Part shown: piece by piece, positions 1 through 64,000 of the stretch | Position numbering within the stretch: position 1 is the first letter of the stretch | Layout: the number at the start of each line of letters is the position of its first letter | DNA from: Mucilaginibacter oryzae | GTDB lineage: Bacteria; Bacteroidota; Bacteroidia; Sphingobacteriales; Sphingobacteriaceae | Length of the DNA stretch: 64,000 nt | Direction: 5' to 3' | NCBI RefSeq assembly: GCF_003148845.1 | Contig: NZ_QGHA01000002.1 | Span: 148,572-212,571, forward strand | Made by a program: the position numbers and the translations under genes | Notes under the pieces: model-generated | What the model saw: only the letters and a program-made list of their open reading frames with translations | What the model was told of the DNA's origin: nothing | The model's database searches: none

Positions 1-398
1 ATATATTCTGCCTGCTGAAATTGGGCCACTTTATAGTTTTCTTTAGCCTGTTTTACCGTACCGGGGCGCGAAAACAGCTGCCCTATATTTAACGAAATGG
101 CAATCTGGTAGCCTTTAAAAATGGTTGGCTGCGAAATATTGATAGACGTTTGCGGGCTGTAAATATAAGATGCGGTTAAACCATCGAGCCAGGAGAACGC
201 GGTGGCGTTGTAAAAGCCCTTGGCCGCGGCAACCTGGCTTTGGCGGGCTTTAACCTCCGGGTAGTTCTTTTTCGCGGTAGCTATCAGTTTTTCAAGATAG
301 GGGTAATTGATATCTTTTATAAAAGATGTTTCCTGCGCTTGTAAACGATTGGTAACTACGGCGATGGTTATAAATAAACAAATAAGTTTTAGTTTCAC
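1..398 (-). CDS. TolC-family outer-membrane efflux protein, N-terminal part (cut by window edge)
   Basis: The reading frame runs off the left edge, so only about 132 N-terminal residues are visible. It opens with a GTG codon 13 nt after the stop of the sugar-transferase gene and gives a signal peptide (KLKLICLFITIAVVTNRLQA-Q), followed by YPYLEKLIATAKKNYPEVKA and QVAAAKGFYNA. That helical opening is typical of the first coiled-coil repeat of TolC-like outer-membrane factors. Family knowledge: these proteins form trimeric outer-membrane/periplasmic channels for drug or polysaccharide efflux. Position at the end of a response regulator - sugar transferase operon suggests a role in polysaccharide or envelope export, which is inference. 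The GTG start is chosen because no ATG precedes the signal peptide in this frame. Confidence 0.7.
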   Translation of the reverse strand, partial: MKLKLICLFITIAVVTNRLQAQETSFIKDINYPYLEKLIATAKKNYPEVKARQSQVAAAKGFYNATAFSWLDGLTASYIYSPQTSINISQPTIFKGYQIAISLNIGQLFSRPGTVKQAKENYKVAQFQQAEY

Positions 399-411
399 GG
401 TATATATAAGT

Positions 412-1500
412 TTATACTTTCTCTTTTTGGAATAAAGCGGGTACAGTACCCACAATAATCTTTAAATCTAACCAAACAGAATATTTTTGAGCATAAAAAT
501 TATCTAATTTTTTCCTTTCGCGTTCAGACATGTCTTCTTTACCCCGTTTGCTGATCTGCCACAGGCCTGTTAAGCCGGCCGGGCCCAAAAAGCGCATCGA
601 CCACTCGTTAGAAGTCAGCATCTCCGCTTCGTATATAGGCAAGGGCCTGTTGCCTACAACCGACATGTCGCCGCGTAAAATGTTATATAACTGGGGCAGC
701 TCGTCGAGGCTTGAATTACGTAGAAAATTACCCAGTTTGGTAATGCGGGGATCATTCTTAATTTTCACGAACGCGGCTTGTTTTTCACCGCCTTCGGCTG
801 CGTACTGGTTATTTTCGGCCGAAAGTTTGGCCAGCAACTGGTCGGCATCGGTACGCATGGATCTGAACTTGTAAAAATCAAATACCTTATACCCTGTACC
901 TACGCGTTTACTTTTATAAAATACTGGCCCCTTCGAGTCAAGCTTGATCAGGATTGCGATAACAAGCATTACCGGCGAAAGGAAAAACAGCATCCCGCCC
1001 GAAATCACCAGGTCGATAAGGCGCTTGCCCACCGGCATTTTATAGGTAGTGTCAACCACTTTAGACAGCTCGAGCAACTTAGGTTTGATAAGCTTGAATC
1101 TAACCAGGAAATTAAGCCGCTCACGTAAGTCGCTGATCTCGAATGGTTCGCTGTAAAAATCATGCACCTTTAGTTTGATGGCTTTTTGCTTCAAGGTTTT
1201 ATCGTTTTGAGATGAAAGCAAAACGATGATCAGGCCGTTAAGCAGGAAGCTTTTTTTAACGTCTTCAACCAGTTTTATCCATTGGCCGGCAGCATCCACC
1301 TCTACCAGCATAATATCGGGCACAGATAAGATTGATTGTTCGCCCAGGTATTCATTAAGCTGATCAATGGTGCTGTTGTACTCTATTTTAAACCCTTCAT
1401 TTAGCCCCGCTTCAATTACACCCTTAAATTCAGTACCGGCATAAGCTACCCTGATATTTGAACCCGAGCTTTCGTTCCAGTTAGCTGTTTGATGATTCAT
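412..1500 (-). CDS. Receiver-like domain fused to a bacterial sugar transferase (polyprenyl-P hexose-1-P transferase family)
   Basis: The C-terminal 200 residues are a membrane sugar transferase of the WcaJ/WbaP type, which starts exopolysaccharide synthesis by moving a sugar phosphate onto undecaprenyl phosphate. Visible are KRLIDLVISGG before a hydrophobic segment (about 160-185), GPVFYKSKRVG, FYKFRSM, the DPRITKLGNFLR motif, the SLDELPQLYNIL catalytic block and the GLTGLWQ motif. The first 130 residues look like a CheY-type receiver (LSVPDIMLVEVD, IVLLSS, HDFYSEPFE), but Glu stands where the phospho-acceptor Asp is expected, so it is probably a pseudo-receiver. The start codon overlaps the upstream response regulator gene by 20 nt, implying translational coupling. 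The donor sugar cannot be read from the sequence. Confidence 0.88.
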   Translation of the reverse strand: MNHQTANWNESSGSNIRVAYAGTEFKGVIEAGLNEGFKIEYNSTIDQLNEYLGEQSILSVPDIMLVEVDAAGQWIKLVEDVKKSFLLNGLIIVLLSSQNDKTLKQKAIKLKVHDFYSEPFEISDLRERLNFLVRFKLIKPKLLELSKVVDTTYKMPVGKRLIDLVISGGMLFFLSPVMLVIAILIKLDSKGPVFYKSKRVGTGYKVFDFYKFRSMRTDADQLLAKLSAENNQYAAEGGEKQAAFVKIKNDPRITKLGNFLRNSSLDELPQLYNILRGDMSVVGNRPLPIYEAEMLTSNEWSMRFLGPAGLTGLWQISKRGKEDMSERERKKLDNFYAQKYSVWLDLKIIVGTVPALFQKEKV

Positions 1501-1867
1501 AAACTTTTAATACTTGATTAATGGCTGATTTTAATTGTTCTGGTTTAAAGGGCTTGTGAATGTAAGCATCTACTTTAAAAGGCATTTTGCTTACCTGTTC
1601 GTCAAGGTCGTGCGCCGCCGAAAGCAGGATTACGGGGATGTCGCGGTAAAAGCCGCTGATCTTCACATTTTTCACAAATGATTGTCCGTCAAAATAAGGC
1701 ATTTGCAAGTCTGACATGATCAGTTCCGGCATATGGCCGTCTTCCAGCCAGCTAAATGCTTCAATACCGTTATTCTTAACGATGATATCATAATCTTTTG
1801 AGAGGATGAAGTTGAGCAGTTTCAATATGCTCAGGTCATCATCAACAATAAGTAACGTTCTTTTCAT
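1481..1867 (-). CDS. Single-domain response regulator
   Basis: A 128-residue stand-alone receiver domain with no output domain. The acidic pocket is DDD at 9-11, the phospho-acceptor is Asp53 (SDLQMP), the conserved Ser is at 83 (ILLSAA) and Lys105 lies in HKPF. It therefore looks competent for phosphorylation, unlike the receiver-like N-terminus of the downstream sugar transferase, with which it overlaps by 20 nt. Inference: it may regulate polysaccharide initiation by protein contact, or relay phosphate to another partner. No kinase gene is adjacent. The minus-strand operon continues into the transferase and the TolC-like gene. Confidence 0.9.
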   Translation of the reverse strand: MKRTLLIVDDDLSILKLLNFILSKDYDIIVKNNGIEAFSWLEDGHMPELIMSDLQMPYFDGQSFVKNVKISGFYRDIPVILLSAAHDLDEQVSKMPFKVDAYIHKPFKPEQLKSAINQVLKVYESSNS

Positions 1868-2519
1868 CTTGATTGGGGTTTGACTTTGGGAAGGGTTTGC
1901 TTATGATTGTTGTTGTGTTTTGTTGGATATCAAATAAAATAACATCCGGTTCTTTATATTCAATTTTAAAATCATCATAAAATAAATTAATGATTAGTGT
2001 TATTTGTTAGCCTGCTCTATGCTGCTTAATGATGAAGCCGCCGCGCTGATTTGCTTTGTTTACTGTTAAGATATATGCAATAAGCATTCCCCAAACGGCG
2101 AAATGCCTTGATAACTGGCTTAATGCCGGTTTTTACGTGTTTTACAGGAAAATAGTTGTATAAATAGGCAATTATTAACAAAAAGTTAATTGAAGGGTGC
2201 TTTATTAAACGAGGAATTAATTCCCGGTTAGGGTTGCAGGGATTCCCCAAACCGTGGCAACCCAAATGATAAACGTGCGGGATTTGCAGCTTTTGGTATT
2301 TAAGCCGCAAAGTTAATTGCCCGTCCATCCTTTGAACAAGGATATCACGGGCTTCCCGAATGGAAAAATTACTTTTTCGTTTACATTAAAATTTTCTTAG
2401 TTATTTATACCCATTTTTGGGGTATAGGATTTAGATGGGTCTCACCTTTGCTGTTGGCTCAGGTCCCTTACGGGTAAACAGAATTTGTTTATTTTTCGGC
2501 AATATTTCCGGTTTGGATT
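1868..2519. other. 652-nt intergenic stretch, no convincing gene
   Basis: AT-rich spacer between the divergent response regulator (minus) and a small membrane protein (plus). A 100-codon minus frame at 2026-2328 lacks any recognisable domain or signal peptide and I do not accept it. The only structure I see is an inverted repeat at 2406-2426 (TATACCC, 7-nt spacer, GGGTATA) about 95 nt before the next gene. It could be an operator or a small hairpin. Confidence 0.5.
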
Positions 2520-2765
2520 ATGTCGAACAATTTTTTTATCGTTACCGGTTGGGCGGGTGTGGTTTTTTGCACCCTCGGCTACCTTTTGTTAAGCCTCAAA
2601 ATACTAAAGGCCGAGTCAAGGTTATTTCAGCTGCTCAATATTTTAGGCGGCCTTTGCCTGGCTGCTACGGCGCTCAACTCTAACGATTTCCCAAACGCTG
2701 CGGCAAACTTCTTATGGATGTTTATCGGTATTTACGCGCTGGGCCGCCGGTTACGATCCAGGTGA
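2520..2765 (+). CDS. Small membrane protein of the CBU_0592 type
   Basis: 81 residues with three hydrophobic segments (about 7-26, 37-53 and 60-75). The pattern WAGVVFCTLGYLLLS, then LFQLLNILGG, then NFLWMFIGIYAL matches the small CBU_0592-like membrane proteins, whose function is unknown. The gene ends inside the 3' end of the convergent TetR gene (15-nt tail overlap). It may be transcribed alone; the inverted repeat at 2406-2426 lies in its upstream region. Confidence 0.7.
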   Translation: MSNNFFIVTGWAGVVFCTLGYLLLSLKILKAESRLFQLLNILGGLCLAATALNSNDFPNAAANFLWMFIGIYALGRRLRSR

Positions 2766-3359
2766 TTGAGGTAGTTTTAAATAATCGTACGCCATTTGTT
2801 TGTAGTAGTTTAGCCTTTCGGTGTAACACTGAACGTTGTTTTCTAACGAGAGGTAAAAATAAGCGCCGTCTACAAGCACAAAAATAAAATCGGCGGCTGT
2901 TTGCGGGGATTCGACTGTCGTTAGTTCTTTTTCGTTGCACTGCGCTATAATAGCGGCCAGTCTCTGCCGCAACGAATCAAGAATGAGTTTATATTTTGCT
3001 TTAATCTTTTCTTCCCTGAAAGCCAGTGCATAAAAAGTATAAAAAAGCCCGTCGTCAAAAAGCAGGTTCCACTCTTTCGAAAACAACATATCAACCGTAC
3101 GCTTTAGGTTTTCTAAGGTAGCCTGCTCTTTATCCGTAATGGTGTATATGGATAAATAACTTTCAAGGATATGATCAATGAGCGCGTAGGTAAGGTCTTC
3201 CTTGGTTTCAAAATAATGTAAAATGAGGCTCGGGTTGATCTCCATTACCTTAGCTATTTTAGCTATCGATGTGTTTTCGTAGCCTTCTTTTTTGGCCACC
3301 TCATAAAATATACTGATTATCTCCTGTTGTCTTGTTTCCTTAAGACTTTTGCGACCCAT
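2751..3359 (-). CDS. TetR/AcrR-family transcriptional regulator, divergent to SusC/SusD
   Basis: 202 residues from the Met of MGRKSLKETRQQ. A longer frame would start at 3407, but the chosen Met gives the usual short basic lead into the helix-turn-helix. The DNA-binding part is IISIFYEVAKKEGYENTSIAKIAKVMEINPSLILHYFETKEDL, with the TetR recognition signature INPSLILHYF. The C-terminal 140 residues are a helical ligand-binding/dimerisation domain with no recognisable ligand. The gene faces the SusC gene across 184 nt containing a near-perfect 38-bp palindrome (3417-3454), which is the obvious candidate operator. Inference: it represses the SusCD-phosphoesterase operon and itself. Confidence 0.88.
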   Translation of the reverse strand: MGRKSLKETRQQEIISIFYEVAKKEGYENTSIAKIAKVMEINPSLILHYFETKEDLTYALIDHILESYLSIYTITDKEQATLENLKRTVDMLFSKEWNLLFDDGLFYTFYALAFREEKIKAKYKLILDSLRQRLAAIIAQCNEKELTTVESPQTAADFIFVLVDGAYFYLSLENNVQCYTERLNYYKQMAYDYLKLPQSPGS

Positions 3360-3416
3360 TGTATTTGTAGCGATTTTGATGCAATAGTAATAAAAAGAAA
3401 TCTGCATGCTGAATTA

Positions 3417-3454
3417 ATTAATAAATTGAATGATCGTTCAATCAATTTATTAAT
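3417..3454. promoter_or_regulatory. 38-bp near-perfect palindrome, candidate TetR operator
   Basis: Arms ATTAATAAATTGA (3417-3429) and TCAATTTATTAAT (3442-3454) are exact inverted repeats. The 12-nt centre is itself mostly symmetric (TGATCGTTCA). The site lies between the TetR gene and SusC. Size and symmetry fit a TetR dimer or dimer-pair site; binding is inferred. Confidence 0.7.
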
Positions 3455-3543
3455 CCTTGTTTAACCTCGTGTTAATATGCGATAGGGAATTTAGTCGGCG
3501 GTTAAAGTAACACCCGTCCTATTAAAAATTTACTATCAATCAA

Positions 3544-6500
3544 ATGAAAAAAAAGCTACTTTGGATCTTCCTGCTCCTGTTTATTTCGGCCGGTGGCTTT
3601 GCACAGGGAATCACCGTGAGCGGTGTTGTATCTGATGCAAAAACAAAAGAAACGCTGCCCGGCGTAAACATTAATGTTAAGGGTACAAACGTGCGCATTG
3701 CCACGAATGTGAATGGCGCGTATACACTTAGTGATTTGAAACCAGACGCCGTGTTGGTTTTTTCATTTATGGGGTACAAACCCGTAGAAACCCCGCTGAA
3801 CGGGCGAACAAAGATCGACGTATCCCTGTCGGACGATTTTGCCAACCTGAACGAAGTTGTGGTGGTTGGTTTCGGTACCAAGAAAAAGATCAATATTGCC
3901 GGGGCTATCGACCAGATTTCGGGAAAACAACTGGAATCAAGGCCGCTGGCTAACGTGATCCAGGGCTTGCAGGGCCTGAGCCCGGGTTTAAATATCACTT
4001 ATCCGGGTGGTGCGCCGGGCACAGTACCTACCATCAATATCAGGGGCTACACTTCTATCAATGGCGGTTCGCCATTAATCGTTATTGATGGTATTCCGGC
4101 CACCAGTAACGACGATTTGCTGAGGCTTACCCCATCAGACATTACCTCATTCACCGTTTTGCGCGACGCCGCATCGGCTGCAATTTATGGCGCCAGGGCA
4201 GCCTTTGGCGTTATCCTGGTAACCACCAAACAGGGCGTTGCCGGCCATAACACCATCAGTTATAACACTTATACTTCATGGTCAAAGCCAACGCTGTTGC
4301 CCAAACCGGTAACCGACCCTTACATATTTTCGAGGGTGCTGGAAACCTCTACCGATAATACCCCATGGGATTACGTAAACTATAGCGACGAGTATTACCG
4401 CTGGGCTAAAGAAAGATCGGATAACCCATCAATCGCCGATACCCGCATTAACCCGACCGACCCAACCAAAAAATGGGAATACATGGGTAGTAACGACTGG
4501 TATAAGTACTTTTTTAACGATGCCAGTTGGTCAAAAAGCCATACGTTAACCTTTTCGGGAGGGGCTACAGTAAACAACAAACCGCTTACCTATTACCTCT
4601 CTGCCGATTATACTAAGGATAACGGGTTGAATAAGTTAACCGATGATTACTGGAGCCGTTACGGTTTGCGCTCAAAAGTAGGTTTTTCGCCTACATCATG
4701 GCTTAAGATAGATAACAACCTCAATATCTACCAAACCAAACGCGCGCTGCCAAACTCAAATATTACCGATTTGTATTACCTGAAGCCTACCGATGTGGCA
4801 ACCAACCCGGACGGTAGCTGGGCAAATACATCGGCGGGCAGGTTGGCTGCCAAACTTACCGATGGCGGTAATAGCCTGCAAAATATGTTCGGTTTTCAGA
4901 ACATTACCAGTGCCACCGCTTTATTTTTAAACGGCGATTTGCAGTTTAATGCTGATGCTTCATTTAAAAGGGAATTATGGAAATCGCACGCAGATACCAA
5001 AATATATAAAATAGGCTACGGGCCAAATGATATCCGCGAAGAAGGCGGGCCAGGATCTGTAAATGAAAACAATGGTTATTTATTTAACAATGCTTTTAAC
5101 ATTTATACCACCTATAAAAAAACACTGGGCGATCATTTTTTCAGCGCCATGGTTGGTTTCAATAGTGAAGATTACAGCTATTCTACAATATACGCAGGTA
5201 AAAGCGGATTGATCTCATCTTCATTACCTTATATATCCCTTAATAATGGTGTAGCTACTGCAAGTGGCGGCTACTCGGCCTATGCAACCAACAGTGTATT
5301 CTCAAGGCTTAACTATACCTTTAAAAACAGGTATATCCTTGAGGCAACCGGACGATATGATGGATCGTCACGTTTCCCTATTACAAAAAGGTGGGGCTTT
5401 TTTCCATCAGCTTCTGCTGCTTGGATAGCGAGTAATGAAGATTTCTTCAAGCCATTGGCACCTGCGGTATCAACATTTAAACTGCGGGCATCATATGGCG
5501 ATCTTGGCAACCAGAATGTAGGTGATTTTGGTTACATCCAATCATTAGCTACCGATAATTCAGGTTACCTGATTGGGGGGAATGGCCAAAATCAGATCAT
5601 TACCGGTGCGCCAAAATTATATGTCGATCCAAAAACTTATACCTGGGAAAGGGTGTCCACACGGAATTTTGGTACTGACATAGGTTTGTTAAATGATAAG
5701 TTATCTTTTACGTTTGACTACTATATTCGTGATACAAAAGGGATGTTGACCCAGGGGCAGGAACTTCCTGGTGTATTAGGTACAGATATACCGAAGCAAA
5801 ATGCAGCCGATCTGCGCACTAAAGGCTGGGAATTATCGGTATCATATCGCGACAGGTTTGAGCTTGATTCAAAACCATTCAGCTTTGATGTCAAGATATT
5901 TCTTTCCGATTCAAGAGCTAAGATCACTAAATTTAAAAACGACCAGTATCTGTTTTCTAATTATCGCGTAGGGCAGGATTTGGGTGAAATATGGGGGCTG
6001 GAAAATGACGGTTTGTTCCGCAGTAAAGACGAAATAGCCAAGCTTGATGAATCTGCCATAGTACCCTGGGGAGCCTTATCTATCGTGGAGGGCTGGCCTA
6101 AATACAAAGATCTGGATGGAAATGGTAAAATAGAAAAAGGCTTAAGCTCTAAAAATCCTAAAGACTTAAAAATAATAGGTAATAGTGCAGATCACTATAC
6201 CATTGGAGCCAATATCAATATGGATTGGCGCGGTATTGACCTGGCCGTATTTCTGCAGGGTGTTTTGAAACGGGATTTCTACCCGCACCATTACCTGTTC
6301 TGGGGCCCGTACCAGCAGCCTTACGCTAACGTATATCCATGGAACCTGAACTACTACCGCGGTACTGCCGATTCGCCTGAGCAAAGAGCTAAGCACTCGG
6401 CTTCTTATATCGCTGCAGGTTTGGCCGATGCCAATACCAATTCAGAATACCCGGTATTGCAATCATGGCTGGCCGATGCCAACTATGGCAGCGGTTTGGA

Positions 6501-6756
6501 TATCCCGCAAACCAAATACCTGCTTAACGGCGCTTACCTGCGTATTAAAAACGTATCTGTAGGTTATACCATCCCGGCCAAATGGACTAAAAAAATCGGC
6601 ATCAGCCGCCTGCGCTTTTACGCCACAGGCGAAAATCTGTACGAATTTTCGGCCATTAAAAAATATATTGATCCGGAAGCTGTTAACCAGGGTCCTAGCG
6701 CCTGGGCGTATCCTTACCAGCGCAGGTATGCCCTTGGCTTAAATCTTGATTTTTAA
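3544..6756 (+). CDS. SusC/RagA-family TonB-linked outer-membrane transporter
   Basis: 1070 residues, a usual length for the family. It has a signal peptide (MKKKLLWIFLLLFISAGGFAQ), a carboxypeptidase-regulatory-like domain (about 24-100; VSGVVSDAKTKETLPGVNI), the TonB-box-like NEVVVVGFGT, then a plug domain (about 115-230) with IDGIP and LRDAASAAIYGARAAFGVILVTTK, and a long beta-barrel ending in an aromatic strand (YALGLNLDF). SusC proteins form the outer-membrane pore under a SusD lid and are driven by TonB. The SusD gene follows after 36 nt. No glycoside hydrolase is nearby; the only enzyme in the operon is a phosphoesterase, so the cargo may be phosphorylated, which is inference. DGNGKIEKG at about 858 resembles a calcium loop. 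Confidence 0.96.
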   Translation: MKKKLLWIFLLLFISAGGFAQGITVSGVVSDAKTKETLPGVNINVKGTNVRIATNVNGAYTLSDLKPDAVLVFSFMGYKPVETPLNGRTKIDVSLSDDFANLNEVVVVGFGTKKKINIAGAIDQISGKQLESRPLANVIQGLQGLSPGLNITYPGGAPGTVPTINIRGYTSINGGSPLIVIDGIPATSNDDLLRLTPSDITSFTVLRDAASAAIYGARAAFGVILVTTKQGVAGHNTISYNTYTSWSKPTLLPKPVTDPYIFSRVLETSTDNTPWDYVNYSDEYYRWAKERSDNPSIADTRINPTDPTKKWEYMGSNDWYKYFFNDASWSKSHTLTFSGGATVNNKPLTYYLSADYTKDNGLNKLTDDYWSRYGLRSKVGFSPTSWLKIDNNLNIYQTKRALPNSNITDLYYLKPTDVATNPDGSWANTSAGRLAAKLTDGGNSLQNMFGFQNITSATALFLNGDLQFNADASFKRELWKSHADTKIYKIGYGPNDIREEGGPGSVNENNGYLFNNAFNIYTTYKKTLGDHFFSAMVGFNSEDYSYSTIYAGKSGLISSSLPYISLNNGVATASGGYSAYATNSVFSRLNYTFKNRYILEATGRYDGSSRFPITKRWGFFPSASAAWIASNEDFFKPLAPAVSTFKLRASYGDLGNQNVGDFGYIQSLATDNSGYLIGGNGQNQIITGAPKLYVDPKTYTWERVSTRNFGTDIGLLNDKLSFTFDYYIRDTKGMLTQGQELPGVLGTDIPKQNAADLRTKGWELSVSYRDRFELDSKPFSFDVKIFLSDSRAKITKFKNDQYLFSNYRVGQDLGEIWGLENDGLFRSKDEIAKLDESAIVPWGALSIVEGWPKYKDLDGNGKIEKGLSSKNPKDLKIIGNSADHYTIGANINMDWRGIDLAVFLQGVLKRDFYPHHYLFWGPYQQPYANVYPWNLNYYRGTADSPEQRAKHSASYIAAGLADANTNSEYPVLQSWLADANYGSGLDIPQTKYLLNGAYLRIKNVSVGYTIPAKWTKKIGISRLRFYATGENLYEFSAIKKYIDPEAVNQGPSAWAYPYQRRYALGLNLDF

Positions 6757-6792
6757 CAACCTGATGTTTCGTTCCATTTCAAATTAATAAAA

Positions 6793-8583
6793 ATGAAAAA
6801 ATATCTATATATATTGGCAATAGCGGCGGTAAGTACCCTGGCCGCCTGTAAAAAGGGCGGGCTTGACCGTTTTCCGCAAGACGCCATTTCGCCCAACCTG
6901 TTTTTTAACAACGAACAAGACCTTGCTTTATATGTAAACGGTTTGTTATCTCAACCTGATAGGGGAACTTACCTTAACGATCAGAGTTCAGACAACGTAG
7001 CTACCACCGCCGCTGTTGAGGTGAAGAATATTATGGTTGGAAGCGCCAATTCGCAGAATATTACGGGCGGATGGGATTGGGGAAGGTTGCGTGACATCAA
7101 CTACTTTCTTGAAAATTACAAAAAAGCGCAGGTTACTCAAAATATCAAAAATCATTACGCAGGTTTGGCCCGCTATTACCGGGCCGCGTTTTACCTGGAC
7201 AAGGTTAAACGTTTTTCTGATGTGCCCTGGTATTCGGGTACTTTAGAGCCTTCGAGCAAGGATCTGTACAAAGGTCGTGACCCCCGTAAACTGGTTGCAG
7301 ACAGTATTATGGCCGACCTTGATTTCGCCTATAAAAATGTAAGGGAAAGTGTACCTGTGGGTACGCCGGGCAAATGGGCAGTGGCTACGCTGTACGCCCG
7401 TGCCGCTTTGTACGAGGGCACCTACCGCAAGTATCATGATGAGGTTGGTTTGAAGGAATCGGCGAATACCTTCCTGGAAACTGCCGCGAAAATTGCGGGC
7501 GAGATCATGGGCAGCGGTAAATTCGGCATTTATAATACTGGGAAACCCGACCAGGATTACGGAACGTTATTCTCGAGCCAGGATCTTACCGGCAACAACG
7601 AAGTGATCCTGACTAATATTTTTGATTTAACCAAAGGCAAAGGCCAAAACGTTAACTCAACCGTATTTGGCGATTATGAACAGGCGCCTGCCAAAGACCT
7701 GATCCAAACTTACCTGATGAAGGATGGCAGCCGTTTTACCGACCTTGCCAATTACGCGCAGATGGGTTTTGTGGAAGAATTTAAAAACCGCGACCCGCGC
7801 CTGGTGCAAACTATGGTTTACCCGGGTTGGGTAAGGGTGCCCGATGCAACGCCTTACATCCAGCGTTTAAATAAAAACTTTACAGGTTACCACCAGCTAA
7901 AAGGATATGTAAACAGTACCGATAATAATACGTTAAATGGCGTGGATTTCCCGGTATACCGATATGCCGAGGTATTGTTAACTTATGCCGAGGCCCTGGC
8001 CGAACTGGGTACCTTAACGCAGGGCCAGTTAGATCAGTCGGTTAATTTATTGAGGAGAAGGGCTGGTTTGCCTGACCTTAACATGGCCGCGGCCAATGCT
8101 AATCCCGATCCGGTACTGAAGCTGCAATATCCTAACGTAACAGCTAACACAGGTGTTATCCTCGAGATCAGGCGTGAGCGCAGGGTGGAATTTGCCTTTG
8201 AAAATATGAGGTATGATGATTTGATGCGCTGGAAAGTGGGTAAACTACTTGCAAAAAGCCCCGAAGGTATGTACTTTAAAGGCCTGGGTAAATATGATTT
8301 AACGGGCGATGGCGTGGATGATATCATTTTGATTGACCGTACCAACACTATCCCGGCCGAAGATCAGAAAGAGAAAAACTCGCTGGGGGTAAAACTGGTG
8401 TACTACCGCGCCAGAAACATTGGCACCGACGCGACCGTTTACCTGAAAAACGGCAACAACGGCGGTAACATTGTTACCGAAAACGTAGTAAGGAATTTTG
8501 AAGAGCCCAAATTTTACTACCGCCCCATCCCGCAGCAGCAAATTGTGTTGAACCCTAATCTGAAACAGATTTTTGGCTGGTAA
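6793..8583 (+). CDS. SusD/RagB-family nutrient-binding lipoprotein
   Basis: 596 residues with a lipoprotein signal (lipobox LAAC, Cys19), followed by KKGG. Family features: an N-terminal SusD block (RFPQDAISPNLFFNNEQDLALYVNG), TPR-like helices (HYAGLARYYRAAFYLDKVKRFSDVPWY; a conserved FSDVP-type motif), and the C-terminal ILEIRRERRVEFAFENMRYDDLMRW block, plus DFPVYRYAEVLLTYAEAL. It is expected to sit on the cell surface as the lid of the SusC pore encoded just upstream. A DLTGDGVDD stretch (about 500) could bind calcium. The substrate is not evident. The downstream phosphoesterase gene begins 7 nt after the stop, so the three genes are very likely one transcript. Confidence 0.95.
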   Translation: MKKYLYILAIAAVSTLAACKKGGLDRFPQDAISPNLFFNNEQDLALYVNGLLSQPDRGTYLNDQSSDNVATTAAVEVKNIMVGSANSQNITGGWDWGRLRDINYFLENYKKAQVTQNIKNHYAGLARYYRAAFYLDKVKRFSDVPWYSGTLEPSSKDLYKGRDPRKLVADSIMADLDFAYKNVRESVPVGTPGKWAVATLYARAALYEGTYRKYHDEVGLKESANTFLETAAKIAGEIMGSGKFGIYNTGKPDQDYGTLFSSQDLTGNNEVILTNIFDLTKGKGQNVNSTVFGDYEQAPAKDLIQTYLMKDGSRFTDLANYAQMGFVEEFKNRDPRLVQTMVYPGWVRVPDATPYIQRLNKNFTGYHQLKGYVNSTDNNTLNGVDFPVYRYAEVLLTYAEALAELGTLTQGQLDQSVNLLRRRAGLPDLNMAAANANPDPVLKLQYPNVTANTGVILEIRRERRVEFAFENMRYDDLMRWKVGKLLAKSPEGMYFKGLGKYDLTGDGVDDIILIDRTNTIPAEDQKEKNSLGVKLVYYRARNIGTDATVYLKNGNNGGNIVTENVVRNFEEPKFYYRPIPQQQIVLNPNLKQIFGW

Positions 8584-8590
8584 CACCCCC

Positions 8591-9511
8591 ATGGAAATAA
8601 AAAGAAGAGCATTATTAAAGGCCGCAGCAGGTATAGCCGCGGGTATGGCAGCCACAGGCGCCATGCCCGCTACGGCGGTTGCTGCCCATGAAAAAGGCGG
8701 CAAAGCCAGGCCGGTATTAACCGTAGCGCATATTACCGATGTGCACATCAGGCAGGGTGATAATGCCCCGCAAAGATTTAAGAGTTGTTTAAAGCAGATC
8801 ATCAGCAAGCACAAACCAGATTTCTTTTTAAACGGCGGCGACTCCATCAATGATGCATCCTACGATAATGTGGTGCGTGACCAGGTTACCGAACAATGGG
8901 GGATCTGGGATGATTGCATGCAATTGCTTGGCGAATATGAAGTACACAGTTGCATCGGCAACCACGACCCCTGGTGGAAAGCCCCTGCAAAAACCGACGA
9001 AATGTTTGGTAAGGATTACGTGGTAAAACGCCTTAAAATCCCGAACCGTTACTACAGCTTCAGCAAAAAGAACTGGCATTTTATTGTTTTGGACGGTAAC
9101 AATAGCAATATTTCGTTGGATGCCGAACAATATGCATGGTTGCAGCAGGAGCTGGAAAAGTTACCTGCCGGTACGCCGACCCTGCTGATGTCGCATTATC
9201 CCATTCTGGGTACCACGCAGGTGCTGGTGGGCGGCGGCCACTCGGATTGTAAAAAACTGAAAGACCTGTTTTATAAACACAAGGATAAGGTCAGGATCTG
9301 CCTTAGCGGGCATAACCACTTATCAGATCATACGGTTTACAATGATGTTTTGTATTGCTGCAATGGCGCTATGAGCGGTTTTTGGTGGGGTAAAGGCGAC
9401 GCCGAATCGGCCGGACCGGGTTATTACCTGGAAACGCCGCCCGGGTATGCCATCCTGAAACTTTATGCCGATGGTACCGTGGATAATCAATATTATCCGC
9501 ACGCATTTTAA
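8591..9511 (+). CDS. Tat-exported calcineurin-like metallophosphoesterase
   Basis: 306 residues from ATG 8591, which follows the SusD stop by 7 nt; an earlier in-frame codon at 8573 would overlap SusD and bury the signal. The N-terminus MEIKRRALLKAAAG...ATA is a twin-arginine signal. All metallophosphoesterase blocks are present: D50-x-H52 (ITDVHI), GGD (Asp84), GNHD (Asn124-His125), SHYP and SGHNH. These bind two metals and hydrolyse phosphate mono- or diesters. Export fits work on material brought in by the SusCD pair. Which ester is cleaved cannot be said; purple-acid-phosphatase and phosphodiesterase relatives share these motifs. Confidence 0.9.
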   Translation: MEIKRRALLKAAAGIAAGMAATGAMPATAVAAHEKGGKARPVLTVAHITDVHIRQGDNAPQRFKSCLKQIISKHKPDFFLNGGDSINDASYDNVVRDQVTEQWGIWDDCMQLLGEYEVHSCIGNHDPWWKAPAKTDEMFGKDYVVKRLKIPNRYYSFSKKNWHFIVLDGNNSNISLDAEQYAWLQQELEKLPAGTPTLLMSHYPILGTTQVLVGGGHSDCKKLKDLFYKHKDKVRICLSGHNHLSDHTVYNDVLYCCNGAMSGFWWGKGDAESAGPGYYLETPPGYAILKLYADGTVDNQYYPHAF

Positions 9512-9931
9512 CAACAAGAATGAGGATAAATTAATTCCGTATCAAAAAATGTTAATTTTTCGAGCCTGACTGCATAGAGTGGTCAGGCTTGAAAGTTTAA
9601 AATTGGGACTGAAGTTATAAACTTAACTTTGCGCTCATCTGTGATGAGCGCTTAAAATGGGTGAGCGTTTGTAACGCACGAATAATGCAGTTGTTAACCT
9701 TGCGCTCATCTGCGATGAGTGCTTAACATGGGTGTGCGTTTGTAACGCACGAATAATGCAGTTGCCATCTCTATGCTAAGTGCTCAAACAAACCTATAGC
9801 AAGGTAAAATTGGCACTGAAGTTATAAATTTCAGTTGTTTTACCCCACGGGTTACGCTATGACAAACCCGCGGCAGTTGAGGGGATGAATTGATTCTTTC
9901 TACTTTCAACTAAAGACTTCGGACTTAAAAC
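9512..9931. other. 420-nt intergenic region filled with short repeats
   Basis: No credible gene. Most of it is covered by the nested direct repeats listed at 9599-9830. The end nearest the cyclase gene (about 9895-9935) has loosely repeated CTTTC/ACTTC words. Confidence 0.6.
9599..9832. repeat. Nested direct repeats with internal palindromes
   Basis: Two tandem copies of a ~71-bp unit start at 9629 and 9700, each holding GCGCTCATCTG(T/C)GATGAG(C/T)GC (a hairpin) followed by GCGTTTGTAACGC (a second palindrome). They are bracketed by a separate direct repeat (TGAAGTTATAAA-type) near 9610 and near 9817. The word GCGTTTGTAACGC recurs in the 98-bp tandem repeat at 23119-23314. This looks like a dispersed REP-like intergenic element; no transposase is linked. 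Confidence 0.75.
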
Positions 9932-10975
9932 TCAAGCCACCACCTCGTAAATCTCCACAGGCTTGGCTTTGTTTTTTAAACTTACTTCGCCAATTTTATT
10001 AAGGGCGAATGAGCTTTTGGCTTTTTCATAAACATCGGCGCTTACAATAATCTGGTTGGCCTGTGCCACGGTTTGGAGGCGCTGGGCCAGGTTTACGGCG
10101 TCGCCAATAACGGTATAATCCAATCGCTTTAAGGTGGCCGAACCAATATTGCCGGATATCATCTCGCCCGAATTAATGCCTATCGAAACAGAAGGTTTAA
10201 AAGTTTTTTCACCGGCCTGGATTTCATCGGCGCCATGCATTTTATCGCGCACGGCAAGCGCGGCGTCAATAGCCCTGTCAAGGTGGTATTCGCCCCGGAA
10301 AACAGCCATCACGGCGTCGCCCATAAATTTATCGATGTGGCCGTTTTGGGCTATGATCTCCTGCACCATTACATCAAAGTATTTGTTGATCATGCTTACT
10401 ACTTTATCCGCGGCTACGTGCTCGGTAATGGCGGTAAAGCCGCAGATGTCGATAAACAGCACCGTAGCATCGATGGTTTCATTGCTCAGCAGGCTGTTTT
10501 CAAACTCTTTGTGTGTCATGAATTTGAGCACATTCTCATCTACATACATGCGCAGGATGTTGTTTTCCTTAATGGCCTGCATGGTTTTTTTGAGCTCGAT
10601 AACGTGTTGCAGCGTTTTTTCGATGGTGATATCCAGGTCTTCAAAGTTTACCGGTTTCACCACAAAATCAAAGGCGCCCCGGTTCATGGCCGTGCGTATG
10701 TTATCCATATCGCTGTAGGCCGATACCATGATCGCTTTTAAAATGGGGTTGGCATCGGGCAGTTTGGTAAGCAGGGTAAGGCCGTCCATTTCGGGCATGT
10801 TGATATCGCTCAGTACCACGTCAATATCAGGGTGGGCGTTGAGTTGCTTAAGGGCTTCAAATCCGTTTTGGGCAAAAACAAATTCATAAGCGCCTTCACG
10901 GATCTTTTTCCTGAATTTTTGCCTGATCAGTAATTCCAGGTCCTGCTCATCATCTACAACCAGTATTTTGGCCAT
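9932..10975 (-). CDS. Response regulator with class III adenylate/guanylate cyclase output
   Basis: 347 residues. An N-terminal receiver domain (1-120) has DDE at 8-10, phospho-acceptor Asp57 (SDINMP) and Lys107 (VVKPV). A linker helix leads into a class III cyclase catalytic domain (about 168-347) with LFIDICGFT (metal Asp176), HIDKFMGDAV (Lys216 substrate-selecting, metal Asp220) and DYTVIGDAVNLAQRL with the transition-state Arg. Lys plus Thr at the two base-selecting positions fit ATP, so cAMP is the more likely product; this is inference. The start codon shares a base with the stop of the upstream response regulator gene. With the histidine kinase beyond, this makes a three-gene phosphorelay-to-cyclase operon. 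Confidence 0.93.
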   Translation of the reverse strand: MAKILVVDDEQDLELLIRQKFRKKIREGAYEFVFAQNGFEALKQLNAHPDIDVVLSDINMPEMDGLTLLTKLPDANPILKAIMVSAYSDMDNIRTAMNRGAFDFVVKPVNFEDLDITIEKTLQHVIELKKTMQAIKENNILRMYVDENVLKFMTHKEFENSLLSNETIDATVLFIDICGFTAITEHVAADKVVSMINKYFDVMVQEIIAQNGHIDKFMGDAVMAVFRGEYHLDRAIDAALAVRDKMHGADEIQAGEKTFKPSVSIGINSGEMISGNIGSATLKRLDYTVIGDAVNLAQRLQTVAQANQIIVSADVYEKAKSSFALNKIGEVSLKNKAKPVEIYEVVA

Positions 10976-11352
10976 TATTGCGCTAAGTGTTTAAGTTTGT
11001 CTTTCAAATTATTAAAATCAAGCGGCTTGGTTAAAAAGTCGTTTGCGCCAAGCTGCATGGATTGCTGGTAGTTTTCATCATCGCCGTAAGCGGTTATCAT
11101 CATCACCACCGGCGGCGGTTTTTCATAGTGTTGCCTGATATTGCGCAGCAACTCCAGCCCGCTCATGCCGGGCATGTTAATATCTGATAAAATAAGGATC
11201 ACCTGCGAGTGGTGCTCTTCCAGGAAATGGAGCGCTTCCTCGCCCGATTGCGCGAAGTTAAATTCCACCTCGCCGGTTTTTATCTCTTTTCTGAAACGTT
11301 GTAAAAACAAGGGCTGAACATCCGCCTCATCATCAACAACAAGTATTTTCAT
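10975..11352 (-). CDS. Single-domain response regulator of the kinase-cyclase operon
   Basis: 125 residues, receiver only: DDE at 7-9, phospho-acceptor Asp57 (SDINMPGMSG), Thr in MMITAYG and Lys in LTKPLDF. It resembles the receiver half of the downstream cyclase protein (RFRKEIKTGEVEFNFAQSGEEAL against KFRKKIREGAYEFVFAQNGFEAL), pointing to duplication. It starts 56 nt after the kinase stop and its own stop overlaps the cyclase start by one base. Likely roles are a phosphate sink or intermediate between kinase and cyclase; the direction is inferred. Confidence 0.92.
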   Translation of the reverse strand: MKILVVDDEADVQPLFLQRFRKEIKTGEVEFNFAQSGEEALHFLEEHHSQVILILSDINMPGMSGLELLRNIRQHYEKPPPVVMMITAYGDDENYQQSMQLGANDFLTKPLDFNNLKDKLKHLAQ

Positions 11353-11408
11353 AGTGCTTCAAAGTTAAGTTTTTGCAGGGCTTTACCGGCCTTAAATGTA
11401 AAAAATGC

Positions 11409-12797
11409 TTATGCAGACTGAAGGTTACCCACAGGCAAAGTAATAATGAACCTTGCAAATTCGCCTTCGGCGGTTTCAACTTTCAGGTCGCCGCCGTGCC
11501 CTTTGGTAATGATATCATAACTCATGGATAACCCAAGGCCGGTACCCTGGCCGGTTGGTTTGGTGGTGAAAAATGGCTGATAGATTTTATCCAATACTTT
11601 TTGCGGGATGCCTGTGCCATTATCTTCTACCATGATCTGCACCAGATCAGCTCCCGAAGCCGATACCACTCTTTTGGTATTCACCGTTACAGTTGGCTCA
11701 TATCCTTCGCCAAGCAATTTCTTTTTTTCGGTAACGGCGTAAAACGAGTTGTTGAACAGGTTTAATAATACGCGGCCTAAGTCTTGCGGTATGGCTTCAA
11801 TTTTACCCAGTTCCGGATCAAAGCTGGTTTTCATGCCCGCGTTAAATGATTTATCCTTGGCCCTTAAACCATGATAGCTCAGGCGCAGGTATTCATCGGC
11901 GAGGGCATTGATATCAGTAGGTTCTTTTTTGCCGGTTGTGGTGCGCGAGTGTTGCAGCATCCCTTTTACAATGGCATCAGCCCGTTTGCCATGCTGGTTA
12001 ATTTTGCTTAAATTCTGGGTGATATCGCTGATGATGTCACCGGCTTCTTCCTTCACGTCATCGGGTAATTTATCCAATACTTCATCTTTTAACTCCTCCA
12101 GCAGTTCAATACTCACCTCGCTGAAGTTGTTTACAAAATTTAATGGGTTTTGAATTTCGTGGGCTATCCCGGCGGTAAGTTCACCCAGCGAGGCCATTTT
12201 TTCTGATTGGATCAATTGCGCCTGGGTGCTTTTCAGTTCAGCTAAGGCTTGCTGCAATTCTTCAGTTTGTTTGGTTAGTTCGGCGGTTCGCTGTTTTACT
12301 TCGCTTTCCAGGTTTACCTTCATGGCGGCCATCATCCGGTTTTGTTCCTGCTCGGCGAAGCGCTGGCGGCGTTCGTTTTCGAGGGCCTTGGCCTGCTTGC
12401 GGTTGATCATCCATAAGGAAAACGCCCAGATCAACGAAAATACAACCAGGCTTTGGATAGTGTTTTCATGGTCGTCGTAAAAGTTGGGGAACCATTTTTC
12501 AATTACATCACTGATCAGGCCAACAATAGCGAACGGAATTAAAGCGAAGGCGAGCTGTTTGCCCGATTTCAGATCGTCGATATAATAAGGGGCTATGGTG
12601 AGGCCAAGAAAATAAAGGTGTGAAAGAATAGTGGCCGCTTTGTGAGCGCTAAAGCTCACATCGATAATGAAGATGCCGATAGCTATAAAATAACCGATGT
12701 TAAGGTATTGGTTCCATTTATCAAGGAGGCCGTCGTTTTTCAGGTTTTTCCTGAATTGTGTAATTACAAATACTGCCAGAAAAGGTTCGAAACTCAT
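11409..12797 (-). CDS. Membrane sensor histidine kinase
   Basis: 462 residues from the Met of MSFEPFLAVFVIT; an upstream in-frame Met at 12896 adds 33 residues without a clear domain. The N-terminal part has roughly four membrane segments (IGYFIAIGIFIIDV, LSHLYFLGLTIAPYY, FALIPFAIVGLIS, SLVVFSLIWAFSLWMI) and no periplasmic sensor domain. A coiled coil (about 135-200) leads to the dimerisation domain with phospho-acceptor His213 in GIAHEIQNPL, then N, G1 (VEDNGTGIP), F (YQPFFTTK) and G2 (GTGLGLSMS) boxes. This matches the DhkL/ZraS-like subset with an extended DHp region. First gene of the operon with two response regulators, one carrying a cyclase. Confidence 0.93.
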   Translation of the reverse strand: MSFEPFLAVFVITQFRKNLKNDGLLDKWNQYLNIGYFIAIGIFIIDVSFSAHKAATILSHLYFLGLTIAPYYIDDLKSGKQLAFALIPFAIVGLISDVIEKWFPNFYDDHENTIQSLVVFSLIWAFSLWMINRKQAKALENERRQRFAEQEQNRMMAAMKVNLESEVKQRTAELTKQTEELQQALAELKSTQAQLIQSEKMASLGELTAGIAHEIQNPLNFVNNFSEVSIELLEELKDEVLDKLPDDVKEEAGDIISDITQNLSKINQHGKRADAIVKGMLQHSRTTTGKKEPTDINALADEYLRLSYHGLRAKDKSFNAGMKTSFDPELGKIEAIPQDLGRVLLNLFNNSFYAVTEKKKLLGEGYEPTVTVNTKRVVSASGADLVQIMVEDNGTGIPQKVLDKIYQPFFTTKPTGQGTGLGLSMSYDIITKGHGGDLKVETAEGEFARFIITLPVGNLQSA

Positions 12798-13188
12798 GTA
12801 GCTTGTTTTACGAATTTTATAAATGCGAAGTCGAAATTTAATAATTTTAGAATGATAATTAAATAATTGCTGCATTTTAATTAACCCGCAAAACAAATTA
12901 CCATTAATTATAAGCCGATTAAAAAAATATAACGATTATTGGCGCGGGATAGCTGCGCGCGTGTATTTACCGGCGTTAGTTTATCAGTGTTCCATTTTTA
13001 AAAACGGGTGTTCCGCTAATTGAGTTGTGGGATTCTTCGTGTCTGATAGTCAATTGTTTGTGTTTATTGATCGAAAGAATAGAACACTTAACTTGTTGAT
13101 TGTCAGTCATGCGTATTTGGTGCAGTGTTCCATAAATAAAATTGGAACACGCCGCTTTTTAGGGATTATTAAACCTTCTATATAAAAA
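12798..13188. promoter_or_regulatory. Upstream region of mannonate dehydratase with GTGTTCC-type repeats
   Basis: 391-nt divergent spacer. It carries an exact inverted repeat GTGTTCCA - 10 nt - TGGAACAC at 13125-13150, about 40 nt before the uxuA start. Further matches to the same half-site lie at 12987-12994 (GTGTTCCA), 13008-13014 (GTGTTCC) and, inverted with one mismatch, at 13081-13087. The clustering suggests a regulator-binding region, possibly a hexuronate-responsive control site; the regulator is unknown. Confidence 0.5.
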
Positions 13189-14370
13189 ATGAGTAACTAC
13201 AGTATGATCAACACCATGCGCTGGTACGGCCCTGATGATCCGGTGAGTTTGGCCGATATTCGCCAGGCCGGTTGCACGGGCGTTGTTAGTGCCCTGCACC
13301 AGGTGCCCAACGGCCAGGTATGGGATATTGAAGCTATTAACGGGCGTAAGGCAATTATTGAAGCCGCCGGACTAACCTGGGACGTGGTGGAAAGCGTACC
13401 CGTACATGAGGCCATCAAAACCCAAACCGGCGATTATCAGCAATATATCGACAACTATAAGCAAAGCCTGCAAAACCTGGCTGCCTGCGGCATTTACACG
13501 GTTACTTACAACTTTATGCCCGTGCTTGACTGGACCCGCACCGATTTGAGTTTTACTTTAGGCGACGGTTCAAAAGCCCTCCGTTTTGAGAAAGCGGCCT
13601 TTATAGCGTTTGATGTATTTATGCTGCAAAGACCGGGTGCCGAATATGAATATACCCCGGAAGAGCTTGACCGTGCCAAAGCCCGTTTTGATGAAATGGC
13701 AGATGATGAGAAGCAACTGCTACAGCGCAACATCATTGCAGGCTTGCCCGGAAGTGAAGAAAGCTTTACGCTGGATAAATTCAGGGAGGCCCTCAAAGCC
13801 TATGACGGCATTGATGCCGAACGCCTGAGGCAAAACCTTATTTATTTTCTGAGCGAGGTTATACCCGTGGCCGATGCCCATAACATTAAAATGGTTATCC
13901 ACCCGGATGACCCTCCGTACCCCATTCTCGGCTTGCCAAGGGTAGTAAGTACTGCCGAGCATATCAACGCGCTGATAGAAGCGGTGCCATCGCTAAACAA
14001 CGGCTTGTGCTTTTGCACCGGATCATATGGCGTGCGACCGGATAACGACCTGCCCGCCATGGTTAAGCAATTTGGCGACAGGATCAATTTTATCCACCTG
14101 CGCAGCACCCGCCGCAATGAGTTTGGTGATTTTTATGAAGATAACCACCTGGAAGGAGATGTTGACATGTACGCTGTTGTCAGGGAACTTGTAAAGGTAA
14201 TGCAACAGCGTAAGTTAAATATCCCCATGCGTCCCGATCATGGCCACCAGATGCTTGATGATCTGAAAAAGAAAACCAATCCGGGCTACTCAGCCATTGG
14301 CCGCCTGCGCGGCCTTGCCGAACTGAGAGGGCTTGAACTGGGCATTATCCGCTCAATGGGAGAATTTTAA
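13189..14370 (+). CDS. uxuA: Mannonate dehydratase
   Basis: 393 residues, the usual length. UxuA dehydrates D-mannonate to 2-keto-3-deoxygluconate in hexuronate breakdown (EC 4.2.1.8), using a TIM-barrel fold with a divalent metal. Characteristic segments are the N-terminal [84 protein letters not shown] and the C-terminal [12 protein letters not shown]. No uxuB, uxaC or kdgK lies next to it, so it is a lone pathway gene here. The upstream GTGTTCC-type palindrome cluster may control it. A hairpin-like GGAGGGAGCGCTCTGG segment follows the stop. Confidence 0.96.
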
Positions 14371-14430
14371 AACTATTAAGGAGGGAGCGCTCTGGCGTGA
14401 TGTCCGGGTTCTCCCTCTTTAAAATCCGAT

Positions 14431-14862
14431 TTATGATGGGCGGTTCGGATTGAAGGAGATCATCCAGCTTACACCGAATTTATCAGTAACCCAGCCAAAA
14501 TAATCTCCCCAGAATTCTTCACGCATAGGGCCGCCCTTTTGCTGATCTTGCGATAAGCCCGCGTGGTACCTGTCTGCTTCCTCTTTCGATTCGCAGCTGA
14601 TGGTAAGCGAAAAGTTGCTGCCCATGGTTACCAACCCCATACCAGATTCCAACGCGTCGGTACCCATTAACATATTCCCGGGCCCGAGCGGCAATGCGAT
14701 GTGCATCAGTTTGTTTTGATCTTCTTCGGAAAGCTTGGAAGCTTCGGGGCCGTCTTTAAAGCGCATTACTACGGCAAATTCGCCGCCGAAAACCGATTTG
14801 TAAAAGTTAAAAGCTTCTTCGGTATTACCGTTAAAGTTTAAATAAGGATTTACTACTAACAT
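14431..14862 (-). CDS. PhnB-like VOC-superfamily protein
   Basis: 143 residues of the glyoxalase/bleomycin-resistance (VOC) fold, PhnB-like subgroup: NPYLNFNGNTEEAFNFYKSVFGGEFAVVMRF at the start and EFWGDYFGWVTDKFGVSWMISFN at the end, the hallmark closing motif. Members with this layout are usually annotated as PhnB-like or 3-demethylubiquinone methyltransferase-like but the enzymatic role is mostly unproven. It is convergent with uxuA (60 nt apart) and probably monocistronic. Confidence 0.88.
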   Translation of the reverse strand: MLVVNPYLNFNGNTEEAFNFYKSVFGGEFAVVMRFKDGPEASKLSEEDQNKLMHIALPLGPGNMLMGTDALESGMGLVTMGSNFSLTISCESKEEADRYHAGLSQDQQKGGPMREEFWGDYFGWVTDKFGVSWMISFNPNRPS

Positions 14863-15015
14863 GCCTGCTTTTTAAATTGATGAATGATTGTTTAAAGTAA
14901 AGTTATGCTGTATTTAACAACCTGCAAGGGCGCTGTTAAGACATCTTAAGGGGTTAATCGCGACATTATAACCTGAAGACAGCCGGTAAAAAACATGGTG
15001 TAACCAGCTTACCGG

Positions 15016-15765
15016 TTAGCTCTTATCAACCATTGTTTTATTGGAGGCAAATTTATAAAGGTAGGGGGCTTTGTGTGCGCCGCCGGTCCATTTTTTCGCA
15101 ACCCGCTCTAAAATGCCAAGGCCAAGCATTTTGCGCTGAAACGCGGCGCGGATCAATTTTTTATTGAGTATGGTTTCGTAAAGTGATTGCAAATCGCCCA
15201 TGGTAAACTCCTCGGTCATCAGGTTAAAACCGATCAGCTTCCGGTCGAGGTCGCGTTGCAGGGTTTCCAGGGCTTTATTGATGATCTGCTGATGATCCTG
15301 CATTAAAGCGGGCAGTTCATGAAGGTTATACCAGTTGCAGCTATCCGAGATTTCGTCGGGCGCGGGGATGGCCCTGGTAAAATCAACCAGGGCATAATAA
15401 CCCACCGAAACAAAGCGCTTCAGCAGCCAGTGGTTGGCAGGAGGGCTGTAACCCCTGGCTTTCATGATTGCCTTGAGTGGGGTAGGGTCATACCGGCTAT
15501 AATCACCGAAAACATAAAACTGCTCCAGGTAAATGTTGTTTAAAGCCGTACGGTTTTGAAGTACGCGGCGGGCGGCCTCGTTCACATCTTCATCGTCATG
15601 AACAAATCCTCCGGGCAGCGCATAAAGGCCGGTGTTTTTATACTCCAGTAACAATACTTTCAGTTGCCCGTCGTGAAAGCCAAATATAACGGTATCAATG
15701 GCGAGGCCGGGCAGAAAGCCAGTGCCCTCAATATTCCCCTCCTGCCTGTGAAATTCTTGGTTCAT
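15016..15765 (-). CDS. Nudix-fold transcriptional regulator (NrtR/AraR-like), catalytic box degenerate
   Basis: 249 residues from the Met of MNQEFHRQEG. The N-terminal 145 residues have a Nudix fold (TVIFGFHDGQLKVLLLEY, LYALPGGFVH) but the Nudix box reads GGFVHDDEDVNEAARRVLQ: the REUxEE glutamates that hold the metal are replaced (RVLQNR). The C-terminus (FTMGDLQSLYETILNKKLIRAAFQRKMLGLGILE...) is a winged helix as in NrtR and the Bacteroides arabinose regulator AraR. So it is likely a sugar- or nucleotide-sensing repressor rather than a hydrolase. It is divergent from a carboxylesterase gene, across a spacer with two inverted repeats. A paralogue with the same lost residues is at 47119-47823. 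Confidence 0.85.
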   Translation of the reverse strand: MNQEFHRQEGNIEGTGFLPGLAIDTVIFGFHDGQLKVLLLEYKNTGLYALPGGFVHDDEDVNEAARRVLQNRTALNNIYLEQFYVFGDYSRYDPTPLKAIMKARGYSPPANHWLLKRFVSVGYYALVDFTRAIPAPDEISDSCNWYNLHELPALMQDHQQIINKALETLQRDLDRKLIGFNLMTEEFTMGDLQSLYETILNKKLIRAAFQRKMLGLGILERVAKKWTGGAHKAPYLYKFASNKTMVDKS

Positions 15766-15806
15766 TAAATCTGCCTGAAAAATTATAAGCACAAGTAAAT
15801 AAAAAA

Positions 15807-15878
15807 AATTGATAGCTATGGTAATTTATTTTATTATTGTAACATATTGATACAATAAAAGTAAGGTATCTATCAATT
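15807..15878. promoter_or_regulatory. Inverted repeats between Nudix-type regulator and carboxylesterase
   Basis: Two exact inverted repeats lie in the divergent promoter: TTATTGTA - 9 nt - TACAATAA (15834-15858), inside the wider AATTGATAG (15807-15815) and CTATCAATT (15870-15878). Both are candidate operators for the adjacent regulator; assignment is inferred from position. Confidence 0.5.
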
Positions 15879-15900
15879 AACCAGTTAACTAAATCAGATA

Positions 15901-17532
15901 ATGAAGAAACCAATTTTAGTAATGCTGCTGCTTGCGCAGGTTGCCTCGGTAAGGGTTATGGCCCAGCTATCTGAAGGCAAAACCACTGTTGAGAATGGCG
16001 CGCTGCAGGGCACCCGTGAAGCATCAAACGTAACCAGTTTTAAAGGAATCCCTTTTGCACAACCGCCGGTTGGTGATTTACGCTGGAAAGAACCGCAACC
16101 CGCTAAAAACTGGGAAGGCACTTTAAAGGCCGACCATTTTGGAAATAACCCGATGCAAAAGCCTGTTTTTGGAGATATGGGCTTCCGCTCGGCGGGCATG
16201 AGCGAGGATTGTCTGTACCTGAACGTTTGGACACCTGCCAAATCAGCTAAAGAAAAGCTGCCGGTGCTGGTTTATTTTTATGGCGGCGGTTTAATGGCCG
16301 GCGATGGCTCCGAATCACGTTATGACGGCGAAAGCATGGCCAAAAAGGGTATTGTTGCTTTAACTGTTAATTACCGTTTAGGTGTTTTTGGGTTCTTTTC
16401 ACATCCGGAGTTAACTAAAGAGTCGCCAAACCATTCATCGGGTAATTACGGTTACCTTGATCAGCACCTTGCCTTGCTTTGGGTGCAAAAAAATATCGCT
16501 GCTTTTGGCGGCGATCCTAAGCGGGTTACCATTGCCGGCGAATCGGCCGGATCAATTTCCGTATCGGTGCAAATGGCTTCGCCTTTATCTAAAAACCTGA
16601 TAGCGGGGGCTATCGGTGAGAGCGGCGCGGCTATCAAACCAACGCTTTTTCCGATTCCGCTGGCGGAAGGTGAACAAAACGGCGTTAAGTTCGCCTCCAA
16701 AGAAAATGCTAAAACTATAGCTGAATTGCGGGCCATACCTGCTCAACAGTTGTTGGATGACGCTTTCAAGCCTGGTACCCCCCCAATGTCGGCAACTATT
16801 GATAATTATTTGTTGCCAAAATCACTGCCTGAGATATTTATGTCGGGCGAACAGGCTAAAATACCATTATTGGTGGGCTGGAACTCGGCCGAGGTTCCTT
16901 TTCAGTTCCTGATGCGGGCCGATGCGCCCACACTCGACAATTACAAAAAAACGTTAACCGCGCTATACGGCGATAAAGCTGAAGAAGCATTGAAGCTATA
17001 TCCTGCGGCAGGGGATGAGGATGTGATCAAATCGGCAACTGCCCTGGCCAGCGACCGGTTTATTGTATACAGCACCTGGAAATGGGCCGATTTACAGGTG
17101 CAAACAGGAGGGAAGCCGGTTTACCGTTACCTGTTTTCGCGCGTGCGTCCTGCAATGGTAGCCTCGATGGGGAATGCCACGCCAGGTTTGGCTGGTGGTG
17201 TTGTAAAGGGTGACGCAGCCAAAACAGCTCCGAAAATGCCGCCACCGGTTGGCGCAGCCCACGCATCAGAAATTGAATACGCCATGGGTAACCTGGCCGG
17301 TAATAAAACCTACGCCTGGACACCGGATGATTTCAAAGTATCTGAAACCATGGAGAACTATTTTGCCAACTTTATTAAAAACGCTAATCCTAATGGACCG
17401 GGGTTGCCAAAATGGTCGGCCATTACAGATAACAATAAGGTGAAGTTTATGAATATCGATGTAAAAAGCCAGGAACAGACCGAGACAGACCGGGCCCGGT
17501 ACCTGTTTTTAGATCAGGATTATATGAAGTAA
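15901..17532 (+). CDS. Secreted type B carboxylesterase
   Basis: 543 residues with a signal peptide (MKKPILVMLLLAQVASVRVMAQ). Alpha/beta-hydrolase of the carboxylesterase type B family: SFKGIPFAQPPVGDLRWK near the start, SEDCLYLNVWTP, the oxyanion YGGGLMAGDGS, nucleophile Ser in GESAGSISV, and the C-terminal AAHASEIEYAMGN block carrying the catalytic His. These enzymes hydrolyse carboxylic esters outside the cytoplasm. It is divergent from the Nudix-type regulator, which may control it. An 8-bp GC-rich stem with trailing T residues at 17555-17589 ends the gene. Confidence 0.93.
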   Translation: MKKPILVMLLLAQVASVRVMAQLSEGKTTVENGALQGTREASNVTSFKGIPFAQPPVGDLRWKEPQPAKNWEGTLKADHFGNNPMQKPVFGDMGFRSAGMSEDCLYLNVWTPAKSAKEKLPVLVYFYGGGLMAGDGSESRYDGESMAKKGIVALTVNYRLGVFGFFSHPELTKESPNHSSGNYGYLDQHLALLWVQKNIAAFGGDPKRVTIAGESAGSISVSVQMASPLSKNLIAGAIGESGAAIKPTLFPIPLAEGEQNGVKFASKENAKTIAELRAIPAQQLLDDAFKPGTPPMSATIDNYLLPKSLPEIFMSGEQAKIPLLVGWNSAEVPFQFLMRADAPTLDNYKKTLTALYGDKAEEALKLYPAAGDEDVIKSATALASDRFIVYSTWKWADLQVQTGGKPVYRYLFSRVRPAMVASMGNATPGLAGGVVKGDAAKTAPKMPPPVGAAHASEIEYAMGNLAGNKTYAWTPDDFKVSETMENYFANFIKNANPNGPGLPKWSAITDNNKVKFMNIDVKSQEQTETDRARYLFLDQDYMK

Positions 17533-17554
17533 AATTTTTCAGGTGTTTTAATCG

Positions 17555-17589
17555 GCTCCTGCGATTTTTGGCAGGGGCTTTCTTGTTTT
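17555..17589 (+). terminator. Intrinsic terminator after carboxylesterase
   Basis: Stem GCTCCTGC / GCAGGGGC (one G-T pair) with an 8-nt loop, followed by a T-rich run. Confidence 0.7.
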
Positions 17590-17645
17590 CCGGTCATCTT
17601 ATAATTACCATAATTCCCGCCGATTATTGTGAGTAGCTAAATGCC

Positions 17646-17653
17646 TATCTTTG
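17646..17653 (+). promoter_or_regulatory. -7 promoter element of hscB
   Basis: TATCTTTG is an exact match to the Bacteroidota TAnnTTTG element. It ends 4 nt before the ATG of hscB, so transcription would begin at or next to the start codon, giving a leaderless or nearly leaderless mRNA. Confidence 0.6.
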
Positions 17654-17657
17654 CCTT

Positions 17658-18182
17658 ATGAACTATTTTGAATTTTATGGCATTCCGGAATCATTTAACA
17701 TTGACCAGGCTGCACTTAAAAAAGAGTTTTACAAGTTGAGCAAACTTTACCATCCGGATTTTTATGCTAACGAGGGCGAGGAAAAACAGCGGGAGATACT
17801 GGAATTATCAACCCTGAATAACAAAGCTTACCTTGCCCTTAGCGACCCGGAAAAGCGCCTCGAATACATTTTACAGCTTCATGATTTGGTAGCCGAAGGT
17901 GCAAAACCACAATTACCTGCAGATTTTTTAATGGAGATGATGGATATCAACGAGCGCCTGATGGAAGCCGACGACGCGGAGCAACTGGCTACTATCACTT
18001 CCGAAACCCTTGCCATTGAGGGAGATATGAATGAAGAATTAGCAAAGCTTACCGATGGCTACGAACAACTGGATGATACGGCGAAAGAAAGCCGCCGCAT
18101 AGAGATTGCAGATATTTACTATAAACAAAAATATTTGTTGCGAATTAAAGAAAGTTTATCTACATTTGCAGCCCGCTTGTAA
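17658..18182 (+). CDS. hscB: Fe-S cluster assembly J-type co-chaperone HscB
   Basis: 174 residues. The N-terminal J domain has FEFYGIPESFNIDQAALKKEFYKLSKLYHPDF with the HPD motif that stimulates the Hsp70 partner HscA. The C-terminal helical domain (LPADFLMEMMDINERLMEA...) binds the scaffold IscU. Length and domain order are normal. No isc, sufE or hscA gene is adjacent, so the gene is separated from its pathway here. It is followed 19 nt later by tRNA-Leu. Confidence 0.93.
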   Translation: MNYFEFYGIPESFNIDQAALKKEFYKLSKLYHPDFYANEGEEKQREILELSTLNNKAYLALSDPEKRLEYILQLHDLVAEGAKPQLPADFLMEMMDINERLMEADDAEQLATITSETLAIEGDMNEELAKLTDGYEQLDDTAKESRRIEIADIYYKQKYLLRIKESLSTFAARL

Positions 18183-18201
18183 GGGAATACACTTACAAAA
18201 T

Positions 18202-18281
18202 GCCCAGATGGCGGAATTGGTAGACGCGCTGGTCTCAAACACCTGTGGGAAACCGTGCCGGTTCGACTCCGGCTCTGGGTA
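18202..18281 (+). tRNA. tRNA-Leu (anticodon CAA)
   Basis: Acceptor arms GCCCAGA and TCTGGGT pair fully (one G-T). The D arm GCGGAATTGGTAGACGC, a long class-II variable arm and the T arm GCCGG-TTCGACT-CCGGC identify tRNA-Leu. The anticodon loop CTCAAAC gives anticodon CAA at 18236-18238. The anticodon stem (CTGGT against ACCTG) contains one T-T mismatch. CCA is not encoded. Confidence 0.93.
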
Positions 18282-18282
18282 C

Positions 18283-18328
18283 AAAGCCGTAGTCAGTACG
18301 AATTTTCGTTCTGATACGGCTTTTTTTA
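18283..18328 (+). terminator. Intrinsic terminator after tRNA-Leu
   Basis: Long imperfect stem AAAGCCGTAGTCAGTACGAA paired with TTCGTTCTGATACGGCTTT, then a T run. It begins immediately after the tRNA 3' end. Confidence 0.85.
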
Positions 18329-18480
18329 TTGGCGAACTTATTGTTAATCATGTATATATGGAGAATTCGGACGCCTTGACCACTTGATTCCGCAAATTAG
18401 TGATCAATTGTTCCGTAACACTTTGACCATCTCAATTGATTGATTGTAAGAAGCTAATTAAGTTTTATTTACACAAACAT

Positions 18481-18678
18481 ATGTTCTATGAGGCACTGAA
18501 TAGGGTGGTCAATGGGCCCGTATTCTCCAATGCTGTCCCTCCGGGCGATTGCGAAGATGCTTGCGGTCCGTTAAAGTCATGTCCGACCAATTCCCCTTAT
18601 TGCCTGAGTTCGAGCTGTACCAATAGAGAGGGAAAATCGGTACAGATCAAATCGTGTAGCCCTACTCAAGAATTTTAA
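18481..18678 (+). CDS. Small six-cysteine peptide, possible secreted/RiPP-like precursor (not recognised)
   Basis: 65 residues from ATG 18481 (an in-frame TTG at 18436 is less likely). No family is recognised. The first 20 residues (MFYEALNRVVNGPVFSNAVP) have no positive N-region or lipobox, so it is not a classical Sec substrate. The remaining 45 contain all six Cys (GDC, DAC, KSC, PYC, SSC, KSC), rich in Ser, Pro and Thr. Its neighbours are a TlpA-type thioredoxin 57 nt downstream on the same strand and a C39-type leader peptidase fragment beyond. Inference: the N-terminal third could be a leader and the Cys-rich part a disulfide-bonded or modified core. A chance frame remains possible. Confidence 0.5.
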   Translation: MFYEALNRVVNGPVFSNAVPPGDCEDACGPLKSCPTNSPYCLSSSCTNREGKSVQIKSCSPTQEF

Positions 18679-18735
18679 TTGAATTTTTACCTATGCGCCT
18701 AAACTTTGGTTTAGGCGCTACCTTGAAAACTGAAC

Positions 18736-20088
18736 ATGAAACTAAATAGTTTGCTTTTTTTGCTGCTGCTTTGGGCCTTGCAAGGCAGTGCGCAAAAGCC
18801 AAAAGATGTCTTTATATCAGGCAAGCTTCTCCATCTCAATAATATGACCACGGTCTTTGATCTTTCCGACGTTGGTACACTCCGGCTTGGCGATTTCGGG
18901 GCACAGGTTATACCTGACACATTAGGAAACTTTGCCGTGCATTTTAAACTGGGTAAAACCGGTTATTTCAGGTTGGGAAGAAATATATTATACGTTAGTC
19001 CGGGAGATAGACTTCAAGTGACGATTGATAATAATGCTCCAGAAAAATCAGCATTCTCAGGCGATGGTGCCGCCGCCGATAATTATTTGAGATCGGCTCC
19101 GTTTATGAATGCCGCTTCCTACCTGATGCAAAGGGACAGTATAAAAGCTACCATTCAGGGAACACTGGATTTCGTCCTTCGCTCCGCCGTTAAAAGGCGG
19201 GAACTTTTAAATTCAGTTCAGGGCCTTAGTGCTGAATTTAAAAGTCTTGAAGATGCCAGGATCGATGCGGACATCATCAATAGCCTCAAGTATTTCTCCG
19301 GATTTTATATCCGCAAAAACAAAATCCCAAAATCAGATCAACCGGAAGTTCAGAAAGCCTGCTTTGAATTAACCAAACCCTATGTCCAAAAATATGCAGT
19401 GCAGTTAACAGATCCTGACCTGTTGAAATTAGACGTTTTCAGAGCCAACTTCTATACCATTTTTGGTTATCAGAACGATGCCGGTATCAAGGTACCTGAA
19501 TTTGCTGACTGGAAGTACGCTTATGAGCTGTTTTACTATATCCAGGCCGCAAAAGAAAAAAGTGAACTTCCACCATTGAAAGTAAAAATTGATTCCGTTC
19601 AAAACCCGGAATTCCGGGACGCGATCAAAGAATCGTTCAATTCAAAAAGCGGTTTTTGGGACGGCGATACCGCCATTGATTTTATGGTGAAGGACCTGAC
19701 CGATAAAAACATTTCGTTAAGCGGTTTTAAAGGTAAAACAATCTACATCGACCTCTGGGCATCCTGGTGCGTACCTTGCCTGCAGGAAATCCCTGCATTG
19801 GATAGTTTGAGGGCCCGGTACAAGGGCAATCCAAATATTGTTTTTATTTCACTTTCCATAGACCAAAACAAAGAAGAATGGAAGAAGAGCGTACAGAAAC
19901 ACAAACTTCAGGGCATACAGCTCTTTTCCGGATTGCCGGCATTGAAACCCTATAAAATATCGACTGTTCCCCGGTCGATAATCATTGATCGTGATTTCAA
20001 AGTTTTAATGATGGATGGCCCGACCCCGTCGAATCCTGCATTAGCTAATTATCTGGATGAAGTGCTGAAGAAGACTGTATCCAAGTGA
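18736..20088 (+). CDS. TlpA-family thioredoxin with large N-terminal domain
   Basis: 450 residues with signal peptide MKLNSLLFLLLLWALQGSAQ. The N-terminal 300 residues resemble the DUF4369-like beta/helical region found in Bacteroidota disulfide proteins (FISGKLLHLN...; IDNN; a helical middle). The C-terminal 140 residues are a TlpA/AhpC-type thioredoxin with active site WASWCVPC (Cys345, Cys348) and a cis-Pro in STVPRSIIID. It works in the periplasm as a thiol-disulfide oxidoreductase. Placed between a six-Cys peptide and a C39 peptidase fragment, it could handle disulfides of an exported peptide; this is inference. Confidence 0.9.
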   Translation: MKLNSLLFLLLLWALQGSAQKPKDVFISGKLLHLNNMTTVFDLSDVGTLRLGDFGAQVIPDTLGNFAVHFKLGKTGYFRLGRNILYVSPGDRLQVTIDNNAPEKSAFSGDGAAADNYLRSAPFMNAASYLMQRDSIKATIQGTLDFVLRSAVKRRELLNSVQGLSAEFKSLEDARIDADIINSLKYFSGFYIRKNKIPKSDQPEVQKACFELTKPYVQKYAVQLTDPDLLKLDVFRANFYTIFGYQNDAGIKVPEFADWKYAYELFYYIQAAKEKSELPPLKVKIDSVQNPEFRDAIKESFNSKSGFWDGDTAIDFMVKDLTDKNISLSGFKGKTIYIDLWASWCVPCLQEIPALDSLRARYKGNPNIVFISLSIDQNKEEWKKSVQKHKLQGIQLFSGLPALKPYKISTVPRSIIIDRDFKVLMMDGPTPSNPALANYLDEVLKKTVSK

Positions 20089-20106
20089 CCTAAACTATTT
20101 TTTATT

Positions 20107-20424
20107 TTGAAGCGATTCCCTTTTTATAAACAGCCCGATCAAATGGATTGCGGCCCCACGTGTTTGCGCATGATTGCCAAATATTTTGGCCGTAATATCA
20201 AAATACAAACACTGAGGCAGCTTTGCGATATTAACCGTGAAAGCGTTTCGTTGCTGGGTATCAGTGATGCGGCAGAAAAGCTGGGTTTGCGCTCACTTGG
20301 AGCCAGGCTTAGCCTGGATGACCTGAAAGAAGCTGAATTGCCCTGTATTCTGCATTGGCGACAAAACCATTTCGTTGTCCTGCCTGCATCAGCACCGGCT
20401 GGTTCAATGGGTCATAAACAATAA
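20107..20424 (+). pseudogene. Truncated C39 peptidase domain of a peptidase-containing ABC transporter
   Basis: Opens with a TTG codon and KRFPFYKQPDQMDCGPTCLRM, the standard start of Bacteroidota bacteriocin-type exporters whose C39 domain cuts the leader of the cargo. Catalytic Cys15 and His88 (HWRQNHFVVL) are there, but similarity stops right after HFVVL. The catalytic Asp of the family, the membrane domain and the ATPase are missing; the frame ends in PASAPAGSMGHKQ. A full PCAT is about 720 residues, so this is a broken gene. The following 300 nt contain no in-frame continuation on any plus-strand frame, so it is a deletion, not a simple frameshift. Confidence 0.8.
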
Positions 20425-20741
20425 ACAGTCCGCCCGTTGCCGGTATTGTTTTTTCTATAAGTCGGACAAGGTCATCATACACATACTAATAAATCAGCTT
20501 GTTAACCCCGGCTGCAGAAAGGTTCAGTGTACCACCCATCAGCGCCACGGCCTTTGGCGACACGATTCTGCGCGGTGGTCTATCTACCAATTGGGCATAT
20601 TACAATCCTTGATATAGATTACGAGTAAACAAAGACTGCCTGATGAAATTAATCATTCGGCAGTTTTTGTTTATCACATTGCATGGTATTTGCTCATCAT
20701 CGAAGCAAACGTAACGGCGTGCGCCAGCCAGTTGAAATATT
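20425..20741. other. Gene debris and terminator behind the C39 fragment
   Basis: 317 nt without an intact gene. In the third plus-strand frame, 20493-20612 is open for 39 codons (LLTPAAERFSVPPISATAFG... ending WAYYNP-stop) and reads like the real C-terminus of a protein I cannot identify. It ends 22 nt before a strong terminator hairpin (20635-20668), suggesting the tail of a gene whose middle was deleted together with the transporter. Low certainty. Confidence 0.4.
20635..20668 (+). terminator. Intrinsic terminator
   Basis: ACTGCC-TGATGA ... TCAT-TC-GGCAGT stem followed by TTTTT; would end plus-strand transcription from the peptide/TlpA/C39 region. Confidence 0.75.
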
Positions 20742-21242
20742 TTACTGCGGTGCTGTAACATAATCAGCATCAGTATCATAGCATTTTTTATCAATCAGGT
20801 AATTCATTATTCTATTATCAAATGTTAATGAGGATACTGCATCTGGGCTTCCTATCATTTGTTTCTTGTTTAAGTCTACCTCTAGAAAATATCCATTGCG
20901 GCTTGAACCATTCTCGGGGTCAATGAACGAGAATGATAAGTAGATAACCTTACTTTTTATACTATCAATGCCAACTCTATATTTTAATGTTCTTTTATCT
21001 ATCGAACTCGACTTGATTAATAAAATCATTAAACTATCGCATGTCAATTTTCCATAATCAGCATTGACCAACTCATTTTTCTTAGCAGTCGGGGTTAGTT
21101 TTACATTGGTTTGGAGAGTATCTTTATTATAAACTCTTTGAGACGAATCATTTTGACTTGCTGATGACGCCGTAACATTCTTATTTGAATAATTACACCC
21201 CAAACACACTAAAAGTAATATTGCTGCTATTTTATTCTTCAT
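20742..21242 (-). CDS. Hypothetical lipoprotein behind an RHS stub
   Basis: 166 residues. It has a lipoprotein signal MKNKIAAILLLVCLGC (lipidated Cys16) and a Ser/Asn/Thr-rich tether, then a small mixed domain (YGKLTCDSLMILLIKSSSIDKRTLKYRVGIDSIKSKVIYLSFSF...). No family is recognised. The start lies 12 nt after the stop of an RHS-core remnant on the same strand. In polymorphic-toxin loci that place is normally held by a toxin tip and its immunity gene, and lipoprotein immunity proteins exist. So an orphan immunity or accessory role is possible, but it is only positional inference. Base composition is AT-richer than the surrounding housekeeping genes. Confidence 0.65.
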   Translation of the reverse strand: MKNKIAAILLLVCLGCNYSNKNVTASSASQNDSSQRVYNKDTLQTNVKLTPTAKKNELVNADYGKLTCDSLMILLIKSSSIDKRTLKYRVGIDSIKSKVIYLSFSFIDPENGSSRNGYFLEVDLNKKQMIGSPDAVSSLTFDNRIMNYLIDKKCYDTDADYVTAPQ

Positions 21243-21254
21243 TAGTGATAAAAA

Positions 21255-21431
21255 CTATTCACAATCGTATACGTTCATTTCTTTTTGTACCTCTTTGCCA
21301 TTGTAAAGATATTTATTTCCAACATTTAGCTGGCGGTGTACGTTCAGTCCAAAAGGGTAATAGTCTTCTTCGCCAACCTTACCATTTGTTTGGTCGAGCG
21401 TTACCTGTCTGTCCGAAAGTGGCACTGTTTT
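21255..21431 (-). pseudogene. RHS-repeat core fragment
   Basis: An open stretch of 58 codons with no proper start. It reads VPLSDRQVTLDQTNGKVGEE, then DYYPFGLNVHRQLNVGNKYL and YNGKEVQKEMNVYDCE before a stop. DYYPFGL plus KYLYNGKE is the hallmark of the RHS repeat-associated core of Bacteroidota. A normal protein continues VYDYGARFYDP... and has thousands of upstream residues; here it is cut on both sides, with a stop just before the usual DYGARFYDP. Remnant of a polymorphic toxin or RHS cassette, upstream of the lipoprotein gene. Confidence 0.85.
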
Positions 21432-21595
21432 TTATTTATTATTCATCTGATAGTCAGATAAATACACAAAAAAACCATCGAAAAAAAAGTAATTGTCTCA
21501 TTATTAAATGCTTAGTTAAAGTTGCTCTGCTAATCATTTTGATGTGTTTTCCTTTAAAACAATATAAAATCAAACCACAATTAAAAATAAATTTA

Positions 21596-21603
21596 TACTT
21601 TTG
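21596..21603 (+). promoter_or_regulatory. -7 promoter element of tig
   Basis: TACTTTTG matches TAnnTTTG, 75 nt before the trigger-factor ATG. A clear -33 TTTG partner is not seen at the usual spacing. Confidence 0.45.
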
Positions 21604-21678
21604 CGCCTCGAATTTTGTATAGCCTGCATTAGGCTTTAGGCTATATTTCAAACGATTAAATTAAATACCCGGTAAAAG

Positions 21679-23037
21679 ATGAATATTACACAGGAAAAAA
21701 TTAGTGACCTGAATGCGATTGTTAAAATTAACATCAACCCTGAAGATTATCAGCCACGTGTTGAAAAGGCGATAAAAGAAAACGCTAAAAAAGCGAAACT
21801 TCCTGGTTTTCGTCCGGGTATGGTGCCGGCATCGCACATCAAAAAAATGTACGGTAAAAGCATTTTGGTTGATGAGATCAATAACCTGTTGCAAGATACT
21901 TTAAACAACTACATCGACGAGCAAAAACTGGCCGTATTAGGTCAGCCATTGCCTGCTGTTGACGATAACAAAGAATACAACTGGGATTTTGCCGATAATT
22001 TTGAGTTTAGCTACGAGTTAGGCTTAGCACCTGAGTTTGTTATCAACTTTTCATCGCAGGATAAATTAACCCAATACGTTATCAAAATTGACGACGAAAC
22101 CCTGGCTTCACGCATCAAAAACATTCGCCGCAGCTATGGCAAAATGACAAATCCTGACGTATCGGCAGATGATGACGTGCTTTACGCCGAATTGGTTCAA
22201 CTTTCGGCCGATGGTAGTGTTTTTGAGGGTGGGATTACCAATACCGCGTCGGTTCGTTTGGATCAGATCAAAGATGAGGCTATCAAAGCTTCGCTGATCG
22301 GTTTGAAAAAAGGCGATGTTTTGAATTTCGATATCCGTAAGGCATATGATGGCGATGCAGCTAAAATTGCCGGTTTGTTGAAAATTGAAGAAGATGACGC
22401 GGCTGATTTGAGAGGCGAGTTCCAGTTAACGGTAAAAAACGTTAACCGTTTAGAAGAAAGCGACTTAAACCAGGAGTTCTTTGACAAATTATTTGGTGAA
22501 GGTACAGTAACTACCGAAGAGGAGTTCAGGGCTAAAATTACCGAAGAGCTTGAAAGCATGATGGTACAGGATTCGGACCGTAAATTACAGGACGATATTT
22601 ATAAACTGGCCATTGCTAAAGTTGATTTCGCGTTGCCTGATGAGTTCCTGAAACGTTGGTTAAAAGCTACTAACGAAAAATTGAGCGACGAAGAGTTAGA
22701 AGGTGGTTACAACGATTTTGCACAAAACCTGAAATGGACGTTGATTGAAAACAAAATCATTGTTGATAATACCATCGAAATTAAATATGAAGATGTGTTT
22801 GAACTGGCTAAAATCCGTTTAGATCAGCAATTCAGGATGTATAGCCCAACTGCTATCCCTGAAGATCAGTTGGGCCAGTACACCGTTCAGTACCTGCAAA
22901 ACAAAGACAACGCTAACAAAATATTTGAAGAGGTAAAAGCCCTTAAAGTATTTGATTACGTTAAAAGCGTAATCACTTTAGATAAACAGGAGATCCTTTA
23001 CACTGATTTCAGTGCAATGGTTTCTGCAGCGCAGTAA
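21679..23037 (+). CDS. tig: Trigger factor
   Basis: 452 residues. Trigger factor is the ribosome-bound chaperone with peptidyl-prolyl isomerase activity. The N-terminal ribosome-binding domain includes the signature region AKKAKLPGFRPGMVPASHIKKMYGKSI (GFRPGxxP). The middle part (about 150-250) corresponds to the PPIase domain but is divergent, as usual in Bacteroidota. The C-terminal helical arms complete the protein. It precedes clpP and clpX, the order seen widely in bacteria, though long repeat-bearing spacers (519 and 163 nt) separate the genes here. Confidence 0.95.
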   Translation: MNITQEKISDLNAIVKININPEDYQPRVEKAIKENAKKAKLPGFRPGMVPASHIKKMYGKSILVDEINNLLQDTLNNYIDEQKLAVLGQPLPAVDDNKEYNWDFADNFEFSYELGLAPEFVINFSSQDKLTQYVIKIDDETLASRIKNIRRSYGKMTNPDVSADDDVLYAELVQLSADGSVFEGGITNTASVRLDQIKDEAIKASLIGLKKGDVLNFDIRKAYDGDAAKIAGLLKIEEDDAADLRGEFQLTVKNVNRLEESDLNQEFFDKLFGEGTVTTEEEFRAKITEELESMMVQDSDRKLQDDIYKLAIAKVDFALPDEFLKRWLKATNEKLSDEELEGGYNDFAQNLKWTLIENKIIVDNTIEIKYEDVFELAKIRLDQQFRMYSPTAIPEDQLGQYTVQYLQNKDNANKIFEEVKALKVFDYVKSVITLDKQEILYTDFSAMVSAAQ

Positions 23038-23556
23038 TTTTTCTCTCCCTCGGGAGGTTTGTATATTCATCAAAAGCAACTCATCGGGTTGCTTTTGGTG
23101 TTTTACAGAAGTTGTTGTACATCTCGCGCTCGTTTGCAACGAGTGCGAAACTGGGTTGGCGTTTGTAACGCAATTAACTCGTATTGCAAATGCGAAACCA
23201 TATTAAGCGCTCATTGACATCTCGCGCTCGTTTGCAACGAATGCGAAACTGGGTTGGCGTTTGTAACGCCCTTAATTCGCATTACAAATGCGAAACCATA
23301 TTAAGCGCTCATTGCAAATGAGCACAAGGAGGATAAGGAGGATATTTCCGAACGACTGAATTAGCAGAAATAAATCCGTAATGTAACCGCCATGTAACTT
23401 TCGGACTTTTCCGACTTACAGGCTTCCCGACTCAGCAACGCCTCACCAAAAAAATTACTTATTTAAAACTATCTTTTAAAAATAGTATTCAACTAAAAAC
23501 TATATTTAACGCGGGTTAAATACCTGCACTCCTAACAAGAATAATTAACAAAAACC
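23038..23556. other. 519-nt tig-clpP spacer, largely repeats
   Basis: Holds the 98-bp tandem repeat (23119-23314), then a purine-rich AAGGAGGATAAGGAGG run near 23327, then a weak ACTTTCGGACTTTTCCGACTT-type word array near 23396-23435 related to that between clpP and clpX. No gene is visible. Confidence 0.6.
23119..23314. repeat. 98-bp tandem repeat, two copies, palindrome-rich
   Basis: Copies start at 23119 and 23217 and are nearly identical. Each contains GCGCTCGTTTGCAACGA(G/A)TGC, GGCGTTTGTAACGC, TTGCAAATGCGAAACC and AAGCGCTCATTG. The GCGTTTGTAACGC word is shared with the repeats at 9599-9832. Probably a REP-like dispersed element; no linked transposase. Confidence 0.8.
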
Positions 23557-24282
23557 ATGAACAGTAACATCGATAAAAACGAATTCAGGAAATACGCTGT
23601 TAAACATCACCGTATTAACAGTTTATATGTAGATAAATATATTGCTGGCGTTGAACGGAGCAGTTTGCCAACAGGCATCACAACTGTACCAAGTGCCATG
23701 ACTCCTTACATCATCGAAGAACGCCAGCTGAACGTAGCCCAGATGGACGTGTTTTCGCGGCTAATGATGGACCGCATCATTTTTTTGGGTGACGCTATTT
23801 ATGATAGCATCGCAAACATTATCCAGGCTCAGTTGCTTTTCTTACAGTCGGCTGATGCCAAACGCGATATACAGATCTATATCAACTCGCCGGGTGGTTC
23901 GGTATATGCAGGTTTAGGTATTTATGATACCATGCAGTTTATCTCGAACGATGTGGCTACAATTTGTACAGGTATGGCAGCATCAATGGCAGCAGTATTG
24001 TTAGTTGCCGGTACCGAAGGAAAAAGGGCTGCTTTACCGCATGCAAGGGTAATGATTCACCAGCCATCGGGTGGTGCGCAAGGCCAGCAATCGGATATCG
24101 AGATCTCGTATCATGAGATCACTAAACTTAAAAAAGAGCTGTACCAGATCATTGCTGATCATAGCGGTGCGCCTTTCCAAAAAGTTTGGGATGCTTCGGA
24201 TCGCGATTACTGGATGATTGCCGAAGAAGCCAAAGAGTTTGGTATGGTTGACGAGATTTTAAGGGGTAATAAAGGGAAATAA
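23557..24282 (+). CDS. clpP: ATP-dependent Clp protease proteolytic subunit
   Basis: 241 residues. Serine protease subunit that forms the 14-mer chamber served by ClpX. Catalytic Ser143 (GMAASMAAV), His168 (MIHQPSGG) and the Asp in ASDRDYWM are present, with INSPGGSVYAGLGIYDTMQ ahead of them. The N-terminal 35-40 residues (KNEFRKYAVKHHRINSLYVDKYI) are longer than in E. coli and probably include a removed propeptide; Bacteroidota ClpP often has such an extension. Start chosen at ATG 23557. clpX follows after 163 nt. Confidence 0.95.
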   Translation: MNSNIDKNEFRKYAVKHHRINSLYVDKYIAGVERSSLPTGITTVPSAMTPYIIEERQLNVAQMDVFSRLMMDRIIFLGDAIYDSIANIIQAQLLFLQSADAKRDIQIYINSPGGSVYAGLGIYDTMQFISNDVATICTGMAASMAAVLLVAGTEGKRAALPHARVMIHQPSGGAQGQQSDIEISYHEITKLKKELYQIIADHSGAPFQKVWDASDRDYWMIAEEAKEFGMVDEILRGNKGK

Positions 24283-24293
24283 ATAGTCCGGAA

Positions 24294-24404
24294 GTCCGCA
24301 AGTCGGGAAGTCCGAAAGAGAGAATGAGTTTAGTCAGGAAGTCTGGAAATCCGAAAGCAATTTAAGTTTTACTTACGGACTTTCTGACTTCCCGACTTAA
24401 GGAC
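24294..24404. repeat. Imperfect inverted repeat between clpP and clpX
   Basis: Left arm 24294-24318 (GTCCGCAAGTCGGGAAGTCC...) and right arm 24380-24404 match as inverted repeats over 25 nt with about three mismatches. The interval is made of AAGTCCG/GAAATCCG words. A similar word array is at 23396-23435. It may act as a transcription attenuator or mRNA stabiliser. Confidence 0.65.
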
Positions 24405-24440
24405 TCACAATACAGACTTTTTTTTTTCATAGCAATTAAT

Positions 24441-24448
24441 TAACTTTG
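24441..24448 (+). promoter_or_regulatory. -7 promoter element of clpX
   Basis: TAACTTTG is an exact TAnnTTTG match 18 nt before ATG 24467. It covers the alternative TTG start at 24446, so the downstream ATG is the likelier start. Confidence 0.6.
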
Positions 24449-24466
24449 AGTAAGAAAACGAATCAG

Positions 24467-25705
24467 ATGAATAAAAACAGCAAGGAGATCAGGTGTTCGT
24501 TCTGCGGCGCCGGGAAACAAGATTCCCTGATGTTAATTGCGGGGCTTGACGCACATATTTGTGATAAGTGTGTGAATCAGGCTAATGAAATATTGGCTGA
24601 AGAGTTAAAGGTGCGTAAGGTAAAATCGTCGCCTTTGGCACCTGCCTTACTTAAGCCATCAGAAATGAAGGCCCACCTTGATCAGTATGTGATCGGGCAG
24701 GATGATGCTAAAAAGATCCTTTCGGTAGCGGTTTATAATCACTACAAGCGCTTAAACCAGCGTGTGGATAAGGACGAGGTAGAGATCGAAAAATCGAATA
24801 TCATTATGGTAGGCGAAACCGGTACCGGTAAAACTTTGCTTGCCAAAACCCTTGCCAAGGTATTGAATGTTCCGTTTTGCATTTGCGATGCTACGGTTTT
24901 GACCGAAGCCGGTTATGTAGGGGAGGACGTTGAAAGTATCCTTACCCGTTTACTGCAGTCTGCCGATTATGATGTAACCCTTGCCGAAAAAGGCATAGTT
25001 TACATTGATGAGGTTGATAAGATAGCCCGTAAAAGTGATAATGCCTCTATTACCCGCGACGTATCAGGCGAGGGCGTACAGCAGGCCTTATTAAAAATAT
25101 TGGAGGGTACCATGGTTAACGTACCGCCACAAGGCGGCCGTAAACACCCCGATCAAAAAATGATCACGGTAAATACCAGCAATATCCTGTTTATTTGCGG
25201 TGGGGCCTTTGATGGTATTGAGCGAAAGATAGCGAGCCGTTTGCGTACACAAACCGTAGGCTACAAACTGAAAGGTAATGACCACGAGGTAGATGTTAAA
25301 AACATGTACAAGTACATTACTCCACAGGATTTGAAATCGTTCGGTTTAATCCCGGAGTTGATTGGCCGTTTGCCGGTGTTAACTTACCTTAACCCCCTGG
25401 ATCGCGACGCGCTGCACAACATCCTTACCGAACCCAAAAATTCACTGCTGAAACAGTACAAAAAACTGTTTGAATACGAAGGTGTGAAGCTTGATTTTGA
25501 AACCGAGGTGCTTGATTTTATTGTTGATAAAGCAATGGAGTTTAAACTTGGCGCAAGGGGCTTACGTTCGATATGCGAGGCTATCATGATTGATGCGATG
25601 TTCGAGTTCCCATCTAAAAAAGATGTGAAGCGCCTGCATGTAACCCTGGAGTACGCGCACGAGAAGTTTGAAAAATCTGACCTGAAAAAGTTAAAAGTAG
25701 CTTAA
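24467..25705 (+). CDS. clpX: ATP-dependent Clp protease ATP-binding subunit ClpX
   Basis: 412 residues from ATG 24467. AAA+ unfoldase that feeds ClpP. An N-terminal zinc-binding domain (CSFCGAGK ... CDKCV, four Cys) is followed by the AAA+ module. That module has Walker [13 protein letters not shown], Walker [14 protein letters not shown], sensor and arginine-finger region ([10 protein letters not shown]), the [10 protein letters not shown] block with the ClpP-contacting loop, and the C-terminal LGARGLRSI sensor-2 motif. All key residues appear intact. It has its own promoter element, so it can be expressed apart from clpP. Confidence 0.96.
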
Positions 25706-25798
25706 CAGCAAGTATATAAGTAAACACTTATCTTTATTGAAGAATAACGCGGCCCTGGTTATGATACCGGGGTTTGCTGTATAAAAAGGAATTATATT

Positions 25799-26653
25799 AT
25801 GAACGAAGAATTAGATGTAAAGAAAGATGGAGACAACATCCCTAAAGTAAAAGAAGTACAATCTCCCGTAAAATCGGGACTGAAAACCAAGGAAGCTATT
25901 GTGGCCAACTGGTTGCCGCGTTACACCGGCAGGCCGTTGGAGGCTTTTGGCGAGTACATTATCCTTACCAATTTTTCAAAGTACATCCAGCTGTTTTCGC
26001 AGTGGAATGATGACGCGCCTATTATGGGTGTTGATAAGCCGATGCAAAGCGTAACGGCTAATGGCATTACCATCATTAACTTTGGCATGGGCAGCTCTGT
26101 AGCTGCTACGGTAATGGATCTGCTTACCGCTATCCACCCCAAAGCCGTAATATTTTTAGGTAAATGCGGTGGCCTCAAGAAGAAAAATAATGTAGGCGAC
26201 CTGATCCTGCCAATTGCCGCCATTCGTGGTGAAGGTACATCAAACGATTACTTACCGCCCGAGGTGCCCGCCCTGCCTGCGTTCGCGTTGCAAAAGGCTA
26301 TATCAACCACTATCCGCGATTACTCGCGCGATTATTGGACAGGTACCTGTTACACTACCAACCGCCGTGTTTGGGAGCACGATAAAAACTTTAAGAAATA
26401 CCTCAAAGATCTGCGTGCCATGGCAGTGGATATGGAAACCGCTACGATCTTCACCACAGGGTTCGCTAATAAGATCCCTACAGGTGCGCTGTTGCTGGTA
26501 TCAGATCAGCCAATGATTCCCGAAGGTGTAAAAACGGCCGAAAGCGATTCATCAGTTACCGAACAGTTTGTTGAAACCCACCTGCATATCGGTATCGAAT
26601 CGTTAAAGCAATTGATCAATAACGGGTTAACGGTTAAGCATCTTAAATTTTAG
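25799..26653 (+). CDS. amn: AMP nucleosidase (nucleoside phosphorylase fold)
   Basis: 284 residues. The protein carries the PNP/UDP-phosphorylase fold with NFGMGSSVAATVMDLLTAIHPKAVIFLGKCGG (phosphate/ribose pocket) and AVDMETATIFTTGF, the MET/Glu ribose-binding motif. The long first 75 residues and YTTNRRVWEHD match the short Bacteroidota form annotated as AMP nucleosidase, which splits AMP into adenine and ribose 5-phosphate. The exact substrate (AMP against other nucleosides) is known-family inference. Convergent with the macroglobulin-like gene. Confidence 0.85.
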   Translation: MNEELDVKKDGDNIPKVKEVQSPVKSGLKTKEAIVANWLPRYTGRPLEAFGEYIILTNFSKYIQLFSQWNDDAPIMGVDKPMQSVTANGITIINFGMGSSVAATVMDLLTAIHPKAVIFLGKCGGLKKKNNVGDLILPIAAIRGEGTSNDYLPPEVPALPAFALQKAISTTIRDYSRDYWTGTCYTTNRRVWEHDKNFKKYLKDLRAMAVDMETATIFTTGFANKIPTGALLLVSDQPMIPEGVKTAESDSSVTEQFVETHLHIGIESLKQLINNGLTVKHLKF

Positions 26654-26655
26654 TG

Positions 26656-26740
26656 GATGGTTGATGTTTAGTGAATGGTTCATTAGGTTGATTAGGTGAA
26701 TGGTTAGCAAAACCACTCACTCAATCAACTACTCACCACT
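26656..26740. repeat. Imperfect inverted repeat between convergent genes
   Basis: A G/T-rich arm (GGTTGATTAGGTGAATGG words) is followed by a C/A-rich arm (CCACTCACTCAATCAAC). They can fold back on each other and could terminate transcription from both sides. Confidence 0.45.
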
Positions 26741-26755
26741 CACCCAAACAATGAC

Positions 26756-29700
26756 TTAATGACCCACTGACCCAATGACCACACTCTTCATCCCCTCCCT
26801 GCCGTAAAATACCGGGAAATACATCATTTCGGCTTTAGCCGGGTTAAGGGTGTATTTGCCGTTGTAACGGGGGATGAGGTTTATGGTGAAAGTATATTTG
26901 CCCTGTGTTAGTTTGCGGCAAAATATACTCACCTTCTCTTTAAAATACTCCCGGTGAACCTCGTTGTTGGTCCACGTTTGCTCTTTGCCCTCGTAAGAGC
27001 AGCCTGCAGGGATAGGGATTTCTACCATTACAAAATCGGCATCACCGCGGGCTGTTACTTCGGCTTTGAGTTGTATTTTTTCTCCGCCTTTAAGGGTGGT
27101 TATTGTTTTGCCCTCACGCTCAAACCAGGTATTTACGGTAAAATCTTTACTTACCTTTTCGGGTTTACTGTTCCTGTACTGCTGGTATCCGGTTATGTAA
27201 ACGGGCAAACCACCCGTTTTGCTAACGCTGATCTGTTTATCAGTTAACGTAGCCGAGTAAGGGAATTGACTGACGGTTTTTGTTTCCGCCCCGGCAATAG
27301 TAATTTGCGACGGTTTTACCTGTTTGTTGTTGATCAGCATGTCTGGCAGGATGGTTTCGAGTATCAAAGCCGATTCGTAAGTGTTGCGCCATTCTCCGAG
27401 GCGGCGCTGTTCAAGAAAGTAGCTGCGGATTTTAGCCAATAAATCCGGACGATGGCCATCATTTTTGATGATGCGATACGCAAGCACACTAAGTTGTATG
27501 GAGTTATCAAAAAATCTGTAAGCGTTTTCGCCCCAGTACACATTGCCGAACATGGTGTGTTTGGCTGCCGCGAGCAAACTATCCATGTTAATCTTTAAAC
27601 CAGCTTCCTGGCGCAGCAGCATCGTCCGTAGTTGATCATATCCTGATGGTTTATAGTCAGGATTACGTTTGGCTTTGGCCTGCTCCGTTTCAATGATACC
27701 TATATAACGCCGGTAGTCGGCCTTTGCGCCAAGTTTTTGCAGCAAGCGGGCGCACATTATTTTATCCTGCCCTTTGTACCTTTCCATTTCAAAAATAAGA
27801 TAGTCTGCCAGTTTTTGCTTGTCCAGGTCAATCTGGTAACCCTCCTGCCCGGCATCTAAAAGAGCCTCAACCACATGCAGGCTTATCCAAAGCTCGTCGT
27901 TACTCTCTTTCCACCAGCCCCACAGGCCGTTGGCCTTGCGGTTTTCTTTCAGCTTCTTAATTACTTCCTGTACATTTTTACCATATTTAAAATCCTCACC
28001 TAAAAACTTTTTAATGTGCCTTTCCATAATTAAGCCTTTAAGTTTCGACGCTAATTGTTCGTTGCACAGGTATTTGTATTCGCGCAGTTTACGGGTTTCT
28101 TCGGCCAGTACGGGTAGCGCCGAGGCTTCGGCCCTAAAGGTAACCGGGCCTAAACCAGGATCAAATTTTAAAGTAACGGTGGTATCCCGGTCAAGGGCTT
28201 CAAATGAGCCTTTAGTTTCCATCGTACCTTGCGGCATCAACGGGATCTTGCGTTGTTCGCCATCAAAATAGCTGTTATCGCGCTTAATGGTGTATTCAAA
28301 GGTTAGGCTGTCGGCAGAGGAATTAGTGGCAGAAGCAGTTGCAGCTGGCTGGGTAGTTGCAGTTATTTTAAGCGTGTCTATTTTGGAATTTTTAACCTCC
28401 ATCTCGTCCTGTTTAAGTTGCTGCCCGTTATATTTAAAAGTGCGGGTAAGTTTTGCCGGGGTGTTATTGTAGTTCATTACCTTGCCTATCAGGTTCATTT
28501 CATCGCCGGCTATGGCAAATTGCGGCGCGATGAAGTTGGCGCTTAATGGTTTATAGGCTTTAATATTGCTTTCGTTAAAACCAGTTTGTTTGTTGCCGTT
28601 TATGCCGATAATAAAAGTACGCCAGTTGGTGATGTCATCCGGGTAGGTAACCGTAAAACTCGCCTTGCCCTGTTCATCGGTGGTAAGCTTAGGTTGCCAG
28701 TAGGCATAATCCGAAAAGTTTTTGCGTAGTGTTTGGTTGCCAGTACTTTGTGTGCTGTCGGCTTTAGCCCCTGTTAATCCCGGTTTGCCTTTGGTGCGGA
28801 TCACGATAACGCCGTTTGCCCCCCGCGAGCCGTAGATGGCGGTCGCTGCGGCATCCTTCAAAATGCTCATTTCGGCAATATCATCTTTGTTTACATCCCC
28901 GAGTTTATCTAGAATCTCGCCGTCAACCACAATTAGCGGCTGAGCGCCACCCAATGAATTGGAACCCCTGATCATAATTTGGGCCGCTGCGCCCACGTTA
29001 CCATCCGATACCTGGAGCCCGGTAACTCTGCCTGCTAAGATATTACTAACAGATCCCGTCATGGCTGACTTACGTTGTCCGCCGTATCCTACAACCACAA
29101 CCTCCTGTAAGGATTTTGAACTCTCTTTTAAAGCTACTTTGATGTTTGATCCCGGATTAATATTAAACTCTTGTGTATCAAAGCCTATAAAGCTGATAAC
29201 CAATTTGCCGCTTTTAGGTACTTTCAGGCTAAAATGCCCCCGCATATCTGTGGTGGTACCAATAGGTGATCCTTTTACCTTTACAGATACTCCCGGTAAA
29301 GGCTGTTTGTCGCCAACGGCGGTTACAGTGCCGCTCATCCCATCCATAAATATTTCGGTGTCGAGGTATTTTTCGTTAAAGGCTTCTTTAATTTTGAGGG
29401 CGTCGTTTACAATTTCCCCGTCGTTGTTGTTGTATGCTGATTGGCGGTTGTCTATAATATCGCCAATTTTAATACTCACCGAATCTTTGGCATGCGTTGG
29501 CGATACGTCAAAATTATAATAATTGATACCTCCGGTTTTTACGGCTACATTTTCTTTGATGTCATAGGTATCGCCCTTTAATAAAAACAAAAATCTGTAT
29601 TTGCCCGCCTGCAGCCGGTCGATATAGACCGTACTGCCGGGGTAAATCAGCATAAAATCAGGATCGTCATATTTGTAAACAATCACGTTTTTAACCAGCA

Positions 29701-32641
29701 GCGCTTTTCCTTTTGGTTGGCTGATACTTATTTGTAACCTGCCTGTTTCACCTGCAATTTGTGGGTTGTTAAAAAGCTGCTGGCTATATCTCCGTAAATC
29801 AAGATACTGCTGCCATATGTTTTCGGCTTCGGGTTGGGTGAGTACCTGTTGGGTATAATCATCATAAATGCCTTTATAGGATGACAGAACCCGGTTGAAC
29901 GCGGTTGGGATGCTTTTTTGTTTCAACAAGCCGGGCGCAAACAGGTATGAGTATCCTGATTCTGTTTCAAAGTATCTTGGTTTCTCGCCCTGCACATTTA
30001 GTGCGGCAAAGCTGTCTGCAAACGGACCAACAAGCACATCGTTATTTGCATAGTTGTAATTGGGATTGGGATTAATCATGTACAGTGTATTTCCCTGGTT
30101 TAAAAGCGCCATTTTCCACCCAAAATTGTTTACTACGGTAATCAGGTAACGATTAATCAGGCTGCTTTCATAATCGGTCAACGTGTCCGAAACACGTGTA
30201 AACTGCGCGTTATCGGCATTGAGGCTGAAAATCAACTTTTTCGATTTTTCAACCATTATGCTGTCTACCCAAATATTCTGGTGACTGGTACGAAACCTGA
30301 ACGCGTGTTTGCCCGGGGTTACAGCAAAGCTGTAGCGTTTTAATTGCTGGGTTTGGTCAAAATAAACCGGGCGGTTATCAATATAAAGGATATGAACAGG
30401 TATTACATCGCCGTTTTTTACAATGAATGGGGCAACCTGCGTGGTGGTATCCTGTTTAGGGGCTTCTTCTACCTGATATATTTTGTCTGGATGGGTAAAA
30501 CGGTAGTAGCTGATACTATCCAGGCCAATCTCGGTGCTCCACCGTTTCCAGTTAAGTTCAAGTAACCCGCTGCTCCGTATTTCTTCTGTTTTGTAAGGTT
30601 GCTTTTGTTTACGGTAGCGAAACCCTTCGCCCAGGTAAGGCACATAAGGAATTTTATAATCTGCAAACTTGCTGGTCATGCTCCAGGCGGTTAAATCTGT
30701 ACCGGGCACGGGTTTGCCTTTGTTGTCGGTAACTACAATATCTGTTTTGGCCTGCTGGCCGGGATAAACACTTACAGGTTGCCGCACATTAATGGTAAGC
30801 AGCTTATCCCTGTAAATAACGTCGGTGGCTTCGGTTTTACTTTCGCCCGCCCATATGTAGTGTACCTGGAAGTTAACAATTTTTTGCTCGCGGTAAGCCT
30901 TGCGATAAACCAGGCTGTCGGCGTTACCGGCATCTATAAGTTTATCGCCGCCAAATACCGAGTACCAGAAATGAAGGTGCCGTGGATTGTTAACGGTAAC
31001 AAACAATGAATCTGCCGTGCGGTAGCCGGAAAGCGATATATCAGGTGTGTTTTCTTTAAGATCAAGACCAGCATAGGCGCTGTCGGCCTCTATATTGTAA
31101 CTAACCGCGTAAGGGTTGATCATAATTTTGGCGGGCAGCATCATTTTGGTTTTGGATAGCGTGTCATTGCCGGCATCAAGGGCGCTTATAACAGCTGGCG
31201 CTTTAGCTTCCTTTCCGTTTACGTAATAGGCAGCAATCAGCGTATCCGCGTTTAATTTTGCGGTAATATGGAAGGGTCTGTATGTGAAATTCATATCATC
31301 CTGGCTTGACGAGCGGCTTTCATTATTACTGTTTAAAAATTCGGCGTTGATAGCGTAGTTAATATCAGCTTTCGGAAAAATTGAATCGGGGATAGTCAGT
31401 TTTGTTTCGCCTACTGGGTCAAGCTGCAGCTCATGTTTCCAGAGCAAATCAGGCACAAAGGTGTATTTTTGCTGGCGGTTGCCGGTACGCGTTGTGTTGA
31501 GCGTGATGCTGACCCGTCCGTCGGTAACCGGGAGGTTATTTTCGTCAACTGCTTTTAAATACAGCGTTGCAGGGGCGCCGGGCCAATGTTCTTTTCTATC
31601 AACCCGGGTGGTGAAGTTTATTGATTTCAGTTCATACTCTTCGTACTTAAATTCGCCGCTCAGGTAAACTTTACGTTTGCTCAAAAAAGCGCGGTCGTCA
31701 TCGCCTTTGTAATCATCAAGCTTGTATTTTTCGGCATAGAGATCTTCGAGCGTGATGGTATAATCTTCATCCAGCGATAGGTCGAGGCTGTCAGCCAGCG
31801 GGATACTATATTCAAAAGCCCCGTCGCGATAGCTGTTTACCTTGCCGATGATCTTGCCGTCATCATCGTGTCGCTCTTTAAGCCGCACCAGGAGCTGCTT
31901 TGCTTTTATGGGCTGCCGAGATTTGTTAAGTATAAATGCCTTGAATTTTACGGTATCATGCGGTTTGTAAATAGCTTTATTAAATACAATAAAGCCTTCG
32001 TATTTGGATGGCTGGTAATAGTTGCTATGCTTTTTGAACAGATTTTTAAAACGCCGCCAGGTAGCTTTAACAAAGCTCATTTTATAGTATGGGTTGTAGC
32101 GCTGGTAAGGCTGCTGTTGTTTAATGAGGTAGTAATTGCTAACGCCCGCGTAATCAATTTTAAGTATGGAATCTTTTTTTGAAGGATGGCTGATGTACAA
32201 CCCGTTTTGTGCATTATAGGGGATCAGGACGTTATTAAATTGGGCGATGGCGTTGTTGATTGCGTTCCCTTGTTTATCTGCCAATACAAACCTGAGATCA
32301 TAATTATTGGCAAGGATTTTCAAATTGGCCGACCGGTTTTCGATAAGCGAATACTCCAGTTTATTTCGCTTTGCCACAATCTTCATGTAGTTTCCTGCCG
32401 GAAGCGTGTTTTTCCAAGAGTCATCGGTTTTAAATGAATCGATAGGGTTTTGCAGTATTTTTTCGTCGGGTTTTTTGTTGGGATACCTGTAAAACTTTAA
32501 AACGTCATTGTTGGTTATTTTATATATGTAGGTATAATAACTGCTTTGCCTGCCTGGCGTTAAAGGTTTTTGGGCGTAAGCGACGCACGCGAAAAATAAA
32601 AACAGTACAGGTAGCAGTTTTTTTGTGATTTTTAATAGCAT
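26756..32641 (-). CDS. Alpha-2-macroglobulin-like protein with inserted carboxypeptidase-regulatory and TonB-plug domains
   Basis: 1961 residues with signal peptide MLLKITKKLLPVLFLFFACVAYA-Q. The N-terminal 1000 residues are macroglobulin (MG2-type) beta domains (YEGFIVFNKAIYKPHDTVKFKAFI; ATLYLKAVDENNLPVTDGRVSI). At about 1102-1180 a carboxypeptidase-regulatory-like domain appears (MSGTVTAVGDKQPLPGVSVK). A SusC-type plug follows to about 1280 (LQEVVVVGYGGQRKSAMTGS, IMIRGSNSLGG, ILKDAAATAIYGSRGANGVI). Then the A2M block (TNWRTFIIGINGN) and the helical domain with a thioester-type CxEQ (Cys1526-Gln1529 in YLCNEQ). There is no beta-barrel. Likely a periplasmic or surface envelope-defence or transport-linked protein; the role of the plug is unknown. 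Confidence 0.88.
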   Translation of the reverse strand: MLLKITKKLLPVLFLFFACVAYAQKPLTPGRQSSYYTYIYKITNNDVLKFYRYPNKKPDEKILQNPIDSFKTDDSWKNTLPAGNYMKIVAKRNKLEYSLIENRSANLKILANNYDLRFVLADKQGNAINNAIAQFNNVLIPYNAQNGLYISHPSKKDSILKIDYAGVSNYYLIKQQQPYQRYNPYYKMSFVKATWRRFKNLFKKHSNYYQPSKYEGFIVFNKAIYKPHDTVKFKAFILNKSRQPIKAKQLLVRLKERHDDDGKIIGKVNSYRDGAFEYSIPLADSLDLSLDEDYTITLEDLYAEKYKLDDYKGDDDRAFLSKRKVYLSGEFKYEEYELKSINFTTRVDRKEHWPGAPATLYLKAVDENNLPVTDGRVSITLNTTRTGNRQQKYTFVPDLLWKHELQLDPVGETKLTIPDSIFPKADINYAINAEFLNSNNESRSSSQDDMNFTYRPFHITAKLNADTLIAAYYVNGKEAKAPAVISALDAGNDTLSKTKMMLPAKIMINPYAVSYNIEADSAYAGLDLKENTPDISLSGYRTADSLFVTVNNPRHLHFWYSVFGGDKLIDAGNADSLVYRKAYREQKIVNFQVHYIWAGESKTEATDVIYRDKLLTINVRQPVSVYPGQQAKTDIVVTDNKGKPVPGTDLTAWSMTSKFADYKIPYVPYLGEGFRYRKQKQPYKTEEIRSSGLLELNWKRWSTEIGLDSISYYRFTHPDKIYQVEEAPKQDTTTQVAPFIVKNGDVIPVHILYIDNRPVYFDQTQQLKRYSFAVTPGKHAFRFRTSHQNIWVDSIMVEKSKKLIFSLNADNAQFTRVSDTLTDYESSLINRYLITVVNNFGWKMALLNQGNTLYMINPNPNYNYANNDVLVGPFADSFAALNVQGEKPRYFETESGYSYLFAPGLLKQKSIPTAFNRVLSSYKGIYDDYTQQVLTQPEAENIWQQYLDLRRYSQQLFNNPQIAGETGRLQISISQPKGKALLVKNVIVYKYDDPDFMLIYPGSTVYIDRLQAGKYRFLFLLKGDTYDIKENVAVKTGGINYYNFDVSPTHAKDSVSIKIGDIIDNRQSAYNNNDGEIVNDALKIKEAFNEKYLDTEIFMDGMSGTVTAVGDKQPLPGVSVKVKGSPIGTTTDMRGHFSLKVPKSGKLVISFIGFDTQEFNINPGSNIKVALKESSKSLQEVVVVGYGGQRKSAMTGSVSNILAGRVTGLQVSDGNVGAAAQIMIRGSNSLGGAQPLIVVDGEILDKLGDVNKDDIAEMSILKDAAATAIYGSRGANGVIVIRTKGKPGLTGAKADSTQSTGNQTLRKNFSDYAYWQPKLTTDEQGKASFTVTYPDDITNWRTFIIGINGNKQTGFNESNIKAYKPLSANFIAPQFAIAGDEMNLIGKVMNYNNTPAKLTRTFKYNGQQLKQDEMEVKNSKIDTLKITATTQPAATASATNSSADSLTFEYTIKRDNSYFDGEQRKIPLMPQGTMETKGSFEALDRDTTVTLKFDPGLGPVTFRAEASALPVLAEETRKLREYKYLCNEQLASKLKGLIMERHIKKFLGEDFKYGKNVQEVIKKLKENRKANGLWGWWKESNDELWISLHVVEALLDAGQEGYQIDLDKQKLADYLIFEMERYKGQDKIMCARLLQKLGAKADYRRYIGIIETEQAKAKRNPDYKPSGYDQLRTMLLRQEAGLKINMDSLLAAAKHTMFGNVYWGENAYRFFDNSIQLSVLAYRIIKNDGHRPDLLAKIRSYFLEQRRLGEWRNTYESALILETILPDMLINNKQVKPSQITIAGAETKTVSQFPYSATLTDKQISVSKTGGLPVYITGYQQYRNSKPEKVSKDFTVNTWFEREGKTITTLKGGEKIQLKAEVTARGDADFVMVEIPIPAGCSYEGKEQTWTNNEVHREYFKEKVSIFCRKLTQGKYTFTINLIPRYNGKYTLNPAKAEMMYFPVFYGREGMKSVVIGSVGH

Positions 32642-32846
32642 AGGTATTGTCTTATATGGTAATATAATCTTTTTGCTTTAAGTCTCAAGTTCTAAGTTGA
32701 AATGCTACCCCCAACTCCTGACTTAATACTTCTAACTTCAATAAGATGCAGATGTATTTACTATTCCATAAAAGAAATATCATTTAAGAAACTTATTTTT
32801 GAGCCGTAACCCTGCTTTATATACCGGGTTAGTAGAGATTTGAATT

Positions 32847-34208
32847 ATGTGGTACGATAACATACTCCAAACCATAGGCAACACGCCGTTGGTAAAGCTT
32901 AACAAAATAGCTAAAGATATCCCGGCAACGGTTTTAGCCAAAATAGAAACAACCAATCCAGGCAACTCGATTAAAGATCGTATGGCCCTTAAAATGATCG
33001 AGGATGCCGAAAAAAGCGGTAAGCTAAAACCCGGCGGAACCATTATTGAAGGTACATCGGGCAATACGGGGATGGGCCTTGCCATTGCCGCCGTGATTAA
33101 AGGCTATAAATGTATATTCACCAGTACTGATAAGCAATCTAAAGAGAAATTTGATGCTTTGCGTGCCTTTGGTGCCGAGGTAATTGTTTGCCCTACCAAC
33201 GTTGAGCCGGAAGATCCGCGTTCGTATTATTCGGTATCATCGCGCCTGGAAAGAGAGGTGCCGAATTCATGGAAACCCAACCAGTACGATAATCTGAGCA
33301 ATTCGCAGGCGCATTACGAATCAACCGGTCCGGAAATTTGGGAGCAAACCGAAGGTAAGATTACCCACCTTATTGCCGGTGTAGGCACCGGTGGTACCAT
33401 ATCAGGCATTGCCCGTTACCTGAAAGAAAAGAACCCGGCCATCCAGGTTTTGGGTATTGATACCTATGGCTCGGTTTTTAAAAAGTACAAGGAAACAGGC
33501 ATTTTCGATAAAAACGAGATCTATCCGTACATTACAGAAGGCATCGGCGAAGACTTTTTGCCGGCCAATGTCGACTTTAATCTGATAGATCATTTTGAAA
33601 AAGTAAGCGACAAAGATGCCGCCCTCATGACCCGCGAAATTGCCCGCAAGGAAGGGATCTTCTCAGGCAACTCAACAGGTTCGGCCGTGGCCGGCTTGCT
33701 GCAAATGAAGGACAAGTTTAAAGAAGGCGACGTAGTGGTCATTATTTTCCCGGATCACGGCACCCGCTACCTCGGCAAAATGTATAACGACGACTGGCTG
33801 CGCGACCGAGGTTTCCTGAAAGATGGAAAACTAACCGCCCGGGATATCATTGCCAAAAAAGATGTTCAGGAGATTATTACCATTGATTGCGAAAAGAGCG
33901 TGCTGGAAGCTATTAACACCATTAAATCGCTCAATATTTCACAAATCCCGGTTACGCAAAAAGGCATGGTAATAGGCAAGATCACCGAGAGTGATATCCT
34001 CGATTCGCTGATCGAAAACCCTTCCATCAAATCGCAGCCGATAAAAAATATTACCACCGCGCCATTTCCGTTTGTTGATCTGAATACATCGATAGACAGG
34101 ATCTCGGCCATGATCAATAAAGACAATATCGCTGTGCTGGTTGAGGATGAGCAGGGCAGGATTGAGATTATCACCCAGTATGATATCATCAATGCTATCT
34201 CGGCTTGA
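32847..34208 (+). CDS. Cystathionine beta-synthase with CBS pair
   Basis: 453 residues. A fold-type II PLP enzyme (1-330) is followed by a tandem CBS domain (about 340-453). PLP lysine is Lys43 in NPGNSIKDR; GTSGNTGMGLA and the glycine loop GVGTGGTISG hold the cofactor; FPDHGTRYL ends the catalytic part. The CBS pair (ISQIPVTQKGMVIGKITESDIL, NIAVLVEDEQGRIEIITQYDI) usually senses adenosyl ligands. The reaction is L-serine plus homocysteine to cystathionine; a cysteine-synthase-like activity is the main alternative. A 13-bp hairpin follows at 34259-34300. Confidence 0.93.
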   Translation: MWYDNILQTIGNTPLVKLNKIAKDIPATVLAKIETTNPGNSIKDRMALKMIEDAEKSGKLKPGGTIIEGTSGNTGMGLAIAAVIKGYKCIFTSTDKQSKEKFDALRAFGAEVIVCPTNVEPEDPRSYYSVSSRLEREVPNSWKPNQYDNLSNSQAHYESTGPEIWEQTEGKITHLIAGVGTGGTISGIARYLKEKNPAIQVLGIDTYGSVFKKYKETGIFDKNEIYPYITEGIGEDFLPANVDFNLIDHFEKVSDKDAALMTREIARKEGIFSGNSTGSAVAGLLQMKDKFKEGDVVVIIFPDHGTRYLGKMYNDDWLRDRGFLKDGKLTARDIIAKKDVQEIITIDCEKSVLEAINTIKSLNISQIPVTQKGMVIGKITESDILDSLIENPSIKSQPIKNITTAPFPFVDLNTSIDRISAMINKDNIAVLVEDEQGRIEIITQYDIINAISA

Positions 34209-34258
34209 TTTTATGTTGAGATATTTATGTAGTGACGCTTTGCTTACCTAATACTATG

Positions 34259-34300
34259 AAAGGGCAGTAAGAGAGTGTGTAAACCTCCTTACTGCCCTTT
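34259..34300. terminator. Long perfect hairpin between convergent genes
   Basis: AAAGGGCAGTAAG (34259-34271) and CTTACTGCCCTTT (34288-34300) form a 13-bp perfect stem with a 16-nt loop. A weak T-rich tail is on both sides, so it may terminate both the cystathionine beta-synthase gene and the opposite sugar-dehydrogenase-like gene. Confidence 0.7.
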
Positions 34301-34419
34301 CTGATTTTGATCTGATAAGGGATTGCTCTTCGCTGTTGGCTCATGCAGCTTATCCAAACCGCTGTAATCCTTCCTGCTGAAGCAAAAGACCAAGCTACGG
34401 ACAGTATTTTTTAAGGCCG

Positions 34420-35727
34420 CTATTTTTTATAGCTGATTTTGTAAATGAAGCCTTTAACATCATCTGTTACATAAAGGGAGCCATCGGTGCCCTGCGCTAA
34501 ACCACACGGGCGGTGTTCTGCCGCGCCGGAAGCTGTGTTGGCAGCCGAGCCGGAAAAGCCTTCGGCAAAAACCTCCCATTGTCCGTCAGGCTTGCCATCT
34601 TTAAATGGCTGAAACACCACGAAATATCCTGCCTGCGGTTCAGGTGCACGGTTCCACGAACCGTGGAAGGCAATAAACGCGCCGTTTTTGTATTTGGCCG
34701 GGAACTGATCGCCGGTGTAAAATAACAGGCCGTTAGGTGCAAGGTGGCCAGGATAGGCTGCAACCGGGTCAATAGCGCCCTGTCCTCCTTCTTTTTTACC
34801 ATCGCCCCCATATTCGGGCATTAACATTTTTTTGTGTTGCTCCTGGTCATAATACATGTAAGGCCAGCCGCAGTTGTCGCCTTTTTTAAGGGCATACATA
34901 CACTCGGCAGGTAAAATAGCCGATTGTTTGGCCGTAAAATACTGCGGATAGAATTCATGCAGCTGGTCGCGGCCATGCTGCATTACAAAGAGCTGGTTGT
35001 TTTGCTGGTTCCAGGTAATGCCCACCACATTGCGCAGGCCGGTTGCATAACGCACGCCATCGCTGTAATGCTGGTTTAATTTGGCGGCCTTAAACTGCCA
35101 GATCCCGCCTGCCGAATCTAAAATAGGGCAGCCTTTCTGTCCTGGCGAACCTTTTTTGCGGTCTTCAACCTGGCATGCGTTTGAGTATGCGCCAATGTTT
35201 ACATACAGGTTACCATCATTATCCAATGTAATGGCTTTGGCCTCATGTTCGTGGCGGCTGATCAGACCTGTTACAATTTTTTCGGGTTGTTCAGAATTGA
35301 TCACCTCGCTTTTATCATTCAGCTTATAGCGGAAAACCTCTTCATCAGATGATGCATACAGGTAACCGTCTTTAACTGCTATACCGGTACCGCTAAAAGC
35401 GCCGAAGCTGCTTTTTACGGTTGCCTTACCGCCTTCTTCATGCAGCATCAGGATGCCTTTGTTATCTTTCACGTTGGTAAGTTTAACGTACAGATCGCCT
35501 TGAGGCGTAACGGCGATATGCCTGGTGCCACCAAGGTTTTCGGCAATGATGCTTGCGCTGAAGCCTTCAGGGGTTTTTAAACCGGCATTTTCGGTTACCG
35601 GAGCCGAAGCGGTGCCTGTGCTGTCGGCTTTTTTCGAATCGCTGTTGCTTTTGCAGGCATTAAATAACATCATGCTGCCGGCAACTGCCAAAGGCAGCAC
35701 GGAGCGAAATAAGTTGCGGTTGTTCAT
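34420..35727 (-). CDS. PQQ-dependent sugar (sorbosone) dehydrogenase-like lipoprotein
   Basis: 435 residues. The signal ends in a lipobox (MLFNAC, Cys about 25) and is followed by a Ser/Lys/Thr tether. The rest is a six-bladed propeller of the soluble glucose/sorbosone dehydrogenase family: GFSASIIAENLGGTRHIAVTPQGDLYV, YATGLRNVVGITWN, HGRDQLHEFYP, NCGWPYMYY, HLAPNGLLFYTGDQFP, FIAFHGSWNR and EHRPCGLAQGTDGSLYVTDD. The His and Arg residues expected around PQQ are in place. Genuine PQQ dependence and substrate are not proven for such Bacteroidota lipoproteins; PQQ biosynthesis genes are not seen here. Confidence 0.85.
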   Translation of the reverse strand: MNNRNLFRSVLPLAVAGSMMLFNACKSNSDSKKADSTGTASAPVTENAGLKTPEGFSASIIAENLGGTRHIAVTPQGDLYVKLTNVKDNKGILMLHEEGGKATVKSSFGAFSGTGIAVKDGYLYASSDEEVFRYKLNDKSEVINSEQPEKIVTGLISRHEHEAKAITLDNDGNLYVNIGAYSNACQVEDRKKGSPGQKGCPILDSAGGIWQFKAAKLNQHYSDGVRYATGLRNVVGITWNQQNNQLFVMQHGRDQLHEFYPQYFTAKQSAILPAECMYALKKGDNCGWPYMYYDQEQHKKMLMPEYGGDGKKEGGQGAIDPVAAYPGHLAPNGLLFYTGDQFPAKYKNGAFIAFHGSWNRAPEPQAGYFVVFQPFKDGKPDGQWEVFAEGFSGSAANTASGAAEHRPCGLAQGTDGSLYVTDDVKGFIYKISYKK

Positions 35728-36122
35728 GGTAACTGATTAATGGTTATCAAATTAAGTAAATATACAGGTATTACTAAAATCTGTTTGCAGTACCGGTGTG
35801 ATAAAATGTTTTTTAGGCTAATTAAATTGAGTTCCCTCTGTATAAGCGTGAAGCATTTTTACGTCGATTATCCTTTAAGCTGATCGATACTTGTTGTTAA
35901 CTTGATTTCTTATCCTGATCTGCTTTCCTTTGGGAAAGGTTCAGGACATGTTAGGCAGCTACCGATTATCGTTATAAAGCATGAAGACAATCCAAACAAA
36001 GTTTCAATAAACAGACGTTTTGCTTAATTAAACATGGTGTTTAGGGTGTTTAAACATATAAAGTAAACGTGCGTTAAACCATTGCCGATAGAAATCGTCC
36101 TAACTACATAAATGTTACAATT
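35728..36122. promoter_or_regulatory. 395-nt divergent spacer with TGTTTA palindromes and a stem-loop
   Basis: A nested stem-loop TCCTGA...CCTTT-GGG-AAAGG...TCAGGA lies at 35913-35946. Two perfect palindromes follow: TAAACA-TGG-TGTTTA (36029-36043) and TGTTTAAACA (36047-36056), sharing the half-site TGTTTA. They sit 67-95 nt before the ATG of the Gly/Asn-rich protein, so an operator for that gene is likely. Confidence 0.5.
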
Positions 36123-36944
36123 ATGAAAAAGTTAGTCATATTATCAGCAATAGCAGCCGGAAGCTTATTTGTTACCCGGGCCAGCGCACAGGTATCTATT
36201 CATTTCGGTATTAATATCCCTGTACGCAGGGTATACGTTCCAACTCCTCCTCCGCCACCACCGCCGGTTGTTCAGGAGCCGGTTTATGACGATGACGAGT
36301 ATGATGCTCCGGTTAACTGCAATGACGACTACTACTACTTACCCGAAGTTGAAGCTTACTATAACGTAGGTGCCGGATGCTACTATTATAACGACGGCAG
36401 CCGCTGGGTTAGCTGTTCATACCTGCCAGGGGCATACCGCTATTACAACTGGCGTACCGCTGTAAGATATGAAGTACGCGCGCCACGCCCTTACCTGCAC
36501 CACGATATTTATCGCTCAAGATGGGGTGGCTGGAACGGCGACCGTAATAACTGGGGCCACCGCTTTGACCGGATGAACACCGACCGGTACGCGTACCGCA
36601 ATTATGATAACCGCGGCTGGGGCGACAACAGGAACCGCGGCGATTGGGGCCGCAGGCCAAACCCGTATGATTATAACAGACGCGGCGGTTGGGATAACAA
36701 CGATCATAACAACCGTGGCTGGGGTAACGGTCCGCAGCCAGGTAATGTAAGCCCTGATAACCATGGCGGCGGCTGGGGTAACAGGCAGCAGCCCGGCAAC
36801 AACCCGCCCGCCAATAGCGGCGACCGTGACAACCGCGGCGGCTGGGGCAATGGACAACCATCAAATAACGGCGGGCGCGACCGCGGTAACAGCGGAGACC
36901 GCTTCGCCCAAAACATGGGCGGCCGGGGTGGCAGCAGGTTTTAA
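36123..36944 (+). CDS. Secreted Gly/Asn/Arg/Tyr-rich protein of unknown function
   Basis: 273 residues with a signal peptide (MKKLVILSAIAAGSLFVTRASAQ). Residues 24-60 hold VSIHFGINIPVRRVYVP and a run of seven prolines. About 60-130 is a Tyr/Asp-rich segment (YDDDEYDAP, DDYYYLPEVEAYYNVGAGCYYY) found in other Bacteroidota secreted proteins. From about 140 to the end it is low-complexity with repeated GWG/GGWGN units, high in Arg, Asn, Gly and Asp. It could bind surface polymers or form an extracellular matrix layer; this is speculation. The upstream TGTTTA palindromes suggest regulated expression. A terminator follows. Confidence 0.8.
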   Translation: MKKLVILSAIAAGSLFVTRASAQVSIHFGINIPVRRVYVPTPPPPPPPVVQEPVYDDDEYDAPVNCNDDYYYLPEVEAYYNVGAGCYYYNDGSRWVSCSYLPGAYRYYNWRTAVRYEVRAPRPYLHHDIYRSRWGGWNGDRNNWGHRFDRMNTDRYAYRNYDNRGWGDNRNRGDWGRRPNPYDYNRRGGWDNNDHNNRGWGNGPQPGNVSPDNHGGGWGNRQQPGNNPPANSGDRDNRGGWGNGQPSNNGGRDRGNSGDRFAQNMGGRGGSRF

Positions 36945-36973
36945 TAGGCTAACTTCCTGAATATATATAACTG

Positions 36974-37005
36974 AAAAGATCGCCTGTTAGGGGCGGTCTT
37001 TTTGT
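36974..37005 (+). terminator. Intrinsic terminator after the Gly/Asn-rich gene
   Basis: AAGATCGCC / GGCGGTCTT stem (one T-G pair) with TTTTTG tail. Confidence 0.85.
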
Positions 37006-37158
37006 TTTTATCCGGTCTTCATCTATCGGCAAGTGTACCGTTATTACGTTTTGTGTTAGTGTATTTTCAGTTTATTTTAACGATAATGTAAACCTGGTTA
37101 AGGTTTATTTTTTTTGATTTCGGTGTTTTTCAAAATCATTTTCCTTGTGTTTTATCTA

Positions 37159-37211
37159 CTAAACCCGTTTAGCATTGATATTTATATTATATATTTGGTT
37201 TAAATACCAAA
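37159..37211. promoter_or_regulatory. LacI-type operator and promoter of the LacI gene
   Basis: CTAAACCCGTTTAG (37159-37172, exact 6-bp arms) has the form of a LacI-family operator and covers the -33 region. TATATTTG (37190-37197) matches the -7 element TAnnTTTG. A second exact inverted repeat, TTTGGT-6 nt-ACCAAA (37194-37211), overlaps it. Together this suggests autoregulation. Confidence 0.6.
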
Positions 37212-37217
37212 CGTCTC

Positions 37218-38231
37218 GTGAAGAAAAAGCTATCTATAGTTGACATTGCCAATAGTTTAAACATTTCTAAAACAACAGTATCATTTATACTAAACGGTCG
37301 CGCCCAGGAAAAGCGCATCAGTGAAGAACTGGTGAAACGCGTACTTGAATATGTAAAGGAAGTTGGTTATAAACCCAATTCGCTGGCCAAAAGTTTACGT
37401 ACTGGCAAGTCAAATATTATCGGTTTGCTGGTGCAGGATATCTCCAATCCTTTTTTTGCTGCTATTGCCCGGCAGATAGAGGACCTGGCTTACAAAAACG
37501 GGTATAAAATTATTTACAGCAGTACTGATAACGACACCCAAAAAACGAAGGAACTGATAGCCATGTTTCGCGACAGGCATGTTGACGGTTATATTATCAC
37601 CCCGCCCGACGGCATTGAAGAGGACATCAACGACCTGATCAGGGATGGTTTCCCGGTTGTGCTTTTTGACAGGTACCTGCCCAACGTACCTACCGATTAT
37701 GTGGTGGTCGATAACTTATTCAGTACCTATAACGCCACACAATATCTTATTGATAAGGGGCATAAAAATATAGCCTTTATTACGTACAGCTCTATCCAAA
37801 CCCAAATGATTGAAAGGTTGGAGGGTTACGAAAAAGCCATGCGCCAAAGCAAGCTTAAAGCCAATGTAACTGAAATTGATTTTTACGCGAGCGCCGACAG
37901 CATTGTTGAATTAATGCTCGGTTTTTTTCAAAAGCATCCTGAGGTTGATGCCATTTTATTCGGTAACAATCATTTATGTAAATGCGGGTTGAAAGCTACC
38001 CGTAAAGCAGGCAAGCGAGTGCCCGAAGATATAGCGCTGATAGCCTTTGATGACCACGAGCTTTTTGAATTGTACACACCGGCCGTAACCGCCATATCGC
38101 AACCTATCAGCGAGATTGCCGATAACGTAATTAAGCTATTAATGGAGCGGTTGAATAATAGTGCAGACGAGCAGAAAAAACAACATGTTACTTTAGCTAC
38201 CGAGTTGATTGTCAGGGATTCGTCCAGGTAG
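37218..38231 (+). CDS. LacI/GalR-family transcriptional regulator
   Basis: 337 residues opening with GTG. The N-terminal helix-turn-helix is KLSIVDIANSLNISKTTVSFILNGRAQEKRIS, with hinge SLRTGKSNIIGLLVQDISNPFF. The rest is a periplasmic-binding-like effector domain (IDRYLP-type FDRYLPNVPTDYVVVDN, INGNNHL, IAFDDHELFELYTPAVTAI). The recognition helix TTVSFILNG matches sugar-catabolism regulators. No sugar transport or catabolic gene is next to it, so the regulon is elsewhere; a palindrome covers its own promoter. GTG is chosen since it lies 20 nt from the -7 element. Confidence 0.93.
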   Translation: MKKKLSIVDIANSLNISKTTVSFILNGRAQEKRISEELVKRVLEYVKEVGYKPNSLAKSLRTGKSNIIGLLVQDISNPFFAAIARQIEDLAYKNGYKIIYSSTDNDTQKTKELIAMFRDRHVDGYIITPPDGIEEDINDLIRDGFPVVLFDRYLPNVPTDYVVVDNLFSTYNATQYLIDKGHKNIAFITYSSIQTQMIERLEGYEKAMRQSKLKANVTEIDFYASADSIVELMLGFFQKHPEVDAILFGNNHLCKCGLKATRKAGKRVPEDIALIAFDDHELFELYTPAVTAISQPISEIADNVIKLLMERLNNSADEQKKQHVTLATELIVRDSSR

Positions 38232-38315
38232 GGCGGCTGCATCCTGCCTTTTTTTGCACAACCAGGCACAAGCCGGATTCAGGGCCATGGTTTACCAGGC
38301 CCTGAACGGTTGATC

Positions 38316-39005
38316 TTATTTCAAAACATCCTTCAATACGCCCCAAACATTGTCGGCTACAATTTTAGCGCCCTGTGCGGTAGGGTGGATGCCATCGCCC
38401 TGGTTAAGTGACGGCACACCGCCAACACCCTGCAGCAGGAATGGAACTAAAGCCATATTATTCTTTTTAGCCAACTCGGGGAATACGTTTTTAAATTTAC
38501 CGGCATAATCGGCCCCCATGTTAGGTGGCACCTGCATGCCCAGTAACACCAGTTTGGCATCGGGGTATTTCGCCTTTACCTTATCTACAATTGCCTGTAG
38601 GTTTTTAGCGGTTTCACTTACCGGTATGCCGCGCAGGCCGTCGTTAGCGCCAAGCTCCAGTATAAAAACATCTGTTTTTTGTTTCAGCAGCCAGTTAATT
38701 CGTCCGTTGCCTCCGGCTGTTGTTTCGCCGCTCAGGCCGGCATTCACTACTTTGTAAGGCAGTTTTAACGAATCAATTTTATGGCTTATCACTGCCGGAA
38801 AGGCGTCGTTTGCCGGATCGTCCAGGCCATAGCCCGCGGTTAAGCTATCGCCAAAAAATAAAACTATTTTTTTCGGGGCCGAATCGGTTTGGGCCGTTTC
38901 GGTGGCCGCTGCCTGGGTATGTTCGTTCGTGGTTTTGCCACTATTGCCGCAACCTGCAATGGTAAGCGTGGTAAGCAGGATGCCGGTTAGTGTAATTTTG
39001 TTCAT
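38316..39005 (-). CDS. tesA: TesA-like GDSL arylesterase/lysophospholipase, lipoprotein
   Basis: 229 residues from the Met of MNKITLTGILL. An alternative ATG at 39029 overlaps the permease stop as ATGA and would add eight residues. The lipoprotein signal ends TIAGC, followed by a Thr/Ala-rich tether. SGNH hydrolase blocks are all present: FFGDSLTAGYGLDD (Ser nucleophile), LSGETTAGG (Gly), ELGANDGLRG (Asn) and DGIHPTAQG (Asp, His). It hydrolyses esters or lysophospholipids in the periplasm. It ends the operon with the YbbA-like ATPase and the YbbP-like permease, the same trio found around tesA in E. coli. Confidence 0.9.
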   Translation of the reverse strand: MNKITLTGILLTTLTIAGCGNSGKTTNEHTQAAATETAQTDSAPKKIVLFFGDSLTAGYGLDDPANDAFPAVISHKIDSLKLPYKVVNAGLSGETTAGGNGRINWLLKQKTDVFILELGANDGLRGIPVSETAKNLQAIVDKVKAKYPDAKLVLLGMQVPPNMGADYAGKFKNVFPELAKKNNMALVPFLLQGVGGVPSLNQGDGIHPTAQGAKIVADNVWGVLKDVLK

Positions 39006-39025
39006 ATTCAATAAATACAACGCGC

Positions 39026-41596
39026 TCATGCGTTTGTTCTCAAAATCTCGAGCGGTGGTTTGTTCAGCGCCGCGCGGCTGTTTAACAAGCCTATTGCCAC
39101 AGTAAGCAGGCTTACCACCAAAAATAAAACAAGCGCCGGCAATATGCCAACCGCATAGGCAACGCCGAAGCTGTACTTAGCCAGGAACCAGGTGCCCGCA
39201 AAGGCTATCAAAATACCTGTTAAGGCCGAAAGGCTTCCTAAAAACCAATATTCTAACGCCGTTATGGTGAAAATTTGTTTGCGGCTTGCCCCGAGTGTGC
39301 GCAGTAAAACGCTTTCCTGTATGCGCTGGTATTTGCTGATGCGTACCGATGCTATCAAAACAACAATTCCTGTAATAATACTGAAAGCGCTCATAAAGCG
39401 TATCACATAGCTTATTTTGCTCAACAACTCGTCAACCACGCTCAAAATCAAACCTAAATCGATAATGGAAACGTTGGGGTAGGCCTTTACTACCAGTTGC
39501 TGAAACGCGGCCGATACTTTGTTTGATGGTACGTGCGTCATCAAAACATGAAACTGCGGCGCATCTTCCAAAATCCCGGTAGGGAAAACCACCTGGAAAT
39601 TGGTTTGCACCTTGCCCCAGTTCACTTTGCGGATGCTGGCAACATAGGCGGGCATTCGTACCCCCTGAACATTAAATACCAGTTTATCCCCAATTTTGAG
39701 GTTGCCGCGCTGCGAAAGGTTTTCTTCTACCGAAACGGGCACCTCTTTAGCCGGATCGGCTTTCCCTATCCATTTGCCATCAATTAGCTTTTCGGATGCG
39801 GTGAGCGAATCGCGGAAGGTTACCCGGTATTCCCATGCAAATACGCCGTGCTGAATTTTGATGGTACTATCCTTATTGAGGTCGGCGGCAGTTTTTCCGT
39901 TAATTTCTTCAATGCGCATGGTTACTATCGGCACCTGTTGCAATACCGGCAGCCCCTGCTGTTTGGTTAGGCGCACTACGCCTTTTTCCTGGCTGCTTTG
40001 AATATCAAACAAGATCATGTTTGACTGGTTGCCGCCGGTTGAAAGGTTTACCTGCTGAATGAGCAGCGTTTGCACAAAGTACAAGGTGCAGATAAACATG
40101 GTGCTTAAGCCGATAGATACCATAAGGATGATAGTTTGGTTATTGGGCCGGTATAAATTGGCAAACCCCTGCCGCCACAGGTAACTCCATGACCCTTTGA
40201 TAATGGCTTTGGTGATGCGCATCAGCAACCAGGCGGTAGCCGTGAGGACCATAAATGCGATGAGGATACCCAGGGTGAAAAACAAACTGCCTGCCCAGCT
40301 ATCCAGTTGCAGGTAAGTGAACAGGATAACAAAGCCCAATATCAGCAGGTAAACCAGCCAGCGCAGCGGGTCGCGCCTGCGGGCGCTTTCATCAACCGAC
40401 ATCCTCAGGGTGTTGAGCGGCGATATATTACGCACCGAGATCAGCGGCAAAAGGGCGAATAAAATTGAAATGATAACACCCAGTAAAATGCCCTGCCCTA
40501 TAGCCATCCACGAAATCTGCACCGATATGGTAAACGGCAGCCAATCGGCAAAAACGGCGGGCAGCAAATGCTGGATAGCCGTGCCCAAAACCGCGCCGGT
40601 AACCGCGCCGATAATACCGATACCAATAATCTGGATCAGGTAAATCAAAAACGCTTCGGACGCTTTTACGCCCAAACAACGCATAACAGCAATAGAAGCA
40701 ATTTTTTCTTTAATGTAGATATGAATAGCGCTGGCAACACCAACGCAACCCAGTAATAAAGCCACAAAGCCCACCAACGATAAAAAGCGGCTCAGATCGC
40801 CAAAAGCGCGACCGGTGTTTTCTTTTTTGCTTTCGATAGTTTCAAAGCGCATCCCTGCTTTATCCAGCATGGGGTCCAGCTTTTTGGTGAGCTTATCCAT
40901 ATTGGTGCTTTTATCAAGTTTGTAGTAAAAGCTGTAGGTTACGCGGCTGCCTATTTTAACCAGGCCCGTTTGCTCAAGGTACTGCATGGGGATGTAAACC
41001 ACCGGGGCTATCCCCGCCATAACCCCGCTTTGCCCGGGAGCTTTATTTAAAATACCTGCTATTTTAAAGTTAAGGCTACCTACTTTCACCGAATCGCCAA
41101 CGCGGGCATTAAATTGCAGCATCAGTGTTTTATCAACCAATGCCATGCGGCCTTGCTTAAATGCTGTTCCGGCTGCCTCCGGGGTGGTTTCTAAAGTACC
41201 GTAGTAAGGAAAACCGCCCTGTAAAGCACGGATCTGAACCAGCCTGGTACCTTTGGTGCGCGGAAAATATAACATGGACGCGAAACTGCGCTCGGTGGAG
41301 CGGTCGTTACCCAGCGAATCGAGCATGCGCATCAGTGAATGATCAACCGGTTTATTGCCGGAGATAGCCAGGTCGGCGCCAATCAGCGTAGCCGCCTGGT
41401 TGTTCACATCATTTTGTACGTTGTACTTAAACGAATAGATAGCCACCAGAGCGGCTATACCAAATACAATGGCCGATATAAACAGGAAGAGCCTTGATCT
41501 GTTACGGCGGCTATCGCGCCAGGCCATGCGGAACAGCCAGGGGATGTTTGTTTTTCGTTTGGGGGCGATCAAATTGTTATCCATTAGCTTAGGCAT
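39026..41596 (-). CDS. FtsX-family ABC permease, YbbP-like
   Basis: 856 residues. The first membrane segment is at about 35-55 (LFLFISAIVFGIAALVAIYSF), followed by a large MacB-type extracytoplasmic domain (60-260). Two FtsX modules come next: about 265-400 (LVGFVALLLGCVGVASAIHIYIKEKIASIAVMRCLGVK) and 730-850 (ITGIVVLIASVRISKYQRIQESVLLRTLGASRKQIF). Extra central membrane segments lie between. The start overlaps the ATPase gene by 8 nt. YbbAP-type transporters are thought to extract lipids or lipoproteins or to lift membrane substrates; the cargo is unknown. It overlaps the downstream esterase gene start region (ATGA). Confidence 0.92.
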   Translation of the reverse strand: MPKLMDNNLIAPKRKTNIPWLFRMAWRDSRRNRSRLFLFISAIVFGIAALVAIYSFKYNVQNDVNNQAATLIGADLAISGNKPVDHSLMRMLDSLGNDRSTERSFASMLYFPRTKGTRLVQIRALQGGFPYYGTLETTPEAAGTAFKQGRMALVDKTLMLQFNARVGDSVKVGSLNFKIAGILNKAPGQSGVMAGIAPVVYIPMQYLEQTGLVKIGSRVTYSFYYKLDKSTNMDKLTKKLDPMLDKAGMRFETIESKKENTGRAFGDLSRFLSLVGFVALLLGCVGVASAIHIYIKEKIASIAVMRCLGVKASEAFLIYLIQIIGIGIIGAVTGAVLGTAIQHLLPAVFADWLPFTISVQISWMAIGQGILLGVIISILFALLPLISVRNISPLNTLRMSVDESARRRDPLRWLVYLLILGFVILFTYLQLDSWAGSLFFTLGILIAFMVLTATAWLLMRITKAIIKGSWSYLWRQGFANLYRPNNQTIILMVSIGLSTMFICTLYFVQTLLIQQVNLSTGGNQSNMILFDIQSSQEKGVVRLTKQQGLPVLQQVPIVTMRIEEINGKTAADLNKDSTIKIQHGVFAWEYRVTFRDSLTASEKLIDGKWIGKADPAKEVPVSVEENLSQRGNLKIGDKLVFNVQGVRMPAYVASIRKVNWGKVQTNFQVVFPTGILEDAPQFHVLMTHVPSNKVSAAFQQLVVKAYPNVSIIDLGLILSVVDELLSKISYVIRFMSAFSIITGIVVLIASVRISKYQRIQESVLLRTLGASRKQIFTITALEYWFLGSLSALTGILIAFAGTWFLAKYSFGVAYAVGILPALVLFLVVSLLTVAIGLLNSRAALNKPPLEILRTNA

Positions 41597-42278
41597 TAAC
41601 GGTTTTATCGTCCGAGATCAGTTTGCCGCCTTTTATGCGGATGATGCGTTGGGTTTTTGCCGCCAGTTCCAGGTCGTGCGTTACTACAATCAGTGTGGTG
41701 CCTGCTTCTTTATTCAAGTCGAAGATAAGTTTGATCACCTTATCGCTTGTTTCCGCATCGAGGTTGCCGGTTGGCTCATCGGCAAATAAAATTTTAGGCG
41801 CGTTTGAAAAAGCACGCGCTAATGATACGCGTTGCTGCTCGCCGCCTGATAGCTGCAGGGGGTAGTGGTGGCCGCGTTCTGAAAGACCCACCTTGTCTAA
41901 CAAATCCAGCGCCCTCGCTTTAATGTTTTTTTCGCCGCGAAGTTCAAGGGGAACCATTACGTTCTCTAAAGCTGTTAAAGTTGGCAGCAGCTGGAAGTTT
42001 TGAAATATGAAACCGACGTACTGGTTCCGCACCTGCGCGCGCTGATCTTCGGTAAGATTGCTCATGTTGATGCCGTTTAGTTCTACCGAACCTGATGTTG
42101 AGCGGTCAAGCCCGGCGCACAGGCCAAGCAAAGTAGTTTTGCCGCTGCCCGAGGGGCCAACAATGGCGTTGGTTGAACCGGGCGCAACCGAAAAATTAAT
42201 ATCGTTAAGCACCGTGAGCGTTCGCCCGGCGCTTTGGTATGTTTTACTGAGGTTGGTGATGTTGAGGATATTGTCCAC
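41589..42278 (-). CDS. ABC transporter ATP-binding protein, YbbA-like (LolD/MacB class)
   Basis: 229 residues from GTG 42278 (VDNILNITNLSKTY). A frame from ATG 42329 would add 17 residues but would run through an intrinsic terminator of the upstream gene (42304-42334), so GTG is preferred. Motifs: Walker A GPSGSGKTT, Q-loop FIFQNFQLLP, signature LSGGEQQR, Walker B ILFADEPTGNLD, H-loop VTHD. This layout belongs to the MacB/LolD/YbbA class of mechanotransmission transporters. It is first in the operon with the FtsX permease (8-nt overlap) and a TesA-like esterase. Confidence 0.92.
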   Translation of the reverse strand: MDNILNITNLSKTYQSAGRTLTVLNDINFSVAPGSTNAIVGPSGSGKTTLLGLCAGLDRSTSGSVELNGINMSNLTEDQRAQVRNQYVGFIFQNFQLLPTLTALENVMVPLELRGEKNIKARALDLLDKVGLSERGHHYPLQLSGGEQQRVSLARAFSNAPKILFADEPTGNLDAETSDKVIKLIFDLNKEAGTTLIVVTHDLELAAKTQRIIRIKGGKLISDDKTVNA

Positions 42279-42303
42279 AGGGTGTTTTTTAGGGTATAGA
42301 TAC

Positions 42304-42334
42304 AAAAAAGCCCGGCTTGTTACCAGCACGGGCT
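42304..42334 (-). terminator. Intrinsic terminator of the GNAT gene
   Basis: On the minus strand: AGCCCG-TGCTGGTAACAAGC-CGGGCT followed by six T. It lies 50 nt past the acetyltransferase stop and before the YbbA-like start. Confidence 0.8.
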
Positions 42335-42383
42335 ACAGATTATTCAAGTATTATGCCATCTTTACTTTGGGTTGACATTGTGG

Positions 42384-42983
42384 CTAAAGCCTGTTTTTCA
42401 ATTTTTCTTTAACGTCCTGTTCCCATTCGCTTTTTAATATACTCAACACTATCGAGTCGCGCCGGGTGCCATCGGCAAGCGGCATATTGCTTCTCAAAAT
42501 CCCTTCAACCGTGCAGCCTATACTTTTCATCGCCGCAATACTGCGTTGGTTCCGCGCATCGGCCCTGAATTCTACACGGAGCATATTCAATTGTTCAAAA
42601 GCAAATTGCAGCATTAAAAACTTGCAATGTTTATTGAGCCCCGTACCCCTGAATTTTTTGCCATACCAGGTGTAGCCCAGCTGTAAACTTTGGTAAGCAG
42701 GGTTGATATCGTAAAAACGGGTGCAGCCTGCATACTCGCCTGTATTTTTATCAGTGATGATAAAAGGATATTCTTTGCCTTCGGCGCGCCCGTTCAACGC
42801 CGCCTGAACATAAGCTTTCATACCGTCTTCGCCCGCGGCGCTGATTAACGAATAGTTCCAGGTGTCGGGTTCGGCAAGGGCGAAGGGGAGGAGGTTTGCA
42901 AGGTCGCCGGTTGTTAAGGGTTGCAGTTTTACGCGGTTATCTTCTAAAATGTAATTTGCTTCGGGGTTAAAGTTGGCGCTCAT
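42384..42983 (-). CDS. GNAT acetyltransferase, RimJ/RimL-like
   Basis: 199 residues. GNAT fold with LEDNRVKLQPLTTGDLANLLPFA, EYAGCTRFYDI, GYTWYGKKFRGTGLNKHCKFLMLQFAFEQL (acetyl-CoA-binding region; the QxxGxG loop is modified to KFRGTGLN) and RVEFRADARNQRSIAAMKSIGCTVEGILR. The last is the RimJ/RimL ribosomal N-acetyltransferase type signature. The acceptor is unknown. Monocistronic with its own terminator. Confidence 0.88.
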   Translation of the reverse strand: MSANFNPEANYILEDNRVKLQPLTTGDLANLLPFALAEPDTWNYSLISAAGEDGMKAYVQAALNGRAEGKEYPFIITDKNTGEYAGCTRFYDINPAYQSLQLGYTWYGKKFRGTGLNKHCKFLMLQFAFEQLNMLRVEFRADARNQRSIAAMKSIGCTVEGILRSNMPLADGTRRDSIVLSILKSEWEQDVKEKLKNRL

Positions 42984-43285
42984 AGTTTTTAGGGATTTAA
43001 CGCAATATAGGGTTATGAATTTAGGTAGACAAGTAACAAGTTGCCCCGACTGGCTCCTGTTTGCTACGGCTGAAGTTTGTTAAACAATAACCGGCATGTC
43101 GCCGGTATTATCTTTTAAATTTACTTTCAGCTTTTGTCGGTGATCTTGATTAATTTGGCGCGCTCTAAAAACATCAATCCAATTAATTTCGATAATTTTA
43201 ACCGGCATTAAAAATGTTTTGCCTGGCCAGTCGTCACAACATGTAGCTGTCGGTTGATATAAACCTCAGCCCAAAAACAAGAATT
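42984..43285. other. 302-nt divergent spacer, nothing recognised
   Basis: Spacer between the acetyltransferase and the ABC exporter pair. I see no strong hairpin, promoter element or small gene. Confidence 0.4.
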
Positions 43286-45040
43286 ATGCAACCCGATCAT
43301 ACAAAAAAAGCAGGCCCTAAACCACCGGGCGTATTTAGCTTACTGGTACCCTATAAGGGGCTTGTGGCGCTATTGCTATTATTCGCGCTTTTTGGCAACG
43401 CTATTAACCTTTGGCTGCCCAAAGTTATCGCCGGCGGTATTGATGCTTATACGGCACATCATTTTGTGTTGGGCGATATTGTGACGAGGTTTTTGATAGC
43501 GGCGGTGCTGGTTTTTTTATTTTCGGGTTTGCAAACCGTTATCCAGGTCTTCGCGTCAGAGCGCGTGGCCCGCGACCTTCGCCGGCGCTTATCAGAAAAA
43601 ATATCGCGCCAAAGTTCCACTTTTATTGAGCAGGCAAATCCATCCAAGCTGTTAACCAATTTAACAGCCGATGTTGATTCTATCAAGCTTTTCGTATCGC
43701 AGGCTTTGGTATCCATCGTATCTTCCTTGTTTATTATTATTGGCTGCAGTGTAATGCTGATGCTCATTAACTGGAAGCTGGCGCTGGCGGTTATTGCTAT
43801 CATACCTATTATCGGCGGTACCTTTGCTTATGTATTAAAAAAAGTTCGCGCATTGTTTATAGCAAGCCGCGGTGTTATTGATCAGTTAAATAAAGTAATT
43901 AACGAGAGCATCCTCGGTTCGGCGCTTATTAGGGTGATTAACTCGCAGCAACTGGAGTACAATAAATTTCTGCTCGCCAATACCGAAGCCAGGGACTATG
44001 GTTTACGGATCCTCGGTTTTTTTTCGGGGCTTATACCAATTGTTACTTTTACCGCAAACCTGGCCATGCTTACTATTTTGGTAATGGGTGGGCACTTTGT
44101 AATTAGCGGCAGCATGAGCCTTGGCAGCTTCGCGGCATTTAACAGCTATTTATCGCTGCTGATATTCCCGATATTTATTCTGGGCTTTATGAGCAACCTG
44201 ATAGCGCAGGCCAGCGCTTCGTTTACCCGCATCAGCGTGGTGCTTGATGCGCCTGATGTTAAAGAAGGCGGCAGTATTAAAGATACCTTGCACGGCGATG
44301 TGGAAATGGAAGATGTAACCATCACCTATGGTCAAAAATCGGCGCTGAAAAATATATCATTCAAGGTGGCTGCGGGATCAAAAATCGCCATCATCGGCCC
44401 TACATCGGCCGGTAAAACACAGTTACTTTATTTACTTACGGGGCTCATCAACAGTACATCGGGCAAAATTATGTTTGATGGAAAACCCATTGCCGAATAT
44501 GATAGCGAAGCTTTTCACCGCCAGGTTGGTTTTGTTTTTCAGGACAGTATCATCTTCAATATGAGCATCCGCGAAAACATTGCCTTCAGTGATACCGTAA
44601 CCGACGAATCATTACGAAAAGCTATCGAAACGGCCGAGTTAAGTAGCTTTATCGACGGTTTGCCCGATAAGCTTAATACCATTGTTTCAGAGCGCGGCTC
44701 GAGCCTTTCGGGCGGCCAAAAACAGCGAATTATGCTGGCAAGGGCGCTTGCTGTTAACCCGAAGGTTTTATTGCTGGATGATTTTACCGCAAGGGTTGAT
44801 AACAGTACTGAGCAAAAGATCCTGGCCAATATCCAGAAAAACTATCCGGGCCTTACGTTAATCTCGGTAACGCAAAAGATAGCCTCGGTTGAACATTACG
44901 ACCAGATTGTTTTGCTGATGCAGGGCGAAATAGTTGCCCGCGGCGTGCATGATGAGTTGATGAAAACCAGTCCGGATTATGTACAGATTTTTAATTCGCA
45001 GCAAAGCACCAGTAACTACGAGCAGGGTATTACCCACTAA
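43286..45040 (+). CDS. ABC exporter half-transporter, degenerate ATPase partner
   Basis: 584 residues: an N-terminal six-helix exporter membrane domain (about 15-310) and a C-terminal ATPase. Walker A is IGPTSAGKTQ (about 369) and the signature LSGGQKQR (about 475) is intact. But Walker B reads LLLDDFTARVD (Asp for the catalytic Glu) and the H-loop His is Gln (SVTQKIAS). Such a site cannot hydrolyse well. The partner encoded 44 nt downstream has a good Walker B and His but a weak signature, so the two should form an asymmetric heterodimer like LmrCD or TM287/288. Substrate unknown. Confidence 0.92.
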   Translation: MQPDHTKKAGPKPPGVFSLLVPYKGLVALLLLFALFGNAINLWLPKVIAGGIDAYTAHHFVLGDIVTRFLIAAVLVFLFSGLQTVIQVFASERVARDLRRRLSEKISRQSSTFIEQANPSKLLTNLTADVDSIKLFVSQALVSIVSSLFIIIGCSVMLMLINWKLALAVIAIIPIIGGTFAYVLKKVRALFIASRGVIDQLNKVINESILGSALIRVINSQQLEYNKFLLANTEARDYGLRILGFFSGLIPIVTFTANLAMLTILVMGGHFVISGSMSLGSFAAFNSYLSLLIFPIFILGFMSNLIAQASASFTRISVVLDAPDVKEGGSIKDTLHGDVEMEDVTITYGQKSALKNISFKVAAGSKIAIIGPTSAGKTQLLYLLTGLINSTSGKIMFDGKPIAEYDSEAFHRQVGFVFQDSIIFNMSIRENIAFSDTVTDESLRKAIETAELSSFIDGLPDKLNTIVSERGSSLSGGQKQRIMLARALAVNPKVLLLDDFTARVDNSTEQKILANIQKNYPGLTLISVTQKIASVEHYDQIVLLMQGEIVARGVHDELMKTSPDYVQIFNSQQSTSNYEQGITH

Positions 45041-45084
45041 TTTTTGAAGTTAAGCGCAGTTAAAAAAGATATCTAACGGAAACA

Positions 45085-46857
45085 ATGAATTACGATCTTA
45101 ACCAGCTAAGTAAAACCCAGCAAAAAACATCAACGCTGACGGGCCTTAAAAAACTGCTGCAACTCATAGCGCACGAAAAGCCTACGCTGATCATCGCGTT
45201 TTTTATTATCATAACCAATTCGGCGCTTAATTTACTTGGGCCGCTTATTATTGGCCATACAATTGACAATTACGTACAGCATAAGGATTTTCACGGGTTA
45301 CTGCGCAACGCCGCTATTTTGCTGGCCATGTACACCGCCGCGCTGTTTACCAGCTATAAGCAAACTACCTTAATGGGAGGGGTGGGGCAGCGTATGCTGT
45401 TTACCCTGCGTAACGCTATCTTCAACAAGTTGCAGCAATTGCCGGTAGCCTTTTTTAATCAAAACAAGGCGGGCGATCTGATATCGAGGGTAAATAACGA
45501 TACGGATAAACTCAACCAGTTTTTCTCCCAATCGTTGATGCAGTTTATAGGCAATATATCAACCATGATTGGCGCGGGGATTTTCCTGTTGGTGATCAAT
45601 TTTGAATTGGGGGCCGCAGCTTTATCGCCATCACTGGTTATCCTTTTTCTTACACTGGTACTGTCGCCGTGGATAAAGCGTAAAAATGCGGCCAATTTGA
45701 AAAGTACAGGTGGTTTGAGCGCGGAGATCCAGGAAAGCCTGGGCAATTTTAAGGTGATCATAGCCTTTAACCGCCGTGATTATTTTAGGAAACGTTTCCA
45801 GGAAGCCAATAATGATAACTACAAAACGGCTATCGGTTCGGGTTTGGCCAACAATGTGTTTGTGCCCGTTTATGGCTTACTTGCCAGTTTTGCACAGTTA
45901 ATAGTGTTGTGTTTCGGCATTCATCTCATCAGGGTGACTACCGGGACCAACGCGTTTACCATCGGCGCGTTGATGGCTTACCTTATTTACGTTACCAACT
46001 TTTACAACCCGTTAAGGCAACTGGCCGCGCTATGGGCAAACTTTCAAACCGCCATGGCCGGGTGGGACAGGATCTCGCAGATTTTATCGCTCGAGAGCAA
46101 TTTAGCTGTGTTGCCTGCAGGCACTGCCGAAAACAATGCAGGTTTGCTCGAATTCAGGCATGTGCATTTTAGTTACGACGAAAAAAGGGAAATTTTACAC
46201 GATATATGCTTTAAACTGGAACAGGGTAAAACTTATGCCCTGGTTGGCCCTACAGGTGGCGGTAAAACTACCACGGCATCCTTAATAGCCCGCCTGTACG
46301 ACCCTACAAAAGGCATGGTATTGCTTGGCGGTAAAGACATCCGTACGTTTACCGCCGAAGAGCGTACCCGGAAAATAGGTTTCATTTTGCAGGAACCCTT
46401 CCTTTTTACAGGCACCGTGCGCGATAATATTTTGTATGGGAACGAGCTTTATAAAGATCACACCAACGAGCAGATGGAACAGGTGATCCGCGATGCCAAC
46501 CTCGGTACTTTGCTGGCTATTTTTGAAGAAGGACTGGAAACAAAGGTACTATCGGGCGGGGATAGTATCAGCCTGGGGCAAAAGCAGCTTATTGCCTTTA
46601 TGCGCGCTGTATTACGTAACCCCGAGATTCTGATTCTGGATGAAGCCACCGCCAATATCGATACCATTACCGAGCGATTGCTGAGCGATATTTTAGATAA
46701 ACTGCCCGAAACAACCACCCGGGTAATCATAGCTCACAGGTTGAATACCATTGAAAATGCGGATGAGATTTTCTTCGTAAACTCGGGCGAGGTGATCAGG
46801 GCGGGCTCGTTTAATGATGCGATGGATTTGCTGTTGCAAGGGAAAAGGGTGAGCTGA
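45085..46857 (+). CDS. ABC exporter half-transporter, catalytic partner
   Basis: 590 residues: a membrane domain (about 30-330) followed by an ATPase. Walker A GPTGGGKTT (about 388), Walker B ILILDEATANID with catalytic Glu, and H-loop IIAHRLNT are all canonical. The signature is altered to ISLGQKQL instead of LSGGQ. That is the reciprocal pattern to the preceding gene: its weak signature faces the degenerate nucleotide site of the partner. Such pairs export drugs, lipids or peptides; nothing here tells which. A long 18-bp hairpin follows at 46892-46938. Confidence 0.93.
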   Translation: MNYDLNQLSKTQQKTSTLTGLKKLLQLIAHEKPTLIIAFFIIITNSALNLLGPLIIGHTIDNYVQHKDFHGLLRNAAILLAMYTAALFTSYKQTTLMGGVGQRMLFTLRNAIFNKLQQLPVAFFNQNKAGDLISRVNNDTDKLNQFFSQSLMQFIGNISTMIGAGIFLLVINFELGAAALSPSLVILFLTLVLSPWIKRKNAANLKSTGGLSAEIQESLGNFKVIIAFNRRDYFRKRFQEANNDNYKTAIGSGLANNVFVPVYGLLASFAQLIVLCFGIHLIRVTTGTNAFTIGALMAYLIYVTNFYNPLRQLAALWANFQTAMAGWDRISQILSLESNLAVLPAGTAENNAGLLEFRHVHFSYDEKREILHDICFKLEQGKTYALVGPTGGGKTTTASLIARLYDPTKGMVLLGGKDIRTFTAEERTRKIGFILQEPFLFTGTVRDNILYGNELYKDHTNEQMEQVIRDANLGTLLAIFEEGLETKVLSGGDSISLGQKQLIAFMRAVLRNPEILILDEATANIDTITERLLSDILDKLPETTTRVIIAHRLNTIENADEIFFVNSGEVIRAGSFNDAMDLLLQGKRVS

Positions 46858-46891
46858 TTAAACACGAATACTTTTCTGATTGAACAGGATT

Positions 46892-46938
46892 TTAACGAAT
46901 TACACCAATCTCTTTTAAAAATTGGTGTAATTCGTTAA
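46892..46938. terminator. 18-bp perfect hairpin after the ABC exporter genes
   Basis: TTAACGAATTACACCAAT (46892-46909) and ATTGGTGTAATTCGTTAA (46921-46938) are exact inverse copies with an 11-nt loop. Low GC and no terminal T run, so a terminator role is likely but not certain. Outer ACACG and CGTGT words extend the fold. Confidence 0.6.
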
Positions 46939-47060
46939 TTAACGTGTAGAAATTATTTACAATGCACTATTAAAATTGTTGTAATTTTCAGAAGATGATA
47001 TGATTAGTGTATTTCGGTTTAATTCTTCAAAATTCGTATCCATGTAAAATAGTTGTCCAA

Positions 47061-47088
47061 AGTACACTAAATAATTGCTAAATTATTT
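47061..47088. promoter_or_regulatory. Candidate operator upstream of the second Nudix-type regulator
   Basis: AAATAATT-GCTA-AATTATTT is an exact inverted repeat (47069-47088), 30 nt before the start codon. It overlaps AGTACACTAAAT (47061-47072), which is also the right half of the palindrome at 53814-53839. Confidence 0.45.
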
Positions 47089-47118
47089 TTACCATTGCAT
47101 ATAAACTTAACCTAAGTT

Positions 47119-47823
47119 ATGCATAAGTACAGCGGCGAAACGCGCATTTTGGTTGCGACAGATTGTATCATCTTCGGCTTTGACGGGGCTAACATTAAAT
47201 TATTGCTGGTTCAGCGTGGCCTCGAACCCGAAAAAAATAAATGGAGCCTGATAGGTGGTTTCATTAAACCAACCGAATCGCCTGAAGATGCCGCCAACCG
47301 TGTACTTGAACTGCGTACAGGGCTTAAGAATGTTTACATGGAGCAATTCCAGGTATTTGGTAAACCCGGGCGCGATCCTGTGGAGCGTACCTTATCCATC
47401 GCTTACTTCGCGTTAATTGACATCCACCAGTACGAAGCGCAGTTAAGCGAAGAATACCATCCCGAATGGTTTTTGCTGGATGAAATGCCCGACCTGATTT
47501 TTGACCATAACGAGATGGTGCGCCTTGCCAAGCGGCAACTCAGGTATAAGGCTGCACTGCACCCCATACTGTTTCAGTTGCTGCCCGAAAAGTTCACCAT
47601 TCCTCAATTACAGGCCCTGTACGAGGGCGTTTACCAAACCAAATTTGACGACCGCAACTTTAGCCGCAAGTTGCTCTCGACAGGTTTGCTGGTGAAACTG
47701 CCCGAAAAAGATAAGCTTTCATCAAAAAAAGGAGCTTTTTACTACAAACTTGATCAATCGCACTACGAAGAAAATTTTGAAAAATTCCTGAACCTGGTGC
47801 CAAACCCTGATAAGTTTTTTTAG
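47119..47823 (+). CDS. Nudix-fold transcriptional regulator (NrtR/AraR-like), catalytic box degenerate
   Basis: 234 residues. Nudix fold at the N-terminus (DCIIFGFDGANIKLLLVQRG, WSLIGGFIKPTESPEDAANRV), where the metal-binding glutamates are lost (RVLELRTGL for REUxEExGU). The C-terminal winged helix starts at about 155 (FTIPQLQALYEGVYQTKFDDRNFSRKLLSTGLLV). It shares the layout and the same RVLxxRT change with the protein at 15016-15765, so both belong to the sugar/NAD-sensing NrtR/AraR-type regulators. No pathway gene is adjacent, but an inverted repeat precedes it, so autoregulation is possible. Confidence 0.85.
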   Translation: MHKYSGETRILVATDCIIFGFDGANIKLLLVQRGLEPEKNKWSLIGGFIKPTESPEDAANRVLELRTGLKNVYMEQFQVFGKPGRDPVERTLSIAYFALIDIHQYEAQLSEEYHPEWFLLDEMPDLIFDHNEMVRLAKRQLRYKAALHPILFQLLPEKFTIPQLQALYEGVYQTKFDDRNFSRKLLSTGLLVKLPEKDKLSSKKGAFYYKLDQSHYEENFEKFLNLVPNPDKFF

Positions 47824-47985
47824 GGCTGATTGCCAGATTATACGGTTTGGTTTCCCTGTTTTAAAATTACATCAGGCCAATAAATAACATGGTTATTTTA
47901 ATAAAGCTTTTGTGCCAGCAATAAAGGTTTTTTGTATTTTTATACACGGTAGTTTGGCTATCAAAACCATATTCAATAAATACCT

Positions 47986-50900
47986 TTGAGCAAAACTCTT
48001 TTTTGGCGGGCGTTATTTTCGGTCGCCTTGCTGTTATGTTTTAGTTTTTATGCAGGCGCGCAGGGTTCAACCAACCAGGGTACCGAGTTTTATACCGCTT
48101 ATATGGCGCATATCAACGGCGCGGCAGGTGCGCCGGGCGCTATAAACGGAGGCAGCCAGATGCAGCTTTACATCACATCAGATGTAAACACCACGGCTAT
48201 AGTTGAGGTTGCGGATGGTTCTTTTAGTGGTACTTTTCAGGTAACCGCTAAAGATGTTACCGCTGTAAGTATTCCGGCAAGTGCTTTCCTGGGCTCGCAG
48301 GGCACGTTTTTAAAAGCCATCCACATCAAATCCCTAAAGCCTGTCGCTGTTTACGCCCATATTTTCGCCGAGAGTGTTTCTGGCGCTACCTTGCTGCTGC
48401 CAGTTAATACGCTGGGTAAAGATTACCTTTCTATTAATTACAAACAAATATCAAACTCCAACAATACCGGCGGCGGAAACGGAGGCGGCGGCAATAATGA
48501 GGGCAAACCTTCCTATTCTACGTTCGCGGTTATTGCTACCGAAGATAATACCACAGTGGAGGTTACCCCATCCCAAACTTTGCTTGATGGTAAACAGGCC
48601 GGTGTAGCTTTTAACCTCAATTTAAAAAAAGGGGAGGTTTACCAGGCGCTTTCTGAAACAGATTTGACAGGTACAAGGGTGCGCTCTATAGTTACAGCGT
48701 CCGGAAGCTGTAAAAAGATAGCGGTTTTTTCGGGCAGTTCAAAAATAAGTATCGGTTGCCAGGGAACAAAAGGTTCTTCCGATAACCTTTTTCAGCAGGT
48801 TTATCCGCTCGCGGTATGGGGTAAAAATTACATGACCGTTCCGTTAAAAAGCCGCATTTATGATATCATCAGGGTGGTGCCGGCCTTGCCCGGTACAATG
48901 GTAAACATCAACGGTAAAGCCACGCTGATTAACGGGATGTATACTGAATTTACATCGTCGGTACCCAATGTGATCACTGCCGATAAGGCTGTTCAGGTTG
49001 TTCAATACGCCGTAACAGAAGGCGAGACCAATACCAGCGATTGCCAGCTGGCTCCCGGCGATGTTGGCGATCCTGAAATGATCTATCTGACACCCATTGA
49101 GCAAACGTTAGATCATGTTACGCTGAACTCCACCCGTAATTTTAATATTTTAACAAATTATATAAACGTCATTATCAAGTCGGCCGCGGTGCCAACTTTT
49201 TCGCTTGATGGAAAGCCGTATACCAATTTTACACCGATGCCAGGTACCGGCGACTATTCATACGCGCAAATTGTGGTAAGCGCCGGTGTACATAACATCA
49301 AAGCATCAGATGGTTTTAACGCTATTGCCTATGGTTTTGGACGGAAGGAATCGTACGGTTATGCAGCAGGTACTAATCTTAAAGATTTAAATGAGTTTAT
49401 AACGCTGATTAACCCTGTCAATAAAGCCTCAACGTTAAACGGATGTACCAATACCGATTATAAGCTACAGCTCACGCTGCCTTATCAAACCCCTAAAATT
49501 ACCTGGGACTTAAAAGACGGTTCGGTACCTATCGTGATTGACAACCCTACACCAACCGGTTCAGTGATAAAAGATTCGAAGGTGCTTTATACCTATGAGT
49601 GCCCTGTTAAAAGGATGTATCCGGATGGAGACTACAGCGTAACTGCCACTGTATTTAACCCGGTTGCCGACGAATGCGGCTCGAACGAGGAAATCAATTT
49701 CGATTTTAATATTTCTGTACCGCCTGTGGTAAGTTTTGGTTTTGCAAATACCTGTTTTGGCAGCGCAGTACAATTTTCCGACCATACAACTTCGGGTACA
49801 CGGCAGATCAAAACCTGGCACTGGGATTTTGGTGATGGTATAACAGATGTAGTTCAAAATCCTGCGCATAAATATTCAAAACCCGGCGACTATACGGTTA
49901 GCCTTTTTGCCACTAACGAGAATGGCTGCGCCTCGCTTTCCGACCCCGTAAAAGTCCATGTTAGTATCCCCCCGGTAGCGGCTTTTAACGCTTCGACCGC
50001 TTGTGTGGGGCAGGATGTTATTTTTACTGATAACTCTACATCGAAAGAAGGGGATATCGTGAGCCGGCAATGGGATTTTGGCGATGGTTTGCCGGTTGAA
50101 ACCCGGACCGATCATTTTCCGTTTAAGCACTTGTTTACCAAAGCGGGCGATTACGTGGTTAAATTAACGGTGACCAATACCTATGGTTGTACAGGCGATG
50201 TTATTACACGGGTAGTAACCGTTTATCCTGTGCCCGTACCTGACTTTTTGTTGCCGGAAGCCTGCGAGGGCGATTTTGCCCAATTTACCGACCAAAGCAG
50301 TATTGATGACGGCACAGGGGCTGATTTTACTTACCAGTGGAATTTTGGCGACCCGGCCGCCACGCCCGGCAATCCAAATATTTCCAACCAAAAAAATCCG
50401 GTGCATCGTTATGTCGCCGGTATTTACCAGGTGAGTTTAACGGTAACTTCAAAATATGGCTGTTCGGTTACATCGGCCCCAAAAAGCTTAACTATAAACG
50501 GCAGTAAGGTAAAAGCAGCCCTGAACGTATTAAATCCTGCTGATTTGTGCAGCAACCGTGAAGTTTTTTTTGAAAATTATTCAACTGCTAATTATGGTCA
50601 GATCACCAGGCTTGAGGTTACCTATGATGCCGCGGATGCCTCAACTAAGGTAATTTATGATTACCCTGTTTATGGGCAGCAATTAAGGCACACGTACCCT
50701 TCGTTTACCCGGGGCACCCGTAACGTAACGGTGAGAGTGGTAGCTTATTCAGGCGCTAACTGTTTTGATGTTGCCGAGGTTCCCGTGGTTTTAAAAGGAT
50801 CGCCGGTAGTGACCTTTGATCCTGCCCCGGTTTTTTGCATCGAATCGCCGGCGTATACCCTAATGCCGAAGTTAGACGGCGAGGCAGGGAACGGCGTTTT

Positions 50901-51537
50901 TTCGGGCAAGGGGGTAAGTAGCACAGGTATATTTGACCCGGCTGTTTCAGGGCCCGGTACTTTTGATATCAGGTATATTTACACTACGCAGAATAGCTGT
51001 GCAGATACGGTAACCCAGCAGGTTACCGTAGATTCGCCTCCTTTTGTTTCATTAGGTGATAGTTTCACCATGCTGGAGGGTACCAAACATATTTTAAAAC
51101 CCCAGGTTAACGATCAAAACTTAAGCTACAAATGGTACCCGGCAACGGGTTTGGATCATAACGATGTGGCCAATCCTACGGCCAGCCCCACGGAGGATAT
51201 TACCTATCACCTCACGGTTACATCGGCGCATATGTGTAAGGCCGAGGCTTCTGTAGCGGTGCATGTTTTAAAGTTTTTGGTGATCCCGAAAGTGTTTACC
51301 CCCAATGGCGACGGGGTAAATGATTTTTGGGATGTTAAATATTTGCAAACTTATCCAAATAATAAGGTTGATGTATACAATAGATACGGAGAAAGGGTAT
51401 ATTCGTCAATTGGTTATAGTAAGCCATGGGATGGCCGGTTAAACGGCTCCGATCTGCCTCCCGGAACTTACTATTATATTATCGACCCCAAAAATGGCCG
51501 GGAGGTTATTGCGGGCAACGTAACCATTATCAGATAA
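47986..51537 (+). CDS. Type IX secretion (type B) cargo with IgGFc-binding-like and PKD domains
   Basis: 1183 residues opening with TTG (no ATG precedes the signal peptide TLFWRALFSVALLLCFSFYAGAQ). The N-terminal 490 residues resemble the IgGFc-binding-like domain of Bacteroidota adhesins (GTEFYTAYMAHI, VYAHIFAESVSGATLLLPVNTLGKDY). Next come three PKD domains (about 580-650, 665-740 and 750-840; WDFGDG, YTVSLFATNENGC). The C-terminal type B sorting domain is FTPNGDGVNDFWDVKYLQTYPNNKVDVYNRYGERVY...WDGRLNGSDLPPGTYYYII. The PorP/SprF-like gene follows after 2 nt. Exported by type IX secretion to the surface; adhesive role inferred. TACCTTTG at 47981 matches a -7 element but overlaps the TTG. Confidence 0.9.
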   Translation: MSKTLFWRALFSVALLLCFSFYAGAQGSTNQGTEFYTAYMAHINGAAGAPGAINGGSQMQLYITSDVNTTAIVEVADGSFSGTFQVTAKDVTAVSIPASAFLGSQGTFLKAIHIKSLKPVAVYAHIFAESVSGATLLLPVNTLGKDYLSINYKQISNSNNTGGGNGGGGNNEGKPSYSTFAVIATEDNTTVEVTPSQTLLDGKQAGVAFNLNLKKGEVYQALSETDLTGTRVRSIVTASGSCKKIAVFSGSSKISIGCQGTKGSSDNLFQQVYPLAVWGKNYMTVPLKSRIYDIIRVVPALPGTMVNINGKATLINGMYTEFTSSVPNVITADKAVQVVQYAVTEGETNTSDCQLAPGDVGDPEMIYLTPIEQTLDHVTLNSTRNFNILTNYINVIIKSAAVPTFSLDGKPYTNFTPMPGTGDYSYAQIVVSAGVHNIKASDGFNAIAYGFGRKESYGYAAGTNLKDLNEFITLINPVNKASTLNGCTNTDYKLQLTLPYQTPKITWDLKDGSVPIVIDNPTPTGSVIKDSKVLYTYECPVKRMYPDGDYSVTATVFNPVADECGSNEEINFDFNISVPPVVSFGFANTCFGSAVQFSDHTTSGTRQIKTWHWDFGDGITDVVQNPAHKYSKPGDYTVSLFATNENGCASLSDPVKVHVSIPPVAAFNASTACVGQDVIFTDNSTSKEGDIVSRQWDFGDGLPVETRTDHFPFKHLFTKAGDYVVKLTVTNTYGCTGDVITRVVTVYPVPVPDFLLPEACEGDFAQFTDQSSIDDGTGADFTYQWNFGDPAATPGNPNISNQKNPVHRYVAGIYQVSLTVTSKYGCSVTSAPKSLTINGSKVKAALNVLNPADLCSNREVFFENYSTANYGQITRLEVTYDAADASTKVIYDYPVYGQQLRHTYPSFTRGTRNVTVRVVAYSGANCFDVAEVPVVLKGSPVVTFDPAPVFCIESPAYTLMPKLDGEAGNGVFSGKGVSSTGIFDPAVSGPGTFDIRYIYTTQNSCADTVTQQVTVDSPPFVSLGDSFTMLEGTKHILKPQVNDQNLSYKWYPATGLDHNDVANPTASPTEDITYHLTVTSAHMCKAEASVAVHVLKFLVIPKVFTPNGDGVNDFWDVKYLQTYPNNKVDVYNRYGERVYSSIGYSKPWDGRLNGSDLPPGTYYYIIDPKNGREVIAGNVTIIR

Positions 51538-51539
51538 TA

Positions 51540-52553
51540 ATGAAAAGAACGCTATACATTATCACAATTCTACTAACCGCGCAATTTTCAAAGGCGCAAC
51601 AACGACCGCAGTACACGCAGTACGTTTTCAATAATTACCTGTTAAACCCTGCCCTGAGCGGCATTGAAAACTATACCGATGTTAAACTGGGCTACCGAAG
51701 CCAGTGGACGGGGCTTGACGGGGCGCCGGTTACCTCTTATTTTACCATAAACGCGCCTATAGGCCGTAATTTTTTACAAGGCGATGCTACAGCCTTCCCG
51801 GCTGGTGGCGGCCTTAACCCGTCAAGCAGGGCATATACGCAAAATTATATGGCTGCCGAACCACATCACGGTATCGGCTTAACCGTAATGTCTGATAAAA
51901 CAGGCCCGATATCTCAAACCAATATCGATGCTACCTATGCTTACCACCTCGGCTTAACCGAGACGCTTAACCTTGCTGTTGGCGTATCAGGAGGACTTAG
52001 CCATAATATGATTGATAAGTCGAAACTTATTCTGAATGACCCTGCAGATCCGACCATATTGAATCTTGTTCCAAGTCAATGGAAACCCGATTTGGGAGTT
52101 GGAATCTGGGCTTATTCATCAAATTATTTTTTCGGCGTATCCGCGCAACAAATCCTGCCGCAGGATTTATATGTTAACGGATCAAAGTCGGCAAACCAAA
52201 ATAAAACTGTACCCCATTATTTTGTAACCGGTGGGGTGAAGCTCTTTGTATCTGATGATATTACGCTGATGCCATCGGCACTGTTAAAATTCATAGCGCC
52301 GGTTCCGGTTACGTTTGATGTGAATATGAAAATGTCGTTCCAGGATAAATTCTGGATAGGCGGTTCGTACAGACGCAATGATTCGTACGCGGCATTGGTT
52401 GGTTTTAATTTAAGCTCGCTCATTAACGTCGGCTATTCCTACGATTTTACTACCTCTGCTTTGAATACGGTAAGCCACGGCTCTCACGAAATTGTGCTGG
52501 GCATCCTGTTGAATAACCGTTATAAAGTTACCTGCCCGCAGCACACTTTTTAA
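51540..52553 (+). CDS. PorP/SprF-family type IX secretion outer-membrane protein
   Basis: 337 residues from ATG 51540, placed 2 nt after the cargo stop; an upstream frame inside the cargo gene lacks a signal. Signal peptide MKRTLYIITILLTAQFSKAQ, then the family opening QRPQYTQYVFNNYLLNPALSGIENYTDVKLGYRSQWTGL and GIGLTVMSDKTGPISQTN, with beta-barrel strands to the C-terminus (GGSYRRNDSYAALVGFNLSSLINVGYSYDF). SprF-type proteins are needed for secretion or surface attachment of the type B cargo encoded next to them. The pair thus forms a dedicated adhesin unit. Confidence 0.92.
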   Translation: MKRTLYIITILLTAQFSKAQQRPQYTQYVFNNYLLNPALSGIENYTDVKLGYRSQWTGLDGAPVTSYFTINAPIGRNFLQGDATAFPAGGGLNPSSRAYTQNYMAAEPHHGIGLTVMSDKTGPISQTNIDATYAYHLGLTETLNLAVGVSGGLSHNMIDKSKLILNDPADPTILNLVPSQWKPDLGVGIWAYSSNYFFGVSAQQILPQDLYVNGSKSANQNKTVPHYFVTGGVKLFVSDDITLMPSALLKFIAPVPVTFDVNMKMSFQDKFWIGGSYRRNDSYAALVGFNLSSLINVGYSYDFTTSALNTVSHGSHEIVLGILLNNRYKVTCPQHTF

Positions 52554-52619
52554 GCATCGAAGTTTTAACCTGCGTTAGGTTATTCATGCGAATTAGCTAT
52601 CGTGTTTTTGTTTTATGGA

Positions 52620-52646
52620 ATTTAATTTCTTATAACGAAATTAAAT
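52620..52646. promoter_or_regulatory. AT-rich inverted repeat
   Basis: ATTTAATTTC - TTATAAC - GAAATTAAAT, exact 10-bp arms, 55 nt before the acidic protein gene. An operator or a weak hairpin. Confidence 0.45.
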
Positions 52647-52700
52647 AAAACAATCCTCATGTTTCATGGGTTTAACCAATAACAACTAAAATTAAAACCT

Positions 52701-53171
52701 ATGAATACCAACAACCAAAACTGGAATAACCAGGATAACGAGCGCAACGATTTTGCGAACAACACGAATTCATTTTCGGTAAATGGCGAAGGCGCTATTA
52801 ATAACAACGCACCGGATAATGAAGACGACGATCTCTATACTTCTGATGATACGGTAGATGACGAAAGCTTGACCGATGATACCGACGGCCTGGAAGAAAG
52901 TGATGATCTTTTAGATGATTATGATGATATAGATGAAAATACCGAAGTGGAAAGCCCGGAAGAAGAGGGCATAGGCACCCACAGCCAACCGGAGGTAAAC
53001 CAGGTAGACCGGAGTGCCGATACCTCATTCAGCGAGCAAACCGATGTAACTCCGCCAAATAAACATGAATTTCCTTCGGTTGGTCCCGCCAAAACCGATT
53101 TTGAAAGCCGTCCGCAGGGCCGTACCACAGGCAGGATGGTTGGTCACGAGCCCGGAACAGAAGGGATTTAA
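52701..53171 (+). CDS. Acidic, intrinsically disordered protein of unknown function
   Basis: 156 residues, no recognised fold. The first 40 are Asn-rich (MNTNNQNWNNQDNERNDFANN), the middle 40-90 is a nearly pure Asp/Glu/Ser/Thr run (DDDLYTSDDTVDDESLTDDTD, EESDDLLDDYDDIDE), and the tail is polar (TPPNKHEFPSVGPAKTDFESRPQGRTTGRMVGHEPGTEG). There is no signal peptide or membrane segment, so it is cytoplasmic. The next gene, also disordered, follows after 15 nt and has a strong Shine-Dalgarno. Stress-type or nucleic-acid-mimic roles are conceivable but not shown. Confidence 0.75.
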   Translation: MNTNNQNWNNQDNERNDFANNTNSFSVNGEGAINNNAPDNEDDDLYTSDDTVDDESLTDDTDGLEESDDLLDDYDDIDENTEVESPEEEGIGTHSQPEVNQVDRSADTSFSEQTDVTPPNKHEFPSVGPAKTDFESRPQGRTTGRMVGHEPGTEGI

Positions 53172-53186
53172 TAACAGGAGGTTATC

Positions 53187-53420
53187 ATGAGCGATTATAA
53201 TGATATCGAACCTAATGAAAGCCGGACCAAAGAGGAGCGTGAAAGCGGTAATAATGATGCTGTAAGCAAAGGAGAAAGCAAACCAACCGCTCACCTCGAA
53301 ACAGAAGGGCCTCAAAAAAAGGATTTTAAGGTTTTACATGAAGATGGCAGCCTTGCTGATCTACCTGACAATGACGAGGAAGGAACAGGATCCGGCGATG
53401 GTACAGTAGGTGCCGGTTGA
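53187..53420 (+). CDS. Small disordered acidic protein with Shine-Dalgarno
   Basis: 77 residues (MSDYNDIEPNESRTKEERESG...DFKVLHEDGSLADLPDNDEEGTGSGDG), highly polar and predicted disordered, without signal peptide. It is preceded by AGGAGG 7 nt before the ATG, unusual for this phylum, where Shine-Dalgarno sites are rare; that suggests strong translation. It forms a pair with the upstream acidic protein gene. Terminator at 53447. Confidence 0.7.
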   Translation: MSDYNDIEPNESRTKEERESGNNDAVSKGESKPTAHLETEGPQKKDFKVLHEDGSLADLPDNDEEGTGSGDGTVGAG

Positions 53421-53446
53421 TTTTTTATTAAAAAAACTTTATCTTC

Positions 53447-53475
53447 AAAAGCAGTCCGAAACCGGGCTGCTTTTT
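53447..53475 (+). terminator. Intrinsic terminator after the disordered-protein pair
   Basis: AAAAGCAGTCC / GGGCTGCTTTT stem (one T-G pair), GAAACC loop, T tail. Confidence 0.85.
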
Positions 53476-53498
53476 ATATTTGAGGCAAATGCTTTTAA

Positions 53499-53699
53499 AT
53501 GAGTTGGGAAATTTTATATCATTTGCCTTTTATCCTGATTACGGCCGCTTTAACCCAGCCGGTTTTAAAAAAACTGATCGGTAACCGGGTAGGGGGATGG
53601 CTATATTACCTGATCCTGGTTATAGTGAGCCTTGCAATTTATGCCGGTATTATAAAAATATTGCTACTGATATTTTTTCACGATACGATAGGGAATTAG
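53499..53699 (+). CDS. Small membrane protein
   Basis: 66 residues with two hydrophobic segments (YHLPFILITAALTQPVL and GGWLYYLILVIVSLAIYAGIIKILLLIFF). No family recognised. It follows the terminator at 53447-53475, so it needs its own promoter. Codon use and an ATG start support it being real, but it is short. Confidence 0.5.
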   Translation: MSWEILYHLPFILITAALTQPVLKKLIGNRVGGWLYYLILVIVSLAIYAGIIKILLLIFFHDTIGN

Positions 53700-53813
53700 T
53701 GATACACCTCTAACTGCTTTAGTCCAACGCAGCGAAATCTTCGATAATTTTTTTGTCTGTTCCATAATTTTCAATAAAAATTTGGAAATGTAAGATCGCA
53801 TGTTTATTATTGT

Positions 53814-53839
53814 AGTGTACTAATTAAATAGTACACTAA
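53814..53839. promoter_or_regulatory. Perfect palindrome, candidate YtrA/GntR operator
   Basis: TAGTGTACT - AATTAAAT - AGTACACTA, exact 9-bp arms, 14 nt before the ABC ATPase ATG. It sits where a repressor would block the ABC/GntR operon. Confidence 0.7.
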
Positions 53840-53853
53840 ATCACAAATCAGTT

Positions 53854-54687
53854 ATGATTGCTATCGAAAACCTTATCTTCGGATACCACAAAAAAGAAGT
53901 GGTACTTGAAAACCTCAACCTTCATCTTAAACCCGGGGGCATTTATGGTCTGCTTGGCCGTAACGGCGCGGGTAAATCAAGTTTATTGCATCATATATGC
54001 GGCTTACTGTTTCCCAACTCAGGTACCTGCCGCGTGGCAGATAAAAATCCGGCTGATCGCTCGCCCGAATTTTTGCAACAGGTTTATTTACTGCCTGAGG
54101 ATGTTTACCTGCCCAATGTATCTATCAAAAGCTACATCGACATTTATGCGCCTTTTTATCCCGAATTTAACCACGATTTGTTTTTTAAATTTTTAACGGA
54201 GTTTGAAATTTTGGCAAATGGTAAGCTTCAAAGCCTGAGCTACGGGCAAAAAAAGAAGGTGATGATCAGCTTTGCCCTGGCTACCCAGGTGAAAGTATTG
54301 CTGATGGACGAGCCAACCAATGGTTTGGATATTCCCTCAAAAAAACAGTTTCGTAAAATAATAGCCGGTAATGTAAATGATGATCAGCTGATGATCATCA
54401 GCACACACCAGGTTAAGGACCTGGATAGTTTGATAGATTCAGTACTGATACTGGAGGATAAGAAGATCATTCTGCACCAATCAGTTGATCAGATAACTGA
54501 AAAACTGGTTTTTAAGCAGGTGATGAACCTTGAGGAAGTGGCCGCGCCAATTTACAGCGAAGGCGCTTTAAAAGGCTACGCGGTGGTGGCTGTTAATAGC
54601 AAACACGAACAATCGCGGTTAGACATGGAAATGTTTTTTAACGCTGTACAAACCGAAAAGCAACAAATCTTATCACAATTTAATTAA
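53854..54687 (+). CDS. ABC transporter ATP-binding protein (ABC-2 type, Ytr-like)
   Basis: 277 residues. Walker A GRNGAGKSS, Q-loop YLLPEDVYLP (the Gln is not evident), signature LSYGQKKK (weakly conserved LSGGQ variant), Walker B LLMDEPTNGLD and H-loop STHQ. The C-terminal 60 residues are an extension with no known motif. This is the ATPase of an ABC-2 type exporter with the permease encoded 8 nt downstream; expression is probably controlled by the GntR factor in the same operon. In Bacillus, the comparable ytr operon answers to cell-wall antibiotics; the inducer here is unknown. Confidence 0.9.
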   Translation: MIAIENLIFGYHKKEVVLENLNLHLKPGGIYGLLGRNGAGKSSLLHHICGLLFPNSGTCRVADKNPADRSPEFLQQVYLLPEDVYLPNVSIKSYIDIYAPFYPEFNHDLFFKFLTEFEILANGKLQSLSYGQKKKVMISFALATQVKVLLMDEPTNGLDIPSKKQFRKIIAGNVNDDQLMIISTHQVKDLDSLIDSVLILEDKKIILHQSVDQITEKLVFKQVMNLEEVAAPIYSEGALKGYAVVAVNSKHEQSRLDMEMFFNAVQTEKQQILSQFN

Positions 54688-54695
54688 TAACTATC

Positions 54696-55592
54696 ATGCA
54701 ATTTTCAATACAAAGGTTATGGCTCCTGGTGCGTAAACAATGGGGCGAAAATAAACAACTATACGCTTTAGGTTTATTAGCATATGCGGGGATCATAGCG
54801 GCCATTATCATATATAACCTTACAGAATTTGAGGGCCTTAATGAGAGGGTTCAGGGCAACATTATTTTTATGGGTTTAATAGGGGGAGGTTTCGCATTCA
54901 CCACAACAATATTAGGTCCGCTTAATCAAAAACTTACCGGCATAAGCACGTTAATGCTGCCGGCATCTGCTTTAGAAAAGCTTGCCATGGCTGCGATTTA
55001 TAGCATGATTATATTTCCTGTGTGTTTTATTGCGGTTGTTTATCCTTTATTAGCTTTAGGGGTTTATATAGATCATCATCTCATAGGGCGCCCAAATTCG
55101 TTGTATTTAGTAAAGGGTGATCAGAACGCCTTATATTTTTTACTAACATTTTTGCTGGTGCAAAGTATGGCTTTATTTTCTACCGTATTGTTTAAACGTT
55201 ACGTTTTAGTAAAAGGGGTAATATTGGTGATGGTTATATTTTTCGGCGTTTTAGTTTCAAACTCTTTCTTAGTAAAACAAATCATAAAAATAAATCCGGG
55301 TAAACCCATAAATTCAACGGTTACAGAAATTTATTATGATGTTAAGGAAAATGTAGTTGAACGCAGGGTAAATAAAGATTTAATATGGCCTAAAATCCGC
55401 GCCGGTATGCCTTTTTCTACTTTGGAAATCAATAATTGGGTAATCAATAAAAATATTAACGGAGTTGACTATACGGCTTACGCTGCTGTAATCATAAATC
55501 CGTATAGTAATGTGTTTGTATTGTTGTTTATAATGAGTATCCCCTTTTTTGGGCTTATCAGCTGCTTTAAGCTTAAGGAAAAACAATTGTAG
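54696..55592 (+). CDS. ABC-2 type permease
   Basis: 298 residues with six hydrophobic segments (LGLLAYAGIIAAIIIY, GNIIFMGLIGGGFAFTTTILG, LAMAAIYSMIIFPVCFIAVVYPLLAL, LYFLLTFLLVQSMALFSTVLF, GVILVMVIFFGVLV, VFVLLFIMSIPFFGLISC). It partners the ATPase encoded just upstream. The soluble insert between the fifth and sixth segments is polar. Substrate unknown; the operon belongs to the Ytr-like group linked to envelope stress. The GntR gene starts 8 nt after the stop. Confidence 0.85.
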   Translation: MQFSIQRLWLLVRKQWGENKQLYALGLLAYAGIIAAIIIYNLTEFEGLNERVQGNIIFMGLIGGGFAFTTTILGPLNQKLTGISTLMLPASALEKLAMAAIYSMIIFPVCFIAVVYPLLALGVYIDHHLIGRPNSLYLVKGDQNALYFLLTFLLVQSMALFSTVLFKRYVLVKGVILVMVIFFGVLVSNSFLVKQIIKINPGKPINSTVTEIYYDVKENVVERRVNKDLIWPKIRAGMPFSTLEINNWVINKNINGVDYTAYAAVIINPYSNVFVLLFIMSIPFFGLISCFKLKEKQL

Positions 55593-55599
55593 CCTGCAT

Positions 55600-55968
55600 A
55601 TGGAATTTAACAACACACAACCTATATATCTGCAAATTGCAGACTATATATGCGATAAGATACAGCTTGAAGTATGGCTGGCCGATCAAAAAATTCCGTC
55701 GGTGCGTGAGCTTGCGGTTACGCTGGAGGTTAACCCCAATACGGTAGCGCGCTCTTATGAATACCTTCAGGGCCAGGAAATAATTTATACCAGGCGCGGC
55801 ATGGGATATTTTGCCCAGGCTAATGCTGCGCAAAACATCCTGAAAACAAGGCGGGCGCGGTTTATGGACGAAGAGTTGCCCTTGCTATTTAAAAAAATGC
55901 AATTGTTAGGCATACCTGTGAGTGAACTGGAGCAACAGTACCAACATTTTATAGATAACCAGAATTAG
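55600..55968 (+). CDS. GntR-family regulator, YtrA subfamily
   Basis: 122 residues from ATG 55600, just past the permease stop; an earlier in-frame codon would overlap the permease. It has the GntR winged helix only (QPIYLQIADYICDKIQLEVWLADQKIPSVRELAVTLEVNPNTVARSYEYLQGQEIIYTRRGMGYFA) and a short helical tail of 40 residues, the hallmark of the YtrA subfamily, which lacks a large effector domain. It probably binds the palindrome at 53814-53839 and represses the operon. Its place third in the operon, not first, differs from Bacillus. Confidence 0.93.
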   Translation: MEFNNTQPIYLQIADYICDKIQLEVWLADQKIPSVRELAVTLEVNPNTVARSYEYLQGQEIIYTRRGMGYFAQANAAQNILKTRRARFMDEELPLLFKKMQLLGIPVSELEQQYQHFIDNQN

Positions 55969-55990
55969 TTAATATTTTAACATCAATACA

Positions 55991-56755
55991 ATGAAAACCA
56001 GCACAAAGCTTATCATCATATTTTTAATGTGTATCCCCACATCATTGCTTGCTTATAATTTAATTTTGAAAGCTGAGTTCAATAAAGGGAATTTTGTACG
56101 CGAATTCAGGCCCAACGACAACAACATCTATATTGACACGACCGTTTTGACCGGGTTTAGGCACGTTGTTATAAATGGTTCGTTAGCTTTAGGCAACGGA
56201 GGCTTTCAACTTTGGAAACCCCATATAGATGTAGCTATAGGGGCGATCAATAATAACCGGGAAGACGCGAACAGATTAAGCATTGTTAAGGAATTGAAGG
56301 ATAACCTTAACGCTATAGTAAAAAATGATACCCTCTTCATTTCTTTCCATACAAACGGAAAATATGATAACATCACGCCTGTCTGGAATCGCGCGGATGA
56401 TATATTAAGAATCTATTCGAGAGCGGTTAAATCCATAAGCATTAAGTATGCAAATGTAACTGTTGAAAGGAATCATGATGTTGCCGACTCCCTGAAGCTA
56501 TTTATCGGAGACTTAAGTGGTTGCGATATTAGAAACCTTTACCTGCAAAAGTTAGCTGTAATTGCCAAAGATAGTTCGTATGTAAACATCAGCCAAAGCA
56601 ACAAGATCGGTGTGCTTAGCTATTCCCTGCAGAATAAAAGCCTGCTTAGTGTTGACGAAAACCCTGCCCAACGCTATTTTGCCGAGCGTATCGATAGTGC
56701 CGCGAAGATCCAGATCAGCGGTAAAGCAATTATTTTACAAAAACAGTTACACTAA
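55991..56755 (+). CDS. Hypothetical DUF2807-like envelope protein of the Ytr-like operon
   Basis: 254 residues with an N-terminal signal/anchor (LIIIFLMCIPTSLLAYNLILK). The C-terminal 130 residues have short repeated beta strands typical of DUF2807-type beta-helices (VKSISIKYANVTVER, DSLKLFIGDLSGCDIRNLYLQKLAVIAKDSSYVNISQSNKIGVLSY). It is last in the ABC/GntR operon, 22 nt after the regulator. A surface or periplasmic structural role is likely; nothing catalytic is visible. Confidence 0.7.
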   Translation: MKTSTKLIIIFLMCIPTSLLAYNLILKAEFNKGNFVREFRPNDNNIYIDTTVLTGFRHVVINGSLALGNGGFQLWKPHIDVAIGAINNNREDANRLSIVKELKDNLNAIVKNDTLFISFHTNGKYDNITPVWNRADDILRIYSRAVKSISIKYANVTVERNHDVADSLKLFIGDLSGCDIRNLYLQKLAVIAKDSSYVNISQSNKIGVLSYSLQNKSLLSVDENPAQRYFAERIDSAAKIQISGKAIILQKQLH

Positions 56756-56917
56756 GGCACATCAGTAAAGGATGCCTGATGCGATAAGTATTTACAAAAA
56801 TCGAAACCTAAACCCAAAACGGGCTGCGTTGCAATAACGATAGGCCCGTTTTCTGCATAAAAACAAAGGCCGAATCTTTTAGGATGCGGCCTTTTATGCT
56901 CTTATTATAACAAACTC

Positions 56918-57763
56918 TTAATTCTTCATCATTTTGATAAACGAAGCCAGTTTCTCTTTCATTTCTCTTCTGTCTACAATAAAATCAAGGAAACCGTGTT
57001 CCTGCACAAATTCGGCAGTCTGGAAACCTTTCGGGAGGTCTTTTTTGATGGTTTCTTTAATAACCCTCGGGCCTGCAAAGCCAATTAAAGCGCCTGGCTC
57101 GGCAATGTTGATATCGCCTAACATAGCGTATGATGCTGTTACACCGCCGGTGGTAGGGTCGGTAAGTAATGAAATATAAGGGATTTTGGCCTGTGATAAC
57201 AAAGCCAGTTTAGCCGATGTTTTGGCCATTTGCATTAACGAAAACGCGGCCTCCATCATACGCGCCCCCCCCGATTTGGAGATCATCAGGAACGGCACCT
57301 TGTGTTCAAGGGCGTAATCGATAGAGCGTGCTATCTTTTCACCAACAACAGAACCCATCGAACCGCCTATAAAGTTGAAATCCATACAGGCAATAACAAT
57401 ATCCTGGCCTTCAATTTTGCCTGCCGCCGAGCGGATCGCGTCTTTTAAGCCTGTTTTCTTTTGAGTTTCTTTAAGCCTGTCGGTGTACTTTTTGGTGTCC
57501 TCAAAATGCAGCGGATCGCCCGACGTAAGGTCGGCGAAAAGCTCTGTAAATTCATTATTGTCAAACAGTACCGAAAAATATTCTTTTGATCCTATGCGCA
57601 GGTGGAAGCCACAGTAATGGCACACATATTGATTTTCTACCTGTTCTGAATAGTGTAAGGGCTTTTTACAATTGGGGCATTTATTCCAGATACCATCGGG
57701 GGCTTCTTTCTTTTCCTCGGTGGTCGTAATTATCCCTTTCAACTCTCGTTTAAACCATGCCAT
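56918..57763 (-). CDS. accD: Acetyl-CoA carboxylase carboxyltransferase subunit beta
   Basis: 281 residues from the Met of [10 protein letters not shown]; an upstream Met adds 13 residues without support. An N-terminal zinc ribbon (CPNCKKPL ... CHYCGFH, four Cys) is followed by the crotonase-like carboxyltransferase fold ([81 protein letters not shown]). It transfers the carboxyl group from biotin to acetyl-CoA with AccA to make malonyl-CoA, the first step in fatty-acid synthesis. accA is not adjacent. Divergent from the aldolase gene. Confidence 0.95.
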
Positions 57764-58006
57764 ATCTGTGTCTAACTCTTTCAATTGGCTACAAAGAAAC
57801 AAAAAATATTAAACATGTGGGGTTTGTATTCAAAAAGATGTAAACGGCTAAATGGTTTACTCAAACTTTAAACACCGTTTTGGTATCAAATTGGCAATAA
57901 AAACGCCCGTTAATTAACAAACCACAATATGTTACTAAGATAAGCCTATTTTTACTACCGTTTTAATATACTTTTAAGAATAATTAGCCTTTTTAAAGAA
58001 TTTTTA

Positions 58007-58014
58007 TAACTTCG
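58007..58014 (+). promoter_or_regulatory. Probable -7 element of the aldolase gene
   Basis: TAACTTCG differs from TAnnTTTG at one base, 18 nt before the ATG of the aldolase gene. Confidence 0.35.
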
Positions 58015-58032
58015 AGGCCCAAATAAACGCTA

Positions 58033-59112
58033 ATGGATTTAAAAAATTATAGAGGTGTTCTGCACGGCGATCAGGTGCAGGAACTATTTGAAGCAGCAAA
58101 AAAGCATCAGTTTGCTTTACCGGCGGTAAACGTTATTGGTACTAACACTATCAACGCGGTTATGGAAACAGCTAAGGCTGTTAATTCCCCGGTTATTATT
58201 CAGCTGTCAAATGGCGGTGCACAGTTTTACGCCGGCAAATCATTGGATAATTCAAAACTTCAGGCCTGCATTTTAGGTGGCGTATCTGCTGCAAAGCACG
58301 TGCACCTGCTGGCCGAGCACTATGGTGTAGCGGTTATTTTACATACAGACCATGCCGCCAAAAAGCTATTGCCATGGATTGACGGTTTATTAGATCATGG
58401 TGAGCAGTTTTTTGCTGAAACAGGCAAACCACTTTTTTCTTCGCACATGCTTGATCTTTCGGAAGAGCCTTTGGAAGAGAATATCGAGATCTCTGCCAAA
58501 TATCTTGAACGTATGGCTAAAATGAACATGACACTGGAGATTGAGCTTGGTGTTACCGGCGGTGAAGAAGATGGTGTTGACAACTCTGATGTTGACAGCT
58601 CACGTTTATATACCCAGCCCGAAGAGGTTTCATATTCGTACGAGCATTTATCAAAAGTGAGCCACCGTTTTACAGTAGCAGCTGCCTTTGGTAACGTGCA
58701 TGGCGTTTACAAACCGGGCAACGTAAAATTACAGCCTGTTATTTTACATAACTCGCAGGAGTATGTAAAACAAAAATTTGGTTTGGCTGATGAAAAGCCG
58801 ATCAACTTTGTTTTCCACGGCGGCTCGGGTTCTTCCCAGGAAGAAATCCGCGAGGCTATCTCTTACGGCGCTATCAAAATGAACATTGATACCGATATGC
58901 AATGGGCTTTCTGGGAAGGTATTAAAGATTATTATCAATCAAAAGAAGGTTATTTGCAAAGCCAGATCGGCAGCCCTGATGGCGATGATTCTCCAAACAA
59001 AAAATACTACGATCCTCGCGTTTGGTTACGCAAAGGCGAAGAAAACTTTGTAAAACGCCTTTCAGCAGCCTTTGAAGATTTGAACTGCATCGACGTTCAC
59101 AGCAAATTATAA
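58033..59112 (+). CDS. fbaA: Class II fructose-bisphosphate aldolase
   Basis: 359 residues, the usual length of the class IIA form. Zinc-dependent aldolase of glycolysis and gluconeogenesis. Seen are LPAVNVIGTNTINAVMETAK, VILHTDHAAK (catalytic Asp and Zn His), SSHMLDLSEEPLEENI, EIELGVTGGEEDGVDN, FGNVHGVYKPGNV (Zn His), FHGGSGSSQEEI (Zn His, phosphate loop) and KMNIDTDMQ. Ends in an aldolase-type C-terminal helix. A perfect terminator hairpin follows. Confidence 0.95.
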   Translation: MDLKNYRGVLHGDQVQELFEAAKKHQFALPAVNVIGTNTINAVMETAKAVNSPVIIQLSNGGAQFYAGKSLDNSKLQACILGGVSAAKHVHLLAEHYGVAVILHTDHAAKKLLPWIDGLLDHGEQFFAETGKPLFSSHMLDLSEEPLEENIEISAKYLERMAKMNMTLEIELGVTGGEEDGVDNSDVDSSRLYTQPEEVSYSYEHLSKVSHRFTVAAAFGNVHGVYKPGNVKLQPVILHNSQEYVKQKFGLADEKPINFVFHGGSGSSQEEIREAISYGAIKMNIDTDMQWAFWEGIKDYYQSKEGYLQSQIGSPDGDDSPNKKYYDPRVWLRKGEENFVKRLSAAFEDLNCIDVHSKL

Positions 59113-59131
59113 TATTCATCAAAAGCTAACA

Positions 59132-59164
59132 AAAGCGCCTGTACATTTGTTGTATAGGCGCTTT
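59132..59164 (+). terminator. Intrinsic terminator after fbaA
   Basis: AAAGCGCCTGTACA / TGTATAGGCGCTTT stem (one mispair) with TTTGTT tail. Confidence 0.85.
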
Positions 59165-59214
59165 GTTGTTTACAGGCAGCAAGGTTGAGCGTAAAAGTTA
59201 AAAATCTACTAAAA

Positions 59215-59721
59215 ATGACAGAGATTCGTAAAAAGAAAAAGAACTTGTTTGAACGTTTTGCCAACTGGGCTACTGTAGCAACGGGTAGCTCCGGTGCATT
59301 TATTATCGCTTTTACAATTATAATTATATGGGGCGTAACAGGGCCATTGTTTCATTATTCGGATACCTGGCAGCTGGTGATCAATACGGGCACAACGATT
59401 GTAACTTTTTTAATGGTTTTCCTGATCCAAAAATCGCAGAACAAGGACTCGAAAGCTATCCATTTAAAGTTAAATGAATTGCTGGCATCGCACCAGGGCG
59501 CAAGTAACCGGATGGTTGATATTGAGGATATCACCGAAAAGGAGCTGGACCAGTTGCACAAATTTTATGTTGAGCTCTCCGAACTGGCCGAAGAGGAGGA
59601 TGATATTACCTGTACGCACTCCATAGATGCCGCAAAAGAAAACCATACCAGCAAGCTTAATAGTTACAAAACCAAACCGCATTATATCAATGCCCGCAAT
59701 CAAGGTAAAAAAAGCAACTGA
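59215..59721 (+). CDS. Low-affinity iron permease family protein
   Basis: 168 residues from ATG 59215; a TTG upstream at 59185 is weaker. The N-terminus has a basic lead, then a hydrophobic pair (GAFIIAFTIIIIWGVTG and LVINTGTTIVTFLMVFLIQKSQNKDSKAIHLKLNELL), the standard signature of the Fet4-like Iron_permease family in bacteria. The C-terminal 70 residues are polar. Function in bacteria is not well known despite the name. Its 3' end overlaps the acetyltransferase start by 32 nt, so co-expression is likely. Confidence 0.85.
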   Translation: MTEIRKKKKNLFERFANWATVATGSSGAFIIAFTIIIIWGVTGPLFHYSDTWQLVINTGTTIVTFLMVFLIQKSQNKDSKAIHLKLNELLASHQGASNRMVDIEDITEKELDQLHKFYVELSELAEEEDDITCTHSIDAAKENHTSKLNSYKTKPHYINARNQGKKSN

Positions 59722-60112
59722 ACAGGCCGACCTGGATAAGATCAACCAGATCAGGTACGAAGTATTTGTGGTTGAACAAAACTGCCCGCCTCACCTCGAG
59801 GTAGAATATAATGATGAATCCGTTCATTTTTTAGCCACCGTTAACGGAGAGCCCGCCGGCGCCTGCCGCTGGCGAAAAACCGAAAAAGGTTGTAAGCTGG
59901 AGCGTTTTGCTGTGCTTAAAAACTTTAGGGGTTATGGGCTGGGGCAGGAAATGGTTAAAACGGTACTTGCCGATTTACCGGCAGACGCCGGTTACGTGTA
60001 TCTTAATTCACAAACTCATGCTGTGCCCTTTTATAAAAAGTTAGGTTTTGAAACAAGCGGACCTGAATTTGAGGAAGCCGGTATTAAACATTATCAAATG
60101 GTGAAGAAATAA
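59690..60112 (+). CDS. GNAT acetyltransferase
   Basis: 140 residues from ATG 59690. The gene overlaps the iron-permease gene by 32 nt. GNAT fold with VKKATEQADLDKINQIRYEVFVVEQ, CKLERFAVLKNFRGYGLGQEMVKTVL (acetyl-CoA loop RGYGLG) and LNSQTHAVPFYKKLGFE. The layout resembles ElaA-type enzymes. Substrate unknown. Confidence 0.9.
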   Translation: MPAIKVKKATEQADLDKINQIRYEVFVVEQNCPPHLEVEYNDESVHFLATVNGEPAGACRWRKTEKGCKLERFAVLKNFRGYGLGQEMVKTVLADLPADAGYVYLNSQTHAVPFYKKLGFETSGPEFEEAGIKHYQMVKK

Positions 60113-60205
60113 CGGCGTACCCGATTTTAAAATATTTGAAAGATGCTGCAACCATTTCAACGTTCGCGGCATCTTCTGTTTAGTACATCATCAAAATTGA
60201 ATTTT

Positions 60206-60778
60206 ATGTTAAATCTGAATCTTATTCCCCGCGGGTTATTACTTGTTTTTTTGGCGTGTTTTGCCGCACTTAATTCATTTGGCCAGGAAAAAATAAAAAC
60301 CATAGGAAATAAACCCCGCACCGGATCGTCTAACAATAGTTTTAATGCCGTTAAAGGCAAGGTTGTTGGCATTGAAATGAACGCCGGTAAAAGGCAGGTA
60401 CAGTTATTAAAATTAAGCTTCCATACCCAAAACCACTCGCAGGATAGCATTGCGTTTAAAGTGAACGTTTACCAGATGGCCGGTAAGTATCCTAACAATG
60501 TTAATTTGGTGACCGATGAAGTTAAAGGTTATATCCAAAAATACCGCGATGGAAGCCATCAATTAACTACCGTCGACCTATCACCATACAATATTAAAGT
60601 TGCGGGCGATATTGTGGTAGCTATCGAGTTTTTGGAAACAAAACAAGGCTCAGATATCAGTTTTTCATGCGGCCTTTTTAATGGCGGTACTTTTTACCGC
60701 GACAGTGAAGCGGCAGGCTGGAAAAAAATTCCCATCGTAGGCGCCGACTTCAGTGTACAGGTAAAAAAAATGAATTGA
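60206..60778 (+). CDS. Hypothetical secreted protein
   Basis: 190 residues from ATG 60206, chosen to give the signal peptide MLNLNLIPRGLLLVFLACFAALNSFGQ. The mature protein looks like a single beta-sandwich (RQVQLLKLSFHTQNHSQDSIAFKVNVYQM, IVVAIEFLETKQGSDISFSCGLFNGG). No family is recognised; it may belong to the carbohydrate-binding or adhesion-like small secreted proteins common in Bacteroidota. Its start follows the acetyltransferase by 93 nt. Confidence 0.75.
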   Translation: MLNLNLIPRGLLLVFLACFAALNSFGQEKIKTIGNKPRTGSSNNSFNAVKGKVVGIEMNAGKRQVQLLKLSFHTQNHSQDSIAFKVNVYQMAGKYPNNVNLVTDEVKGYIQKYRDGSHQLTTVDLSPYNIKVAGDIVVAIEFLETKQGSDISFSCGLFNGGTFYRDSEAAGWKKIPIVGADFSVQVKKMN

Positions 60779-60845
60779 TAACTCGCATACTAAAAACTTA
60801 CGAGGTCATCTGAACTTCGTAAGTTTTGTATTCAAAGGCACCTTC

Positions 60846-61616
60846 CTATTCAAATAACTTCTGCTCTTCTGTATAATACGTCTTCCTCGAACTTTCTTTT
60901 ATAATGATATCATGGCCCGTAGGGCTTTGTTTCTTTTTGGCGTTATGAATCTTCATAAAATCGCGAACCTCACCGTTGATGATATCAGGGTTGGAATGAA
61001 GGATGCTTTTTTCGGCATCATGTAATACTTCTTTAATTGCTTTAGCCAGGTCGGCAAGTTTAGCTTCGGGGATTTTATTACTTATTGAAAAAGGCGAGAT
61101 GCGCGCCTGCCACAAGATCTCATCGGCATAGGCGTTACCTATTCCCCGCAAAATTTTCTGATCAAGCAATACGGTTTTAATATTGGTTTTGGTTTTAGCC
61201 AGGCGCCTGGTGAAAAAGGCGGCATCTACCTCAAGGGCGTCTGGTACATCTTTTGGTTCGGGGTTGAGGGTAGGCTTGGCAATCCCTTGAAAATCGGTTA
61301 ATACCAGGCTGCTGTTATCCTCAAAGTGCAGCTCAATGATAGAGTATTTGTTGTCATTTTTCCCTTCAAATAAAAACAGTTTACCATGCAGCATCAAATG
61401 CAGCCCCAGCACATCGCCTTTATTAAATTTGATATGCAATTCTTTGCCTTCGCGATAAACTTTTTCAACTTTTTGCCCCACAAGGGTACCATTTAAAACG
61501 GATGCGCTTACGTTCAGCTTTTTAGCGTTGGTAACGGTAACTTGCATTACCTTTTTACCACTCAGTTTGTTTTGCAGGTTATGGCTAAACGCCTGTAGGT
61601 CGGGTAGTTCGGGCAT
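60846..61616 (-). CDS. Fpg/Nei-family DNA glycosylase lacking the zinc finger
   Basis: 256 residues. The N-terminus MPELPDLQAF carries the catalytic Pro2 and Glu3 of formamidopyrimidine-DNA glycosylase. The helix-two-turn-helix is LLDQKILRGIGNAYADEILWQARISP. The C-terminal four-Cys zinc finger is missing; in its place is HNAKKKQSPTGHDIIIKESSRKTYYTEEQKLFE, which keeps the Arg of a zincless finger. It should remove oxidised bases with AP-lyase activity; substrate range is not clear. Convergent with the secreted-protein gene upstream, ending 67 nt from it. Confidence 0.88.
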   Translation of the reverse strand: MPELPDLQAFSHNLQNKLSGKKVMQVTVTNAKKLNVSASVLNGTLVGQKVEKVYREGKELHIKFNKGDVLGLHLMLHGKLFLFEGKNDNKYSIIELHFEDNSSLVLTDFQGIAKPTLNPEPKDVPDALEVDAAFFTRRLAKTKTNIKTVLLDQKILRGIGNAYADEILWQARISPFSISNKIPEAKLADLAKAIKEVLHDAEKSILHSNPDIINGEVRDFMKIHNAKKKQSPTGHDIIIKESSRKTYYTEEQKLFE

Positions 61617-61814
61617 AATATTTTGTTTATAATTAAATAACGTTGCTGTTAATGTTTTGCTTCAATAACGTTCAATTTTCGATTCTGAAAAAGAAGGTTT
61701 GGTTAGCTGTTGTTCAACCTGCAATATATAAACCTATCCAAGATACAAATTTCACAGATGAGCCCGTTTGTAACAGCGTTGAAATGTTTTAAATTGAGCG
61801 CGCGTTTGCAAAGT

Positions 61815-61958
61815 ATGAACAGGATAGATACAAAATATTTTATTGGCGGTTTAGTTATTGGTATTGCCATCGGCACCGCTTTGCATAGCGTTGCTGTGGG
61901 CATTGCAATTGGCGTTGCATTTGGGTTATCCCTGGGCTCAAGAAAAAGCGTGAAATAA
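61815..61958 (+). CDS. Tiny glycine-zipper membrane protein
   Basis: 47 residues from ATG 61815 (MNRIDTKYFIGGLVIGIAIGTALHSVAVGIAIGVAFGLSLGSRKSVK). One hydrophobic hairpin with a repeated GxxxG pattern (GGLVIGIAIG, VGIAIGVAFGLSLG), a glycine zipper seen in small membrane proteins. A longer 82-codon frame exists, but the extra part is not hydrophobic or domain-like. It ends just before a very strong hairpin. Confidence 0.55.
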   Translation: MNRIDTKYFIGGLVIGIAIGTALHSVAVGIAIGVAFGLSLGSRKSVK

Positions 61959-61968
61959 TAAAACCACT

Positions 61969-62003
61969 AAATAAATAAAGCGGCTTCGCCGCTTTATTTA
62001 TTT
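61969..62003. terminator. 16-bp perfect bidirectional terminator
   Basis: AAATAAATAAAGCGGC - TTC - GCCGCTTTATTTATTT, exact stem with A/T flanks on both sides; serves the tiny plus-strand gene and the minus-strand barrel gene. Confidence 0.9.
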
Positions 62004-62024
62004 TATATTCCAATGTATTGATTG

Positions 62025-63644
62025 TTAAAAATCATGATATAAGTTCCTGAACGAGCTTCTGAGACCGAATGTGATCAAGGTGTTTTTCGAGTCTTTCTGG
62101 GCGTTCTTTTCCTGGCGATAAAGCGCGCCCAGTTCAAAACGCAAATTATATTTCGGGTTTAAAATATAGGCTACTGTTCCTTCACCATAGTATAATTGAG
62201 TACTTAACCCTTGTCCAACTATACCTTTAACATTGCCTGAAGGAATAAACAGCTTATTGATCACCTTGCCGTTGTTGTCAGGTTTGTTGGCATCAAGCCC
62301 ATATTTGGCATAATTAATTTGTCCCTGGAAGTCAAATCGCCCTACTGAGTAGTTGAGGATACCCAACATCTCCCTGAAATTGGCCCCGAGTGGGTGCGCT
62401 AACGGATCGCCGTAAAAACCGTAGTTGGTTAATACCCTGTCACTGGCATAGGTATATGGATTTACGGTATTAAATTCAAAAAGGTAATTTAAATGTTTCA
62501 AACCAAAAAGATCAGCTCCGCGAACACCGGCCTGCCAGCCATTGGTATTACTTGCACTAATGCCCAAGTCATTATTTTTAACTTTATCAAGCACAAACTG
62601 CCCGTAAAGCGCGGTTTTATCAAGTATTTTATATTTGGCATTAAAACCCAATATGATATTATCCTTTACATCGCCGCCCCGGCTCAACGAACCGCTGAAA
62701 AATAACGGGTTTACAAAGTTAGCGTCAAAGCCGTATTTGTTGCCCTTGGCATCTGCTTCGGGTGTTATGAGGGCATTAAAAAAACCAAGCGAGGCCCTTT
62801 TGGTGATGCTCCAATCGATGTAATGAAATAAAGCCCATTTGCGGCGGTTATTGCCGAACGAATCATATTTTTCAAGCTTCGAATCCTGGAGATAAGCCCA
62901 GGCAATCATATAACGCACAGGCCCTAAATCGGCGGTAACCCTTAGCAGCGGCATATTGGCGGCAAAGTCAGACAGCAGTACAGACCTGTAACCATCGCCA
63001 ATAAACATTTTGTCCTCCCCTAGGGTAATATTTAACTTTTGGGTAGGGGAGTAAGACAAGATCGCGGTAACGTACGACCAATCCTGCGAGTTTTGAGGCT
63101 GACCGTTATAGTGCCGCGCGTAAGCCTGGCCCGGTACAAATACATTATTATTTACATAATCATTATAGTATGAAACAAACTTGGCCGAGTTTTCGAAGCC
63201 GCTGCTGTAAAACGAAAACTTATCGCCTACGGTGCCCCCAAGCTGAAACCCGCGGGTGTTTAAGTTGGTGGTTTTGCTGTTGCTCAAATCGCGCCCAACC
63301 TGCAGGTCGGTTATATAATCCGCGTAAAAAGTATATTCTTTGTCTTTTACGTCAAAAAGGTGCTCGTTAAATAATTTACGTCCACCCCAGGTTTTACGCT
63401 CTTTAACGCCAACGTTCATGATCGAGTCATAGCTGTGCCTGATGGTGCTGTCAATTAAAAACGGCCTTAATGACGTGTGCATGCCGCTTTTTACAGAATA
63501 TACATCAGCGTTAAATTTTTGATACAGCTGGTATGAATTAGGCAAATAAACCGATTGGGCCTTGCTTAACTGCGCGGTAAGAAAAATCCCCGCGGCAATT
63601 AAAAAAGTTTTTTTGGGCAAGTTTAGCGAGTAGAGTTTTTGCAT
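62025..63644 (-). CDS. Wzi/RemB-like outer-membrane beta-barrel
   Basis: 539 residues with signal peptide (KKTFLIAAGIFLTAQLSKAQS). Long alternation of beta strands with aromatic girdles (FSFYSSGFENSAKFVSYYNDY, WSYVTAILSYSPTQKLNITLGEDKMFIGDGYRSVLLSDFA, VRYMIAWAYLQDS) and a final NTLITFGLRSSFRNLYHDF. The region with GEDKMFIGDGYRSVLLSDFAANMP matches the Wzi-type capsule-anchoring barrel that Bacteroidota also carry as gliding protein RemB. A role in surface-polysaccharide attachment is therefore likely, not proven. The start is followed upstream by a repeat block. Confidence 0.75.
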   Translation of the reverse strand: MQKLYSLNLPKKTFLIAAGIFLTAQLSKAQSVYLPNSYQLYQKFNADVYSVKSGMHTSLRPFLIDSTIRHSYDSIMNVGVKERKTWGGRKLFNEHLFDVKDKEYTFYADYITDLQVGRDLSNSKTTNLNTRGFQLGGTVGDKFSFYSSGFENSAKFVSYYNDYVNNNVFVPGQAYARHYNGQPQNSQDWSYVTAILSYSPTQKLNITLGEDKMFIGDGYRSVLLSDFAANMPLLRVTADLGPVRYMIAWAYLQDSKLEKYDSFGNNRRKWALFHYIDWSITKRASLGFFNALITPEADAKGNKYGFDANFVNPLFFSGSLSRGGDVKDNIILGFNAKYKILDKTALYGQFVLDKVKNNDLGISASNTNGWQAGVRGADLFGLKHLNYLFEFNTVNPYTYASDRVLTNYGFYGDPLAHPLGANFREMLGILNYSVGRFDFQGQINYAKYGLDANKPDNNGKVINKLFIPSGNVKGIVGQGLSTQLYYGEGTVAYILNPKYNLRFELGALYRQEKNAQKDSKNTLITFGLRSSFRNLYHDF

Positions 63645-64000
63645 CGCAACAAAGTAATGATTATTTGTTGTAAGTTAAAAATTTGATTGCTTAAAAGAGG
63701 TAGCTTAAAGCCGAAGGCTAAAGGCTGAAAGCAGAAGGCTCAAAGCCTAAAACAGAACTTAATGGTTTCAGCCCTTTTGCTTTTAGCCCTCCGCTTTTGG
63801 CTTTCAGCCTTCGGGCTTTTTCTTTAGGCTGAAAGCAGAAGGCTCAAAGCCTAAAGCAGAACTTAATGGTTTCACACCTTTGCTTTTAGCCCCCCGCTTT
63901 AGGCTTTCAGCCTTCGGCTTTTTGCTTTAGGCTAAAAGCCGAAAGCTTTGTTTTCATTAAAACCAATAATATAAAAGTTAATTATTGTTAAATTTTGTCA
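63645..64000. other. Intergenic region dominated by a tandem repeat
   Basis: The last 356 nt contain no gene. About 63700-63950 is the 104-bp tandem repeat; the rest is AT-rich. Confidence 0.6.
63722..63950. repeat. 104-bp tandem repeat with internal inverted words
   Basis: AGGCTGAAAGCAGAAGGCTC begins copies at 63722 and 63826, and a diverged partial copy is at about 63929. Each unit also contains the reverse (GGCTTTCAGCCTTCGG), so the whole block folds on itself. It resembles the other word-array repeats in the window in style but not in sequence. Confidence 0.75.

Follow-up and report, generated by a model that had tools for sequence, protein, structure and literature searches.

In A2Ms, the bait region determines which proteases are caught. 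The YfhM/ECAM-type A2Ms of E. coli and Salmonella are lipoproteins whose bait is short and disordered; they also contain an MG7 domain (PF00207), a CxEQ motif, and a bMG10 domain with an EXMY motif. SusC/RagA transporters combine an NTE, a TonB box, and a plug bearing the SusC signature with an outer-membrane barrel. The complement proteins C3, C4, and C5 contain an anaphylatoxin domain, which is folded. This domain is an addition at the cleavable site of a protein of the A2M superfamily, as described in PMC9352918. Lastly, the Bacteroidota encode short MG2-plug proteins of about 800-900 residues. Of the 22 examined, Pfam recognizes an MG2 domain in 21 and a plug in 14; they have no thioester domain, and the plug is followed by an MG7-like end (RSTIYWxP..TDxxG), recognized by eye and by weak HMM and tblastn matches, to which Pfam MG7 gives no match.

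The protein described here is encoded by Mucilaginibacter oryzae, in a window of 64,000 nucleotides. It shares MG7, CxEQ, and bMG10 with EXMY with the YfhM/ECAM type, but it has no lipobox, and an NTE, a TonB box, and a plug reside at its bait position. These three elements are those of a SusC/RagA transporter; however, the barrel is missing, the plug, whose length varies, is shorter by about 20 residues, and the module is embedded in another protein. As in C3, C4, and C5, a cleavable site would hold an extra domain, but the anaphylatoxin domain is unrelated, whereas the domain in this A2M-plug protein is transporter-derived and includes a TonB box. We found no report of an A2M joined to a plug in the open-licence literature searched, an absence that is weak evidence. 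That the putative bait derives from the plug of gate proteins of the cell itself, and retains the box, suggests what bacterial A2Ms guard, namely TonB-dependent gates. The A2M-plug protein also raises the questions of whether a half-folded bait can be used by a bacterial thioester trap, and whether a TonB box can work outside a transporter.

Domain layout and the bait position

The gene occupies positions 26756..32641 of the minus strand, to which all feature coordinates below refer, and is an intact open reading frame of 1961 residues with an ATG start. A signal peptide was called by eye at residues 1-23 (32573..32641), with the cleavage site inferred between VAYA and Q. A lipobox pattern is absent from the first 35 residues in all 30 orthologs compared, M. 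oryzae included. The protein is therefore predicted to be periplasmic or secreted. A candidate MG2 domain is placed by Pfam at residues 216-283 (31793..31996), where PF01835 scores 30.0 bits, slightly below the curated cut-off of 32.8. Ahead of the insert, MG5/MG6a was placed at about residues 545-660 (30662..31009) by profile-profile comparison, in which residues about 545-647 match MG5/MG6a of 21 Bacteroidia A2Ms (probability 92, E 7e-7). Between MG6a and the NTE lies a beta-rich inserted region without a family name, delimited by a structure model at residues 700-1090 (29372..30544). The Pfam search gave no match there, and pLDDT is mostly 74-95 in our first model, with dips near 856-865 and 1066-1075.

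The SusC-derived module follows. The NTE (CarbopepD_reg_2) spans residues 1103-1183 (29093..29335; Pfam, 70.6 bits). The TonB box, LQEVVVVGYG, was assigned to residues 1178-1187 (29081..29110), with VVVVGYG at 1181-1187, from ortholog conservation and from its placing, which is that reported for Bt1763, where the Ton box DEVVVTG also follows the NTE (PMC7782687). A shortened SusC-type plug is recognized by Pfam and the SusC models at residues 1194-1278 (28808..29062); Plug (PF07715) scores 38.9 bits (cut-off 23.9), the LKDAAATAIYGSRGANG motif occupies residues 1261-1277, and the SusC signature, TIGR04057, scores 59.6 bits at residues 1254-1284 (cut-off 46.2). The NCBIfam SusC model TIGR04056 covers residues 1103-1288 only, corresponding to model positions 4-209 of 981, with 207 bits against a cut-off of 368. 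The match stops at model position 209 and MG7 comes after the plug; the outer-membrane barrel is absent. An earlier note on this DNA had proposed a complete regulatory-like and plug pair, without a barrel, inside an A2M. The Pfam and NCBIfam models agree on the pair and on the missing barrel, and both NTE and plug are present, but the plug is not complete: only Pfam positions 21-107 are matched, and the first 20 are missing.

A variable post-plug linker, defined by identity, length, and pLDDT, extends over residues 1285-1305 (28727..28789). It leads into an RKNF segment and MG7 at residues 1306-1397 (28451..28726), assigned by Pfam and by alignment to human post-bait residues; MG7 (PF00207) scores 60.5 bits at 1313-1397, above its curated threshold of 21. 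Sequence and ortholog conservation place the thioester motif CNEQ at residues 1526-1529 (28055..28066). Pfam thioester-domain (TED) families gave no match in the protein at E 0.1; the assignment of this region is based on matches to the E. coli A2M (ECAM), by residues 1319-1886 at E 4.5e-10 and by the family profile over residues 1500-1594. At the C-terminus, Pfam finds a bMG10 domain at residues 1841-1943 (26813..27121; 59.1 bits), and the EXMY motif, here EMMY, is placed by ortholog conservation at residues 1938-1941 (26819..26830).

To locate the insert relative to the human protein, residues 1300-1392 were aligned with human A2M 726-818, which sets TGNQTLRKNFSDYAYW on PHTETVRKYFPETWIW. The human bait region is given as 690-728 in PMC8267569, in what we take as the numbering of the 1474-residue chain. 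Because the flanks align on both sides, with human A2M after the insert and with the 21 Bacteroidia A2Ms before it, the insert takes the place of the bait, with MG6a before it and MG7 after it. The earlier placement of the module "between macroglobulin domains" is thus correct, and is sharpened here to the MG6-MG7 bait position. The Pfam bait domain PF07703 (A2M_BRD) gave no match in the protein at E 0.1. The location of the module at the bait position, which the earlier note overlooked, suggests a role in protease sensing. Human A2M is reported to remain a functional trap when its bait is fully replaced (PMC8267569).

Recurrence of the domain order and conservation of its parts

Full-length orthologs with NTE and plug occur in at least 30 of 201 genomes of the family, M. 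oryzae included; this count is a lower bound, since two candidates were scored per genome. The other family orthologs are 32-67% identical to the M. oryzae protein, and in L015 the plug is, by eye, largely decayed while the TonB box remains. A collection of named genomes encodes 318 relatives, of which the best 80 were examined. They include proteins from Mucilaginibacter, Pedobacter, Chitinophaga, Niabella, Pontibacter, Flammeovirga, and Marinilabilia, among which Chitinophaga, Flammeovirga, and Marinilabilia belong to three separate Bacteroidota orders (NCBI); the nearest is from Mucilaginibacter sp. SMC90, with 74% identity in the best segment. Six of the 80 frames are shorter than 1820 residues (L216, L217, L226, L228, L231, L248), four of which start at a contig end. 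An HMM of the plug, built from the 30 orthologs with the box included, scores above 25 bits in 78 of the 80, reaching the end of the signature in 77 and covering the whole model in 74; L251 matches the box half only, and L270 and L280 fall below 25 bits. In 77 of the 80, the plug through the signature persists, down to about 33% identity, and the distance from plug end to MG7 is 5-23 residues. The TonB-box pattern is found in 68 of the 80. A fusion unique to one assembly, named in the earlier note as the result that would speak against it, or an assembly artefact, is ruled out by the at least 30 family genomes and the 77 named relatives; the domain order is recurrent.

Plugs also precede MG7 directly outside the clade with CNEQ, in L073, L076, and L081-L083 (1972-2237 residues, with other thioester motifs), and in L071 (2164 residues), which has no CxEQ. 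The short MG2-plug proteins suggest that plugs ahead of MG7 are a more general habit of the Bacteroidota. The genome of M. oryzae itself encodes short MG2 proteins of 791-908 residues at four loci (L033, 5343-7793; L034, 5943-8666; L035, 3327-6053; L036, 2119-4494). They lack a thioester domain but end in the MG7-like stretch; a plug is recognized by Pfam in L033 and L034, and the others look degenerate.

The putative trap motifs are retained alongside the plug. The thioester-type CxEQ pointed out earlier is indeed kept, as CNEQ in 30 of 30 orthologs and as CxEQ in all of the best 80 of the 318 named-genome relatives (77 CNEQ, 3 CSEQ). After the bait, R-x-N-F-x-D is present in 30 of 30 orthologs, and the looser R-x-[NHRYD]-F in 74 of the 80. 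E-x-MYFP is likewise found in 30 of 30 orthologs and in 74 of the same 80. In the E. coli A2M, RDDR and EXMY motifs are reported to mediate binding of the cut bait to the C-terminal domain (PMC4498604).

Mean identity among the 30 orthologs was compared over 12 stretches picked by us rather than over systematic windows. Of the 12, the TonB box ranks first, at 84%, followed by the CNEQ surroundings (75%), bMG10 (72%), the SusC signature (70%), MG7 (67%), and MG6a (59%). Residues 700-1090 (52%), the NTE (50%), the stretch following the box (49%), and the plug core (47%) are lower, and the linkers, variable in length, reach 33-37%; the post-plug linker (columns 1285-1304) is at 33% and 15-25 residues long. 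In 25-residue windows, residues 1926-1950 reach 86%, above the TonB box. In the M. oryzae protein, the box-to-signature length is 99 residues, and the transporter median is 119. Up to the end of the signature, it is 85-119 in 33 A2M plugs (median 101), as against 112-139 in 33 transporter plugs (median 119; Mann-Whitney p 6e-11, relatedness ignored); 16 of 82 rows in which the patterns were not found were skipped, and the transporters had been strong hits in earlier searches rather than drawn at random.

These data bear on whether the module has a role at all. A fragment of SusC could have landed in a tolerant bait site and persisted there without a role of its own, as the reported tolerance of the human bait would permit (PMC8267569), and as a plug that is shortened, variable, and sometimes lost might indicate. 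Set against this are the retention of the plug through the signature in 77 of 80 relatives, down to about 33% identity, the conservation of box and signature, which greatly exceeds that of the other parts of the module, and the occurrence at the same site of plugs of another transporter type, in L139 (by Pfam), L075 (just under the cut-off), and L078 (by eye). We consider such a passenger rather unlikely.

Predicted structure and a bait made from a plug

Structure prediction, proposed in the earlier note as a check, gave two models of modest quality. In the first, from the 30-row alignment (pTM 0.54), the entire plug was of low confidence. A second model, of residues 1095-1410, was made with 69 rows, 31 of them from transporters (pTM 0.34); its pLDDT is 93-98 for the NTE, 82-91 for the second half of the plug, predicted as strands and one helix, and 75-88 for MG7. 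By contrast, the box and the first half-plug (about 1175-1234) remain at 36-59, and the post-plug linker is below 50. That is, NTE and second half-plug are predicted to fold, but box and first half are of low confidence. The idea that the whole plug is unfolded was dropped, as the second half is predicted with confidence once transporter rows are added. The modelled NTE matches the solved SusC NTE 9hfj (TM 0.86 by target length, rmsd 1.1-1.2 Å), and the closest solved structures of the NTE-plug segment are SusC homologs.

Our preferred interpretation, to which we assign a probability of roughly 45% on the basis of sequence, is that the A2M-plug protein works as a thioester trap, with a remodelled SusC plug for its bait, and is docked at TonB through the box. 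The TonB box and half-plug stretch, together with the linker that follows, would be the cleavable bait, because plugs without their barrel are prone to be floppy and accessible to proteases. Bait-like traits of the protein are the divergent linkers of variable length, the low pLDDT of the box, first half-plug, and post-plug linker, and the shortening of the plug relative to transporters. Upon cleavage of the bait, the RKNF segment would be released and the thioester exposed, and the protease would be coupled covalently, as in other A2Ms. The conserved box would dock the trap at TonB and keep it next to the transporters, gates through which foreign proteins may come in. Proteolytic cleavage of a SusC plug has been reported by the authors of a structure, who suggest ejected plugs as the target (PMC7782687), and the isolated plug of FepA is described as behaving as unfolded (PMC11658791). 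The link to TonB is plausible, given the conservation of the box and its persistence in some A2Ms with a reduced plug; in the same account of Bt1763, mutants of the Ton box behaved as non-functional (PMC7782687).

Several observations count against parts of this interpretation. Extension of the human bait is described as predisposing A2M to collapse, which argues against a large insert as bait; elongation by disulfide reduction, according to the same source, left A2M native (PMC9352918). The second half of the plug, predicted to be folded, argues that the module is not simply an unstructured bait, and the retention of the SusC signature at 70% identity argues against a pure bait, which would not need it. 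Docking by the box is called into question by relatives that bear a plug but in which the box is altered or lost: it is altered or missing in L026-L028, weak in L233, and not clear in L238.

Origin and surroundings of the module

The NTE-box-plug segment is 37-48% identical to the 31 aligned transporter rows. The best match of the insert at the DNA level in the M. oryzae genome is 82% over 77 bp, and there is thus no sign of recent gene conversion from the organism's own SusC genes. Many separate captures of the plug were considered as an origin. In a tree of 73 plugs, the A2M plugs are scattered, with 9 changes, of which well supported branches force at least 4; 17 of 90 rows had been dropped, namely 8 duplicates and 9 that were long-branch, short-type, or odd. 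A tree of 82 rows gives 10 changes. However, the best tree with a single group of A2M plugs is not rejected (AU p 0.27 for all 38 A2M plugs, and 0.31 when the group is limited to the 31 from the CNEQ clade). Distances between plugs correlate with those between A2M cores (r 0.49, a value reached in 0 of 999 permutations; 75 rows, weak ones dropped), which fits mainly vertical descent.

The likeness to transporters could itself be the function. The module might mimic plugs and thereby divert to the trap the bacteriocins, phage proteins, or proteases that act on transporters. A segment that stays SusC-like, at the identities given above, and the presence of at least two transporter plug types at the bait site would fit such a decoy. 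Nonetheless, the module is no close copy of the organism's own transporters, and we know of no attacker that would be diverted; we regard this possibility as very unlikely.

No gene within 7 kb is common to more than 24 of the 80 loci compared, that of M. oryzae included. The commonest neighbours, a CBS/PALP gene (24 of 80), AMP nucleosidase (21), and ClpX (21), look like housekeeping genes. In M. oryzae (21679-34208), the A2M gene is on the strand opposite to flanking genes that resemble trigger factor, ClpP, ClpX, AMP nucleosidase, and CBS/PALP, and those flanking genes are common to about a quarter of the compared loci. Nothing in these loci favours the SusD-like partner that the earlier note had suggested for the plug, nor was anything seen in favour of the gating of another pore. 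The neighbourhoods likewise speak against a module that binds a part of a transporter, be it an empty SusC barrel, a SusD, or a partner of the NTE, for targeting or quality control rather than for trapping, as does the retention of the trap motifs. The conserved SusC signature would fit such binding, as would two short relatives, L036 and L197, whose neighbours on the same strand are a DUF4249 gene and a receptor-like gene encoding NTE and plug. On balance, this role seems the least credible of those considered here. These rows of genes, each including the short MG2 gene, span 2119-8516 in L036 and 3365-9836 in L197; in L197 the row is adjoined by a gene for a GH106 rhamnosidase.

Parts of the TonB system at the bait site of other A2Ms

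MG7 is present in 69 of 90 Bacteroidia genomes, in 123 listed rows, of which 68 were examined: 60 that represent roughly every second full-length frame, and 8 that had been fetched earlier. A SusC-type plug scores above 25 bits in 5 of the 68 (the M. oryzae protein, L067, L070, L072, and L073), a rate biased upward because some of the 8 earlier rows had been chosen for having a plug, and in 0 of the 60; L139, which is among the 60, has a Pfam plug of a different type. A full plug is therefore found in a minority of Bacteroidia A2Ms. The plug of L067 scores 110 bits with an HMM made from A2M plugs, and went undetected by Pfam at E 0.01. Over the 330 residues that precede MG7, the 60 A2Ms contain A2M_BRD in 35 cases, bMG6 in 21, CarbopepD_reg_2 in 15, Plug in 1, and TonB_C in 1 (E 0.001).

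A TonB box can be present at this site without a full plug. By eye and by score, such boxes were seen among the 60 in L132, L125, L121, and L124, and more weakly in L105 and L130. With a matrix of the box derived from 33 of 38 transporter rows, and shuffled proteins as background, 5 of the 60 A2Ms exceed the 99th percentile, and all five sites lie within 330 residues before MG7, where a share of about 18% would be expected; the fifth of these A2Ms, L126, may be a chance match. The best site of the box falls in this interval in 20 of the 60, as against 10.7 expected. In the named clade, the box stays while the plug is mostly gone in L251 and L280, and L270 has a differently worded box and a partial plug. 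An A2M of 1560 residues, L161 (G201:C20), contains a TonB C-terminal domain (PF03544) at 764-839 (E 1.8e-10), ahead of MG7 at 885, with MG2 and a thioester domain present. No second A2M with such a domain, spanning both, was found among the matches listed for 296 genomes of the phylum.

These cases bear on a different use of the box, in which force exerted by TonB would unfold or extract the half-plug and arm or fire the thioester, so that trapping would be tied to the proton-motive force. The box leads the 12 compared stretches in conservation and is N-terminal to the plug, as in transporters; it outlasts a reduced or lost plug in L251, L280, L121, L124, L125, and L132; and in L161 a TonB C-terminal domain is found at the same site. 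The alteration or loss of the box in some members stands against such a mechanism, as does the firing of human A2M, in which the bait is described as being cleaved and then retracting from the central channel (PMC9352918). We judge firing by force to be quite improbable. A broader proposal covers both docking and pulling: by binding the box inside the bait, TonB would control where and when the thioester fires, and the bait site would be a socket for parts of the TonB system. Judged from sequence comparison, this is unlikely. If it were true, the bait site of Bacteroidota A2Ms would be a general socket, which has received the box, at least two plug types, and one TonB C-terminal domain, and the result would be an immune device of the envelope, posted at the gates of transporters.

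Mixed remnants of plugs were also seen. L283 seemingly has two plug types in tandem before MG7, a VYYIDGxKVRG type and then one with the SusC-type signature. In L124 (G257:C11), at about residues 1175-1225, scraps of plug appear in swapped order, with GKVAGVRIRG ahead of the TonB-box-like NEVVVTGMG.
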